From Paracamarosporium sp. OC-R06-R3 (taxonomy: Eukaryota; Ascomycota; Dothideomycetes; Pleosporales; Didymosphaeriaceae): DNA of 64,000 bases. Shown one piece after another: positions 1 to 64,000 of this stretch; position 1 is the stretch's first letter, and the number at the start of each line of letters is the position of its first letter. Both the position numbers and the translations under genes were made by a program. The DNA lies in contig JACVRA010000086.1 in assembly GCA_019828545.1 (NCBI GenBank), positions 62,001 through 126,000 on the forward strand, read 5' to 3'. The notes below the pieces were generated by a model. That model worked only from the letters and a program-made list of their open reading frames with translations, had not been told where the DNA came from and did not search any database.

Positions 1-1
1 T

Positions 2-721
2 CACCTACAGCCGCTTGACGTCGTCTGTTTTCAGCCATTAAAACATAATCATAAAATGGCTGTAGAGATAGCCACGCGAACTGGCTGTACAGAATTCAAC
101 AAAGTCGAATTTCTACATCAAATCCATAGTATAAGGATGGCGACTTTCAAGCGTAGGACGATAATCAGCGCCTGGGAGAAATTAGGTATATTTCCATTTA
201 ACCCAGAGATCGTCTATGCAAGGCTACCAACTGCTGTACGGACGCCGTCACCGCTATCCTTATCTGCTGCCAGCTCATCACCTATTGCTAATACGCCTAC
301 CTCATACCAACAGCAGCATAAGAAGATATCGCAGGCTCTACAAAATCGCAATATTTCAGGCAAGCGGCTAGAAAAGTTCCTACAAAGCTCACAATTGCTG
401 ATTGACAGTCTGGCGCTCGCTAAGCGTGACCTTCAAGAAATCACCGCAGCTGCGCAACAGCGTAAGAAAAGGCAGTTAAAAAATGCAAAGCAGGTACAGA
501 AAGGCGGCGTAATCACTGTTAAGGTAGCGCGACAAGCTATCGATCACCGTGTGGAGCAGGAGGCTTAAAAGGCTGCTTGTAAGGCAGCTAGGACGTACAA
601 AAACAGCTATTTTGAAGCCTTACAAAATCAACCCCAGCAGGTGCCATTGCTTAGAGAGATGACTGTTGATCCTACTATACTCGCTCTGTCAAACAACCCG
701 TATATTAGTCCATATAATTGA
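2..721 (+). pseudogene. C-terminal part of a pogo/Fot1-like DDE transposase, interrupted by a stop codon
   Basis: The open frame runs in from the left edge, so the gene starts outside the window. Its first residues, H-L-Q-P-L-D-V, match the block around the third catalytic Asp of Tc1/mariner-pogo (DDE_1, CENP-B-like) transposases. The W-E-K-L-G-I-F-P-F-N-P block that follows is typical of fungal Fot1-type C-termini. A TAA at 566-568 ends the frame, but the same frame continues with the expected Lys/Arg/Gln-rich tail for another 50 codons to a TGA at 719-721. I read this as a nonsense-mutated relic. A truncated but functional C-terminus is possible, since the stop lies after the catalytic region. 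The tail is basic and low in complexity, so its coding origin is inferred. Confidence 0.8.
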
Positions 722-765
722 AGCCTACGCTGTTGAAAAGCCAAACAGTCTCAATTTCCGATAAA

Positions 766-801
766 AAGTTGCGTTGGGCTGCGAAGTTGCGTTGAGCTGC
801 G
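766..801. repeat. 18-bp tandem duplication
   Basis: Two adjacent 18-bp copies (766-783 and 784-801) differ at one base. They lie between the transposase relic and the NACHT gene and may mark the end of the element or a slippage event. Confidence 0.7.
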
Positions 802-804
802 TAA

Positions 805-826
805 GGCCAAGGCGTCAGCCTTGGCC
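805..826. repeat. Perfect 9-bp inverted repeat with 4-nt loop
   Basis: GGCCAAGGC at 805-813 pairs perfectly with GCCTTGGCC at 818-826 around the loop GTCA. It sits about 90 bp upstream of the proposed start of the NACHT gene and directly after the 18-bp tandem repeat. It could be a hairpin left by the transposon end or an operator-like palindrome. The sequence alone does not decide. Confidence 0.6.
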
Positions 827-918
827 AGTTAGGCGAGTAGTAGAGCTTCAGCTTGACTGAGGGGCTTTGTTGCTCGGTGTTTACCCAGTCTTTCACTCGT
901 GAAGTGGTGCCACACAAC

Positions 919-3900
919 ATGGGGGAGATAAGCAAAGTTCGCAAAAGATCGCGCATTAAGCAGTGGTTTAGGGGTTCAGGCACCCTATCCAACGAGGCTA
1001 CCTCGGCCGCTCCGTCCACTACATCGTCTATTTCTCAAGAGCAAGTAAGTTCGATAAGCTCTCTTTATCGCATGACCCAAATTCACGCCCGCCACTGACC
1101 TAGCAAAGCATGAAGGAGGCCATGTACAACCATTAGCACCGGTAGCCTTGCCATCAGATGCAACACCACTAGCGACGACCTCGAAACAGGATGACATAAT
1201 TGAAGATGAAGCTCTCGCTGCGTCGAGAGATCGACTATGGAAAAAAGCGTTCGAGAGGCTGAAGGAAGAGCAACCCGAACTAGCTCAGGTTTACGAAGTG
1301 TTGATTAAAAACGATGTCAAAGTCGACCAGGAAACGGAAACAATCTCGCCCTCGGTAACGGCAGCTATGGTGCAGAAACAACAAGCGCGGATGGAATCGA
1401 AGCAATGGACCTACTCATGGTTTGGGAAGCCGAAGAAAGTTCGCGACACCGCTGAAAGTATCCTCACTACCATGAACAAGATGTCTGATCTCATTTCCGT
1501 TGGGATGTCTGTAGCTCCACCATATGTTTCATTACCTTGGAGCGTAGGTATGAGCTTGGTCGGGTTCGTTATGAGCAATGTCGAGGCGGTCAATAGCGCC
1601 ATTGATGGACTAAAAGACATCACCGGTTTGCTTGCAAGCTACAGTTATGCTGAAAGAGAATTCCTTCTCGATTCCTCGACTAAGGAGGGGTACGAAAACA
1701 TCGTATTACCGCTTTATACCTCCATTTTTGAGTATCAGGTTTCGGTCGCGCAATACTTCGCCAAAAGTACTCTCAAACAACTAGGCATGAACATGGTGGC
1801 CGCCAAGTCCTGGCCGAGTTCGCTTGAAACAGTCCATCAATTAAGTCAGGCGTGTTCGATGCCACTGAGCATGCTTGGTGTCCGATTGACCCAAAAACGC
1901 TTTGATGGCATTGATAGCTTGATGAAGCAGGGTATGGACTTACTGGAGCAGATCGGCCGCTCGGTTAGCACAGAACGCGAACAGCGAGAGAAGGTATTGG
2001 CGTGGCTGTCGCTAATACACCATTCTCAAGACCACCTGGATGCGCGTAATCTGATCGGAGATGCGTACCTAGCATCTGGCCAATGGCTCTTTGGCGACGA
2101 GACAGCATTCGTGCCGTGGAAGAAGTCGAAGAACGAAATTCTATTTTTACAAGGCATAGTTGGTTCGGGCAAGACGTCGCTGACGTCGATAGTCGTTCAA
2201 CACCTGCTGGAAAACGAACCAGTCGCGTTCTTCTACTGTTCGGCAAATTCGCAGCCCAGTAACCCCACACGGACAGCACATAACCTCACGAGGAACATCT
2301 TCCAGAGTGTATTAGCGCAATGCTCAGTTCAGTCCAACGGGACCATCTCAGACCGCATACGCACTTCCTTCGAGAATAGCAATGAGCAGATCGCGGGCGG
2401 GTGTGATATGACATTTGGCGCTGTTATGTCTACACTCAAAGATCTACTCCTGGACCGTGGCGATGAACAGATGACGTTTGTTTTTGATGCGCTGGACGAA
2501 TGTGAAGATCAAGGTGAATTTCTTACACATCTAGCGGATCTGATGGCTGCAGCACCAAACCTCCGTGTGTTCATCTCCAGCCGATTTGGTGTAGAAATTA
2601 ACAACTTTTTCCAATCTTATCGATCTTTGGAAATCAATGCGCAGAACTCAAATGACATACACGACTACGTCGAAGTCGAAATCACTAGACGCGGGAACAA
2701 CCTATCGCAGGAACAGACACGTCGATTGAAACAAGCTTTGGAGCGACAAGCTGAGGGATGGTATGTTGACTCAGAATTATTAGTTGCCGGACTAACGGAT
2801 AGCAGCTTTCGGTGGGTTGTCCTGGAGATTGATATCTTCCTGCCTCGGTCACAACGACAGGGGGGCCGCATGCTATCAAGAGACGTCGATCGTAGGCTGG
2901 ATCGGCTGGAAAATTCCGAAGCGCCTCCGGTCGAGCGCCTTCTTAATGCTTACGAAATACTATTCGGCTACGCATTGGGTGCTGAGGACGAGGAAGCCAG
3001 GCATTCAATCGTTAAAAGTGCCATTAAGTGGGTGTTGTGTTCGTTCTCACAGTTGAAATCGACTGTACTCTGCGAAGCGGTGCGTATGTCCCCGACGGGA
3101 ACGAGAGATGAAGATGTCACAGTCGACGACATCCTTGCTTATACAGCGAATTTTCTGGTCAAAGGATCCGACGATACCATAAGGCTTTCCCATCTGTCGG
3201 TACGCCAATTCTTCGAACAGCGAAAAGATGAAGAGTTCTCTACTTCAAAACAACACCTACACGTGGCTCTGACATGCATCAACTCGGATCCTTTTGCCAG
3301 AGTGACGGGATCAGAATCCCTATCAGCTAGTCCTGCATCCTTCGACAAATTCCTCAAAGGCTTTGACATTATCGGTTGGATTGAAGGTGACCCGGAAAGC
3401 CAATCCCTCTTGCCTACTCATGATCTTTACATATACATAGAGGCGCACTGGTACATTCATTGTCGGGCAGCTTATAAATCCCACGACCTTGTGAAGGCCC
3501 TACAAGCGTTTAACGTTGTCGGCCGCGCTTTGCCAGGACCGTCTCGACTACTTCTAGATATCGCTACAGAGCAAGACCTGACAGCGAAAGACGCGCTGGG
3601 CAACACCAGACTCCATCATGCTGTCCTTAATCGAGATTTCGTTTCTATGTCACGGTTACTACAGGTTGACAAACTGCTGAACCATGCCATCCTATCAAAC
3701 ACGGAGAATAGCGCGAAAAGTACGGCATTGCATTTGGCTGCTACAACTGCCTCTGTACCAGCCTTTCTCGACCTTATGTCCACTGGTGCAAACCTTACTC
3801 TACACAATTACGGAAAAATGACGCCAATACAGATTGCATATGTCTTACGCCGACATGGAATCATCACCAACACAATGCGACTGGGAGTATCTTTTTCAGA

Positions 3901-6478
3901 CAGTCACCGTAACAACCCTTTGCATTATGCAGCCTTCTTCACTGACTCATCGATCATGAAGGACCTACTGAGGAGTGGCTGGTCGCTACATACTGAGAAC
4001 GACTCGGGAAGAACTGCTGCTATGCTTGGTTCAGAAACAGGAGCGTCGATTATGTTCCCAACCAGCACTCTTGAGGAAAACCAAAGGTAAAGTGTTCTTA
4101 AGATGCTGGGATACTAATGGGCTTACGACTTACAAGTAACCAATCACGTACCCGCACCGACCCTGCTGTAGCCCCGCGAAGCGGAACCGTACCTACCGGG
4201 AAGTCGCCACCTCGCCTTCGAATTATTGTTGATGATACCTCGATAAGGCAGTGTGAATTCTGTGACTTGGGATGCTGGCTTAATGACAGACAAGAGTTCG
4301 TTTACCTCTCCTCTGCAGAGAAGGCTGGAAAAGTCTATCGTCTCTATCTTGCAGACGATCTCCCTTGCGTTTTCTGCTACTACTTGTGTGCCACAGCAAA
4401 GGACCTTTTCCGCGCGGTCGGCACTAGCAAGAACAGCGAAATGCGTGTTCGTGTGGGATTTGATGCCGATATGGAATATATAGGGAAGGGAAGGGACTCG
4501 CTATTAATCTCTTGTGCCGATCAACAATGTGAGATCGAGATATGCCTGGATATTGACGGTAAGCACACTTTTCTGAGTCAGAGGTGAAGCGTCCTGGAAA
4601 GCCGAAAAACAACTCTTCAAGCCCGTAGAGTGGGCATAACAGTAATGACCGAAAGCTTAACCTTGTGTTACCCTAAGCTGGCTTTGCGAAAGCAGGCCGA
4701 GTTTAGAGTTTAGTCGGGGATTTCATGACCTTATTGAAGATAGCCTGCTAATGTTTGTTTCTAGAATCTGTCCCGAAGTTGGCCAAGGACTTCTTTCGAA
4801 GCCGCACGCTCGCGCCAGAAATTACGGGGCCTCAAGTTGCAGAGAAATTGAGAGGTTGGATGGACCACTGCCGTCGAGACCATTCTGTCTGTGATGTGTC
4901 ACCAGATTGGTACCCCGACTACCTAATCGACGTCGGAACTTTGCAACAAGACGAGTCGCCCCGGCTTGTGCGACGACAGCACGACTGGTTCTCGAAAGAA
5001 TCTCACATCAAGTTTGCTTTCCTCTCCGCTCGAAGTGATGAAACGAGGTTCCATTTAAGCAAAGGCAATATTGAGGAAATGTATAATGGTGTTAAAATTG
5101 ATCGGTTCGCCAAAATACATCAAGACACTATGTCCATATGCCGTCAGCTAGGCTACAAATACCTCTTTGCTGACGAGCTTTGTATTGTACAGGATGACCC
5201 GGAGATGCAGCTGATAGCCAATACCTGGTACGGGCGAGCTTGTGAGAACGCTGATATCGTCTTTGCTTCTTCGACTTCCGCGGGAGACAACCTCTTTTCT
5301 CGAAAAACTGACGAACTCGAGGGCTCCATCAGGGTCAGATTAGATCAAAGTGGTGGAAAGCATGAAGATAACCTGCAGCCGTTCGTTTTGCAGCTACGCA
5401 AGGCACTCCCGAGCGCTTACACAGCCATCAGCGAAGATCTTGCCTCCCGAGGCTGGCGACTACAAGAGGCTATCCTGCCACATCGCCTTGTTTTCTTTCA
5501 TGATGATCAATTGATTTGGTCTTGCAGCCAAATATCTCAAACCGAAGGCAGCAGCATATCTCGTCTGCCGTGGTCTGAAACTATTGCTTCACTCAAGGAT
5601 CAATTAATAAAAGCTCTGGAAGGTTCTTCCCCGCAAGCAGCAGCATCATTAGTTTTCTCCTATTGGCGCTGGATCGTTGAAGTTGCCTCGCAGGGAGGGA
5701 TCACCAAAGAAGAGCACCGACTGCTGATATTGGATGGAATGGCCAGCTCATTGCAACCCTGGATAGAGAAGCTTTTTGTGAACGGGACTTATATCGCGGG
5801 TCTTTGGCCGCCTGATATTCGAAGTGGTCTGCTTTGGGTCTCTGCACAACCGTACAGGGAAAAAGAACGAGAATCCAGCAAGGATTACTCACCACCGTCC
5901 TTTAGCTTTGCATGGAACCAGGCGCCCATATCGTATTGCTTGTCCGCTGGGCTAAGGATCCACCCAGACATCCAAGGGAGCATGGAGCTTAAACAGGCAA
6001 TTGCGTTTCCTTCCACTGAGTTGACCATTTCAGCATTGGTGAAGGAGGTTGACAATGACCTTTCTGCGATACAACACTTTGAGTTTTTTTGGGATGCTGT
6101 TGAACAGCCTGAATCTATGGTCGACCCAACGTACGCCGAATGCCTAGTGTCTGGAGTGCATCGAACGACCTTCGCAATCATCGCTCCATGGACGTTTCGT
6201 CCGTCCATCGCACCCGCAACTGGAAAAGACAAAGTAAGTTATTCTGAGTTACCCAGGAAGAATCTTCATGTATCAGGAGCTCTCAAGTGTATGCTAATGT
6301 GAATACTCAGGCTGGGACAGGTAAATGCTTCTCAAAACCGGTAGACGCCAGGTGGGCTGGACTGGTACTTGGGAAGCGCCCACAAGGCGATGGATTCCAG
6401 CGGAAGGGGGTGTTCTTGGGACCGCTCTGCATCGAGAACATGTCTAGCTGGGAGAGAAAAGATCTAAAGCTGTATTGA
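919..6478 (+). CDS. NACHT-ankyrin-HET fusion NLR-like protein
   Basis: Proposed exons are 919-1044, 1109-2760, 2806-4086, 4137-4558, 4765-6233 and 6311-6478, giving 1705 aa. Order of domains: a short Ser/Thr-rich leader; a helical NACHT_N-type region (about 55-330); a NACHT NTPase with P-loop GIVGSGKTS (391-399) and Walker B FVFDALDEC (about 500); a winged-helix-like part; ankyrin-like repeats (about 850-1010); and a HET domain with its usual FADELCIVQDD (about 1294) and RGWRLQE (about 1389) blocks. Intron 2761-2805 is in frame (45 nt), and its removal restores the family motif G-C-F-R-W-V-V. Intron 4087-4136 has a perfect TACTAAT branch and joins the ankyrin end to the HET part in frame. Fungal STAND and HET proteins act in non-self recognition and regulated cell death. 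The alternative is two genes, with a separate HET gene starting at ATG 4117. Intron 4559-4764 (206 nt) is unusually long. Confidence 0.72.
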
Positions 6479-7698
6479 AATGATTTGAAATCTAATAAAA
6501 TCCACGATTGTACGTCTCAACAACACTCACGCACTGGGTTCGCCAGAGTCACAGACACGTTCAAACAGCATGGTAGTAGTGATACGCTGACCAAATCTGG
6601 GAAGTACCTTCGCAAATGCAGATTACATTATTGACTTCCCACCCCGTTCTCTCTCCATGTTCCCCACGAAGCTTCGACAAAATGTATGCGCGGACAGGGT
6701 CTGACCGTTCCCTGAGCTAACTCTTCGTGCTTTTGTACGCTTGCATTTAGAACTCTTCAAATGCTTGTAACTGACATTGCTTTCGCTCGGCTCCACTTGG
6801 GCCTAAGGTCTATGATAACTCACCTTTCTTTACGTCTACACGCTTACGGTAATACTTTGGGTGATAAATGAAATATTGTTTGAAACTACGGCCAAGCAAG
6901 CATAGCACGATGCCGATCCCTGTTACTCCGCACATGACGTGAAGCAGTCTGAGGAGCTGTTTATTGTTATTAGGAAACTATAATTTGCATAGAAGTGCCT
7001 ATGCTTACTTTAAGCCTAGCTTCATAGTAAAAGCAGACCATAGTACTCTACTTATAGGTACGGTCTGAAGCACGGAACACTTCACTAGCAGCTTAGATAT
7101 CTCTCTTCTTAGTCTTGTTACTTCGTGCGCTACTATACCTGAATATGATTCTACTGCTACTGCTACGGATCTTTTTCGCGTGGTGATTAATGTTACAACG
7201 GGCGATTCTAGTACAGGTTGCCTCCAGGCATGGCTCACGGAGGGCTAGAACAGCCAGTTTCTTGCAACTGAAGATGGTATCGAAGGGTAATCGCTTTTCA
7301 TCTCTGATGGAAATAAATCAAAGAGTTATATGTCCTTTCATCATCCGTCTACTCTATCCCTAGCTCGCGTTGTTTCAAGAGAAATTCTGCTTATACATGA
7401 GCCCTTTCTACACCATCATGCTATAGACCCCCTCGTTTCATTCGGCAACCGGTGGCCTATGAGGGTTTGAAAATCCATCTGGCCTCTTCTACAACTACGA
7501 AGTCTCGATAGTATCCAGCGGACAATATGGCCTCCCACTCGTTGGGAGCGGCCATACAAGCTAATGCTTCTCTCACTTGTCTAGCCTTTCTTTCCTTCTC
7601 TACTTTAGCTTTCTTCTCTCCTTTGTCTCTCTGGAGCTCTTTCTTCTTTTTCTTCTTGGGTTTCATCTCCTTCCCATTTTTGAGTCTTCTCCTCCTCA
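6479..7698. other. Gene-poor spacer between convergent genes
   Basis: This 1.2-kb spacer separates the ends of two convergent genes. A Lys-rich 80-codon minus frame (7457-7699) touches the stop of the downstream gene and is treated with it. I see no other recognisable coding or RNA feature. Confidence 0.5.
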
Positions 7699-9958
7699 TT
7701 AACGCCTCTTAATCCGGGAAGCTTTCATTTTTCTACGTTCTTCATCATCCCATGCTTTGAAAATTGGTATAGGTAGACCTTGGCAGCCATATGGCTGGAC
7801 GCCCTCACCAGGCATGGCACGTCGAAAGTAACGCGACTGTATCCCATAATTGTGAAGACACTGTACAAGAGTCTTTTTCTTCGAATCATCAATATCGGTC
7901 ATGAGTCTCAGCACGTATTGATCCAGTGAGTATTCTATCCCGCTCTTGTCCTGATACAAGTATTTGTCGTTCCGCTGCGCATCACAGACTAAGTTCAGCG
8001 CCTTGAGCATGGTCTCAGTCACTTCCAAGCCATTTTCCAAGGCGATGTGCAGAACGGTTTTATTTCGGTATCGCCAATTCGATTTTGTCCGCGGCGCCAG
8101 AAGTTTGATGCACTCTTTTTGACGAGTTGCAAGGCTGGCTTCTTCTCTGGCAACTTTACACCAAGGAACGGTACATGGCGTGCATGCAATAGCAAGCGGT
8201 ATCATCTGGTCGAACTCTTGTGGCTCCTTGTTGGGATCATGAAAGTGTAGTAGCCAATTGACAAACTTTGGCAGTGCCATCAGTGCTGCCGTGTGAAGGC
8301 TTCCGTCATTTGGAATTTCTTCGCAGTCGAGAGCACGGTAAGCATCAAAGTTGCCTAGCATTACGCAGGCTAAACGAATCGGGAGATCGCTTGGCAATCC
8401 ATCGTTCTCATCTGTCACGGAATCGTTGTTTTCCACACTGAAGTGATAGAATGTAGATCTGGGTGTGCTACACTTGAGTACTTCGTCTCGATCGAGCTCC
8501 AAGAGGGCTTCCAATACTGGTGTGCGAGATTTATCGATGATGCATGCAAAACTTGCAGTGATGCCTGAATCCGGTGTGCAGTAAAAAGGAAGTACTGCTC
8601 TCCTTAGTTAGCTGTATTACATTTTCATAGAGAAGCAGAGCCGAAGGAAGAGAAAAATTTCGTGGTGTTCTTTTGCGTTCCATACAACAAGAGGTAATTT
8701 AATGGTGTCGACAGACCTTTATTACCTCCGAAATTCAGTAGGGTAAACACTATGTCGTTGGAGATTCTTGGCTCAGCAAGAAGTGCCCATATTAGGGGCG
8801 TGCAATGTTTGAGCTCGACATCGCCTTCAGTCACCAATTTCCATTGTGGGACATCAAGAGGAACCCCACGACCTAGTATGGTGGCCAGAAGCTTTTTTCC
8901 GGAGGGGAACTTATTCATGCATTGGTAAAGTAGCTGATGGTCGTCAATAGTGGCCATTGGATGTTGCTCTTCAAGACATATGTTGAACCATTGAAGCACT
9001 TCTTTTTCAGTATCGTACAAGTCTAGGAGAACTCGTAAAACTTTTGATAAATTCGAGCGTTTACTAAGAGCTCGAAAAGCAGCTTCATCCCCCGGGTTGG
9101 ATGCTAATGCGAAACAGCGAATGGCGTCTTGGTCGGGGTCGAGACTACTCATTTCTTCAGTTGTGTATGATGTTGTCTGGCTTGAACCAATGAGCATTCC
9201 ATGAACAATTTCAAGGATCGCAAGATAGTTGTCTTGCAGCATTTCTGATCCAAGGTGCTTACGAAGTTCTTTCTCGAGTCCTTTCCATTTCTGTCTTTCG
9301 ACGTAGGGAACCGAAGATGCGGTATAGAAAGTTTCGAGAGAGGACATATTTTCCTTTACTCGCTCCTCTGTTAAAACCATTTTCGCTTGCCATTGTTTCA
9401 CAATGCTATGGATGGAATTGGTGTCGAAGGAATGCTTGAAAGCGTGGATTTGACTGAGCTCCAGATGCAGCCTGAATAGTCTCGCTCGAGTGTCGATGAT
9501 ACTGTCGCACAGAGAGCTATGGGTGAACAGACGTGTATTGTCAAGGTCTTCATCAGCGGTGTAACGTTCTAGCAAAGTCTCCAAATTCTTAGCGTCGGAT
9601 AGTATGAACGAGTGTTTTTCAAGGACATGTCGTAGGTTCTCGTGTAGCTCCATCTGATTTGGTAGAAGGATCTCATCTAGTTTCTTTGCGTAGGCTAACA
9701 CAGCATCGGATGCGTCTTTGAGGTCTTCAATCCGCCCAGACAACATATCGGAGACATCCACAGACCCTCTACATCTTGCTACAAGGCGATCCGTGATTTC
9801 TTTGACTGCAGGTAGCGGATCTATAGATTGTATTAAAAATGAAATTGGTAGCCATTTCGCGAGAGATGCTAGCACTCACAAATGTTTATAGTCAAGTCAC
9901 CGCTCGTAGATATGTCGCCCAAGGCTAGGTTAGTCCCAAAGTAGGCCTTTTGCTCCAT
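7699..9958 (-). CDS. Ankyrin-type protein with an N-terminal amyloid-signalling-like motif
   Basis: Read on the minus strand, the exons are 9958-9880, 9820-8686 and 8599-7699, giving 704 aa. The first intron has GTGAGT..TATAG and joins in frame. The second (8600-8685) has a CTAAC branch, but its exact ends are less sure. Residues 13-25 read LGDISTSGDLTIN, a Gly/Asp/polar motif like the C-terminal motif of the divergent hydrolase at 10335-11602. A long helical region follows, then degenerate ankyrin-like repeats (about 330-600) and a basic tail. I see no P-loop, so this is not a standard NLR. The in-frame stop is a TAA overlapping an ATG (TAATG). An equally Lys/Arg-rich 80-codon frame continues from that ATG to 7457, which hints at a frameshifted C-terminus. 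Function is unknown; a receptor or regulator role in a cell-death module is inferred. Confidence 0.68.
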
Positions 9959-10334
9959 TTCTGAACCTCACGCGGTGTACTACCGACTTGACAAGAGACT
10001 TAATCTCTACCGCCGGGAATATTCACAATGTTAGCCTGTTAGTGTTTTGCTGTTGCCCAACTCTCGGGTGTAAAATAAAGAGGGGTTGTTTTGGCGCTGC
10101 GGCTGAGGTTGAGGCTCATATCGACCCCTGATACACACCCCGCTTCTGCCTGGATTCGTAAATCGCCTTTTCGTATCCCTCACAAAACTTCAATCACCTA
10201 CGGAAAACACCTCCGACACGTCAGATTACTGTTCTCTAGCACACGATATTGTTTCGCTTATCTGTTTGGACAAACTAGTGGCTACAGTAATAGCGACCAT
10301 AAGAAACCGTTCCAGGCTGTATTAGAGAACCAGT
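9959..10334. promoter_or_regulatory. Divergent promoter region shared by the ankyrin and hydrolase genes
   Basis: A 376-bp spacer lies between two divergent starts, which makes shared regulation possible. No specific operator was recognised. In the hydrolase frame a stop codon sits just before its ATG at 10335. Confidence 0.45.
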
Positions 10335-11602
10335 ATGCCACAATGGTGGCCCTTGACATGGAGGAAGAGATCAGAACTGCAACAAGCCTCAACTTCCGAT
10401 ACGAACAGAAACCTCTTCAGCACAGCGGGCAAATATGGCTTGAAGATGCTCACAGAAGGCGAGAACGCTATTGTAGAGTAATTATACAGGCCGTAATACC
10501 AGCCCAAGCGCCGATCTAATGAGATACCACAGTATCGTTTTCGTACACGGTCTTACAGGAAATCGTGAAACAACGTGGACGCACACCAACTCAATCAAGT
10601 CGATATTCTGGCCGAAAGATTTGCTTGCTGAGGATATTAAAAACGCTCGGATATTTACATTCGGATATGATGCTGACGTTGGACGTCTTTTCAGCATGGC
10701 TAGTTCGAATACTATTAGGGATCACAGAAGAACACTCGCACAGGACCTGGCGAGGCGAAGACATCTTACGGAAACAGTGAGTTACTATACCCAGGTTTTT
10801 CCCATTCATAGCATTTACTCATCAGATCAGAGCACACGTCCGATCATCTTCATTGCACACAGTCTTGGCGGACTAGTTGTGGAACAGGCGATTCTAATTG
10901 CGCGGGGATCACTACAACCTTATGTGAGGGCGCTACTTAATACTACGTTTGCAATTGCTTTTATGGGTACTCCACACCTTGGATCAAGCAAAGCTGAATG
11001 GGCTTCTCAACTTACTCGCTTCTCTCGGTTGCTGGGGACCAACCACAACATTGTCACTGTCCTAGAACCTACATCGGAAGTCTTAGCAATACTACAACAA
11101 GAGTTTCATACCCTTATGGAAGATAGGAAGAAGAATGAACGGGAAGAAGTAGAAATTTGCTGTTTTCACGAGGCCAAAGCCCATAGCCGCCTTGTTGGAA
11201 AGGTACGCGCAAATGAAGTTCTTTCCCCACGCCCCGCAATTCTTTCAACGAGTCAAGCAGACGGATACTGATCTGTGGAATAATAGATTGTAACGGATCA
11301 ATCCGCTATCCTTCCCGGGTATGATGCTCAAAGCATAAATGCCGATCATTCGGAAATGACCAAGTTCCCAAGTAAAACGGATCAAGGGTATATTGCAATA
11401 CAAGAAACCTTAGCGATATGGGTGGAGCAGATGAAAAGGAAAGGTTCTCGTCTCGAGACATTTAGTAAAGGCGGTATTTTTAACCAATCGAAATGGCTTC
11501 AATTGAATGCTGCTAATTGATACAACAGGTGGAGAGTCTTCTTTCAGCTTCACTGCTGGAAACATCCAGGTCGGAAGAGATTTTAGCATCAATCATAAAT
11601 AG
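10335..11602 (+). CDS. SesB-like alpha/beta serine hydrolase with C-terminal amyloid-like motif
   Basis: Five exons (10335-10477, 10533-10776, 10831-11202, 11287-11464, 11529-11602) give 336 aa, and all joins are in frame. Splicing the first intron (TCTAAT branch, CCACAG acceptor) makes the family signature V-D-I-V-F-V-H-G-L-T-G (oxyanion-hole region). The nucleophile elbow is A-H-S-L-G-G with Ser140, and His274 in the A-D-H-x-x-M block is the likely catalytic His. This is the lipase/esterase-like domain found alone or at the N-terminus of fungal STAND proteins (SesB type). The last exon, 74 nt after a GCTAAT..ACAG junction, adds AGNIQVGRDFSIN near the extreme C-terminus, the position where SesB-type effectors carry amyloid-signalling motifs. 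If that intron is retained, the protein ends at 11520 without the motif. Predicted role: a lipid- or ester-cleaving death effector triggered by the motif partner. Confidence 0.8.
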
Positions 11603-12751
11603 ATATCGCCCCCGAATGAATGTTAGAACATGTAAACATCATACCGTAGAGCCTTTCATATACTGGTTGACTAGGGGAAGCTGACAGTTAAGCAGAACGC
11701 GGGAAAAGAGCGTGGAGGTGTGCCTTCAGGACGATAGACAGGTTGCGAATGGTGCTTCGATCAACCGGTATATGCATGACTCTACGTTACTTCTATATGT
11801 TTGCAAATTGGGCGCATACTTTCGGTCTGGTACGATGGAGACTGACAGCGTTATAAGTGAGGCACCTACAATTTATTTTGTAGACGTGCTTCGAGTAGTC
11901 TTGTTGTCTATCTACTGCAGCAGAGCAGCTTTTAAAAGGAATATATATAGAACTTATCAGACTAAACTTGTACCGGCCCTTAGCTCGATAAACCTAACAC
12001 CTATCTGGTTGGAGATGAAGCAAGGAATATAATGTTGAATCTTACATTCTAGCAAGAACTCTTTCCTGACATGGCCGATTCATGTGGTTGAGAATGGAGG
12101 CTGTGTTGGCGCCGGGGTGATCTCGAAGGATACCGTATGACTAGGACATGACTTGTTGTTGAAGCTTGTATCGTAATAGCATTCAATACGTGCCTACGAA
12201 AACTTCTTGTTTACAATGGCTGGAATACCCAGATACTGTGGGCCTTGTTTGTCACTAACATCGGGGCTGAGCATATAATTTGAATAAGTCTACCTCTGCA
12301 TGCATTGTCACTAGGGACCAGTGCCTCTGCGAAAGCTCGTGGACCCTCCTTGCAGTTTAGGCAAAATGACAGAACTTGTAGTCGTGAAGACCCGAGGACA
12401 CCGTGTGGAGTTTGGTACACTATACAGATGACGTGTGATTGGCTCGAGCTAGAGCCGCAGTAGACCTCCTTGGCGAAGGGCCGCGGACGTTCACATTATC
12501 ATCGAGGCGCAGGCTCCCACTGTTGCCGTCGCAAATGATCATTCTTCTTCGCCTGTAGACACTTTCGCCATCGTTTTTGTTTCTGTACACGGTCGACGGA
12601 AATAGGCACGGTGTGCCGCTTGGACGCGTTTCACCATTACACGAGTTCGTCGCCACAAAGTCCGCCCGCGTGCTTGCTCAACCGTCGCCTCTGCGTTACC
12701 TCCTCGCACCTTGCTTTCGCAACGCGACGGCCCGTCGCATACCAACTGCAC
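11603..12751. other. Intergenic spacer
   Basis: Between the hydrolase and the FKBP-fusion gene. The 3-prime part holds the presumed promoter of the latter. A 106-codon frame at 11712-12032 has no recognisable family and is not called. Confidence 0.4.
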
Positions 12752-14335
12752 ATGGCGCGCTTCACCACCCTTTGCGCGCTGCCGCTCACTCTCCTCCTGT
12801 CCCTCGCCTCGGCCCAGGGTCTCGGTATCGAAGTCACGAAGCCTGTAGAATGCACACGGAAAACGCAAGAGGGTGATAAGATCACTGTCAACTACAAGGG
12901 CACTCTTGAGAGCGATGGATCTCAATTCGACTCGAGCTACGATCGCGGAGACCCGTTCGAATTCACACTGGGAGCAGGACAGGTCATTGCTGGGTGGGAT
13001 CAGGGTCTGGTAGGAATGTGCATAGGAGAAGGTAGGAAGTTAACTATTCCGCCAAACCTGGGGTACGGCAACTATGCTACGGGGCCGATTCCTGCTGGCT
13101 CGACCCTGATCTTCGAGACTGAGCTGCTGGGCATCTATGGCGTACAGCCAGACCCTGAGAAACCGCCTGCACAAGCCGCTCCTGACCGCCCCACGATCGC
13201 CCGTCCAAGCGGAGCGTCTGAGCCTACTGGAAAGCCCGCTGGGACTGACGCGTCGCCTATTTCTACGGCTATTGCTACACCAGCTTCGTCCGAACAGCTG
13301 CCCGCAACGTCGGACGCTCCCGCCGACCCTGCAACGACCGCATCTGCCAAGGCCAGTCCGATGGAGTCAGATGACAATGGCGAGTGCCACCTGCTGGGTC
13401 CCTATGCTCTGATAGTACAGGGTGCTTTGGGTTTGCTGGCTGTTTCGTCGCTGGCCTACAAGAGATGGCGCGAGACACCCCGTCGTCCGCTCAAGATATG
13501 GTTTTTCGACGTGTCGAAACAGGTCTTTGGGTCTGTTCTGCTGCACTTGGCCAACATCCTCATGTCTATGCTTTCGTCAGGAAAGTTTGACGTCGCTGCG
13601 AACACAAAGGCAACACCGCAACATGCAGGCCAGGACGACGATGGAAATCAGCCGAATCCTTGCTCTTTCTACCTGCTGAATCTTGCAATTGACGTAAGTT
13701 TTCAAAGCTTTAGATTTGTTCAATCCTAACGTTACTAGACCACCATTGGCATCCCGATCCTCGTGCTACTGCTCAAGGTCCTACACAGGGGATTCCTTCT
13801 CACACCCATGGCCAACCCACCTGAGTCGATCCGCTCCGGAAACTATGGCCATCCACCTCGCGCTACTTGGTGGCTAAAGCAATCTGTCATCTACTTCATC
13901 GGTCTCCTTGGCATGAAGCTGTGTGTCTTCTTCATCTTCCAACTTCTGCCCTGGATCGCATGGGTGGGCGACTGGGCATTGCGCTGGACTGAGGGCAGCG
14001 AAGCCCTCCAAATTCTATTCGTCATGTTCATATTCCCGCTCATCATGAACGCCTTGCAATACTGGATCATCGACGGGTTCATCAAGGACCCTGCTGGAAG
14101 CGAGAGTCACTACGTGGTTGCAGCCGGCGAGGAAAGCGACGACGAGAGCGACGATGAATGGCTTGAGCGGCAAAGGCAGAGGAGGGAGGATGACGACAGT
14201 GACATGGAAACTGCAGAGACTGGACCGCTGAAAGAAGCCAACCCGACTGCAGTTCCTGCGCGCAGCAGAGAGTACGATCCTCACATCGAGAGAGCCGGCA
14301 GCAGTCGGGAAGGGCACAAGGAGCGGAGAGAATGA
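12752..14335 (+). CDS. Secreted FKBP-type prolyl isomerase fused to a STIMATE/YPL162C-like membrane protein
   Basis: Exons 12752-13693 and 13739-14335 (GTAAGT..ACTAG) give 512 aa. Residues 1-21 form a signal peptide (Leu-rich core ending A-S-A). Residues about 25-130 are an FKBP domain ([42 protein letters not shown]), so a prolyl cis-trans isomerase is expected in the ER lumen or secretory path. An Ala/Pro/Ser/Thr-rich linker leads to C-H-L-L-G-P and a multi-helix region with [13 protein letters not shown]-x-x-Y and [10 protein letters not shown] blocks. These blocks are typical of the STIMATE/TMEM110 and yeast vacuolar membrane protein YPL162C family. The tail is acidic and probably cytosolic. 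The two parts are in one uninterrupted exon, so the fusion is directly visible. An unseen intron with an alternative end for FKBP cannot be excluded. Confidence 0.85.
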
Positions 14336-15088
14336 GAATGAGCTAGATGGTATGGCTGCATTGTATACTTATGGGTCTTGTACTTGTTGAGCGTTCGTTG
14401 TAATTTGCATGCATAGGTTGTTTGGTCACTATATATATTGTTAGAGCGCATGTGCGCTGCTGGGTGGATATATGATTCACTGTCGGGTCTAATCCGAAAC
14501 GAGCCAATAGACCCTGGGTACCGTTAGACACTCCGCAGTGTCCGAACTGCCAGTTAATCCAATTTCCATGGAGGACTTGTGCGGCTTTACGTGAGAACAC
14601 TTGCTCAGCCTTGATTTGGTTTTGATTTCCGGGTTGTTGCATCGCCGGATGGAATTGCAGCCGGAGTTGCAAATTCCCAAAGGAGTCTACTGTGCTTGAA
14701 CAGCCTGAGCAGTGATCTCAGAGGCAATGCATCCGCGTCTCTTACTTTGATCATTTTACATCCTCACATCTGTATCTTGCAAGGACGCAAGCATATCGAT
14801 CCTGATTTTCACTCCGCATAACACGTCCACTATAGACAGGGCCTGGCGACGTTACACAACAGCCAAGCAGCGCTTAGGGACCCCGGGCTGAACCCGTGTT
14901 ACAGACTGCGGCCAAAGGGCGTTTGAACACTTTCGCGAATCGCGCCCTGAGACGGCAGTTGCATCTGCACCAGAATTGCCAGACTTCGACAGCAACCCGA
15001 GCTCCACCGCGGACGAGCGTCCAGATGATTGCTCGTGCCTTGTGATCGGCTGCCAAGGCACTAACCCCGTCACCCGTCACCGCCGACC
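14336..15088. other. Intergenic spacer
   Basis: Holds the terminator region of the FKBP-fusion gene and the promoter of the transporter gene. No further feature recognised. Confidence 0.4.
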
Positions 15089-16960
15089 ATGTCCATGACC
15101 GACTCGGTGGTGCGCTGGCTCGAAGGTTCAAAAGCACCTGCACCCCCGGACTCGCTGCTGCATCCCGCCGATGTGTTTCCGCTTGCCACCATCTCGAACC
15201 CCCCCTCGAGCACCGATTCCGACCCAGACAGCGACGACGGCGCCCGGCACGCCCCTCGCAACATAGCGTCCCTGGTCCACCCGCCGACCCCTAAGATTAT
15301 GGAGGACCAGGTGACTGCAAACCAAGCTCGAAGACGCTCCTCCTCCCTCGCTGGTGTCTCCGGGCCTCCTCAACAGACAGAACGCAAACACAGACGGCGC
15401 AACTCTGACGACATCCTGGAAGAGGGGGAAGACAGGGCGTCTGGCAGCGACTCCGACTCCTCGGGACACACCGACAGCGACGATCACGAATTGGACAACA
15501 TGAGTGCCGACGGCCTCCAGGACGATGAGGAGACGGGCCTGACGGGGCGAGACAGGCGGCGGAGGCGCCGCAGGAAGAGGCGGAACACGTTGCTTGACCA
15601 GCGCATTGTCCCTCAGGAGGTCAATTTCACGAAGGAGGAGGAGAAGCTCGCAAACCAGAATCTGATACAGTCGATGCTGATAAACGCTTTGCTAATTGGA
15701 CTATGGTGAGCATTTTCTCGAAATCTAACGACCCGGAAGCTAATTGCAACAGGTACCTCTTTTCCATCTCGATATCGGTGTACAACAAGTGGATGTTCAA
15801 GGAAGAAAAGGGGGACGGCGAAACTCAAAACATCTTTCCATTTCCGCTCTTTACGACCTGTCTGCATATGGTGGTTCAATTTTCACTCGCATCGCTCGTT
15901 CTGTTCATTATACCCTCGCTTCGACCACGGCACGATTCTCTAAACCCCCACGCTTCCGGTACCCGCGAAGAACCGGTAGACCCGAAGAAACCGCTCATGA
16001 CGAAGTGGTTTTATCTGACGCGTATCGGTCCCTGCGGCGCGGCGACCGGCATGGATATTGGGTTGGGCAATACCAGCTTGAAGTTCATTACCTTGACCTT
16101 TTTCAGTGAGTTTATTGGGATTCTGGATTTGCTCGAATACTAACTTAGTGTCAGCTATGTGCAAGTCATCCGCACTCGGTTTCGTCCTTCTTTTCGCATT
16201 CCTGTTCGGCCTCGAGCAAATTTCGTGGCGCCTCGTTATCATCATCACCATCATGACCGTCGGCGTTATCATGATGGTGGCCGGCGAGACTGCCTTCCAC
16301 GTCCTCGGTTTCATCCTCGTCATGTCTTCCGCCTGCTCCTCCGGCTTCCGCTGGTCCCTTACGCAGATACTACTCCTTCGCAACCCTGCGACTGCGAATC
16401 CGTTCTCTTCTATATTTTTCCTAGCACCAGTCATGTTTCTTAGCATCCTCGTTTTAGCGATACCCGTGGAGGGATTCCCGGCCCTGTTTGATGGGCTTTC
16501 AAGACTCTTTGAGATGAAGGGCACGCTCTTGGGGATAGGCATTTTGCTATTCCCGGGGTGCCTAGCCTTTCTTATGACGGCGAGTGAATTTGCGCTGCTG
16601 AAGAGGACCAGCGTTGTCACGCTCAGCATTTGCGGCATTTTCAAAGAGGTCGTAACCATTACAACTGCGAACCTCGTGTTCCACGACCCGCTCACGCCGA
16701 TCAACTTGACCGGCCTGGTCATCACAATCTGCAGTATTGCAGCATACAATTACTTCAAGATTCAGAAGATGAGGAGCGAGGCTCGGATCAACGCGCATCT
16801 TGCGGCACAGGATCTGTATGCGCCAGTCAATACGCAAGATCCGGACCTCGCCAGGCCCAGGCAGTCCATCAGTGGAGGGCCCGGAGCGAGCGCAGAGCGA
16901 GCAGCTGTGGATAGCCCCTCGAGAGCGTCGCCGGTGAAGCGACCAGAAGATCTAGAATAG
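15089..16960 (+). CDS. SLC35C2/YMD8-like nucleotide-sugar (triose-phosphate family) transporter
   Basis: Three exons (15089-15705, 15753-16105, 16155-16960) give 591 aa. The second intron carries a perfect TACTAAC branch. The first 190 residues are a hydrophilic Ser/Asp/Arg-rich cytosolic extension. About ten membrane helices of the drug/metabolite transporter superfamily follow, starting L-F-S-I-S-I-S-V-Y-N-K-W and including T-K-W-F-Y-L-T-R-I-G-P-C-G and T-S-V-V-T-L-S-I-C-G-I-F-K-E, signatures of the TPT branch. The family exchanges nucleotide sugars or sugar phosphates across Golgi/ER membranes; the substrate here is unknown. The C-terminal tail is Ser/Pro-rich. The N-terminal extension is longer than in yeast homologues but common in filamentous fungi. 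Confidence 0.88.
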
Positions 16961-17569
16961 AGTCGGTTAGCATGCGGTGCCTTTGTCATTAGATTTATGG
17001 CTTTGGCTGATTTCGACAGCATATGTAGCATTTTTGGCGTTTTGGGCTGGCTCCGACCGGCGATATACCTCGGTATGCGACACTGCGTCCTACCGATACT
17101 GGTCCTTTTGTCTGGATATGTACGAATAAAAGAAAGAATCTACAATTATATCAAGCTACCATGTGCAGCTTATTCGCAGAGTGCTTTCCCAGCAATTGTA
17201 CGTACGCCCCGAGGATGTAACACACGGCTTCGGAACTCAGCGTACACCGACGGCCCTAGTGTCTTACTCGACCCGCCTCGCCTCTTAGCTTATACGATGA
17301 ATACAGAAGGCGGCGGATGCTCAACGCGCGCATCTGACCTCGCGCCGCCTCGCTCCAGTGCTTACGACGCGCGGCGCTCCCATTGGCCCGGCCCGCCCTT
17401 GCACATCGACAAGGGTGCATTCCGTCATCGACGAGCTCCAGCTTCCCCACGCCCCCGTATTACCAACTCAGCTGCTCTCGCTGTCCGTGAAGTCACTACT
17501 ACCCACTACATTACTATCTGTTCGAAGTGGATCTATCTTTTGTCTACGTAGAGGTACCGTGAAGTGCTC
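16961..17569. other. Intergenic spacer
   Basis: The terminator of the transporter gene and promoter of the b561-type gene. A 184-codon frame here has no family features and is not called. Confidence 0.4.
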
Positions 17570-18461
17570 ATGGCGTCTGCGACGGGGATCCCGGAGAGTA
17601 TAAATGCGGCGAGGGGCGTGGGCGAGGATGAGCCGCTGTTGGGTAGGAGGGGCGATGCCGCGCAGATGGAGGGCGATTCTATATGGCGGAATCTCTGGCT
17701 GGGTGAGTATGCGTATAGACGTTTCTCGAGAGAGTGAGAGAGTGAGAGATAAAGAGGAAGTCTTGCTCACGGTGTAACAGGCACAGCTCCCATCGCGCAG
17801 GCAGGCATATGGATTCTCGCAGCAATAATCTGGGGCGCGATCTTCTCACACCAACTCATTTTCTTCTCTGCACACCCGGTACGCATTTCCCTTGGATACC
17901 AGAGACAAGGTTGCTAATGAAGATGCACAGCTCCTCAACTCGGCCGGCCTCCTCCTCGTCACCCAGGCAGCCCTCATCCTCCAGCCCACGCACACCCCCG
18001 GCCAAAAACGCACCGGCACAACAATCCACTTCCTCTTCCACCTCGTCGGGCTCTCCGCGCTCCTCGCAGGCCTGGTCATCATCGAGATAAACAAGGCGGG
18101 CCCCGGCCACGAGCACTTCGCCTCGCCGCACGCCATCCTGGGACTAATATTCTACCTCTCCATCTTACTACAAGCACTCGTGGGCTTCACGCAGTACTAC
18201 ACTCCGAGCGTATACGGCGGCGTGGACAAGGCGAAGGCGATTTGGAAGTATCACCGTGTGAGTGGGTATGTGGTTGCGGTGGTGGGGCTGGCGACTGTGT
18301 GCGCGGCGACGTGGACGACGTATAGTTTGAATGTGGCGCATGTGCAGCATTGGGCCGTTATTGTGGCGAGTGTGCTTGTGCTGGTTGGTGTTGTGCCGCG
18401 GATTAAGTTGCAGAAGTTGGGGTTGAAGAGGGAGGGGGGTGCGGTGCGGTTGGGTTCGTGA
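17570..18461 (+). CDS. Cytochrome b561-domain membrane protein
   Basis: Exons 17570-17702, 17781-17878 and 17931-18461 give 253 aa. After a 45-residue cytosolic leader there are about six transmembrane helices with the spaced His residues expected for haem b coordination: S-H-Q-L in the first helix, F-H-L-V-G-L, S-P-H-A-I-L-G and K-Y-H-R-V-S-G-Y. Members of the family move electrons across membranes, usually from ascorbate or another cytosolic donor, to reduce ferric ions or semidehydroascorbate. No DOMON domain is attached, so this is the stand-alone form. The ATG at 17570 is the first in frame and gives a normal family length. Confidence 0.87.
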
Positions 18462-19008
18462 GATGGATGGTGGACGAATGTGGATGTGAATATAGGGTCT
18501 TGTAGCAGTGCATCTCTTGTAGCTTAGGCTTAACGCGTTGCGGAATGATGGTTTGTTCTGGACGGGGCGGGGCGTTCGTTGCATTGTAGGCGTATACGAA
18601 TATTCAGCTTCTTTTGTTCCTATCCGTCTTTAGTTTTACATAGTTTATGACTTGGATGAGACTACGTAACGCATTAGTGTCAGGTGACAGACGCTCTTTC
18701 AAACCAGACGTTGGTCGAAAGTTGTGCGGGTGAAAGAAGCAATAAGAGCACCGCAGAGAACTTTCCAAGGACGTTCTAAAAGGAAATGGAACATGGTATT
18801 TCAAAACGAGGTTTCCGCCCTATATTGTTGGTATCACTATGGTATTTCAAACTGAAGATTCCGCCTTATACTGTTGGCATCACTATTCCGATTTTTTCCA
18901 AAATAACCCACATTATCCTGATATCCTGGCATCATCTGGTATTTCCAACGTAAACGCTAAATTGCACGCACAACCAAAGAAGTCCAACCCAGTCTCCACA
19001 TAAACTCC
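18462..19008. other. Convergent intergenic region
   Basis: Lies between two convergent gene ends. It contains a 46-bp tandem duplication (reported separately) and nothing else I can name. Confidence 0.45.
18794..18885. repeat. Two-copy 46-bp tandem repeat
   Basis: Copies 18794-18839 and 18840-18885 both begin TGGTATTTCAAA and end TTGG(T/C)ATCACTA, with several substitutions between. A short related piece follows near 18940. This is an old local duplication in the gap between two convergent genes. Confidence 0.7.
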
Positions 19009-20200
19009 CTACTTAACCTGCACCATGTGGCCATTCCCATTGACCGGAGCAGGTACGCCATTATGCATCTGCTGGTGCTGATAGTAGTACTGCTGCCCGG
19101 GCTGTCCACCATACGAATACGGCTGCTGAGGCGGAGGAGGCTGCACGGGTGCGTACGCAGGCTGTCCATAGCCCGTCACATTATACGCAGTCTGCGCCGC
19201 GGCCCCATCTTTCCAGGATTCCGACTTCCCCAAGCTAATGATGGCGATGTAAGCGAAGATCTGGAAGAAGCCAGTTAGGTACGCCAGCGCGATGTTTGTC
19301 TCTCTTCCGAGGTATTTGTCCTCGAGGTCGGAGGCGTAGGGGACGAGCTGGAAGATTGTCCAGAGGAGCATGCAGAGGATCAGCGCGATTGTGCGCTTCA
19401 TGATGTCCTGGTCATGTGAGTTGCGTGCGTTGTGTGGGGGGTTAGGGAGGACTTACGTTGACGGCGAGGTTTCTTGATCGCAACTTTAGGAGAAGGGCCA
19501 TGGAGAGTGCGCCACCCGCGAGCACGCTCACCAGGTAGAGAGCCCAGTATGCGACTGCGAACTTCATTTCGTCGTCGTACTTTGTAAAATCCTGGTCTTT
19601 CGTACGGCCTTCTGGTGTGGACTGGTAGCGGTTGTAGCTGTAAAGGCCAATGTAGCCTGCGGTCAGAGCCCCCATGACTCCTAATATGGCGAAGGTAATG
19701 AGTTTGACGGCACCTTGGCCGGAAGTCAGGCGCTGGCTAAGCAAGCTGTTGAGTGCCCAGACTTGGATGACGAGCAGGAGGTACTGGCCCACGTCGAAGA
19801 AGATGTTGAATGCAATCACGAAGTTGTAGTAGTTGTAGACGCTCCCGACGTAGCATTCGCGGAGCGTGACGCCAATTATGACAAGCGCCCATGCACTGGT
19901 ATATGTTAACTGATGAACTGGTTATGGTGGAGTACTTTGCGCAACTTACAGCGTCATGAAGAATAGCGTCACAAGGAGGAATCCCTTGAGTCTCGCGGCT
20001 CTCTTCCGAATACAACAGGCTGCAATGAAGATGCCCACGGTGAGAGCAAAGAACAAACAGTAGCTGATGTAGTATTCAATGGGCGACGTAATCAATGATT
20101 CCTTGTCGGCGGCGAGAAAACCTGGACAGACAGGACTACTTCCTCCGCTCCCTCCACTGCTATAACCGCCGCTACTCCCACCTCCACGTTTCGGCGCCAT
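19009..20200 (-). CDS. Multi-pass (about seven-helix) fungal membrane protein of unknown function
   Basis: Minus-strand exons 20200-19950, 19895-19457 and 19407-19009 give 362 aa. The N-terminus is a Gly/Ser-rich stretch with a lone Cys. About seven hydrophobic helices follow, e.g. Y-Y-I-S-Y-C-L-F-F-A-L-T-V-G-I-F-I, F-N-I-F-F-D-V-G-Q-Y-L-L-L-V-I-Q-V-W, W-A-L-Y-L-V-S-V-L-A-G-G-A and I-A-L-I-L-C-M-L-L-W. The layout resembles RTA1-like and DUF7702-type fungal membrane proteins, but I cannot assign a family. The C-terminal 75 residues are Pro/Gln/Tyr/Gly-rich (Q-P-P-P-P-Q-Q-P, then Y-Y-Y-Q-H-Q-Q) and probably disordered in the cytosol. Both introns have GTAAGT donors. Confidence 0.82.
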
Positions 20201-21826
20201 GTTAGAATTCTCCTGGTATTGTTGCGATCGAGGAAATATAGTCTTCGTCCGGCACCCCGCTCAACTCGTGACGTTCAAACACGTCCGCAAGCAGCAAAAT
20301 CGCGAAAATGCACCACCTCCACAGCAGCCCCGGCTCTTATTATATGTATCACACATGCTCCCAGCACGCCCACCTATTTTTACACGTCGATGGCGATGGG
20401 CTCGACCTTCTCGTATCCTCATTTGCGCGGCGAATCATCGCAAGGCTGGCTGGGGGCACCAAGGCCCTGCCAAGGGAGCCGGTCACAGGTTGGGGGCCGC
20501 TGACTGGTTCGCGAGCAACTATGCCAGGGGCAGGCTTGGAGGAATGCTTGTTGGGCGCACGCCACGACGTCTTCTGGTTTGACGAGCATTGTGTTCGGCG
20601 AGGCTTTTTCGAGGCTGGAATGCGAAGTACGGTCGTGTGGGCTTGTTCACCGCCCGACACTTTAGGTAGAGCATGTGAGCAAGAGGGGGCGAAGTTGGAA
20701 GTGAGTCGTCCTGTTCGTATGATTTTTTGTATCTTATGGTATAAGGTAGGGAGTTATTTACGACGCGTCTGCAGGTACTGCATATCTGTATTTCGACGAA
20801 GGTACCGTGTAGTCGGCCATTTCCCACGTCTTTGTGATCGCCAGTCCCTGAAACAGGGATGCTGCCTGTGCGTTCAAGTTTTACTCGCCTGCCAGTATGT
20901 TTGAGGTAGCGAACGCGAGCCTTCAGGCACTGGCGCGAGCTAGGTGTAGCGAGATGATTCTACCTTCATGAAAACGTGTAAGATACAGAAGGATTGGTCG
21001 GCCTGCTTGCAGCACCTAAGCAAAATCGCCGATAGTAACTTACAGGCTACAAAAGTAGATGACGAAAATACAACGTGGATGGGCATAAGTACCAGGTACA
21101 AATGGAATTATCCAATCCAGTACGAAAAATCCGGGAAGTGTGCGAGATTCCCATCGACACCTCGCTAGCCCCTAAACTGTTCTTTCATAATACTGCCACT
21201 TACGACCAAGTCTAGCAGTTGTTCGGATGCACACGTAATGCTTGGTTCAGTCTTAAGACATTATAAAAAGCAATACACACTTGGTCTCTGAGTGTATTAT
21301 CTCGCTATGTTCGTTTGCGCTTGAAAGACAAATAAGCCTGTAGTATCCACGTATGCCTTTTGTTTTGTGCAGAGAATGTGCAGCTTAGAGTGGTTCAGTT
21401 AGTATTCATAGAGAGTGATTCATTCCTTTAGCACCGATGTTCTAGGGGAGATAGGGACGTAGCTATACATTAATCACTGCTTATTCGATTCGAGAAAGCC
21501 ATCGTGTACCCTTAAGCGCCTTGTTCAACCAGATAGTATTGTGCATGTACGTTAGCCTTTGGTGTTCTACAACCAATAGTAACATAACTCGTCAGATCAG
21601 GAGGTTATAGCTGAATTAAAGGAATTTTCGACAACCAGAACAAACTGGTAGTATTACACAAGACAATCTAAGAGTTCCACTAGCACCTCCCCTCGCCAAT
21701 ACCGTATATCAAGCCTACTTCCCCTTTTACACCATTGAAAAAAACCAAGAAATTCCCAAATTTATATACAACGAAGTCCAACATCGTCTTCTATCCCACA
21801 CACTCCCACCCTTTTCCAAAAACCCA
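20201..21826. other. Intergenic spacer
   Basis: 1.6 kb between the divergent promoter of the membrane-protein gene and the 3-prime end of the next minus-strand gene. The frames seen overlap with no consistent family, so nothing is called. Confidence 0.4.
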
Positions 21827-23905
21827 TCACAACCACATCCAACTCCCCACAAGCCAACCCGCAAACACCACACCCTCCACGCCCCCCACCAAAATCGCAA
21901 TCAACATCCCGGGACCCACCCTTTCTGCGCGTGATCTCGCCTCCTGCCCCAACCACACGCTATCCCCGATAAAAATATACAACATGGCAGCTCCCACTGC
22001 AACCCCCATCATAACCGCCAGCACACCCAGAATCTTACCCAGAGAAAATCCACGCACAAACTGCACCGTCGTGACATCCTTCTGTACAACCTCCTGCTCA
22101 CTCCCATCCTCGTCAGTCGAATACACGGACACGGACCCTGCAGGGGAAGGAGGACGATGGGAATGCGCCTGGACCTGGGACTGGGGATGTGAAACACCGC
22201 GATTGGCAGCAGCGACTTTCCTCGCCCAATGAACCCACGTATACCTCGCATTCCCATGGTGCGGGTGCTGAAATAATTCCATGAGCGCGTCCTCCGTGAA
22301 CGGTGTACTGGGGCAATCTAACGTCGCAGTGCCCGCACCCACGGCTAATAGTCTCCCGCTTTCGTCGTGCTGTCCCAGAGGAAGCAGAACAGGAGCGTCT
22401 ATCCCGCTCCACAAACTCACGCTGTGGACCTGGATAACTCTCAGCTTCCGAGCGCTGAGCGCGCGCAGCACCCACGGACCAGCTAGCTTCCCATACGCAC
22501 GCCGGAGCTCGAGACCGAAGTGCATGTCGTCAAAGTCTATCGCTAAACGTCTTAATTTAGGCTTGAACGTCGGGCTCGGGAGCGGTTTTGGCTCTACCGT
22601 CGGGCTGGAAAGACTAGACGGTATGAGGATCTGTTCGAGGCGGTGAGGTACGCTTGTGTGTTTGTTTCGGTGGAGGCTCAGCCAAAGGACGCTTTCCACC
22701 ACACTATCCGCGCTGCGTGCCGAGTTGTAGCGCTCGTGATTGGAGCGGTCGGTGGGATTTGGACGCGTCAGGCCTTGGGCGTCCATGTTGTGCTCGAGAC
22801 GGGGTCGGTGGTCGTAGGTATCTGAGCGGGCCATGCCGAGTATGTGCAAGCCTTTTTGGCTTGTGGGGTCTAGTGGCGCGATGTATGTTTCTGTTCGGGG
22901 TCTGGTTTTTGGTGGGGGGAACTCCTTTTTTGGTCGGAAAGGGTACGGCGTTTTGATGAAGTGGGCTGGGAGGTGCGGTGGTTGATCTGGATCTGATTCT
23001 GTGTGGATGGGTGCGGGGATCTTGACGTGCTTGTTCTCTGAGAAACTTCTCTGGGTGGTATGATTGGGGAAGGTAAAACGAGGTGGAACTGGTATGTTCG
23101 GCTGGGTATCTATAGCGTCCAAATTGGCGTAATGTGCGCTGAGGAAGGCGTTCATGCGGATACTTTTCGCCTCAGACGTGTCTCTTGGAAGGTGCCTCTG
23201 CGTGTCACTAGACAGCCTGTTCAAAGGATTATCCTCGAGATTCTGCGACACGGTCCGCGATATGTTGAGTGGTTTAGGTATGACATCTGACGAAGCATCG
23301 CTGAGGATACTCGAGCGCGGCGACCCACGATTATTTACCACATTGACCCGACTATATCTCCTGACACTCATTTGATGCGCCTGGGTCAGCGGTCTAGGCG
23401 TCGGAGTTGACGAGCCCTCTGTAGCGGAGTCATGCGCTGGGATCTGATTGAACGGTGGAAGAGCCGTTAGATACTCACTCTGATCCATCCTCCCTCTTTC
23501 CTCTTCCCAGTGTTGATTTTCGCTGATATCAAACATGGGGCCCGGTGTCCCGTTTCCCAGCCCTTCGACATCGTCGAAATCCCGCGTTCCATCGTCATCC
23601 TCCCACTCAGAAGCATCGTCACTCGATAGTTCGAGAAAGTCGGCTCCCGGTTGGCTTTCCGCTGTCATTAGGGTGCCTGTCTCGGGATAAACCGAATGTG
23701 TCCGTGTCGGCGGAGACCCGACGATGCGCGGCGACGATGCGGGACTTGATGATAGACGCACGGATGGAGGGTGACTGAGAAATAAACCTGTATTTGGATT
23801 CAGGGGCGTAGAAGGAAGCGAAGAGACACGAGGCTGCTGGAACCCACTTGGGGTCTTCGGCAGCGGAGGCGTGTTCGTCATATTCGCCATGTCGCCGAAG
23901 GTCAT
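21827..23905 (-). CDS. Large disordered protein with two C-terminal transmembrane helices
   Basis: A single exon of 692 aa. The frame is open a little further upstream to 23977, but the first ATG is at 23905 (M-T-F-G-D-M-A-N-M-T). About 400 residues are Pro/Ser/Thr-rich with an acidic patch (D-D-A-S-E-W-E-D-D-D-G). A more ordered part follows (about 450-590, with L-R-R-L-A-I-D-F-D-D-M-H-F-G-L-E-L-R-R-A-Y-G). The end has two hydrophobic helices, L-G-K-I-L-G-V-L-A-V-M-M-G-V-A-V-G-A and M-L-I-A-I-L-V-G-G-V-E-G-V-V-F-A-G-W. I do not recognise the family. A tail-anchored organelle membrane protein is plausible. Confidence 0.8.
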   Translation of the reverse strand: MTFGDMANMTNTPPLPKTPSGFQQPRVSSLPSTPLNPNTGLFLSHPPSVRLSSSPASSPRIVGSPPTRTHSVYPETGTLMTAESQPGADFLELSSDDASEWEDDDGTRDFDDVEGLGNGTPGPMFDISENQHWEEERGRMDQSEYLTALPPFNQIPAHDSATEGSSTPTPRPLTQAHQMSVRRYSRVNVVNNRGSPRSSILSDASSDVIPKPLNISRTVSQNLEDNPLNRLSSDTQRHLPRDTSEAKSIRMNAFLSAHYANLDAIDTQPNIPVPPRFTFPNHTTQRSFSENKHVKIPAPIHTESDPDQPPHLPAHFIKTPYPFRPKKEFPPPKTRPRTETYIAPLDPTSQKGLHILGMARSDTYDHRPRLEHNMDAQGLTRPNPTDRSNHERYNSARSADSVVESVLWLSLHRNKHTSVPHRLEQILIPSSLSSPTVEPKPLPSPTFKPKLRRLAIDFDDMHFGLELRRAYGKLAGPWVLRALSARKLRVIQVHSVSLWSGIDAPVLLPLGQHDESGRLLAVGAGTATLDCPSTPFTEDALMELFQHPHHGNARYTWVHWARKVAAANRGVSHPQSQVQAHSHRPPSPAGSVSVYSTDEDGSEQEVVQKDVTTVQFVRGFSLGKILGVLAVMMGVAVGAAMLYIFIGDSVWLGQEARSRAERVGPGMLIAILVGGVEGVVFAGWLVGSWMWL

Positions 23906-24598
23906 CGGGGCAATACAATCTTCTTTCCTAATCACACTGTCCCAGCTCTTGTCGATCAGCCTCCCGCTAGCTCTCACTAGATTCGAAGCTTGTCGAGTGC
24001 TTAGAAAATCTAGTCGACTTGTGTTTTATCCGACGGTGGCTGTTCAATAGTCTTGATGCTGTCGCTTGCGGAACGAATGAATTCAGACTTCGAACCACAT
24101 CGGGTGCAGAGGACAAAGCGACCCGGAGTGTCTCTTGTTGGCGGTGGCTGCGATCATCAAGTGATTGAGAACTTGGTAAACCATAACAAAGAAGGCATGT
24201 GTCTGCAATTAACGGACATTTTCCGAAGGCGTCAGTGGAATGCTATTAATGTTAATTTTATAGAGTTTTGTGGGATCAGGTGCTTACATTCCAGGTGCCG
24301 TATGCAGCAATAACGTGTTGTGAAACGTAAACGCTGAAAACACAGAAGGAGCAAGTAGGCTGATGATTGAACATTGAACAAGCAACGATATATTTACAAG
24401 ACGAAAATAAACCTATATGGAGAATCGATGCCGCTGAAAAAGTTGATCGTACACACATGCAATCATAATCAAACTGCTTGCATTACCCATTCCCAGACAT
24501 CCATCTTCCATTGAAACCGTCAAAACGCCACACAGTTATAATGCCGCTCGCTCGCTCGACTGTCCTTACGTACGTTTGCGAACCACCGAGAACGTCGC
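23906..24598. other. Intergenic spacer
   Basis: Promoter of the disordered membrane protein gene and 3-prime region of the next minus-strand gene. No other feature seen. Confidence 0.4.
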
Positions 24599-26176
24599 TT
24601 ACAAAACCATGAAAACAGTAGCGAACAAAGCCACTAGAAGACTCATTGTCGCACTGCCTGCCAAAGAGGTACCGGCACCGTGGATACCGAGAACCTCATC
24701 TTGGCGGGCGAAAGTGACATTCTGAGGAATGCTCTCGTTCAAGCACTGTCCGTTTGCGATATCTAAACCGCGCAGGTCGTCCGGAACATGGAAGAACATG
24801 TAACTCTTGTTGTTTAGACCTTCGAAGCCGGACGTGTCGTATGGGAACCAGTCACTATCATCAGTTGCCGACGTGTTGCGTAGGAATATACACTGGACTT
24901 GGTCTGGGTGATCGTGTGCGAGTTGAGGATAGGCTTTCATAACGTCCGAGTTCGATGTATCGGCAACGAGCACAAACTTTCGCTTCGGGAACGTCGCAAA
25001 GACTTTATCGAGTAGGAATTTGCGGATCGATAGTGTGGCGGACACATCAGAGAAGTTCAAGGGCCGCGTGTCAAAAGAGCCACCGGGGTACGTCTTGAAG
25101 ATGAAGTCCATGTAGTTTCGTGTGACCTGCTCTGGGGTAGTGGTCAAGTAGTGGAAGTGTGTGCTGTTGGGAAGGCTTTGTGACCAGTTGGCGTAGATCT
25201 CGGGCATGTTCATCCATTGAGTGAATGGGCGGGCAAACGAGTTTAGCAAGCCTTCCTTAGGATCATAAATCTTGGTGACACGAAGAATATCATCAATATC
25301 GGAGATGAACGTGATGCCCTCTGGCGGGACCAGGTACGCAGTAGCATTGCCGGTTAGCGTGCCGTCGGTGTAAACGTTGAGTCGCTGGACGTTGTTGGTC
25401 TCGTTTCCAGCAAGCAGCCCTCCCCCAGATACATTCTTGATGGGCACAAAGACATCAAAATCACCCTCGGGGGTGGTTTCATATGGAAGCGTGACGTTTT
25501 GGGAGCCACCTGGGGGAGTGACTGCATTGCTGCCTCCAGGCTCGCCATCGCCACCTTGGGAAGGGGCAGGTTCAAGATGCAGTGTGACATTTCGGTCTCC
25601 CTGCTGCACAATGAAGATTTCCGAGGTCAAGTTCCTCGCCTGATCCTGCTGGCTTTCAGGCAGCTCATCGATGTCGACGTCGATCAAGAAGATGTTGGCC
25701 AGGTCATTCAGCTTCTCCCTCGAAATGTTCGGCATCTTGTATACGTTTCCGTGAAACCGCACATTCCAGCCCTTATCAGTCCAGTTGGCATACGGGGGAA
25801 CATTGAGCACCTGAGTCGGGGCCGCATCAAGGTCATCATCACCAATTCCGAGCGAGGATTGTACCTGGCTACCGGTAGGCAGATCCTGAAACCAATTGGG
25901 GATGCCTTCAGTGAAATAGTTGGGTAGATCCGTCCCTAGGACACTGCCCCAGGACTTCGCGATGTTATCCACGCCGCTCTTGATATCGTCGAAGATGTTG
26001 CGCTGATCCAAAACGTGGCTGCGTCCACCCTCGAAGAATACCGGCGCCGGCGTCGTGATCGGAGCGCGTGCTTCGATGGGTGCTGGGGCAGCCGTGGGAT
26101 CCGGAATCGCGACCGCGTTGGCCGCTTTCAACGCGGCACCGAGCAGCAACGCGTGCTTCGAGACCTTGGTATACAT
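24599..26176 (-). CDS. Secreted, probably GPI-anchored App1/DUF2183 phosphatase-like protein
   Basis: A single exon of 525 aa starting at the ATG at 26176 (M-Y-T-K-V-S). An N-terminal signal peptide (A-L-L-L-G-A-A-L-K-A-A-N-A) and a C-terminal hydrophobic tail after a small-residue site (G-T-S-L-A-G-S-A) suggest a GPI-anchored cell-surface protein. Numerous N-glycosylation sequons support secretion. The central and C-terminal half is the DUF2183/App1 catalytic domain: F-I-S-D-I-D-D-I-L (HAD-type D-x-D), W-M-N-M-P-E-I-Y-A-N-W, and F-V-L-V-A-D-T-S-N-S-D-V-M. Yeast App1 is a cytosolic, actin-associated Mg-dependent phosphatidate phosphatase, so a secreted relative is notable. The family's usual T/V after the second acidic pair is Ile here. 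The substrate outside the cell is unknown. Confidence 0.85.
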   Translation of the reverse strand: MYTKVSKHALLLGAALKAANAVAIPDPTAAPAPIEARAPITTPAPVFFEGGRSHVLDQRNIFDDIKSGVDNIAKSWGSVLGTDLPNYFTEGIPNWFQDLPTGSQVQSSLGIGDDDLDAAPTQVLNVPPYANWTDKGWNVRFHGNVYKMPNISREKLNDLANIFLIDVDIDELPESQQDQARNLTSEIFIVQQGDRNVTLHLEPAPSQGGDGEPGGSNAVTPPGGSQNVTLPYETTPEGDFDVFVPIKNVSGGGLLAGNETNNVQRLNVYTDGTLTGNATAYLVPPEGITFISDIDDILRVTKIYDPKEGLLNSFARPFTQWMNMPEIYANWSQSLPNSTHFHYLTTTPEQVTRNYMDFIFKTYPGGSFDTRPLNFSDVSATLSIRKFLLDKVFATFPKRKFVLVADTSNSDVMKAYPQLAHDHPDQVQCIFLRNTSATDDSDWFPYDTSGFEGLNNKSYMFFHVPDDLRGLDIANGQCLNESIPQNVTFARQDEVLGIHGAGTSLAGSATMSLLVALFATVFMVL

Positions 26177-27465
26177 GTTGTAGCTTTTACACACTGTCAG
26201 CGAACGCGCTGGAAATGTGGTGGATTGAAAACAAACCTGTATTTGTATTGACCAGGCCGGAACAAGCTACGAGAGAATTAGCCTCCACACCGGTGCGCGG
26301 AAGCGACAGACGCAAGACGCCAGGAGTTAAGAAGAGAAAGGAAACTTGGGTACGATCAGATGTACAAGTACAAGCTAGAAAGCACGATTCGCTTCCCTGT
26401 TTTTAATTAACCCTCGCCGGGCCCATCGGACTGTACTCTAGCTGCAGGAACCAGACAGCCCCCTTGACGTCACTCTGCTGGTGCAGCCGCAGGATCGCCA
26501 CTAGCCGTTGTAGGTCTAGGGCCATCTTGAAACTGGTTCTGTACAGGGTTGATTACTGGCAAATAGCGCACTGCGATGTATACATTGTACTTTTAATCGA
26601 CAAAGGATCGTCTTGTGGCTCTGTGGCTGAGAAGGATAATCATAGCCATGGGTGAATACGTGCATCCCTCGTACTGGGTGTTCCAAAGAAGGCGGTCAAT
26701 ACTTGTTCGAAAACGGAACCATGATGCGAATTGTGGGTTTGCATAGCTGACGATGAGTTTCGGCATGTAAGCAAAGACCGGGTCGTACGAGTGAGTTTGT
26801 GGCAAGCCTCATGCCACGCCTCACAACGTGTCACGTCACTGCTATCCTGGTAGCTCCACGGCACAGCACATCTTTCTATTTCGAATACTCTACGAAACCG
26901 TTGGTCGCTTGACTAGGGGTACTTTCAGTTTGTTTTAACAAAAGAAGCATCTAGTTCCTGTTCATCTGCTGAAGTGCGACTGTGAGATCATAGAAAGAGA
27001 TGGTACTTTGGTAAAACTTCGTTCCGTACTAGATTCACACAACAAAGTGATAAGAATATTGAGACTGCGTAAAGGACGAACTGGAAATATTTTACTGGGA
27101 TGGCATATCCTTCAGGGAATGATGATTGTATCACAGGTTCTAAACTTCCTAATTAAGCAAGATGAGACCTCGGGTCGAAAACCATTGATCGTATTTCACC
27201 GATGTTGGGCTAAAAATAGAAGTCTCGAGCTGGTCACGTACTTTCACGTGATACACTGCAAGGCACATTCAGATGCTTCTTTACCCATGTCCCGATATAA
27301 CGTTGAACAATTTTCCAGGAAGTCGCTAGATTGGTCTTCTATATACACTCTAGATGAAGTAATCTCTAGCCACCCAAAGCGCGCAACATAAATGCAAATC
27401 ATGGATCCATCCACCCGTATGGTACGGCCCTTAGATAGAATCCGTTCATGCAAACCCCACACATG
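26177..27465. other. Intergenic spacer
   Basis: 1.3 kb between two minus-strand genes. A 127-codon plus frame at 27008-27391 shows no family features and is left out. Confidence 0.4.
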
Positions 27466-28530
27466 TTACTCCCCATCCCTATCAAACATTCTGCTCATTG
27501 CCTTCTGTGCCAACTCTACCCCCAAGAACGTCGCCGCATTCGCCGGCACCGCCCTCGCCATCGCAGGCCCAATGCCCGGAAAAAACGCCTTGTATCCTCC
27601 GGCCGCATAAATCCCTCTTATCGTCCCTCCGATTGTAGGTCTCCCCTCCGCACTCTGCAGCCTCGACTTAATCGTATCGATAGGGAAAACAGGTATCCAC
27701 ATAGCGATACCCGCACTACCACCCGCGACCATGACCGCGCTGAGCGACAATTGCCCCGGCTGTCCCGTTGCAGGATCCTTTGGTGTTAATTTCCGCTTGA
27801 CGATTTCGTAGGTCGCGAAGTAGCATGCCGAGCCGGGCCCGTCTCTGGCGAGCGTCATGGCGCTTCCCCGGAAGACGGAGCGTATGCCGCCTTCCTTGTA
27901 AAGCTGGCGGACGACGTCCACACCACCCGAGTATTTGGGCTTCTCGCCCGGCGCAAGCTGTTTCTGGCCCTGGATCTGCAGGAGGACTTTTACGCGCTCG
28001 AACGGCGCCGTGATGAGCGTCATGGGTATTGCGCTGAAGAAGCCTGCGGCCGAGATCTGCGCGACGCTGTACTGACCGTTTTCGACTTTCGAGAAGCTGG
28101 ATACGAGTTGTTTCCCGACATCGTAGCCCCAGAAGGACACCGCGACTGCGATTCACACCTTAGCTTACGCTCCCATTGTGATCTTAATTCTCCAAGGGAA
28201 CAAGAAGCCCAACTTACACATCGGCGTAACGCCCACAAGCGGCGCACTAACACCCGCATACAGTCCCCTCGTCAACCCCTCCCTCGCAACAGTCTTCCTC
28301 ACAACATCCATAGCCCCGCTGTACACACCCTTCTCTGCCGTCTGCAGCCGCACTTTTACGAGGTCGAACGGGTGTCCCACGACAACGGCGCACACGCCGC
28401 CTACGCCGCCGGCTACAAGAGCCCGCAGCGATTGCAGAGAGTTCTTGGATGCGGCTTTGACATCTTCTTTCAGTTCGTCTTTGGAGGGCAGATTCTCGGG
28501 TTTGAGCGGGTTCTCGAGCTTTGTGGACAT
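27466..28530 (-). CDS. acuH/CRC1: Mitochondrial carnitine/acylcarnitine carrier
   Basis: Exons 28530-28218 and 28145-27466 give 330 aa. Three mitochondrial-carrier repeats carry the P-x-D/E-x-x-K/R signatures [22 protein letters not shown] and [11 protein letters not shown]. The block [19 protein letters not shown] is characteristic of the carnitine/acylcarnitine subgroup (Aspergillus AcuH, yeast Crc1). The protein exchanges acylcarnitine for carnitine across the inner mitochondrial membrane, feeding acetyl and acyl units to respiration during growth on fatty acids or acetate. The exon join rebuilds G-V-T-P-M-F-A-V-S-F-W-G-Y. A CCGAGG element lies about 260 bp upstream (separate entry). Confidence 0.92.
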
Positions 28531-29125
28531 TGCGGGCGAGCTTGGTGCTGCTTGGGCGTGCCTCGTGGAGGAGAGGGTGGAGGCGCTGCGCTGTAAGAAT
28601 AGCTGGGTATATCTAGAACCGCGCCCTCAAACGAGACAGACAGCAAAGTACGAAAGAAAGCACAAGGCACAAAGCGCAAAAGAAGAGACAAGGCGAGGAC
28701 AAGGGTCACAATTTACACGTGCTTCCTCCAGATCTCCGGAGCTTGGCCCTGACGTCGGCCTGCGGGATGCGCTCGGCTCGCAATTGAGCCGAGGCAAAAC
28801 TGGAGGCGAGGCTCCCCCGCGCCCGAAGGAGCGAAGGAGCTCGTTTTTAGTGTCTCCACTATCCACGCTTAGTATTTAGGGCATCCTAAAACAATGTCTA
28901 GAGAGTATACGTTGGAATGAATCGGTCTGGGGGCAGTTGCGATGGCCTTAATGGGCGCGAAATGTTTAGGACTTATTCATTTCACTTCTGTACTCGATGG
29001 AAGCTGCTGAATAATGGCGATACCCCTCAGTATGCAGCAACATTGAGTTGGTAGCCGCAAGAGCCTTTGATCGAGTATCCACCTAGTCTCTCGTGACCTT
29101 ATCCTCTTTGAGCTTCCATAGCAAT
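28531..29125. promoter_or_regulatory. Divergent promoter region of the carnitine carrier and aldoxime dehydratase-like genes
   Basis: A 595-bp spacer between divergent starts. It contains the inverted repeat described at 28772-28793. The carrier-proximal part is purine-rich. Confidence 0.5.
28772..28794. promoter_or_regulatory. CTCGGCTC-N6-GAGCCGAG inverted repeat with a CCTCGG core
   Basis: CTCGGCTC (28772-28779) and GAGCCGAG (28786-28793) form a perfect inverted repeat (also CGG-N12-CCG). CCGAGG at 28789-28794 is the complement of CCTCGG. CCTCGG is the core bound by the Zn2Cys6 fatty-acid regulators FarA/FarB in Aspergillus, whose known targets include acuH. Its position about 260 bp upstream of the acuH-like gene fits. 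Binding here is inferred. Confidence 0.5.
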
Positions 29126-30148
29126 ATGTTCTTTCGCGCGAAACATGAGCCAGGCAGCGAGTTTGTGTACGGCATCTTCGGCGTCCAGTATCAAGGTGCA
29201 GAACCTACGGGCAGCAGGTTGGAAGTGATCGAGCAGTTTGACAAGCTTATCATCGGCAAGGCACACTTCGACCGCATCACCTACCCTGGCAAGAACGACT
29301 TTGGCACTAGAATCTGGCTATCTTACTGGAAGCCGGAGAAGCTTGCCGAATGGTTTGCGAGTGAGCCAGTGGCTTCCTGGTGGAGGACCCTTCCTGACGA
29401 TGCTGGCGTCTGGCGAGAGTTTCTCACAGTCAACACGCGCCGGGCACAGAATGCTTGCACCGCAGAGTTGCCCAATGGCGTCAATGGTTTGGACGGGATG
29501 GAGTTTTTCTCCGACAAGATCGGCTACTGGGGATGCGTGCGTGAACGCCTGCTTGACACGTCTCCTGAGGAGCAGTTCAAGGGTGCCGTCCAGGAGGTCC
29601 CTGAGCGAACTCCCGAGGACGGTACCATCCGCCCAGGACGCACTATCATCACTGAGGCACCAGACAACATATGCTTTCTAATCGAGGGCCAGGATCACTC
29701 ACTCATGGCAGATGAAGAAAAGAAGCACTGGTTCAGCGAGTTCGACGGTCTGGTCACGGGATGGATGCTGCATCTCGGCGATAAGGCTGTCGAGAACGGC
29801 CTGCTCGATGTACGCATGGGCTACGTCCCCGAGAGCGGCACGTTCCGTACCGCGGGGCCCGTCAACCTCGACCATAACCGCAAGATCGAACTCTTCTTCT
29901 GGCTCGACATGAAGAAATTTGAGCGCGCGGGTCGCGTTCACCACGGCCATATCAAGCTGCGCAGGAAGTGGATGGAGGACTACTCGCCTGCAGGACGCAT
30001 GGGTAGTGGCGTTGGACACATCGTACTGTGGGAGGAGACGTCGATCCTGAAGGGCAAAGACATCGAGGCTGAGTATGTCGGGTGCAGGGAAGGCACTGGG
30101 CTAATGGGCTATGACGCGACTGGTGTGATCAAGAGTAAGCGTTTGTGA
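29126..30148 (+). CDS. Haem-containing aldoxime dehydratase-like enzyme
   Basis: A single exon of 340 aa from the first ATG in frame. Motifs along the chain (F-V-Y-G-I-F-G-V-Q-Y, W-L-S-Y-W, A-P-D-N-I-C-F-L-I-E-G-Q-D, G-R-V-H-H-G-H-I-K-L-R, L-W-E-E-T-S-I-L, E-Y-V-G-C-R-E-G-T-G) match the haem dehydratase family that converts aldoximes to nitriles. The His cluster in G-R-V-H-H-G-H-I is the likely proximal haem ligand region. Bacterial enzymes I recall have W-H-E where this one has W-E-E, so the distal catalytic His may be replaced. The N-terminus is slightly shorter than the roughly 350 aa family norm, and a short 5-prime exon could be missing. No nitrilase gene is next to it. Confidence 0.82.
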   Translation: MFFRAKHEPGSEFVYGIFGVQYQGAEPTGSRLEVIEQFDKLIIGKAHFDRITYPGKNDFGTRIWLSYWKPEKLAEWFASEPVASWWRTLPDDAGVWREFLTVNTRRAQNACTAELPNGVNGLDGMEFFSDKIGYWGCVRERLLDTSPEEQFKGAVQEVPERTPEDGTIRPGRTIITEAPDNICFLIEGQDHSLMADEEKKHWFSEFDGLVTGWMLHLGDKAVENGLLDVRMGYVPESGTFRTAGPVNLDHNRKIELFFWLDMKKFERAGRVHHGHIKLRRKWMEDYSPAGRMGSGVGHIVLWEETSILKGKDIEAEYVGCREGTGLMGYDATGVIKSKRL

Positions 30149-30997
30149 GCGTTATATTCCGTGCCTTTCTTGTTTCATTGAGCAAGCGTTTGTGAGCGTT
30201 GATTTTTGTTGCTTATTTTCTTGTTTCGCTGAGATACCTTACCATCACCAGGGCACAAAGTGATTATGACCAAGATTTTCTAAACCTACTTGTTATTCTG
30301 ATATAAGTGACTTATTATTTCAACATTGGACGTCTATCGTTTGAACTTTTTCGCCTTTAGGGGATTTTACAAGCTGAGTTAGTACTGTCAGTTAACCAGA
30401 ACAGGCTTCCTGTTCGCTCAATTGTATTTATTCAGCGTACCAGTCGTTTAGTAGGAGGCTACATATGAACAGCTGCTGTTGTACTCTTCAGATTTCATCT
30501 AACGATATCGAACGGCAGCTAGTCAGCCTCCACCTACTACATATCCAATACAAGAGCTTCTCTCTTATCAGATAACCTCGATCTCGCCGCAAAGATTCCA
30601 TATTGCGACCCAGCTAGGGCCGCGCCATCTTGGAAGTGTCACTTCGACTAGGTTTTCTCAACTACAGCAAAATGATGAGATTAGCAGACTCTAAAAATCT
30701 AAGAATGACTACTCCCCCACGGCTTACCGCAGCTGCCAATAGTTTCTGACTTTGCCAAAGAAGCAAGATATTCACTAGGAGGTTGAGGAGATTGATGATG
30801 AGATCGCAAATAGAGTCTAGAGAGAGGGCTAATGACATGTTTGCTTTATGTCACGTGCGTAAGAGGCGTCGGGTAACTAGACAATCGGCTTAGATGAGGA
30901 GATAATGCAATAAGTTGGAATGTGAACGTCGTCCTCCCTAGCGATCAAATGCTCCATTTTATGTTCTTGAGGGGGGTACTTTTGTCCGGCATGGGAA

Positions 30998-31238
30998 GCG
31001 GTCCTTTTGCTGCGTTTCTCTTCATGGCCGGCGGTCCTTTTGGTCATTTCACAAATTACTTACCGGTTGCAGGGCAGGAATCGTCTGACCAATCAGCTGT
31101 CCGTTAAGCAATTTCTCTTGGCGGTCTTTTTGCAATCCGATGCAAAGCACAGCCACAGCTGCATGCAAAGTTGGCGTGCCACCAATGAGAGCTGTCAGAT
31201 CGACGTTTTATTCGCGTGCATACTTGGCGGTCCTTTTG
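30998..31238 (+). repeat. Four direct copies of GCGGTCCTTTTG
   Basis: Copies start at 30998, 31031, 31121 (one change, GCGGTCTTTTTG) and 31227. All are on the plus strand, and three of the four are preceded by GG or TG. A weaker relative (GGTACTTTTG) lies near 30975. They occupy the promoter of the gene starting at 31349, ending about 30 bp before its TATA box. This looks like a cluster of transcription-factor sites. Confidence 0.75.
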
Positions 31239-31270
31239 TCAAGTATCAGCCTTGACGGTCTACGCAGGCT

Positions 31271-31281
31271 ATATATAAAAT
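31271..31281 (+). promoter_or_regulatory. TATA box of the Clr5-cyclin gene
   Basis: A TATATATAAAA stretch about 70 bp upstream of the ATG at 31349, directly after the repeated 12-bp elements. Confidence 0.55.
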
Positions 31282-31348
31282 CATCTTCTCCCAAAGATGT
31301 CACCGACTGGTAGAAATCGTATGTCCTCATATCGTACTCCTTCTGAAC

Positions 31349-33143
31349 ATGAGCAAAAACATTCGACGGGCAGCAGAACACCCGGCACACATTTGGGAAG
31401 CCCAGCGACAGCTGTTCACCCGACTGTACAAGGATGAGAAGAAAAAATTAGCTGAAGTCCAGCGGATTATGCAGGATGAGCATGGATTCTATGCAACGTA
31501 GGTACTGATACGTTCCGTACACGCGGTGGCGCTGATGTACCGTCGAGCGAGAGGCAGTACAAGCGAAGAATCAAGAAGTGGGACCTGGAGAAGAACTCAA
31601 AGGCAGACGAAAAGCATCACGCGCTGGTGTCTCTGAAGGGCTCTGAGAGCAACCTCGATATGACTTGTGTATACAAGCTCAATGGAAAAGACATTGCCGC
31701 TCACAAGCTCCTACGATATGCGCGATCACATGGTCTCAAAACGCCAAATATCGGTAATTACTACCCTCAGACTCACGCAATATGTTACTGATGATGTTTA
31801 GCTTGCAATTCCATGAATCGAAGATGCCGTGCTACGAAAGCTCGCTCAAAAAACATCACCATGAGCTTGGCCTTCGCACCAAATACTCTCCCTGGACAAA
31901 AGGAATTTGTTTTCCAAAATCTATATGAGCTATTAGCTTCGGTATGTGATGAGTCTAGAATCTTTTCGTAATGTAATTGATGTTTGTTAAAGGTCATCTG
32001 CTTTATGTGGTTCAACCAATGGGACCCCCTTCATTCCCTTCCACCTACCCGATCTCCTCTATCAGTCCCTACAACGGGATTCCTAAAATGGACAATGACT
32101 ATTCTGGAGATCACACAGCTTCCACCTAATGATATTCTTCTAGCTGCCTTATATGTTTATCGATTAAAATCAAGCAATCCGACGGTCATCGGTAACGCGG
32201 GTAGCGAATACAGGGTTGCTACAGTTTCTTTGATGCTCGCAAATAAATGTACGTTTACAAGGATCTCGGAGGAACTCTCTACTAACTTCTTTGTTATCTA
32301 GTCCTCGATGACAACCACTACACGAACAAGACATGGGCAGAAGTGTCGGGAATATCAGTTCAGGAAGTCAACGTTATGGAAATTGAGTTTCTCTCCAATA
32401 TGCGCTATGCTCTAATGGTACAACCGCACGTTTGGGAGTCCTGGCTCGAGCAGCTAGGAGAACTTCAGAAATTCCTTCGGCAACCGCCAACGGACTCTCC
32501 TCGAGTTATCACGCTCCCAGAGATGCCTCAGAGCGATCAGCAAATGACGCAATCCGGAATACCAGACACCGAGATGCGTGACATCTACGATGCCGACATC
32601 ACTAACGTCGCCCCTAGCAATGTCGGAAAAGTCCCGGATTTTGAGATGCCCGACGTCCCAGGTCCGGCAATAAATAATGCGTCGGATCTTACGCTACAAC
32701 GTAGTAGGCATGAAGGCTTGCAAAACCTTTCTGGCAACGATTTCGAATCTTCAGAACATATGGCGAAATATGCAGATGGCGAATTAAACATGCAAACAAA
32801 CAGACTCAACCAGAATACCGAGAGCGATGCTGATTTGGAAATTGATACCTACGTATCCGAACTCATGGACACATCGTTTGCAAACTTATTACCATCGCCA
32901 CCCTTCCCGAGCATTTTGACTATGGAGCTGCCAACACCTGCGTTGATAGCTGAGGACACGCTCCTCGAGTGGAGGTCAATTGAATCGTCCGAGCTACAAG
33001 AAGGCCCCATACCCGACCTGAACACTATCCTTGATCCTTCCTTGTGGGAAGACAGCTGGGAGTTATCACAATTAGAGCCAAAGTCGGTCCCGCTTTTGGA
33101 GCAGGCCGATGCGACAATGGTACCACGCCAGCCTGCAAATTAG
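31349..33143 (+). CDS. Clr5-domain / cyclin fusion protein
   Basis: Five exons (31349-31497, 31548-31753, 31802-31941, 31993-32248, 32302-33143) give 530 aa. Residues about 15-65 are a Clr5 domain (I-W-E-A-Q-R-Q-L-F-T-R-L-Y, E-H-G-F-Y-A-T-E-R-Q-Y-K-R-R-I-K-K-W), found in fungal proteins tied to heterochromatin or DNA contexts. From about 150 to 290 is a cyclin box of the Pcl/Mug80 type (F-M-W-F, L-A-A-L-Y-V-Y-R-L-K, G-S-E-Y-R-V-A-T-V-S-L-M-L-A-N-K-F-L-D-D-N, T-W-A-E-V-S-G-I-S-V-Q-E). Pcl cyclins bind Pho85-type kinases. The rest is acidic and disordered. Every junction is in frame and has plausible splice and branch sites. The alternative is a Clr5 mini-gene ending in the second intron plus a cyclin gene starting at an ATG in exon 3. 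Confidence 0.75.
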
Positions 33144-34975
33144 TCTGCCGATGGCCTTCATAACGCTTAGTTCGGGGTTCAATTGTGTCCGAGGGACATA
33201 TAGCGGACTGCTGCTGCTGCTGCTGTCTACGTCCTTTTCAGCTGTTTAATATCACTCATATCTAAGCTGAGGGCACCTCAATCTCAGGTCTTATAGTAGT
33301 CGTTTGTTCGGTACTTAGCGACACTCACGAAGCAGGCTTTATCATTTTGTTCACGCTTGTGAATACGGAACAATTACGATCAGAGTGGTATGGCTTACAA
33401 AAGATCGTATCTTCTTTCTGAAATCGTCAAACCATGCTCGCCAATTCTTTTGCATAGATTAGGGAAGGAAACCATTCAAGATCCTGAATCTTTCTATATA
33501 TCAGCCATTGCCTGTTTGATCAGGAACAGTCCAGTCAATTTTAGACGTGATGTGTGAGGACTATAAGAGAATCTAAGTGGAGGAATCCTTACCATCATCG
33601 AAACCATGATAAAACGCCTGTTTACGATATCGACCAAGGGTTCTTCAATATTAAGACCACCTTTCTTTCTTTATTGAACTGTATAACATAGCTCTACCGC
33701 TTGTTATACAATGGGAATATACATGTATGAACTGAAACCATGCTTCAAAATCTTATTCTACGGTTGATTTTCCTGCTCTGCACTTCTTCTAAGCAACTTC
33801 TGATCATCATGAGCGAATTCTCTTGGTGCTTCTCTCAATCCACATTTTCAGCTGAATGTTATGTACTTTCTATGTTAGGACATTGACAAGCCACAGAATC
33901 GGAAAGCAAAGTGCAAGTACAGCCTCACGTCTATTTTTCCATCTTGGTCCTGACGCTTGCATCTAATTAACCGTTATGCCAGCACTCCATAATGGAGACG
34001 ACGAGCGACATGTCGTCAATTATATATACACATGAAGAGATTGAGGAACGACTCTAACCGGAGCAGTAAAGTATCCCCCTAATTTGTCTTAACTACGCCG
34101 TCGTTCAAAAGATTTCATGACCAAGAATGCCGAACCCTGCTCGCTCGATAAAACGAAATCCTTGTCGCTCAGATAGATGCTGGAGAGGAAATCTAGCGTT
34201 TATAGCGGTACTGGTGGGGAATGGAGTGGGCATTCCTCGTCCAGAAGTCTCTAAGGATTCTCTCAAGATCGTTTGTATCACAGATATCGAAATAGAGTAG
34301 CTCAGTGATACTAAGCCGGTTTAAGTCTATCATTACTGGGGTAAGTCAGAAGGTGATGACCACTTCGAACCGATAGGCTCAATAGGCAACCCCGACTGAA
34401 GGCTTACGAGTGTATTATTTAGTGTGTTTGTTCCAGTCAATAAGATGGGAAAACATAGGTTTGACGATTAGCTTGCGAGGCTGCAGCGGTCTATAAAGGA
34501 TATGAAGTTTGCACACCACGGCCCCTAGCACAATAAACTTTTTTAAGGCCAAATAGATATCCTGTCAAGGAGAATTACCCAAACACCAGTTTATCAATTT
34601 ATGGTTTCTTAAACCTTGATGGAGAGCTACAACATAATTGAATGACAGAAGTGTCACGGTACCTAGTATGTCCTATTATAAAGTCACGTCACTCAGTAGG
34701 GAAAGGAGATTTTCTGAGAACTTTGTATTCCGTGAATGTGTCTTAACGGATCAGAGACTACACTAGTGCAGTCAACCCTGTCAAAAGGTAGTCGCCATGT
34801 TGTAATTTTTCTTTTCTCTTGAGAAAAGGAAATAGAAAAAGCCAACATGTGCGCGACACCGAGTTATGACCGATGTTTAACAAGACCGAGCCACGTATTG
34901 CCATGGTACGATTTATGTCACCGCTTTGGGACGTGAAGTGGTACTGCTGGATACAATACGATGTTGGCTAAATGC
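33144..34975. other. Long AT-rich gene-free spacer
   Basis: 1.8 kb with no open frame of note on either strand. A (CTG)5 microsatellite sits near 33207-33225 just after the stop of the Clr5-cyclin gene. It could be degraded repeat DNA, but no element end or coding relic is recognisable. Confidence 0.45.
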
Positions 34976-37035
34976 TCAAGCGTATTCAACCTCCACCGAT
35001 CCGTACCGCTTGCCTTTGACAAAAAGAGAGAACTCGAGCGCAGACTGAACCGATATCTCCACGACGTAGTCCAAAGTGCGGTATGGTTGGCCAGAAGGGC
35101 TGAAACTCTTCCGCCATTCTTTCTCTGGCACTGGGTTCAGATCGACAACCATCTGAGCGACCGGGTAGATATCCTGGTTTGATTAGCGTGGTCAATGTTT
35201 GTCTCTGGTTGCGTACCTGATTCAGAGAACGAGTTGGAGCATTGTCCGCATCGCATGCCATTAGCGAGATAATCGCCACTTTGCTGGCGCCCTCCCAAAA
35301 GTTGTAACTAAAGTTGAGCGTTCCATGGTTGATCTTGGTGGTTGCTAGCTCCTGGCCTTTGGAAATGAGCCATGTCATCTGATTACGGGCTCGCTTCTGG
35401 CCTGTGAACTCGTCGTTGTAGGCATCAACCTTACGGTGCTTATTGGGTTGGAAGATCGAGTTACACCGGGTACCGTAGTGACGACGGCAGACACGGGATC
35501 TAATAGGCGTTCGGCCATCGCTCTCGAGTCCCTTCACAGCTGCGCCGCGGACGATAGCGGACCAACTGAGACCGGTTAGTAAGAACGTTGAAAGTCTGCT
35601 CGAGCTACCTCGCGCCCTTTATATCCACCGTTCACGTCAGGAAATACTTACGCATAAGGCGGCTTGATAGCTTGAACACCGTAGGAACGGACAAGCGCAC
35701 TGATTTCTTTATACATGTATGGAGATTCGGCGAACCCTCCAACCAAGAATACATACTAGTCAATTTAGCATCGGATGTCTCCCATTGAATGAGGATATTA
35801 CCTTGGTCTTGGCCTTGTTGCTCTGCTTCACAGCTTGGAATTGGCCCAACAGAAGTTTTTTCGTCTCACTTAGCGAGAACTCGAACATCTCAACCATGTC
35901 CTTCCTGTTGAACAAATTAGCAACATAATAAGAAAACATTCTTGACGTATTGCTTACGCAGTAACGCAAATTTCCCCGTCACACATTCCGCGCTGCTCGT
36001 CTTCGATTGCGCTCAAAGAGCCTAGGAGCTGCAAGTAATATTCTTCGCTTCCAGAGAAGCCGCTCTTCGCCGTCAAGTTGAATTCTTGCATCATACGCCC
36101 TATTTTAGGCGGAAGAGATGTCCAGGAAAGTTGTGCAGCGCAGCAACCGGCAACCTTGACAAAGTTCTTGACACCAACTTTCTTCTCAAGCCACATAAGA
36201 AAGCCTCGATCTACAAAGCTGCCACCGCATTGAGATCCAGAGCCTAGTGTCACCTCCTCAATAATGGTCGGGTCAATGCTAGCTACACGGTAGGCAATCA
36301 GATCTACCGTGCCGCCACCCATATCGCAGACAACAAAGCCATCATCAACAGCTAGCTGTTCATTTTGAACGGTTCCACGCAGTGATTTGATAGTGTAGAT
36401 AGCGGCTGCTTCAGGCTCGGTGGTAGTCACGGTGCGTCGCAGTTGAGGGAACTCCGTAGTGTTGAAACCTGCCTTATGGACAGCCTGCAATGTACGGAAC
36501 TTGGCGACATCGGACCATACTGCAGGGACGGTGATGACCAATGTGACAGGCAAGGTACGCCAGAGCTCTGCGCCATACTGGTTGTCTAGAACCTTGACAA
36601 GATGGTTTTTGACTTGAGTCAAGAAATCGGCAACGATGTCGACAGGCACCTTCTGGTCGCTATCTCCACCAAATAACGTGAGGAGCGCAAGCTCGCGACG
36701 TATTTTCTCGGCTTCACCACACTTAGGAGCGTCAAGGTCAAGCTTGCTCCACATGTGACGCTGCACGTGAGGGGCGATGAGACCACCCCAGCGAATGCCA
36801 TCAGGTGTGTACGCGATTTCGGACGGAACCTTTTCCTTGGTACCGATCATTGTGTGCGTGGATGGCCAATCTTGGACTATCTGGACACGCTCCTCTACAT
36901 ACTTTGTATCGGAGGTTTCGCAGAACGAGACACCCGTGTAGGTCGTGCCATAGTCTAGGCCTGTTTGCAACGTTAGCGAGGCATATATTCGATTGCAAAG
37001 AGATACTGACCAATGATCAAACGGTTTCCGAGCAT
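34976..37035 (-). CDS. Hsp70-like ATPase (HSPA12-type, fungal expansion)
   Basis: Six minus-strand exons (37035-37011, 36960-35958, 35904-35802, 35755-35652, 35565-35217, 35173-34976) give 593 aa, and all joins keep frame. The actin/Hsp70 nucleotide-binding fold is clear: phosphate-1 loop G-L-D-Y-G-T-T-Y-T-G-V-S, phosphate-2 loop V-V-C-D-M-G-G-G-T-V-D-L, and adenosine motif F-L-V-G-G-F-A-E-S-P-Y. The canonical substrate-binding C-terminus is replaced by a divergent domain, as in HSPA12-like fungal proteins. Client and role are unknown. It is transcribed divergently from a coiled-coil gene 494 bp away. Confidence 0.86.
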
Positions 37036-37528
37036 GTTTAGTCTTTTCTAAGTCAAATGCGAGCGGCGGTGACTTGTGAGCGGATTGGGTTGAGTAAAAG
37101 GTTTGGTGGGGTGGAAGGAGTGGTGACGCGCGCGCGAGAGAGAGGGCGCAGGTATTGCGCAATTAAAATTGCGTCCGCTTGGTGGCAAACTATCGTTCGT
37201 TCAACGGTAGATGAGAGTGAGAGTAAACTCAACGAGCGAATAAAGTGACTGTGTTTGCGATGCTTGTTTGCGCGCCTTCCCTTTGAGGGACATACGCTCA
37301 CACTCACACTCACACTCACACTCACTCGTCGGCGCTTACCCAGAATTCCTGGCACTCCCCTCAACGCTCTGATACTCCGAGTCTCTCTTTCTGTCTCGTG
37401 CATAGCCTTCAACCCTGACATGATAACAAACGCTATCAAAGCGGTAAGTCCATAAAGAACGCATCGTTGTCATTTGCCAAAGTAACAAATAGTAGATTTC
37501 ATCAGGAATAAAGCACACCTTCAGGTCA
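37036..37528. promoter_or_regulatory. Divergent promoter of the Hsp70-like and coiled-coil genes
   Basis: A 493-bp bidirectional spacer. It contains a CTCACA microsatellite (about five units, 37297-37327). Confidence 0.5.
37297..37327. repeat. (CTCACA)n microsatellite
   Basis: About five 6-bp units inside the bidirectional promoter. Read on the minus strand it makes a spurious Val-Ser run. Confidence 0.8.
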
Positions 37529-39433
37529 ATGGGTGGTGCAATTGAATCGAACAACGAAGGGCAGCACGAGCCGACGAACCCAAACGCCCCAGCAACGATG
37601 ACAGGCGTTCAACTTGGAATGCAGGTCGACCGTGAGAAAGAGCATTTCCGATCTCGTGACCGGGACAATACTGCTGAAGCAGGGCCTGGGACTGCTACTC
37701 GTAAGGCAGAAGCTCGCGGCCAAGAACGAAAAGTTTCATCTCACCGCCGTCATCGGTCCGAGGTACCAGCAACAGAGAATGAGCGCATCGCATTGTCTGA
37801 GGACGTGAAAGATCCAAAGCGAATTTCGGCCAGCAAAGAAGCAGCACACGATTTGCTTGATATGCGACAAAAGAACCACGACCTGAAGAACGCGCTGAAT
37901 AAGGTTAACAAAAGGAACCAAGAGCTCGAAGCCGCGAAGTCCGAGATCGAGGAAAAGCATGAATGGGTCGGCGCAAAATATGACTTCTTGGTTGATAATT
38001 GCTTCCGGCCGTATGCTAATGCAAGAGGTTGGAAGGTAAATAAGCCAGCGCTATATAAGACTTTCCTGGAAGAAGCCTTGTATACAGATGTTCTCCGCCA
38101 GCAGCTCCAGTCTTCACAGGACCAGATCCGGTATCTCCAAATTCAAGCCCAGACTTCACAACAGCAACTTCAGTATTCGCAAAAGCAGATTATCTCTTTA
38201 CAGGATAGCGAGAGATCACTCGAGCAAAACATCCATTCCCTCCAACAACAACTCCTCTCTCAAGTAGAGAAAGTGAACCCCATCACGGACGAACGGTTTA
38301 CACACAATTTTCGCTCTCTTTCCACGGCCATCAAGACGCTGAGCCGAGCTATGAAGCTTGAAGGCATCGGTAACATTGTCGAGCTCGAGAGTATCCGCAA
38401 TGCGATCCTAGTTCGAGATGTTGACCAGGGACAATGGACAACCCGCGCACGCAAGAAGTGGTTGATCGAAGCCTTCGTATGGTCAATCCTGCTGAAGTAT
38501 GTGTTTGATACCCCATTCGCCATGTTTGGGCCGGACTGTACTATGGTTTCGGATTGGATCACCAACTTATTTGGCAACGAACACGCGCACGGGTGGCCTA
38601 TTCCGCAAGAGTCGAGTGAGCGGTGGAGGTGAGTCGTGTTAATGCAATGATATACGTACCGAATATACTAAACCTGCATTTATAGATTGGCTACATTTCA
38701 GCATTTGCTGGAGCTTGGTGGAAAAGAAACCATCATCAACGGCACTACCAATCATGAGAACATCTATGGGGTTCATACTAGCATACTTAAGGGCCGCAAG
38801 ATTGTGCAGGACGCCATTCTCCAGCCGTTAGCGTTGATCTCACCCCACACGGACTATTCGCAAGTCCCCGGTATCGTTGACAAAGCCTTCACCCTCGCTT
38901 TTGAGATGGCTACCCAGCGCTGTCGCCTGCAGGTGGTCTTCCCAGATATTGGCGACGTGTACTCCAATGGACAGCCTGAGCATCTGAAAAGTCTTCTAGA
39001 GGAGGAGGAGGAGAATACGGAAGGCTACGTAGCTTTGATCGTCAAGCCAGGATTGGTGAAGTGGGGTGATGGTCAGGGCAAGAATCTGGACCAGAAACTT
39101 GTGATTGTTCCTTGCGAGGTTTTCATCAAGCCATTCGAGAGAGAAGTCCAAGCTAAAGATGACGATATCCTTTCGGATGGAGCTCACAACGTCCAGTCGC
39201 TCGACAAGGAACTGTCCGGCAAGACTTACCACGGAGATATATTTCACGACACGGCATTCTTGGACAAGGATGTTCACGGAAAGCACGATGGCAAGGACTT
39301 GCAAGACGATAGTTTCCGCAAAGATCATCCTCATAACAAGGATGCGCTCAGCCAGGAAGACTCCCACGGAAAAGGTATGCATGGAAAGACGATTGGCGAG
39401 AGTGAGTATCCCAGCCATGCCTCTCGTCGTTAA
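37529..39433 (+). CDS. Coiled-coil protein of unknown function, divergent from the Hsp70-like gene
   Basis: Exons 37529-38628 and 38686-39433 (intron with a TACTAAA branch) give 615 aa. A charged N-terminus leads to a long coiled coil (about 110-250, Gln-rich in part: Q-L-Q-Y-S-Q-K-Q-I-I-S-L-Q). A globular part follows (L-S-R-A-M-K-L-E-G-I, W-L-I-E-A-F-V-W-S-I-L-L-K-Y-V-F) and then a conserved-looking C-terminal region starting W-R-L-A-T-F-Q-H-L-L-E-L-G-G. The tail is rich in His, Asp and Lys with an H-G-K/H-G-D repeat tendency. I do not recognise a named family. The gene arrangement suggests, but does not prove, a partnership with the Hsp70-like protein. Confidence 0.82.
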
Positions 39434-40509
39434 GTCCTCTCGAGGTGCGCGTGGAAGGAAGAGAGCATGTCTGTTTCGCTACCATCGCGCGTCATCATCG
39501 GATGAGCTTTTCTCCCTTCCACTTCCCTGTTGAGACTCGCAAGGGTCGTTCACACGGTTAACGTTCATCTCGAATCGCTCCACACGTGGAGCAGTGATGG
39601 TTATCAACAATGAAAGATAGTTTCTCAGGGCTCGACTGGTGTCACCACAATGACGCCCATGGACCAGCATCAACGCATGCGCCCTTATCGGAAGATACAA
39701 AACAAAAAACCCGTACGTAGATTGAACCAGAGTCTACCTACATATATCTCCCTCCTGCGCGCGTGATGACCGTACCCATCCATATTCTACGCGCATGCAT
39801 CCCAGTCTCTCATTAAAACAACCAGCCCTCGAAGCATCAATCACTACTCGAATCGCAGCGCACGAATCCAAACCCACCAGCAGAACCAAAAAATAACCCA
39901 GTCCAGACAGGACCAAGCAAGCAGACAACCTAACTAGACCCATCCACCCACCCACCATCTCCATCCCCAGCCCAAATCCATCCCAAGTCCATCCCAACTC
40001 AACTCACCAACCACTCAACCCCTCCAAACCCCCCTCACATACACACACACGCACGCACGCACGCATCCCATCCTCCCAAATCACCACTCTAACATATACA
40101 CCCCACATCTAATAACAAAAATATCACACACACCCTCTACAACCATACACGCTCTTATCACGCCAACCCAACCCAACCCAACAGATCACATACTTTCCCT
40201 TCCGCTCTCCAAATCCAATAAACACTTAAGCCTTGATCGACGCGCTTAATACTACTACTTGCTTTGTGGGTGCGTGCTTCTGTCTGTGCGTCTGCCTTGT
40301 GTGTATGTGTGCACGCGCGGGTGCGCCTTCCGGACCTTGTAAGTGTGAGTGCGTAAACGAGTACGTGCGTTCGTCGTTCGTTCGAGGTTCTACGTACACG
40401 CATGTAGACATGTCTTGTTGTAGGAAGAAGCAGAAAAAAGAGTAGATAGACAGACAGCACACAGCACATACATCACTTAATCACCCACAACCCAAGCAAA
40501 GCAAAGCAA

Positions 40510-40565
40510 AGCACAGCAAAGCACAGCAAAGCACAGCAAAGCACAGCAAAGCACAGCAAAGCACA
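40510..40565. repeat. 10-bp minisatellite GCACAGCAAA x5
   Basis: Five or more near-perfect units in tandem, preceded by a GCAAA pentamer run from 40496. Confidence 0.9.
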
Positions 40566-40635
40566 AAAAATCCCATCAAACACATGACATTTTGATTCGA
40601 ATCGATCGACTGCACATGACAGCGGACGGACGGAC

Positions 40636-40657
40636 CACGCACGCACGCACGCACGCA
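40636..40657. repeat. (ACGC)n microsatellite
   Basis: About five ACGC units. A similar run is at about 40050-40064. Confidence 0.85.
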
Positions 40658-41059
40658 TCCACTTCCCATCTTCTACACCCATCTCTCGCACCACCTCGTC
40701 CTGCAAAACACACAAACATCGAAAAAAACATCCAAGCCAAGCTTAGATAGGGTATAAACATTTGCACTTATCAGCAGCAGCAGCAATAGCAGACGCCTCC
40801 CTGCAGCCCGCACGCACGCACATGGCCCGCGCGCAAAGCTGTCTCAACAGAGCCAAGGCCCGATCCGCACGAATAGAAGTTACAAGTCCAGTCAGTCCAG
40901 TCTCACCGAGGACAGACAGACGACGAAATAGTAAAGTAAAGTGAGGAGAGAAAAGAAAAGAAACCATTACCACCGATTCGCCAAATACAAGGGATATAAA
41001 GTGTGGAAAAAGCGAGCGAAAAAGGCCATGACCGGGGAGTTCGGAACCTCATGAAAGCG

Positions 41060-42976
41060 TTACAAAGCCATGCCGGGGATGGGTTTCCGGACGGGCATCT
41101 GCGTGGGAGCGTTTGGGTTGGCAGCGGCGGGGTTCATGGGGCTCGGGCCTGGTGCCGGGCCTCGCCGCGCGGGCTGGCTGGCAGAGTTTGAGCGCGGGCG
41201 ATCCATCTGAGGTGCCATCTGGGGTCCTCTGCCGTTGGGGCCGGGGGACATAGAGCGAGGTTGCGCGGCATAGGGCGCGTTGCTGTTTGACCGGGCACGT
41301 CCTTGGGGAGGCGACATTTGGCGAGGTCCAGGGCTCATTGAACGAGGAGCTGGGGACATGCGGCCATTGGCAGGAGAGAGAGCCGGTGGGTGAGGAGACG
41401 AACGTCCGCTGGCTGGGGATAGAGGGCGCGGTTGAGGAACACCTGCGTGGCCCATTGGGGGTCCGTTTGGTCCGTTAGGTCCGTTGGCGGGCGGCCCGCG
41501 CATGCGAGGCTGTCCTTGAGGGCCATTGCGGGGTGGTCCTTGACGCGGCTTGACGGGGTGCTTGGAGAGACATGTGCGTGGGACAACACCCTGCTGGGAA
41601 CGGTCCAGGCGGACACATAGAGCCCAGCCATCGTCGTACTCGTGGAGCATGCGGACCAACTGACCTGCATTGAGTTCGAGCTCATCAGCCATGGAGGGCT
41701 TGAAGTCGAGCTGGACACGGTGGACGTTGTTGGGAGCGGGAGGTGCACCGCCAGCCGCAGTCGCGGCCGCAGCGACAGGCAAGGGTCCAGAAGGAGCAGG
41801 TCCAGGAGAAGCAGGGATGTCATCAGTCCAAGCAGGGCTCGGAGGAGCTTTGTCGGCATTAAGAGCAGGCGGCGAAGGAAGAGGAGCTGCTACAGGTGCC
41901 TTCTCCGCAGCGGCAATAGCAGCAGCGGGGTTGCCAAAGTCTGCGCTAGGGGCAGGCGAATGGTTGAAGTTCAGAGGAGTACCAGGCGCGGAAGCTTGCG
42001 AGTTCTCAATAGCCGCGTTGTTGCCGAAGGGATTCTGCGGAGGGCTGCTGGAGCGTCCTTGCGGGTCGTTGAAGGGATTGGTAGCATTGGAAGCTCTGGG
42101 TCGCTCCCAAGGGCTGCTTGGAGGGTCTGGCGAGGGTGATCGGTTACCTGACGCGGCAGCAGCTCCAGCTCCGACAGCGGCAGCACCGAGCATGTTGGCT
42201 CCACTCTTGCGGTTGGGGAATGCAGGGTCGAATTGAGTGACTGGTCGGAGGCTGAGGCGAGGCGCGTTCGGCTGTGATCTGACGCTAGGAGTAGGTTCCT
42301 TTACAAACGGCGGTGGTGGAGGCATGTTGCGCATGGAGGTGGCCTTTTCGTCGTCGATTTGCTGCTGGGCGGCGGCGGCTCTCTCCTTCTTCTTGCGGTG
42401 GGCGACGAAGAGAATGGCACCCAAGAGAGCCCCGACAGCAACGAGAATTCCCAAGGCAAGACCAGCCTTGGCACCTCCAGACATGCCACTTGACGCGGCT
42501 TCGGCAGAGGAAGTGGATGAGGCCGCAGCGGTCGTAGACGAGACGGCGGCCGCGATGGTTCCAACGAGAGAAGATACAGAGAGCGAGGGCGAAGAGGAGG
42601 TTTCGACAAGGAGGGAAGAGGGTTCGTGGCTAGTGGTGGCATGCGACGTGACTTGAGCGCTGTGGCTGCTCTCCTTGGCCTTGGAAGTCGGTGTAGGTGT
42701 CCGTGTTGGTGTCGCAGATTCCTTCTCTTCTGAACTTGATTCTCGAGTGCGCACAGCAGGCTCTCCAAGCGTCCTCGTCTGCTGCACGGCCCCGCCTACG
42801 GCACTCTTGGGGTTTTCAGTCATGGTGACCATGACGACCTTTTGGGTAGATGCGAAGGTGTTTGGCATGGTGACGAATACGGTCTCCTCGGGCTGATCCT
42901 CCTCTTCCTCCTCCTGGTCGAAGAAATGGTGTCGCTGGCGGCGCACAAGGTGCCTCGATCCATGTTGGTGCACCAT
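41060..42976 (-). CDS. Membrane-anchored SH3-domain protein
   Basis: A single exon of 638 aa. The first ATG in frame is 42976 (M-V-H-Q-H-G-S-R-H-L-V-R-R). An N-terminal Ser/Thr-rich, presumably O-mannosylated stretch leads to one transmembrane helix (A-G-L-A-L-G-I-L-V-A-V-G-A-L-L-G) followed by R-K-K-K. The cytosolic part is Pro/Ala-rich with an SH3 domain at about 440-505 (V-Q-L-D-F-K-P-S-M-A-D-E-L-E-L, Y-D-D-G-W-A-L-C-V, G-V-V-P-R-T-C-L). A Pro/Ser/Gly-rich tail with repeated R-S-M-S-P-G-P-type units completes it. This design resembles fungal Fus1/Sho1-like surface scaffolds that dock signalling proteins, although it has a single helix where Sho1 has four. Confidence 0.87.
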   Translation of the reverse strand: MVHQHGSRHLVRRQRHHFFDQEEEEEDQPEETVFVTMPNTFASTQKVVMVTMTENPKSAVGGAVQQTRTLGEPAVRTRESSSEEKESATPTRTPTPTSKAKESSHSAQVTSHATTSHEPSSLLVETSSSPSLSVSSLVGTIAAAVSSTTAAASSTSSAEAASSGMSGGAKAGLALGILVAVGALLGAILFVAHRKKKERAAAAQQQIDDEKATSMRNMPPPPPFVKEPTPSVRSQPNAPRLSLRPVTQFDPAFPNRKSGANMLGAAAVGAGAAAASGNRSPSPDPPSSPWERPRASNATNPFNDPQGRSSSPPQNPFGNNAAIENSQASAPGTPLNFNHSPAPSADFGNPAAAIAAAEKAPVAAPLPSPPALNADKAPPSPAWTDDIPASPGPAPSGPLPVAAAATAAGGAPPAPNNVHRVQLDFKPSMADELELNAGQLVRMLHEYDDGWALCVRLDRSQQGVVPRTCLSKHPVKPRQGPPRNGPQGQPRMRGPPANGPNGPNGPPMGHAGVPQPRPLSPASGRSSPHPPALSPANGRMSPAPRSMSPGPRQMSPPQGRARSNSNAPYAAQPRSMSPGPNGRGPQMAPQMDRPRSNSASQPARRGPAPGPSPMNPAAANPNAPTQMPVRKPIPGMAL

Positions 42977-44277
42977 GTTGAGAATTGTTGGTGGTGTCAC
43001 AAAGCGAGCCAAGGTCGACTATGGTGGTATCGGAACGGGAAGGCGCGCGATTAGTGTATTATTACGCAGCAGTCGACGTATGTCGATATATACAGGCGCA
43101 AACAAAGAGGACCGAGGGAGGCTGGATGCGACCAAGGAATGCGGCTGTCCAGGCTCGGGCGGGCTCTTGCGGAATGTAGGCGTATGTACGGGTGCGTACA
43201 GGCGGATGGATGCAGACTAGGCACTAAACATAAAGAGTGTGGGTATTAAGTGAAGGAGTGTGTGCGAGGGCCGCGCTCGATGAACGAAGGGCGAACGACA
43301 GCCGGGTCGCGTGGTGTGGAGAGAGGCAACGGGGAGGGCGGCGAGAGGCAGAGGTGGGTGGAAAGGTAGGTAGCGGCAGAGGGAAAAGCACCTGGGCCTG
43401 TCTGCCTGAGAAACGAACGAGCAGACCGCAAACAGTGGGCCATGGGCAAGCGCCCGCCGGCCGCCAGCTGGCCCGTGCCATGCCGCGCATCATTTCGCCA
43501 TTCACGCAGGGCCCAGGCACAAAGCCGCTGTGATTGGTGCACGCCGCTCATTTCCCGCCGCCATATGGGCCTTGCTATTTTAACCCCCGAGCGGACCACG
43601 ACGCCCCTGATTGCCCGTGTTTCTGCTCCACGTCGAGCATGGGGCCAAACACGAACGGCCATGGCAGCACTGGTGCACCCACGGCACGCTCCCCTGGCAC
43701 GCCTGAGCGACCTGCACGCCGACGAAAACAACATGCGAACGACTCCAGCCGCACACGGGCGCCGCATGCAGTCATCGCGGCTCGTAGCGACTGGCTGCGT
43801 CATACCAGAGCCTGTTCCAATTCCCGCGCCGCCATTTCGCTCGAGGGCAAGCGGCAGAGATCGTGTCGCTCCCGGAGCCTGGGCTCCTGCGTCCCAGAAG
43901 GGTAGGCGTCGCGATGCTCGCAATTTGGCGCATCCTCCTGCCTGTGTCATCATTTAATCGATAAGACGGATGCGTCGGGTCGAAACAAGGCTGTTATTGC
44001 GCCTACTATAGAGTACCACTATACGACGTTGGCGGTGAGGTTAGTTGTGCGAGCGACTATGTTTTACCAAGGCACCATCAGGCCTAGTGCAGACTACCAG
44101 AAGTGACCGTGGTGGAGGCCTGAGGACTTCAACGACCAGGCTGCCCAAGGCTTACTCGCTGCACCTGTCGATATCTGCATCTGTTATCGTGTGCTGAAAA
44201 CAGTCGTCGAGCTGTTCTCACGGTGCTTACACGGCGTAGTGCACAACGTCTACAGACCGCGAAACCAGCTTGAGTCC
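42977..44277. other. GC-rich intergenic spacer
   Basis: 1.3 kb carrying the promoter of the SH3 gene and the 3-prime region of the next minus-strand gene. Overlapping long frames on both strands reflect the high GC content and have no family signature. Confidence 0.45.
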
Positions 44278-45453
44278 TCAAGACCCATTCACACCTTTGA
44301 CATTCAATGCAGCCATCCCATCTAGAAGTCCATGCTCTTCTAGTAGCCCATTGTACCGCTCCGGCTTTGCGTCTAGGACCTGCCTCGCGCCCTCCACGCC
44401 CACCACCGGCAGCCTCTTCAGCCCTTGACTCTGCAGATTCTTCGGCACGACCTTCGGGTCCAGCAGCCCAACCTGCACCAGCACACTCGCCTGGTCCCAA
44501 TACATGTGCTCGCTAACTAGCTTACCTCCTCTTACACCCACTATGCTGACCACCGCAACCTCGACCCGCTTGTTCGTCGGCGGCACCCCAGGCAATATCC
44601 AATCCACATCATCCGAATGCGTAAACGACACCACCATCTCATCCACAACACGATCCACCCCAACCGTGCGCGACACCAACCTCGTCTCAAAGTCCTCGAC
44701 CAAGCTCGGTATGAAAAACTCGCGGTAAAACTCCTCCAGCTTCTTCCGCCCTACGCCCCCCTCAAGCGTAGGCACAATCGTGACATGCGCACTATTCTGA
44801 CTCATGCCCTGCACCACGCCCATGCTCCCCCTCTCCGGCACGTCTTCTTCGTACTTCGCGCTCCACGCCGCCTGCGCCACGCTCTCGACGTCCACCTCCG
44901 TCTTGAACGCTTTCCTCAGGCACGCGAGCGCTCGCGAGAACCCCACATCCGCCTCAACACGCTCGTACGTCTTCGCCCCTTGCTCTGCAAATCCAATTCT
45001 CCCCTTGGGATACCTGTACAAATCCCACGCGCACATCTCCGGCCGCGGACTCACCTGCTCCCCGCAAACATGTATCTGTACGCGCAGCAAGCTGGGAAAC
45101 TTGAAGCCCGCGCTGGGCAGCACGCTCGGGTAGAAGGCGATGACAGCGCAGCATCTAGCGAGGGGTTTCTGCGCCGTTTTGAGCACCGCCGTCGCGGCGT
45201 CGCCGTATGCGACAATGGCATATGTCTCGCCGAGCTGCAGCTCCTTGTGCAGGGTCTTGATGGTAGAAATGTACGCGGGCTGCTGCGCGAGGTCGAAGCG
45301 GATGTACGTCGTTTCGAAGCCTTCGGCCTGCCAGGCGAGCAGCGCGGACTCGGGTGCATGCGCGCTGGTCGCTGTGAGGAATACGCGCGGGGCGCGCGCG
45401 TTGAACGAGAGGAAGCCTGTCGTTGTGCCGGAGGTAGATGCCTTTGTAGACAT
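44278..45453 (-). CDS. Dienelactone-hydrolase-like / NTF2-like (SnoaL) two-domain protein
   Basis: A single exon of 391 aa from the ATG at 45453. The N-terminal half follows the alpha/beta dienelactone-hydrolase fold (A-P-R-V-F-L-T-A-T-S-A-H-A-P-E-S-A, C-A-V-I-A-F-Y-P-S, V-Q-I-H-V-C-G-E). Where active family members have G-x-C-x-G, this protein reads V-A-Y-G-D-A-A, so the nucleophilic Cys appears absent. The C-terminal half (Y-R-E-F-F-I-P, V-D-E-M-V-V-S-F-T-H, W-D-Q-A-S-V-L-V-Q-V-G-L-L) is the SnoaL/NTF2-like fold often fused to DLH in ascomycetes. A catalytic role is doubtful; a binding or pseudoenzyme role is inferred. Confidence 0.82.
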   Translation of the reverse strand: MSTKASTSGTTTGFLSFNARAPRVFLTATSAHAPESALLAWQAEGFETTYIRFDLAQQPAYISTIKTLHKELQLGETYAIVAYGDAATAVLKTAQKPLARCCAVIAFYPSVLPSAGFKFPSLLRVQIHVCGEQVSPRPEMCAWDLYRYPKGRIGFAEQGAKTYERVEADVGFSRALACLRKAFKTEVDVESVAQAAWSAKYEEDVPERGSMGVVQGMSQNSAHVTIVPTLEGGVGRKKLEEFYREFFIPSLVEDFETRLVSRTVGVDRVVDEMVVSFTHSDDVDWILPGVPPTNKRVEVAVVSIVGVRGGKLVSEHMYWDQASVLVQVGLLDPKVVPKNLQSQGLKRLPVVGVEGARQVLDAKPERYNGLLEEHGLLDGMAALNVKGVNGS

Positions 45454-45966
45454 GTCGTGTGTAGATGTGGAGCAGATCGTCAAACACTCAATCAGTCAGT
45501 CAAGAATGAATCGCCCTGTAGACTAGACAGACAAATGGACAAAGTAGAACGGGAATCGCATCCGTCAAGTCAATCGCCCTGCTCGGCCTCACCGGCAGTC
45601 CAGTCCAGTCGCAAGATCATGAAAGCCGCGCAGCCTCCGCGCAGACCCAAGTCTTATACCGCAAGTGGTCCCAGCCACGCCCACTCCGCAGCCAGGTTTC
45701 ACGCAGACAGACGCGCGCAATCATCCGATGCTGTCGCTGCAATGACATCACGCTGGGTGGAGACCGTGCATCCAATCATTCATCGCACCTCACCTCACAC
45801 CGCTAACTCATCCTCCTCGGCTGCGCTAGACCCACACCACTTGAATACCCCCCATCCTTCCATGAAGCACATCATCCCTTCCCCTCCTCCCGCACACAAG
45901 CCCAACTCATTCCAACACCTGCTACATAAATTTATATGTGGGTGGTTAATCATCAAACCAACAAAA
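45454..45966. other. Intergenic spacer
   Basis: Promoter of the DLH-like gene and the 5-prime flank of the tRNA. No other feature seen. Confidence 0.4.
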
Positions 45967-46052
45967 GCCCGCTTGGCTCAGTGGTAGAGCGTATCACTAG
46001 TAGCCGACAAAAGCACATGATAAGGTCATCAGTTCGATTCTGATAGTGGGCA
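45967..46052 (+). tRNA. tRNA-Thr(AGU) with a 14-nt intron
   Basis: A full cloverleaf: acceptor GCCCGCT/AGTGGGC, D arm GCTC/GAGC, anticodon stem TATCA/TGATA, T arm ATCAG-TTCGATT-CTGAT, discriminator A. The anticodon AGT is at 45999-46001. A 14-nt intron occupies 46003-46016, directly after position 37 as expected for nuclear tRNA introns. Box A (TGGCTCAGTGG) is present. Confidence 0.92.
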
Positions 46053-47715
46053 GGCTTAGTTTGGTTCGCGCGGTGTTGTATGCTGGGTTTAGCACCGTGG
46101 CCTTCATGAATGCCACGGTGCTGGAAGCATGCGCTTTTTGTTTTGCTTTTTTTTTTTTGTTTTTTTTCTCTTCATTTTGGGCTTGCAAGGAGAGGGAAGG
46201 GGGGGCGAGGAAGGGTATGTGTGTGTAGTGTATATAATATATTATAGGTAGAGTTTTTGGACAGAAGTTCTTTTCTGGGTGTGGATGAGGTGGGAAGAAA
46301 AATATAAATTGTTGTTGGTTTTTTTGGGGGGTTTCTATATATATAATAAATAGGTGGGTTCTATCTAGTTGGGGCTTTAGGTTCACTGTGTTGGGGTGTA
46401 ATGTGGGTATGTATATATATAAATATATGTACGTGTGTGAGATAACAAGAGGTTCCACGATGCGCTTACGAACGAATACCGAGCGGGAAGAAGGTATCCG
46501 TGTATCTGTAGGTTGTCTATCGTACTGCAGAAATATCGTACATAAATAAGTACAACATAATAATAGTGATTAATTATTCTACTAACAAACATTCATCTAT
46601 CTAACACGTCCCCAACGCCAGCTACACCATTAAACAAGAACCCAACGTATCGAATTGCGCACGAAGAACTCTGCGTACGAATCTAGCGCGTCGTTGGTGG
46701 ACTTCTAGTTTGCGTGTCTAGCACGTTAGCTGAGGCTTCTGTTCGGAGCTGCAGACGGATAGGACGGTCGAGAAGGAGTCATGGATAGACATTAGCTACA
46801 TCGTCCCGTCTCCCCTTTCTACAACCACAATTCAATTCACCAACGAGATGAGAACCACTACAAACATTTCCCTCTCTACGTAGTTTAAACAGCAGACTGC
46901 AACCCTGCATATATACCACCCCGCAGAATGAGGCTTGAGTCACTGTGTTGTCAAGCACGGGACTCACACATACATGCTATGTAAGTTGGCATTCGTACGC
47001 GTACTTCACTCAGCCTTGTGGGAACGAGCATGATTCGCCGACCTTGTGTGCTTCACCGCAAGACCCTAAATCAAGGGATGCATTGGCCAAGTAGGCTGAA
47101 GTGGTCGTCTGGCCGGTTGACGCCAGGCGAGAACGTCTTCACATTAGAGGACTGCTGCTCATGGGTGTACACTAGATCGTGGGGTGGTTCCGCTCAGGCC
47201 AAGTGATAGAATAGGCCCGAGGTATATTTGCATGTAGATGTATGTCACGTTACGAGGAGACGGTGGTTGTGGTAAAGATAATGTATTTGAGGTCTAACCT
47301 CGTTTTTGATAGATGTTGTGTGTTGCAAATAATAGCCTTGATGTCAACTAGATACCAATGAGCTGCACCGTTACTGAGATAGTGCAGCGCTATAATGAAT
47401 CTCACGCCGTGGAGGCGTTGACCAGAGCTCAGAGTAATACACGTGATTTTTGAAGATTTAGAACGGCATGTATCTTTTCCCGTTGGCTGCTAAGGTAGCT
47501 TGTATCTCGGGGTCCTGCGTGGTATGCATCAGTTATACCATTCAACGGCGTCGCCAGGAAGTTCAGTATCGGGACGATCAGCCTTCTAATAATATCTTCA
47601 AGGTAAGAATGACCGAAAGAGTTCTCGATGAGTTCATGACTTTTTTGTTCGGCGTAGCGGCCCGTTGATTCGATCGGGTCGCAATGTCAATGTCGCTCGC
47701 AAAGTGTAGGCGCAT
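46053..47715. other. AT-rich spacer downstream of the tRNA
   Basis: 1.66 kb with a palindrome, T-tracts (46147-46167) and TATA/AT-rich low-complexity stretches at 46220-46440. No coding feature. Confidence 0.5.
46091..46122. repeat. 32-bp near-perfect palindrome followed by T-tracts
   Basis: AGCACCGTGGC (46091-46101) pairs perfectly with GCCACGGTGCT (46112-46122), and the 10-nt centre contains TTCATGAA, itself palindromic. Two T-runs (12 and 8 nt) follow at 46147-46167. It lies 39 bp beyond the tRNA. Confidence 0.8.
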
Positions 47716-49386
47716 TCAAGATCCTGCTGGACGCGCATGCGCAAGCCTGACCACCTTTCCTCCACCCGCCTGCTGCGTCTTCACCCAACCTTCCACGCCG
47801 TCTCCACCAGCTTTCTCTCTCTTCTTCGTCGCCAACACTTGCCAGACCATCGGGAAGCCGGCTTTCACGGCGCTCCCCGCCCTCTTCGTACCCAAAATGG
47901 CAAGCTTCTTCAGCTTGGGACTAATGTAACCCGAGATAAAACCTTCCATGATCAACGAAGCACAAAGCCCCTCTATTTCTTCGATATCGAATTCGTGGAC
48001 GTAGGGTTCGACACCCTGCATGCCTTGAAAGTCAGGGTCGATGTATGATAGTGGTGCAGATTGAGCTGGGAGACCAAACGAGAAGCCGTTGGTTTGTGCC
48101 GCAGCCGGTAACATATTCGCTCTCTTCTCGAGAGACGCGGCTGCCATGACGACAGCGTTTAAGTCCAGACTAGGGGGCGCTTTCTCCATCGGACCCGGTT
48201 GTCGTCCAGCAAGAAGGAAGACCCTGCGAAACAAGCTTCTATATACCAGTATCTCGCAGCAGTTGCCAATCTGATAGAACACCTTCCATCGGCATAGCTT
48301 GGCCGCGAACTCCCAAGATAGATCCAGATTCATCATTCGCTGGAAGGCCTCTAGGTCTCCTTTTCGAATCGCTTGGGTTATCGGGTGGAAGATTTCGCGG
48401 AAGAATGTGGCTTCTGGTCGGGAGTACACCCTTTCGGACGGAAAGCGTCCAAGGATTAGGTTCGCTACCAAGAGATAGAGAAGGATCAACCGCCGCTGCT
48501 TCATGAAATTTTGGTGTACTGGAGTATCGGTATACGCCTGCTCTAAAACCATCTGGGCCTGGTAGAAGTTGTTCGAAATAAAGTGATAGCGTCCGAGGTA
48601 GTAAAGGTAGGTGACCCTATCTCCAGCAGGATAGAAGTGTAATGGTGGGGACGCCGAGTCGATATTCTTAAAGATCATTGAACAATTGTCCAGTTTGTTA
48701 GACTGAAACAGAATCTTGAGGCACACGTTGGCCATTTTATAGACACCAATCTTCTTGCCGTCGGGTGTGCCATCCTTGATCCCACCAGGCACTGTATTCC
48801 TGTCGCTCAGACAAGTGAGGAAACCTTGGCGAACGATGTTGGCTGCTTTCTCAGCTAGCGATTCGCTTCGTTCGTCACCATTAGAGGCGCTGAGTAGGTT
48901 TTGAGCGAGCTCGGGTTGTCTGTCGAGGGCGATAGCTAAGCGTGCGAATATCTGGGCGTAGCCGATGAGGGTAGGGAGGACGAGGATTCCTTTGGTGGGG
49001 TGCTGCAAAGCTGTATTTCCCCTCTGCTGGACGTCACTCATTGCTTCGTATGCCTTGAGCAGCTGGGACGTGTCGACATCGCGAATAAAGGTAAGCCACC
49101 CGACCAAGAAGCTGACCATGGAATTCCAGTTCTGCACAGGCCGACCCTCCTCATCTTCGCCCTCGCCCGTCTCGGTGACGGCCGCGCGTATCACCTCTTC
49201 CAGCCTGCCCTCGGAGCCATCGTCGGTCGCGGGGTATTCGTTGCGCAGCTCCGCAATGAGGTCGTAGTAGACGGGGTTTGCAAAGGGCGGTTCGAGGACG
49301 AGGATGGAGCGTATCTTGAGAGCATCCCGATTCCCGATGGCAGTATTGACCTCGTGGCAGAAGGTGGCCACGAGTTGGCGGGACAT
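47716..49386 (-). CDS. csn12: PCI-domain protein of the CSN12/Thp1 family
   Basis: A single exon of 556 aa with ATG at 49386. Helical repeats lead into a C-terminal PCI/winged-helix module. Y-L-Y-Y-L-G-R-Y-H-F-I-S-N-N-F-Y-Q-A, Q-R-R-L-I-L-L-Y-L-L-V-A-N and L-G-R-F-P-S are typical of COP9-signalosome-associated Csn12 and TREX-2 Thp1/PCID2 proteins. Family members bind RNA and partner with Sac3 or COP9 subunits in mRNA export, splicing or deneddylation control. The C-terminal 70 residues (basic, Gly-rich) extend beyond the usual end. Between the two related names I favour Csn12 on length and start. Confidence 0.82.
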   Translation of the reverse strand: MSRQLVATFCHEVNTAIGNRDALKIRSILVLEPPFANPVYYDLIAELRNEYPATDDGSEGRLEEVIRAAVTETGEGEDEEGRPVQNWNSMVSFLVGWLTFIRDVDTSQLLKAYEAMSDVQQRGNTALQHPTKGILVLPTLIGYAQIFARLAIALDRQPELAQNLLSASNGDERSESLAEKAANIVRQGFLTCLSDRNTVPGGIKDGTPDGKKIGVYKMANVCLKILFQSNKLDNCSMIFKNIDSASPPLHFYPAGDRVTYLYYLGRYHFISNNFYQAQMVLEQAYTDTPVHQNFMKQRRLILLYLLVANLILGRFPSERVYSRPEATFFREIFHPITQAIRKGDLEAFQRMMNLDLSWEFAAKLCRWKVFYQIGNCCEILVYRSLFRRVFLLAGRQPGPMEKAPPSLDLNAVVMAAASLEKRANMLPAAAQTNGFSFGLPAQSAPLSYIDPDFQGMQGVEPYVHEFDIEEIEGLCASLIMEGFISGYISPKLKKLAILGTKRAGSAVKAGFPMVWQVLATKKREKAGGDGVEGWVKTQQAGGGKVVRLAHARPAGS

Positions 49387-49690
49387 GTCAAAGGTCGGGG
49401 TGGAGGTGTTGCTGTCTGCGAGCGCAGGTTGACGGCCCTAGCGCGTGCATCCGAGGCCCCACCGCCGCGTGAAGCTTGAATTCTTAGCGCGTGGGTGGAT
49501 CGACAGGGCAGCCTCGCTACGCTTTCACATGCAAGACGTGAGCATTACATCAGTGCGGGTCCAAGGGAGCAACATCACCTGAAAATGGTCTCTGTCCGCT
49601 GCAAGGCGAAACAGCTCGCTTCTCCTCTTTCAATTGAAAAGACAAGACCATCACCACTTGTTGAGGAACTCAGCTCCTCCATCCACCATA
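49387..49690. promoter_or_regulatory. Divergent promoter of the csn12-like and monooxygenase genes
   Basis: A short 304-bp spacer between two divergent starts. No specific site recognised. Confidence 0.4.
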
Positions 49691-51344
49691 ATGGGGCTCC
49701 AGAGCTTGATCCAGCACCTCATCCAGAGTCCCATCGTCTTCATATATCAAATCCTCCAATGGGTCCTCGACAAGATCCTCTCCCCAACTCCACCCCCGCC
49801 GCACGCAGATCTGAAAAGACCTAAAATCGCCGTCATTGGAGCTGGCCTCACCGGCGTATCCGCAGCCTCCCACATCGTAGGCCACGGTTTTGACTGCCGC
49901 ATCTTCGAAGCAGGTCCCAAAGAACACCTGGGCGGAATATGGAGCGTAAGCCACTCACACCGTTTCCATCTCTAAATGCTAATCCCTCTAATCACAGCGC
50001 GTAAACAACACATCTGGCCTCCAAATCCACAGCATAATGTACCGCTTCCACCCCAGCGTACACTGGAAGAAAGGCTACCCTGACCGCCAACAAATCGTCT
50101 CACAAATCAGATCTCTCTGGAACAAGTACGGCCTCGAAGACAAAACCACCTTCAACACGCGCATCGAAAATGTATACAAAGACCCGCACGGCCGCTGGAT
50201 CCTCAACGACCCCTCCCTCGGCCGCTTCGACGGCATCATCGCCGCAGTCGGAACCTGCGGCGACGCAAAGATGCCCACGCTCCCCGGACAGGAGCACTTC
50301 AAAGGCGAAATCTGGCACTCATCCGAGCTCGACGGGAAATCCGCGAAGGGCAAGAAGATCGCCATAATCGGGGGCGGGGCCTCAGCCGTGGAAGCCCTAG
50401 AATTCGTCGCGCACGAGGAAGCCGAACACGCAAACGTGCTCGCCCGCTCAGAGAAATGGATCATCCCCCGGAACCCCCTCGTGGACGGGCTCCTCGCCAT
50501 GAACATCCTCGGCTCCGAAACAATCTTCTCGTGGATCCCCGAAAACATCCTCCGCCTCTTCTTCTACCGCGACCTCTACGACATCTCGCCCCCGCGTAAC
50601 AGCGGAAAAGGCCTCTTCACCGAGACCCCCATGGTCAACGACTCCATACTGGACCTCATCCGCTCAGGCCGCGCGTCCTGGCTGCGCGGCGACATCCTAC
50701 GATACTCCTCCAACGGCCGCGGCATCCTCTTCAACCGACGCTCGCAAGGCGTGCCGAAGAACGGCCCCGGCACCGAACAACTAGTCGAAGCGGACATCGT
50801 GATAATGGCGACAGGCTACCAGCGCCCAAGTCTCTCCTTCCTCCCCCAGGAAGTCTTCGCAGACCCCTACGCCCCGCCAAACTGGTACCTGCAAGTCTTC
50901 CCCCCAGACCACCCAGACATCTGCGCCAACAACTGCACGTACGTTAACGCCATCGGCACTGTCGGAAACTACCACATCGGCATATACACCCGCTTCCTGC
51001 TCATGTACCTCGTTGACCCGCTCGCGCGGCCCCGCACATACTGGATGAAGAAATGGATTGATATGACGCGCTTCATCAAGGCGAAGGCACCAGGCGGCGC
51101 GTTCGACTTCTTCACCTACTCCGAGCTCATCTATTGGTTCGTGTTTACCATTGCAATTAATCCGTTTAGGTGGAAGTGGGCGCTTTTCGTGCTTTGTGGC
51201 ATTGGTGCGGATTTGCCGCTGAGGGTTGTAGAGAGTGAGGACAGGGTGAGGGATGGGTTAGGGATGCGGAGTGTGTGGGGGGATGCAAAGGATGGGGAGG
51301 CGAGGTGGTTGGGGGGTAACAGGAATAGGGAGAGGGTTGATTAG
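49691..51344 (+). CDS. Flavin-containing monooxygenase
   Basis: Exons 49691-49945 and 49998-51344 give 533 aa. An N-terminal hydrophobic segment (S-P-I-V-F-I-Y-Q-I-L-Q-W-V-L) probably anchors it to a membrane. The FAD Rossmann motif is G-A-G-L-T-G (about 50), the FMO fingerprint is F-K-G-E-I-W-H-S-S-E-L, the NADPH site is G-G-G-A-S-A, and the C-terminal A-T-G-Y motif is present. It oxygenates a nucleophilic N- or S-centre, or acts as a Baeyer-Villiger-type enzyme; the substrate is unknown. No biosynthetic cluster partners are adjacent. The start at 49691 gives a normal family length. Confidence 0.9.
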
Positions 51345-51825
51345 GGGGGTTTGGCGAGCTTTGTTGTTACTTGCGACGGTGAAGTAAAGATGTGAAGGTC
51401 GCATGGAAGATACTCGGGATTAGAGCACATGCAGCAGAGCGATTTAGCGAAATGTACCGATTGAGAAGATTGGTTCCATTGACAGATGTCAAGTAGGTGT
51501 AAACGGCAACGCCATGTTGTTATGAGCATGCTCGTTACCACGAGCGCCCTTTATCCCAGAGGGCAGATACCACAAAAGTAGTCGGACATATTCCCGCACG
51601 CCCATCATTCAACCCATATCCTTTCCCAATTTCATACAATTCCACATCCCAAAAATCCCCTCATATCCACTAGACAGTTCCATGTACAACCTGCTATCTT
51701 CCTTTCTGCGGCAGCGTACCACAAAGATCCACAGCCTAATATAGACACGCGAGGCTGTCGATTACCGCTTTGTCAAGGATCCATATCGCTGCACTTCTTC
51801 CGCTTAGTCGGGCAACTTCCTCCAC
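51345..51825. other. Convergent intergenic spacer
   Basis: The 3-prime regions of two convergent genes. No other feature recognised. Confidence 0.4.
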
Positions 51826-53335
51826 CTAGTCAGCGAACTTCTTCCGTTTCGTCGGGACTTCTGCCGACGACACCGGCATTCCTACCGCCGTCTTCGTCTC
51901 AACAATCAATCTACCTTCCTCAATCATCTTCGAGAAGTTACACAGCAGCGCCATACACACGGGCGTGTTCTTTGTCAACTCCTCTTTGGCATCATTATTC
52001 CGCATGATGGCAGGCAGCCGGGCCTGTACATATCGGAATATATTCTTACGCAAACCGCAATCTTGCTCTGGGATGCTATCAATCATGACGTTCGCTAGAT
52101 CTAAGAGCACAGATACATCGTGGAGGAAGGGCAGGCGGTCGATGAAGGATGCTGCAGTGCGGAGTTTGATGGTTTCCAGGGCGTACTGGGTTAATTAGTT
52201 AGCGTTTGCTTTTGACTATAGCTGAGGGTAAAATGGTACTTTGTCTGCTGCAACGAAGAGTGAAAGCAGTGTGTTCATGGTGGCTTCTTTCTTTATGGCG
52301 GGTTCTAGGGCGAAATTGGTGAAGAGCGAGCTGGTGACGTGGTTTTGAACACCGTAGATTTCCATGAGGAGCGCTTCGACGGTCGCCGCATCTTCTTCGA
52401 GGCGGATTGAATGCGTTGTGCCCTCCTTCTCAGTATTAACACAAATACTTGATAATAGTGCGAGAGGAGATGTTGTGACATACCAGAAAGCCTGACTTGC
52501 ACGCATTGCGGAAGAATTGCGATCGTAGAGTTAGACTACGGTATGGTTAGAGCAATCCTGAAACCACATGAACATTCAGACTTACACGACCCTATGGACG
52601 TTGAATGACTTGCTGCCGGCCATGACAACAAAGTCGGAAATTTCGTCCGATCCCCACAACCTATAACATATCAGGTCAAGTCAGGACAGGTTTTCGTCTC
52701 CCACACATACCTGCTCATATCACCCATAGAATTAACCGCCGCAGGGAAAACATAGCTCGGCTGGACACAGTAGGTAGGCAGGTTCGTAATCCGGAAGTGC
52801 TCTCTCATGAAAATAGCATTCCTAAGCATCTTAGTTGACGTGCATTTCCTATGCAAAAACAAAGAGCCACTCACGCAGGTGCCTCATAGAACGTCAATGC
52901 GTTACTCGCCAGACCTTTCAACACAGTGACAAAGCATTGAGCATCGCGCACATTCGCAAACTCGAGGTCGATTTGGTAATTGTAAATCTGAACGCAGACC
53001 TTCATTGCGGACGCACCAATTCCACTTGATCTCGCGCAAACTGCGAGCGCCCAAGCCGCCTTGAAGTAGACTGGCTCGTCGTTGTCTGACTGCGCCATGA
53101 TCGACGTGGATTTGTCAAGCGGATGTAGAAGTCCGAATTCAGCACTTCCACGATCGAGCTGCAGCTCGCACACTCCCGTAGAGTCGAAATCTTCCATGGA
53201 AGTGATAGATACCGGATCAGAACGGACGAAATCTGGTAGGGAAGTGACAGATATTAGGTCGCAACGGGCGAATTTCTTTAGCGGCCAAACGGTAGGAGAC
53301 TGTTCCTCTGGACCAAAGCCGATACTGTGCGCCAT
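51826..53335 (-). CDS. BTB/POZ-domain protein with an N-terminal extension
   Basis: Six exons (53335-52875, 52821-52711, 52660-52586, 52535-52484, 52428-52240, 52185-51826) give 415 aa. Splicing rebuilds a clear BTB fold from about residue 195: S-D-F-V-V-M-A-G-S-K-S-F-N-V-H-R-V-V-L-T-L-R-S-Q-F-F, then A-C-K-S-G-F-L-K-E and I-R-L-E-E-D, then L-L-M-E-I-Y-G. A helical C-terminus follows. The first 150 residues have no recognised domain. Fungal BTB proteins of this type are common and may serve as ubiquitin-ligase adaptors or transcription regulators; the role here is unknown. One acceptor (TGAG at 52429-52430) is non-CAG but in frame. The N-terminal exon could instead be a separate gene. Confidence 0.78.
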
Positions 53336-54336
53336 GTTAGCTATCAGTATGTGATTACGCGTGCGAAGGTGTGAAGGGGGTGGCGAAAGTAAGCAACAAC
53401 GACCGTCATGTCCGAAAAGGCGACGAGAATGGGGTTGTTGGTGGATGAAGCGCTTTACAGGATGCTACTTTATTATATATGTCCTTCATCTCGCTTGTTG
53501 GACGCTTGGATGCGGTGAGCACTTGAGTAGGCGGTGATAGTGAATGGTTAGAGTGAAGGTGAGGTCGGCTGTCGAATGTGGTCGAAATGAGGTGTAAGGA
53601 GAGGAAGTGTATGGGCAAGGTAGGAGAGGCACTGCAGCGCTACTTCCTCAGCTCAGCAACTTCACTTGATCAGCGTTATCATGGATTTAGTTATGCATGT
53701 GCGTGATAATCTGGATTAGAAATACAGTTAGTGCTAGAATGTTAGGATAGGGATAGTTCATGTTGAAAACATTGATGCAGTGATACTGTTGATTTGGAGC
53801 GGAATGTTTCTCTAAAGAAAGAGTATATCACGTCTCCCTTCAAAAGTTCTTGATCGGCTTTTTGCGTTTCTTGGCTTTAGATTTGCCGTGCAAAGTTTTG
53901 AAGCTAAGTCATTTCTTAAGAAAGTAACACGATTTGAATGCGCATATTTGTATATATGTGCCACTGTTGCACGAATGTGCCACATTGCATGAGCGTTCTT
54001 TAGTTCTGCGCACTCAAGAATACCTGGAAGCATTGAATACTTAGCTTGGTGCAAGAGCGCAATTCCATGTTGGTGAACGAGGGTCTCTACTACGAACCTA
54101 CCATCATAAGTACACGGAAATGTACTGCTATTTCTGTCTTTTGGCTGAACCAGTCCCTGGGGGCTATATGAGCTTGAACCTGTAGAGAATCAAACCTGTT
54201 GCTAGTTTGAATAGGGAGCACTGTGTCATGTAGTGTCCCTTTACAGACATTGTCAATTGTCATTAATGTACATGATCATGAACGCCTCAGAAATTCACGC
54301 AAACTGACTAACGGATCTCTTCTTAGCACCACCCAA
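53336..54336. other. Intergenic spacer
   Basis: 1.0 kb between minus-strand genes. No coding or RNA feature recognised. Confidence 0.4.
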
Positions 54337-55420
54337 TCAGCCTATCTCTCTAGGCTGATGATTGCCATGAAGCTCGTGAAACACATCTGGCTGTCGATAA
54401 TGTTCCTGGACATCCAGTTCAGCCTTGTTCCGCTCGTCTGCAGCCAGCTCCGCTTTCGCCCACTCCACCGAGCCGTTCGAATCTTCCAGTGTGCCTTTTG
54501 TCTTTCCTGCTCTTCTCCGCCATAGCAGTGCACCCACGCTGAGCAGCACCACGAATGCGGATATACCAACACCTATGCCTGCTTTTGCCCCTGTGGAAAG
54601 GCTACTTGGCGCAGTTGATCCTGATGATGTCTGTTCAGCGGCGCTAGATGTCGTAGTGCGTGCAGCTTGCGTAGACAATGAGCTTGACGGCCCGCTTGTA
54701 ATGGAGAAATCTCCACTTCGGTAGTCAACATAGATAGGAGGTACCACCTTCCACCCATATGTCATTATAGTCGTTAACACTGTTGGCGATAATGATGTGG
54801 TCGCCGCAACCGAACCGTCTGCATTAGTTGATGTTGTTGTGTAGATGAGGTTGTAAGTCAGTGTCAGAACCTCCGTCGTTGTGATCCATGAAGAGCATTG
54901 TCGTGAATATAGGGGCGTACTGGCGTAGCTGGGGTTGTTCGTTGTCGTGGTGAGGGCGTAGCCACTAGATGTGCAACGTACATTAGCTCAAGGCAAAGAA
55001 TTGTTTGAGGGTAAGCGCATACGGAGGACAACAGGAAGCCGCTGTCACACCATCAGACAGATAATTATTTGCTACGGTTTCGTAGCCTAAGGGACAGAGG
55101 CCGGGACTGTAATGCAAAAGGGCCGGCTCCGTGCAATCTTGGCTTGCTCTTGGCGGAAAACCTATATTGCGAAGACAGATGTTCGATTAGCCGCCTCTGA
55201 GTTGTAGATTAGTGAGTCAATTCCAGCGGTGGTACTCACACTCTTCTTCGAAATTCTGCGCTATGGTAAATATGCGCTTGCTCTCAGTGATATCGCTAAA
55301 GGATTCTGTGTAAGGTGTAAAATGTTGAATGCATGATGTGGGCGGTGTAAATACGGTGGTTAGTGGATCTAGTAAAGGGCGTTTTGTCGCACAGAATGGG
55401 GGAGCCGCGCCCATAGGCAT
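54337..55420 (-). CDS. Cys-rich single-pass surface protein (5-prime end uncertain)
   Basis: Exons 55420-55240, 55161-55023 and 54964-54337 give 315 aa from the first ATG. The frame is open upstream to about 55590 without an ATG, so a 5-prime exon with a signal peptide is probably missing. The ectodomain has paired Cys (A-P-P-F-C, P-T-S-C, Q-D-C-T-E, G-L-C-P-L-G-Y, A-S-C-C-P-P-G-Y). A Thr/Ser-rich stalk, one transmembrane helix (A-G-I-G-V-G-I-S-A-F-V-V-L-L-S-V-G-A-L-L-W) and R-R-R follow, then a short acidic tail. The topology resembles fungal cell-wall stress or adhesin-like sensors. Function is unknown. Confidence 0.72.
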
Positions 55421-56532
55421 GTTGTATGGATCTGTTTCTGACTTTGATTCTCTATTGACAGTGGCTTGATAAGAGAGGGCAGGCAGAGCTATATGCCAGG
55501 CTGTAGGGGCTAGATGCGTGCCAATGGCGCCTCTTCGCTTCGTGGAGTTGGCGTGTGATGTATCATTGGCACGGTTGAGAAAGAAGCAAAGAGACTACGT
55601 CGTGATAGGTTGTTTGGTTGTTGCCAAGCCATCCAAGTCAACTCAGATACGAGAATCTTTGTCAATGGGGGGCCTCGATCGGGAACAAGCCTAGCATTAG
55701 GTATTGAGGTAATGGCAGCCTCGCATCGCGTTGCGGGCCTCGTTGTGGTAAAACGAAATTTCGGTAATCTAGGTAATACTGATATTCGTATCACATAACC
55801 TCCTGCAACCGTGAGCGGTGTATACGCAGAGTCCAATTCGCTATCTGATCCAAAACGCTAGTGCTATTCTGTAACCAGAGACGGACGTCCTACTACCCAA
55901 CATCTTAGTCTTCTTGTACCTCATAAGTCCCTCCTTATTACCTTTCAGATAATATTTTTCATGTTAACCCCTCCATCGTCTAATATAGCTTCTAAATACT
56001 TGACTTTGACATCTACTATAACATTTGGCCTATGCCTAAACTTTGCAACAAATCTAAAGCAGTTCTACTACACGTAAAAGATTTTGTGGTGAGAAAGAGG
56101 TCTTACCCGAATCCTGTGTAGTAGCCTCATTCGCATAAACCAAGTTTAGGTATCAAGGTGCTGCTTTCCCTACCCATCCGATGCCATGAAGTTGCATCTT
56201 CCTAAACTACTCATCAGAAAAACCTTTTTTTCTGCCTCAAGTCAACTTATAGTACGGGTGAATACGCTCGCAACAATAAGATTGCTGATTTTCATCACCC
56301 TCAGGCCGGCGGGGTGTGTTAATCATCTAGTCGAGATAGGAGACCCTACTATATTGCCTAATTATTATGAGTTGATTTGTATGTCATTAGATTACAGAAT
56401 TGAAAGACGGTAAAATAAACAACAGGAACGTCATCCATCCTTGCAAATTTAACTCGAACTAGGAATAGCGGGTTCTTTCTCTTCACCTCTGTTCATCGTT
56501 CTCTGGTGTAAACAGTCTGGAAACGTTACGTT
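55421..56532. other. Intergenic spacer
   Basis: The first 170 bp likely still contain coding sequence of the Cys-rich surface protein. The rest is AT-rich with no recognisable feature. Confidence 0.4.
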
Positions 56533-59500
56533 TCAACCCTGTAGTGATATATCCCATTCTTTTGCCAATTCTTCTTTCCAAACCTGAACTGAAATCGGCT
56601 CGGCATCATCAGCATAAGAGATCACGAAAACCTTATCGTCCTCTTCCGTGGCCTTCACAATAGGTCGTCGCACGCTTTTAGCTGTCGGCCCAACGTACAG
56701 GTCGTCACACAAGCGTGGGACCAGCAACCATTGGTGCTTCGGGTTGCACGTGGTTATCGAATCAGACTCAGGGTCACGCAGCCGAGCGAAGCAATCTCGG
56801 CAGAAGTCTCTGTCCGAGCAGTAGAGGCAATGGAAGAAATCCCTTTCTCCACTGTCTAATTTCCGGCACTTCTTCCCGTCTAGGCTGCCACCATCGCAGG
56901 TATAAGGCCACTGCCCGACCGTAGCGTTGGCCTCGTGACTGCATTCGAGAAGTCTATCCTTTATTAATCGGTAATGCGCTTCGGATGGGACAACATTTTC
57001 GTTAGGCGAATGTCCTGATTCGCGGTCGGTTTGGTTCAGGGTGTTACCATCGCTGTCAACTCTCAATTCTTTCTTTGATTCAACAGAAGTGATAAGAGAT
57101 TCGAAATATGTGGTGGCCGCTTGTACACGCTCTTCTTGCTTCGAAGAATCCGATATTTGACTCCTGGTAACATTAATCACGTCTTCTGTCAGCGTGGTGA
57201 CCATATCCAACACTCGTTGCTTATCCTCATCATTGACGTTGGGAAAGTCCTGAGTGCTAAACTTGAGAGCAGACGTAACAATGTCAGATGGACACTTTAG
57301 GGACAAGGCAATGGCGGAATTTTCCAGGTCTCGATAATGCGCCATTGTTCTGAAGAGAATGCCGAAACCGTAAGTGTCGTTCTCAGGCATATCGTCCGAG
57401 AGTATCTGAAGCGCTTGCTTGACTCGTGGCTCTAGAGCTTCCTTGGCTTGTTCCTTGTTGTGGTATTTCATGTGGAGAGCCGCCAAGAATCCAACGCAGT
57501 CGTTAAATTCTTGGTCGAAGTCATCTCTGATCATTTCGATCAGCGTGTCCATTTGCTCCTTATCCAGCCCCTTTTCCATCATTTCCTGGAAATAATGATT
57601 GGCAAGTGCGGAAGTGGCATTGTACCGGGCTCTGTAAGCGTTCGGTCCGCCAATCCTTTTAAGTTGGTCGCGACTCTTTGCCCAAAGTCGCAGAGCTTCT
57701 TTGGTTGGCTCGGTACTATCGATCGAAACACCAAACTTGTAAGCCGCCACCCCTTGAGCGAACAGAAGTACACCACGAGCTTCTTCATCAGCGTATTGAT
57801 CATCTATTGTAAGAGTCTCCGCGTTGTGGTCTGTAGTCAGCGCTAGTTTAGCTGTGGTTACCTCTATAGCTCGCACAATTTTCTCGAGAAGTTCTGAATC
57901 GCTCTTAGCGAAACGCAACATACTCGTGATGAGAAAATCGTGCTCATAATCCCATGCCATTGCCTTTAGAACACCAATTATTCTTTGTTCGTTGTCTCCT
58001 GAAAAGGTGTCCTTAAGCACCTGTCTGATCTCCTCGGCATCTGGAAAACTGAAGCTTGCCTTTAGTCGGCCCAGTTGTCCCTGGCTAGCCTGTTCCAGAA
58101 CTTCGCTTTCACAGGCTGATGAATAATGCTTCACAGCTTGACGCATATCATCGTTTATGTAAGCGTACTGCCCTATCAGCAGATGGATTTCGATAATATC
58201 TTTGTCCTCAGGTTTGGGGCTAGCGTTTTCTTGCTTTGCTCGGTCTAGAGCAAGCTCAAGTTGTGCAATGGCATCTGAAATGGAACCTTGAGCATAGTAC
58301 GTCATTCCCAGACCACGGTAGCATCTCCAGCTAGGCTCTGTCTTTTCAATAGCTTGATGATACAGTGACGTTGTCAGGTTAAAATTTTGCCCTTGTGATG
58401 ACGATGCCTCCGCCAGACGCTCATACCAAAGGGAATCCAATTCAGAATCGGAAAGACCGAGAACTTCTTGACACCACTTGCTTGCGCGCTCCCAATCAAT
58501 ATTGTTGATGATTACAGCATCGGGTGGGGAGGACGAAGAAGAAGACGATGACGATGATTCTGTCTCATTGGCGGTTGTGTTCAGGGGCTGCTGAACTTTG
58601 TTTTCATCCTGAAAGTCGATCAGTACAAAATTATCAATGTAATCCTAATTACTCGCATTCACTCACCACATGAATGAAGTGTGCCAACCAAAGGCCAGCA
58701 TTGACGACGTCCCAGCTTCTGTCTCTCAACAGGCCCTGCACCACCATCCTTACAAGATTGTTTAAATACCCTTTTACTGGGTTGGAGGCCCCTCGTATGC
58801 CATTTCGCCATTTTTTATCTACCTTCCGTACTACTGTTGAGTCCATCAACCACATCTGCAAATCTTGGATTTCACTCGCGGACCAATATGTCGTTTGGAA
58901 TGTCGTCTTATGTCGCTGAATAACCGTATCATCTCTGAATATGTTGAATAAATTTTTCCCAATTTCTGATTTTTGGTCATCTCTCAAGGTTCCTTCATCC
59001 TCGTCTTCAAGCTGACGAAGGCGACCTAAGTGGTATGGTAGCCAGGCAACAAGATACGCACCGATTAGCTGTGTCTCATCTGTAGGCTCATTGCTCAGGT
59101 ACTTGAATGCTTGAGCGACGATGGCGTGGTTTGATTCAAGTTCGCTCACGGCGATGGCGCGCTGGTTACTGCTATGCAAGGTATTGAGACTATCGCTGTC
59201 GAAGTTGAATTTGAACTGATTCCGGATGGCCATGTCAGCAAGGTCCCATAGAAAGTGACCACAGAGTTCTCGATCAACGTTGTTGATAGAAATAGTCATG
59301 CTGATGGTAGCTCCATCCTTGGCGCGTTGTGATTGTCCGGATGACGTCTTACGTTTTTGGAGATACTCCTCAACACCGTCTTGGAGGGATACATAGCCCT
59401 CTTCAATCTTCAGAATGGCCGAGTATTTTGTTTGAATGACATATTCCAAAGACGTAAGTGAGGCAATATCCGAGAACAATACCTTCATCCTGCTTCAGTG

Positions 59501-61486
59501 TATTGTCTCAAGCTCTCGAATAGGACGACTCACCATGGCCGATTCAAGTTGAGCCAAAGTCATATAGTAGTAACCGTACAAAACCCACTTCAGAAGTTCG
59601 TTCAGCTCAACAATCTCATCAGCTGTCAAGGAGCGCTCCAGGTCCTTGATGGCTGTCTCGTGGCTGCTTATTGACTGATCCAACATTCGATCTAAATCTT
59701 GAACCGCCGTCCGCTTGCTCAGCTGTCGTGTCACTCTATCTAACTCGAACCGGAGAAGTGAATAGCTTCCATCCACCTTCTGAGGTAACTTCTCGAGGAT
59801 TTTATTCTTTGCTTTCTCTTGTTCAGAGTTAGGCCTTGCATTTTGCAGTATTCCTTGTTTGTTCAGCGTCTCCTGGATAACGATGCGCATGTCATCTTGG
59901 TTGTGTTTCTCTGTTTGGATCTGCAGCATACCCCCGGTGTTCAAAAACTTAGCAAATACGTTGTCTGTTCCACTAACCAAGATGCGCACGCAGCCTGCTG
60001 TCTCTTTTTCTAGCTGAAGGTCGAAGATAAACGTCAGCAACATCTCCGCTTGCTTATCGGGCAAATTTTCGATGCCGTCGAGGACAAGATAGTACGTGGC
60101 GCTCGAACCGGCCGCGCCAATTTTCAGTTCCTTCCACAATGAATTCAGGTCCAAGCCTGCGGAAGGACGAAAGACGGCAGGCTTTACGTCACAAGCTTTA
60201 CCCAAGGCCTTTCGCACAACAGCGTCGACGCGAGCGATTTGGAAAGCTATATACTTCAAACAAGACTGGACAGAGTTTTTGTTATCGTCCGACCTTTTAG
60301 TACTCGCAGGGAAGAAATAGTGACCGACAAAAGTACGATTCTTCTGCTCCTCCAGGTGCTTGGTTATAAGGGCGCAGACTGATGTTTTGCCTGATGATGG
60401 GGGACCAGAGACAACAAGCACGCCTTTGTCTTTAGTCGCCATCCAAGAAGTGTATGCGTGATGTGTCCAAATCCATGATCCGGTGTTGTCAAGGCACTTG
60501 GTGGAGAGATCAACGCGTGTTTGCGTGGTTGTTGTGTCGAGGTGGACTATTGAGGGCACATCCAAGGTGTTGCGAATCTTGGTAAGTGTTTTGGTACGGT
60601 CTGAGTCGTCATTTAGAGATTGTACGCCTCTTTGCGTCTCTTGAACAACCTGTTGTGTTTCTTCGGAGATCTTGCCAAAGGTGACGATTTTCTCATATGC
60701 CTGGGCTAAGTCCTTCTTCGTCTCCAAAACTACTGCAAGTGTTATGGTGCCCTCGACGTCACGTTGTCCCTGAAGAAGTCTCTTAAACTCTTTCAGTTCG
60801 TCATCCAAGTCTGAATTATTACCGAGAATGACCCTGGTTTGCTCCCAAAAACGGTCTCGTTTGCGACCTTGGCGATACTTGACCACGTGGGCGCAGAGCT
60901 TGACAAAACTAACCAAGACGAGGTGGGTCTGCTCGATGAGCAATGGATCTAGGTGTTCGGTTGATTTATAGATTTTGAATTGGGAAAGTGCTGAAGAAAC
61001 CTCGCTGAAGACGCTGTCGATGGCATCATTGTAGCCTTTGATGGCCTGAGGTATGTCGAACACGAAGCAAAGCGCCGTGCTCGTGATACTTGCTGCTACC
61101 GGAGGGATAGGAATCTACAGTCGGTTTACATTAGTCTACTCTCAACGGATCCTCGAGCAAATCGTAGGCTAATAACCTACCATAGAAGACGCCTCCGACG
61201 CGACCCCGACAAGTAACTTCAAGTACTGTAGGGCCTCCAGCCCTACCGATTTTGCTACATCCCACTTGTCCTCTGGCTTCGAGTTAGCATTTGACGCATT
61301 GTCGCAAGTCTTCTCGATCTTCCTCTGTACATCGTCGAAGCTCTTTACTTCGCCTTGCCCCAGCGACTCTCCGCATATAGCCTTGAATGCATCAGCAGCT
61401 TCTGCCCATATCATATCCATCGACGCCTTCGCCTTAACCGTTTCCCCGTTCAGCGGTTCCGATGGCTGATTTTCCCTCATTTTCAT
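56533..61486 (-). CDS. Goodbye-NACHT-TPR-zinc-finger STAND receptor
   Basis: Four exons (61486-61181, 61114-59534, 59482-58667, 58608-56533) give 1592 aa, and all joins are phase 0. Residues 1 to about 125 match the fungal STAND N-terminal Goodbye domain (M-I-W-A-E-A-A-D-A-F). The NACHT NTPase has P-loop G-P-P-S-S-G-K-T-S (about 337) and Walker B L-V-L-D-G-I-E-N-L (about 450). A Ser-rich linker (S-x10) is followed by tetratricopeptide-like helices (W-R-C-Y-R-G-L-G-M-T-Y-Y-A-Q-G). Near the end a C-x2-C-type cluster (F-H-C-L-Y-C, F-C-R-D-C-F) resembles a ZZ finger. It is a signal-sensing NTPase of the fungal NLR type. The usual effector domain is absent unless Goodbye itself signals. Confidence 0.85.
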
Positions 61487-62027
61487 CTTTGTCGGTGGTG
61501 AAGGGTATCAAAGGTGGAGTAGTGGTCAGCTCTTAACAACATGCTTGATGGGGCCAAAACTGATGATTAGTACGTAGATTGTTTCTCTTGGCAGCCTGAT
61601 CTAATTATAGTCGGATTCTCAGCTGCAGTCGGCGACTACACATCGTGTTTATTTTACTATACTCATTATAAACTATCTCTACCCATATCGCACGAAGAGA
61701 GGTTGTTACGCTTTAGGGGGTGTCGCGCCATGCGAGACGGACGTTCTACAGCTGCAGAGGCAAGGTGTGAGGGTGTGATTAGTCATTGATGACTCAGCCA
61801 TTGATCTGCTGTAGAAGTCACGAGGCTATGTGTTGTATTGGCGAATAATAGGAAAGAATGGAGAACAAATGCCATCTCGAGCCTTGCGTTGAGCACGTAG
61901 CTGAAGGGTATCACAATATGAGCCTCGGTGGCCGGTGGGGAGGTTAGGGGGCCCACCACCGATGCCGAAGTGCTCCGAGCTCGTCGCCATCTCACGTCCA
62001 AGCATCGGCATCGCGCAACCTTTCCGG
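61487..62027. promoter_or_regulatory. Divergent promoter of the STAND and Zn2Cys6 genes
   Basis: 541 bp between divergent genes. The transcription-factor frame is open upstream, so an alternative ATG at 61962 would shorten it. Confidence 0.4.
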
Positions 62028-64000
62028 ATGGCTTCGAAGAGACCCTGTCCCTCGTACGGCGAAGCCGACAAGATACTCAGAGAGGGGAAGCGATCCCGGA
62101 ACAAAGTTGCGTGCTATCCATGCAACAAACGCAAAGTGAAGTGCGACACAGGGTCAGATTTCTCATAGCATCCTCCTCGATTCTGTGTGCTGATTGATAG
62201 ACTACCATGCCAAACGTGCATCAGACGTGGTCATCCCGCGATATGCATCTACCCTGGCGATCGCATGCGGGAAGGAACACCAGAGCCCGTTAGAGCGTCT
62301 ACCGAGCAGTTGCAGCCTGAAACGGGGCGAGAAGTGACCAGAGATCCCCCATTCCTAGGCTCAGAGTCGACTACGACATATATTCAGAGGCTCGCCACTG
62401 AGACTGGCAGTGAGATATCTCGGGATGTATCTCCAGCGCTCGCTCTAGGAAGCATTCTCAGTTGGAATCCTTTCCAACGCGACGAGGAGCACGATGACGC
62501 GACTTCACAGCTGATCAATTCCCTTCCCGACGGGAGGACCATCCAAAGGTATCGTTCAGATGTTCCTCGCTGAAATTTACGTGCTAACAATGCAAAGATA
62601 CTACCAGTTCTATCGCACTACAGTGCATCCACTGAGCCCAGTGATCGACATAGAACCTTTGGAGCTTATAATCGCAGACTATCTGGAAAACAGTCCTGAT
62701 TTATCGCCTAGCCTGGCCTCGGCCGCAACTATTGCCCTTATATTAGCCATTCTTGCATCCGGGGTGCAATACTCCGACCTTAGTCCCTTCCAACGAAGAC
62801 AGACGTCAAGGAACTTTGCCTCGAAAAGCTTTCGCGCGCTTCATCTAGCGAACTATCTTATCCGACCCACTGCCACATGTTTACAGGCATTGCTTCTCCT
62901 TGGCTCGTTCATTCGCAACGACGGAGACGCCAACGCATCGTGGGCACTGCTTGGCACTACCATGAGATTGGCGCAGAGTGTTGGTTTGCATGACGCCGAA
63001 AATATATCCAGTCTATCCACCAAAGATAGGCAGATGCGATCGAAGCTCTGGAAAACAGTCTTACAGCATGACGGTATCCTCTCGTTGTGCTTTGACCGAC
63101 CAACCTCTTTACCAACATTACCATTGACAAATTATCCTTCATCAGCACCAACAGAGGTTTTAAACTACTCTGAAGCAATGTGGGGAATAACAAAACTTAG
63201 CGCTGGCAGTTTGACGCATCGCACCCGCGAGGTCGATTTCAGTCAGGTTCATCAGAGTCTCAGGAAAGTTGACAGCCTTATCGCACAGTTTTCGTCTCAC
63301 ATACGGTCGAAATCAGAGTGTATCAGCATGCAGGATCGCCTCGAACACTATACCATCAACCTTCACATGAGTTTCTTGGTCTCAGTCATATGCAGACCTG
63401 CGTTCTTGGCCTCGGATCTCAACCATCACCAGGAGTACGTGGCCTTGAATTCTAGGGGCCGATGTGCCCTCGCAGATACTGTTCGCCATTTCCTGAGCTT
63501 GCACAGGCTCACTACCTATGCTATAAGAACTTGGACCACAGTTCACGAAGCGCTAAGCTCCGCGCTCCTCCTCGAGCTATTGCACGAGTCAGACAACAAC
63601 GCCGAAGCGAGACGGATGCAAAAGGAGCTCCTTGACGTCATCATACCCACACTTGATAGTGGATCCAGTAGGGACACCGGACTCTCCATGCCGCACACGA
63701 GAACCATCGTTGCTTTACGCAAAATTGCTGCAAGGCAATCTCAATCCACGTTGAATACACCTGACGCTAGAGGGCAAGGTAGCTCAATGGAGCCGCTGCC
63801 TAATTTGAACAATGACGTGAGCTTGCTGAACTCGATCCCGACCACTTTCGACCAGAACACCCTGAATTCTTTCGACTCCATCTTATGGGGTGAGTTCCAC
63901 CTCTTGTATTGATCCCATGGAAATCGCTCATTTCTAATGTTCTTAGACACTGAACCGGTGTTCGATGATCAATTCTGGCTCGGTCTCGAAAATGAGTTCA
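62028..64000 (+). CDS. Zn2Cys6 transcription factor with Fungal_trans domain (partial, runs off the right edge)
   Basis: Exons are 62028-62152, 62201-62548, 62598-63889 and 63947 to beyond 64000. The first intron splits the zinc cluster. Joined, it reads C-x2-C-x6-C-x5-C-x2-C-x8-C with basic K-R-K-V-K. The middle part is a Fungal_trans domain (Y-Y-Q-F-Y-R-T-T-V-H-P-L-S-P-V, W-A-L-L-G-T-T-M-R-L-A-Q-S-V-G-L-H, R-S-K-L-W-K-T, and a C-F-D-R-P-T/S block). It binds DNA, typically CGG-type sites, and regulates an unknown pathway. The frame has no stop back to 61935, so ATG 61962 is an alternative start. The last visible exon is open at the window end. Confidence 0.88.

What the first reader, a model, noticed from the sequence alone, without database searches (positions are those of the whole stretch)
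9880..11602. Possible amyloid-signalling module: matching motifs at the C-terminus of a SesB-like hydrolase and the N-terminus of its divergent ankyrin neighbour
The last 74-nt exon of the hydrolase encodes AGNIQVGRDFSIN. The first exon of the divergent gene encodes LGDISTSGDLTIN. Aligned, G, I, D, I and N coincide, and N/D, F/L and S/T are conservative. In known fungal systems (Nectria sesA-nwd2-sesB; Podospora HET-S/NWD2) an effector with a C-terminal motif sits beside a receptor with an N-terminal motif, and the amyloid fold passes the signal. Here the receptor-like protein has ankyrin-like repeats and no P-loop, so it would be a new receptor class. The motif does not match the HET-s, sigma or PP patterns I remember. 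Motif identity and role are inference; the paired positions are seen.
Basis: partly seen in the sequence, partly recalled or inferred. Interest (0 to 1): 0.9.

Follow-up and report, generated by a model that had tools for sequence, protein, structure and literature searches.

The report
Paired end motifs, hydrolase and ankyrin
Two fungal genes that face away from each other carry related short end motifs of the kind that elsewhere passes an amyloid 'go' signal from a sensor to a killer enzyme, but the sensor-side protein here lacks the usual nucleotide switch, so it may be a different sort of sensor.

Summary
In detail: the hydrolase's last 74-nt exon encodes AGNIQVGRDFSIN and the first exon of the divergent gene encodes LGDISTSGDLTIN, behind plausible splice sites.

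The hydrolase tail is a conserved motif. It recurs at the end of 26 of the 120 homologues listed (8 of the best 10), has no Pfam model and fits none of the published fungal signatures I could read.

The ankyrin-side match is weaker: 5 of 13 identical, shuffle p 0.0075. A profile of other species' tails does not single it out in full (34 of 3,288 ATG starts score as high), but its core does (2 of 3,288, the other being the hydrolase tail).

Context lifts it. Seven other SesB-like hydrolases of this genome have motif-like tails; six face a divergent gene whose N-terminus resembles the tail. Three of those partners are NLR-like, three are not, and two of the latter are paralogues.

I read the locus as an amyloid-signalling-type effector/partner module with a non-NLR ankyrin partner. 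Amyloid formation, sensing and cell death are untested.

The parts
10335..11602 (+). SesB-like alpha/beta hydrolase gene, exons 10335-10477, 10533-11202, 11287-11464, 11529-11602 (354 aa); AHSLGG (Ser158) and ADHSEMTKF (His292) present
   Evidence: the catalytic role of these residues is recalled
11529..11602 (+). last exon; codes the C-terminal motif SGESSFSFTAGNIQVGRDFSINHK
   Evidence: family
11558..11593 (+). motif core GNIQVGRDFSIN
7699..9958 (-). divergent helical/ankyrin gene, exons 9958-9880, 9820-8717 (or -8726), 8594-7699 (692 or 689 aa); no P-loop
9880..9958 (-). first exon; codes MEQKAYFGTNLALGDISTSGDLTINI
9884..9919 (-). motif core GDISTSGDLTIN
9959..10334 (.). 376 bp between the two start codons (divergent promoter region, inferred)
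   Evidence: sequence
1076..4090 (+). main open frame of a NACHT_N - NACHT - ankyrin NLR of the same cluster (start by eye about 919); its N-terminus scores only 17 against the tail
4752..6299 (+). open frame of a HET-domain gene of the same cluster (gene ends not determined)
   Evidence: PF06985 E 3e-8

Best explanation
The locus is a two-gene module of the fungal amyloid-signalling type. The hydrolase is the executioner; its short C-terminal motif is a conditional aggregation switch. The divergent protein carries a related motif at its N-terminus, followed by a predicted helical stretch and degenerate ankyrin repeats. When the ankyrin/helical part binds its cue and clusters, its N-terminal motifs would form a cross-beta seed. 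The seed recruits and templates the hydrolase tails, and the clustered serine hydrolase becomes active, probably on lipids, giving regulated cell death. Shown: the two motifs, their terminal positions, predicted own exons, the divergent layout, the tail in other fungi, and the repeated layout in this genome. Inferred: amyloid fold, templating, sensing, lipase activity, cell death.
For: Tail: 26 of 120 listed homologues (of 1,089 found), 8 of the best 10, end in SGGGxxFxGNxxAGRDFxYN-like motifs. A profile from those 26, window left out, puts our tail first of 214,813 peptides (26.3 bits, next 13.2). Ankyrin N-terminus: the expected register is best by more than 13 bits; core profile 2 of 3,288 ATG starts; of the seven hydrolase tails compared it fits its own neighbour's best. 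Layout: seven other separate SesB-like loci have motif-like tails; six (L035, L036, L038, L039, L040, L043) have a divergent partner with a resembling N-terminus. Diagonal of the 7x7 matrix: reached by 2 of 5,040 permutations, the true one included; without the two strong pairs, 2 of 120, the true one included. No standard P-loop in the frames of three partners; L036 and L038 partners are paralogues (helical part 29%, C-terminal domain 40%; genome search E 1e-18), so a non-NLR partner was kept through a duplication. In L035, L036 and L038 the N-terminal motif lies in another frame from the body, which implies its own exon, as here.
Against: Direct similarity of the two window motifs is low next to the clear pairs of the same genome (26 against 70 and 100). 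The full profile gives the ankyrin N-terminus -0.7 bits (219 of 194,456 peptides score as high). The window tail scores higher against the L036 partner's N-terminus (34) than against its own neighbour's (26). By rank among ATG starts the window pair is the weakest of the seven. The ankyrin protein has no homologue at E<=0.001 among 7,995 scored candidates. A probe with five motif copies found no 475-1,510-aa protein at E<=10 (519 candidates), so no receptor-sized protein with this motif was found elsewhere. No oligomerisation domain is recognisable; the exon-2 model is helical but poor (mean pLDDT 48).
Confidence: 0.58

Rival explanations
1. The hydrolase tail is a true amyloid-signalling-type motif, but its partner is another protein (an unlinked NLR or a lost one). 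The ankyrin N-terminus resembles it by chance.
For: The pair score is within the top 0.6% of ATG starts, not unique. Published work suspects pairing between non-adjacent genes (PMC9815663 section 24). The NACHT model has 50 matches in the genome.
Against: Position, own exon, divergent layout and core-profile rank coincide. Short-peptide searches of the genome with both window motifs returned only the window copies, though each first look passed on a single candidate, so they are insensitive.
Confidence: 0.27
2. The pair is real, but the ankyrin protein is a regulator or scaffold (it holds the hydrolase, or links it to the NLR at about 919-4090) rather than a sensor that seeds it.
For: It has no NTPase switch. 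An NLR with its own NACHT_N domain and a HET gene lie within 10 kb. Three other non-NLR partners show no Pfam family above cut-off in the frames scanned.
Against: The NLR's N-terminus does not match the tail (score 17). The N-terminal motif position is that of receptors in known pairs (PMC5485727).
Confidence: 0.1
3. Neither end works as a signalling motif: gene-model artefact or neutral low-complexity ends.
For: No transcripts; exon 1 of the ankyrin gene rests on splice consensus alone.
Against: 26 of 120 homologues have the tail; P0001 keeps it at 57% identity, against 52% for the whole protein.
Confidence: 0.05

Closest known systems
HET-S/NWD2 and other fungal amyloid-signalling pairs (HRAM, PP, sigma, PUASM, GDQN)
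   Same: C-terminal motif on an effector, related N-terminal motif on the neighbour's product, adjacent genes, motifs of about 20 residues with conserved glycines (PMC5485727 parts 1-2 of 4; PMC3321046 passages; PMC9815663 sections 19 and 24 and passages; PMC12261475 abstract and section 3.3)
   Different: The partner has no NACHT/NB-ARC; the motif signature GNxxAGRDFxYN is none of those printed; no fibril or seeding data
Sigma system sesA/sesB/het-eN (Nectria)
   Same: SesB-like hydrolase as an effector next to an ankyrin-bearing gene (PMC3321046 passages)
   Different: het-eN has a NACHT; sigma repeats GxGxQFN/GGTQNINT absent here; I saw no sesA beside the pair
Same-genome pair L040 (SesB-like / NB-ARC-TPR)
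   Same: Divergent layout, tail/N-terminus pair
   Different: Clear similarity (score 70) and an NLR-type partner (P-loop, TPR; NB-ARC hit just below its cut-off)
Same-genome pairs L036 and L038 (SesB-like / non-NLR helical-disordered protein)
   Same: Divergent layout, non-NLR partner, motif on its own predicted first exon, weak pair similarity (33 and 30)
   Different: Another motif group (GHxV...NR); a shared C-terminal domain instead of ankyrin repeats

Membership tests
SesB-like hydrolase | DUF676/PGAP1-type alpha/beta hydrolase domain | tested here: met
   DUF676 8.2e-9, PGAP1 2.3e-5; among 120 listed homologues some are named SesB-related
SesB-like hydrolase | catalytic Ser elbow and His | tested here: met
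   AHSLGG and ADHSEMTKF; [AG]HSLGG in 89 of 120 homologues, the His pattern in 103 of 120. The catalytic role is recalled, no assay
Fungal amyloid-signalling pair | short motif at the effector C-terminus | tested here: met
Fungal amyloid-signalling pair | related motif at the N-terminus of the neighbour | tested here: inconclusive
   shuffle p 0.0075; core profile 2 of 3,288, full profile 34 of 3,288
Fungal amyloid-signalling pair | partner is an NLR/STAND NTPase | tested here: not met
   no P-loop, no NTPase family in the pieces scanned
Fungal amyloid-signalling pair | cross-beta fibrils and seeding | not testable with these tools
   bench work
HRAM/HET-s motif | 21-aa repeats, hydrophobic at 3, 6, 8, 14 and G at 17 (PMC5485727) | tested here: not met
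   no register of the tail fits, by eye; a single copy; no Pfam hit
Sigma motif | GxGxQFNxx / GGTQNINT; Pfam NACHT_sigma | tested here: not met
   no hit for the window motifs; control L042 tail hits NACHT_sigma at 1.1e-8
PP motif | FxGx(x)NxGLQLxGxNxGxL | tested here: not met
   no G-hydrophobic-Q-hydrophobic-G core, by eye
PUASM / GDQN | FxGxGxQxxGxGxF / NxxxGxQYxxxGxGDQNxVSxxxxQxN | tested here: not met
   by eye against both window motifs

The most novel reading that the evidence does not exclude
Fungi run amyloid-type effector switches from partners that are not NLRs at all: an N-terminal motif exon plus a helical stretch plus a free-standing sensor part (ankyrin here; helical/disordered proteins with their own shared domain at L036 and L038; another protein at L035), each head-to-head with a SesB-like hydrolase. 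NLR-anchored surveys would not see them. The GRDF tail would be a further motif family.
Probability: 0.42. Interest if true: 0.82.

Novelty: new variant of a known kind. Interest (0 to 1): 0.64.

Why it matters
In the parts of the fungal amyloid-signalling papers seen here the trigger partner of the effector is an NLR or other STAND protein, and the motif survey read starts from NLRs or from effectors near NLRs (PMC9815663 sections 19 and 24). If non-NLR partners use the same trick, the trigger does not need a nucleotide switch, the known motif list is incomplete, and this genome offers four loci (this window, L035, L036, L038) on which that can be tested with peptides.

Tried and rejected
Direct pairing as sole evidence: rejected as too weak. 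Regex made from both motifs: only the two copies found in 16 regions of about 10 kb, but the pattern is post hoc. Pfam on both motifs and on homologous tails: nothing. Full-length ankyrin protein against 5.8 billion proteins: nothing at E<=0.001 among 7,995 candidates scored. Receptor-sized proteins with the motif: nothing at E<=10. Motif peptides against the own genome: only self; a homologue's motif found nothing, and the tool warns that this shows nothing. Homology of the ankyrin gene's helical stretch to those of L035, L036, L038: not supported (best E 0.36). The one relative of the ankyrin part at E<=0.001, a very long ankyrin protein on C282 (E 2.7e-13), shows no motif that I saw in the stretch fetched. 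A single-sequence fold of ankyrin exon 2 is helical but of low confidence, so no fold search was run. The window NLR as partner: N-terminus score 17. Literature: seven searches; none of the listed titles and abstract openings, and none of the passages opened, reports non-NLR partners in fungal amyloid signalling or this motif. Supplements and figure logos could not be read, so an unnamed motif in them cannot be excluded. Passages only were seen of PMC12881547, PMC7889193 and PMC12258605.

Full report
What is there. The window is positions 62001-126000 of contig C327 of a 43.09-Mb genome in 337 contigs. The closest hydrolase homologues come from Corynespora, Cucurbitaria and Alternaria, so I take it as a dothideomycete fungus (inference). 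The hydrolase gene (10335-11602, +) and the ankyrin gene (9958-7699, -) have 376 bp between their start codons and point away from each other. The last hydrolase exon (74 nt) and the first ankyrin exon (79 nt) carry little besides the two motifs.

The hydrolase tail. Of 1,089 homologues found, the 120 listed were read. 26 of those 120, and 8 of the best 10, end in a motif with consensus xSGGGPxFxGNxxAGRDFxxN. The 26 were picked with a pattern that fixes the glycine before N and limits the GRD places, so the conservation of those columns is partly by selection; the SGGG, A and F columns were free. The nearest, P0001, ends RSSNFTFSSGNISVGRNFSIHHGAQ. A position profile built from the 26 without the window scores the window tail 26.3 bits, first of 214,813 six-frame peptides from the window and 16 other stretches of the genome; the next scores 13.2. 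Members scored with themselves left out get 8 to 57 bits, P0001 being the lowest. Pfam has nothing for the window tail or for the homologous tails scanned, nor a tail family in P0008 and P0035 scanned whole, while a sigma-type tail of the same genome (L042) hits NACHT_sigma at 1.1e-8. So the tail is a conserved motif without a name that I could find; I call it GRDF here.

The ankyrin N-terminus. It aligns to the tail without gaps, 5 of the 12 core positions identical. The same profile gives it -0.7 bits in that register and -14 or less in the others. Against 194,456 stop-free peptides 219 score as high; with core columns 7-21 only, 13 do. Among 3,288 ATG-started peptides of at least 25 codons, 34 reach its full-profile score and 2 its core score, the other being the hydrolase tail itself. 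By pairing alone 14 of 3,288 reach its score, itself and the tail included. So the sequence case is suggestive, roughly p 0.001 to 0.01, not compelling.

The context that raises it. The genome has matches at 15 further SesB-like loci, fetched as L035-L049. By reading frames (by eye) six run on into an NTPase (L037, L041, L044-L047; the NACHT model independently hits next to L041, L045 and L046), seven have glycine-rich motif-like tails (L035, L036, L038, L039, L040, L042, L043) and two were not resolved (L048, L049). Of the seven, six have a divergent gene whose N-terminus resembles the tail. L042 has sigma-type tails on the hydrolase and on two small neighbours (SesA-like by eye), with an NPHP3_N/ankyrin gene in which I saw no N-terminal motif; it is not in the matrix below. 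The partners of L039, L040 and L043 are NLR-like: L039 NPHP3_N and ankyrin repeats above cut-off, NACHT below; L040 a P-loop and TPRs, NB-ARC 21.9 bits against a cut-off of 23.5; L043 TPRs, NB-ARC 19.1 against 23.5. In the partners of L035, L036 and L038 the standard P-loop pattern is absent from all frames of 70 aa or more (a loose GKGKS occurs in one frame of L038 other than its main one) and no family exceeds its cut-off in the frames scanned. L036 and L038 partners are paralogues, each with its own motif.

All against all. Seven tails against seven N-termini: the diagonal sum is reached by 2 of 5,040 permutations including the true one; leaving out the strong L040 and L043, by 2 of 120 including the true one. 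The ankyrin N-terminus prefers its own neighbour's tail over the six others; the window tail, however, scores higher against the L036 N-terminus (34) than against the ankyrin one (26). Within the L036/L038/L039 group the ends also match across loci. Rank of each partner among the ATG starts: L035 and L040 first, L043 second, L036 7th, L039 14th, L038 16th, window 21st. The window pair is thus the weakest by rank, close to L038 and L039.

Neighbourhood. A NACHT_N-NACHT-ankyrin NLR (main frame 1076-4090) and a HET-domain gene (frame from 4752) lie beyond the 3' end of the ankyrin gene. The NLR already carries an effector-type N-terminal domain, and its N-terminus scores only 17 against the tail. 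The finding as given does not mention it.

Mechanism. From the published pairs (PMC5485727 parts 1-2 of 4; PMC3321046 passages; PMC9815663 sections 19 and 24 and passages; PMC12261475 abstract and section 3.3) I infer: cue, clustering of the ankyrin protein, cross-beta seed of N-terminal motifs, templating of hydrolase tails, hydrolase activity, cell death. Only the anatomy is shown. How a protein without NTPase would be switched is open; ligand-driven clustering through the helical stretch is my guess.

Compared with the known. It would work like the HET-S/NWD2 and sigma pairs but fails one of their usual features, the NLR partner, and none of the printed signatures of HRAM, sigma, PP, PUASM or GDQN fits. 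I therefore file it as a variant, not as a member of a named motif family. In seven literature searches nothing listed or opened reports non-NLR partners; supplements were not available.

Noticed in passing
window 1076-4090 +: NLR with NACHT_N, NACHT/NPHP3_N and ankyrin repeats, about 3.6 kb from the 3' end of the ankyrin gene.
   Followed up: partly
window 4752-6299 +: HET-domain protein (PF06985 E 3e-8) between the NLR and the ankyrin gene; the cluster looks like an allorecognition/immunity cluster.
   Followed up: partly
L036:825-3725 and L038:6191-9900: Paralogous non-NLR partners: N-terminal motif exon, helical part, disordered-looking stretch, and a shared C-terminal domain (40% over 124 aa) with no Pfam family; only these two matched in the genome search.
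   Followed up: yes
L040:4300-7946: Divergent SesB-like/NB-ARC-TPR pair with another motif type, TxVxGGSVFQGNxxG, at both ends.
   Followed up: partly
homologue tails P0009, P0011, P0045, P0056 and others: A second frequent tail type, VFNGPISGRNVISGTQxTGGTxNFNFS-like, also without a Pfam hit (one instance scanned).
   Followed up: no
L055:892-6084 -: Very long ankyrin protein, the only relative of the ankyrin gene's C-terminal part found at E<=0.001 in this genome (E 2.7e-13).
   Followed up: partly
window 12750-14335 +: By eye, an FKBP-type prolyl isomerase with a membrane part; not tested.
   Followed up: no
window 2-568 +: By eye, a transposase-like fragment at the window's edge; not tested.
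   Followed up: no
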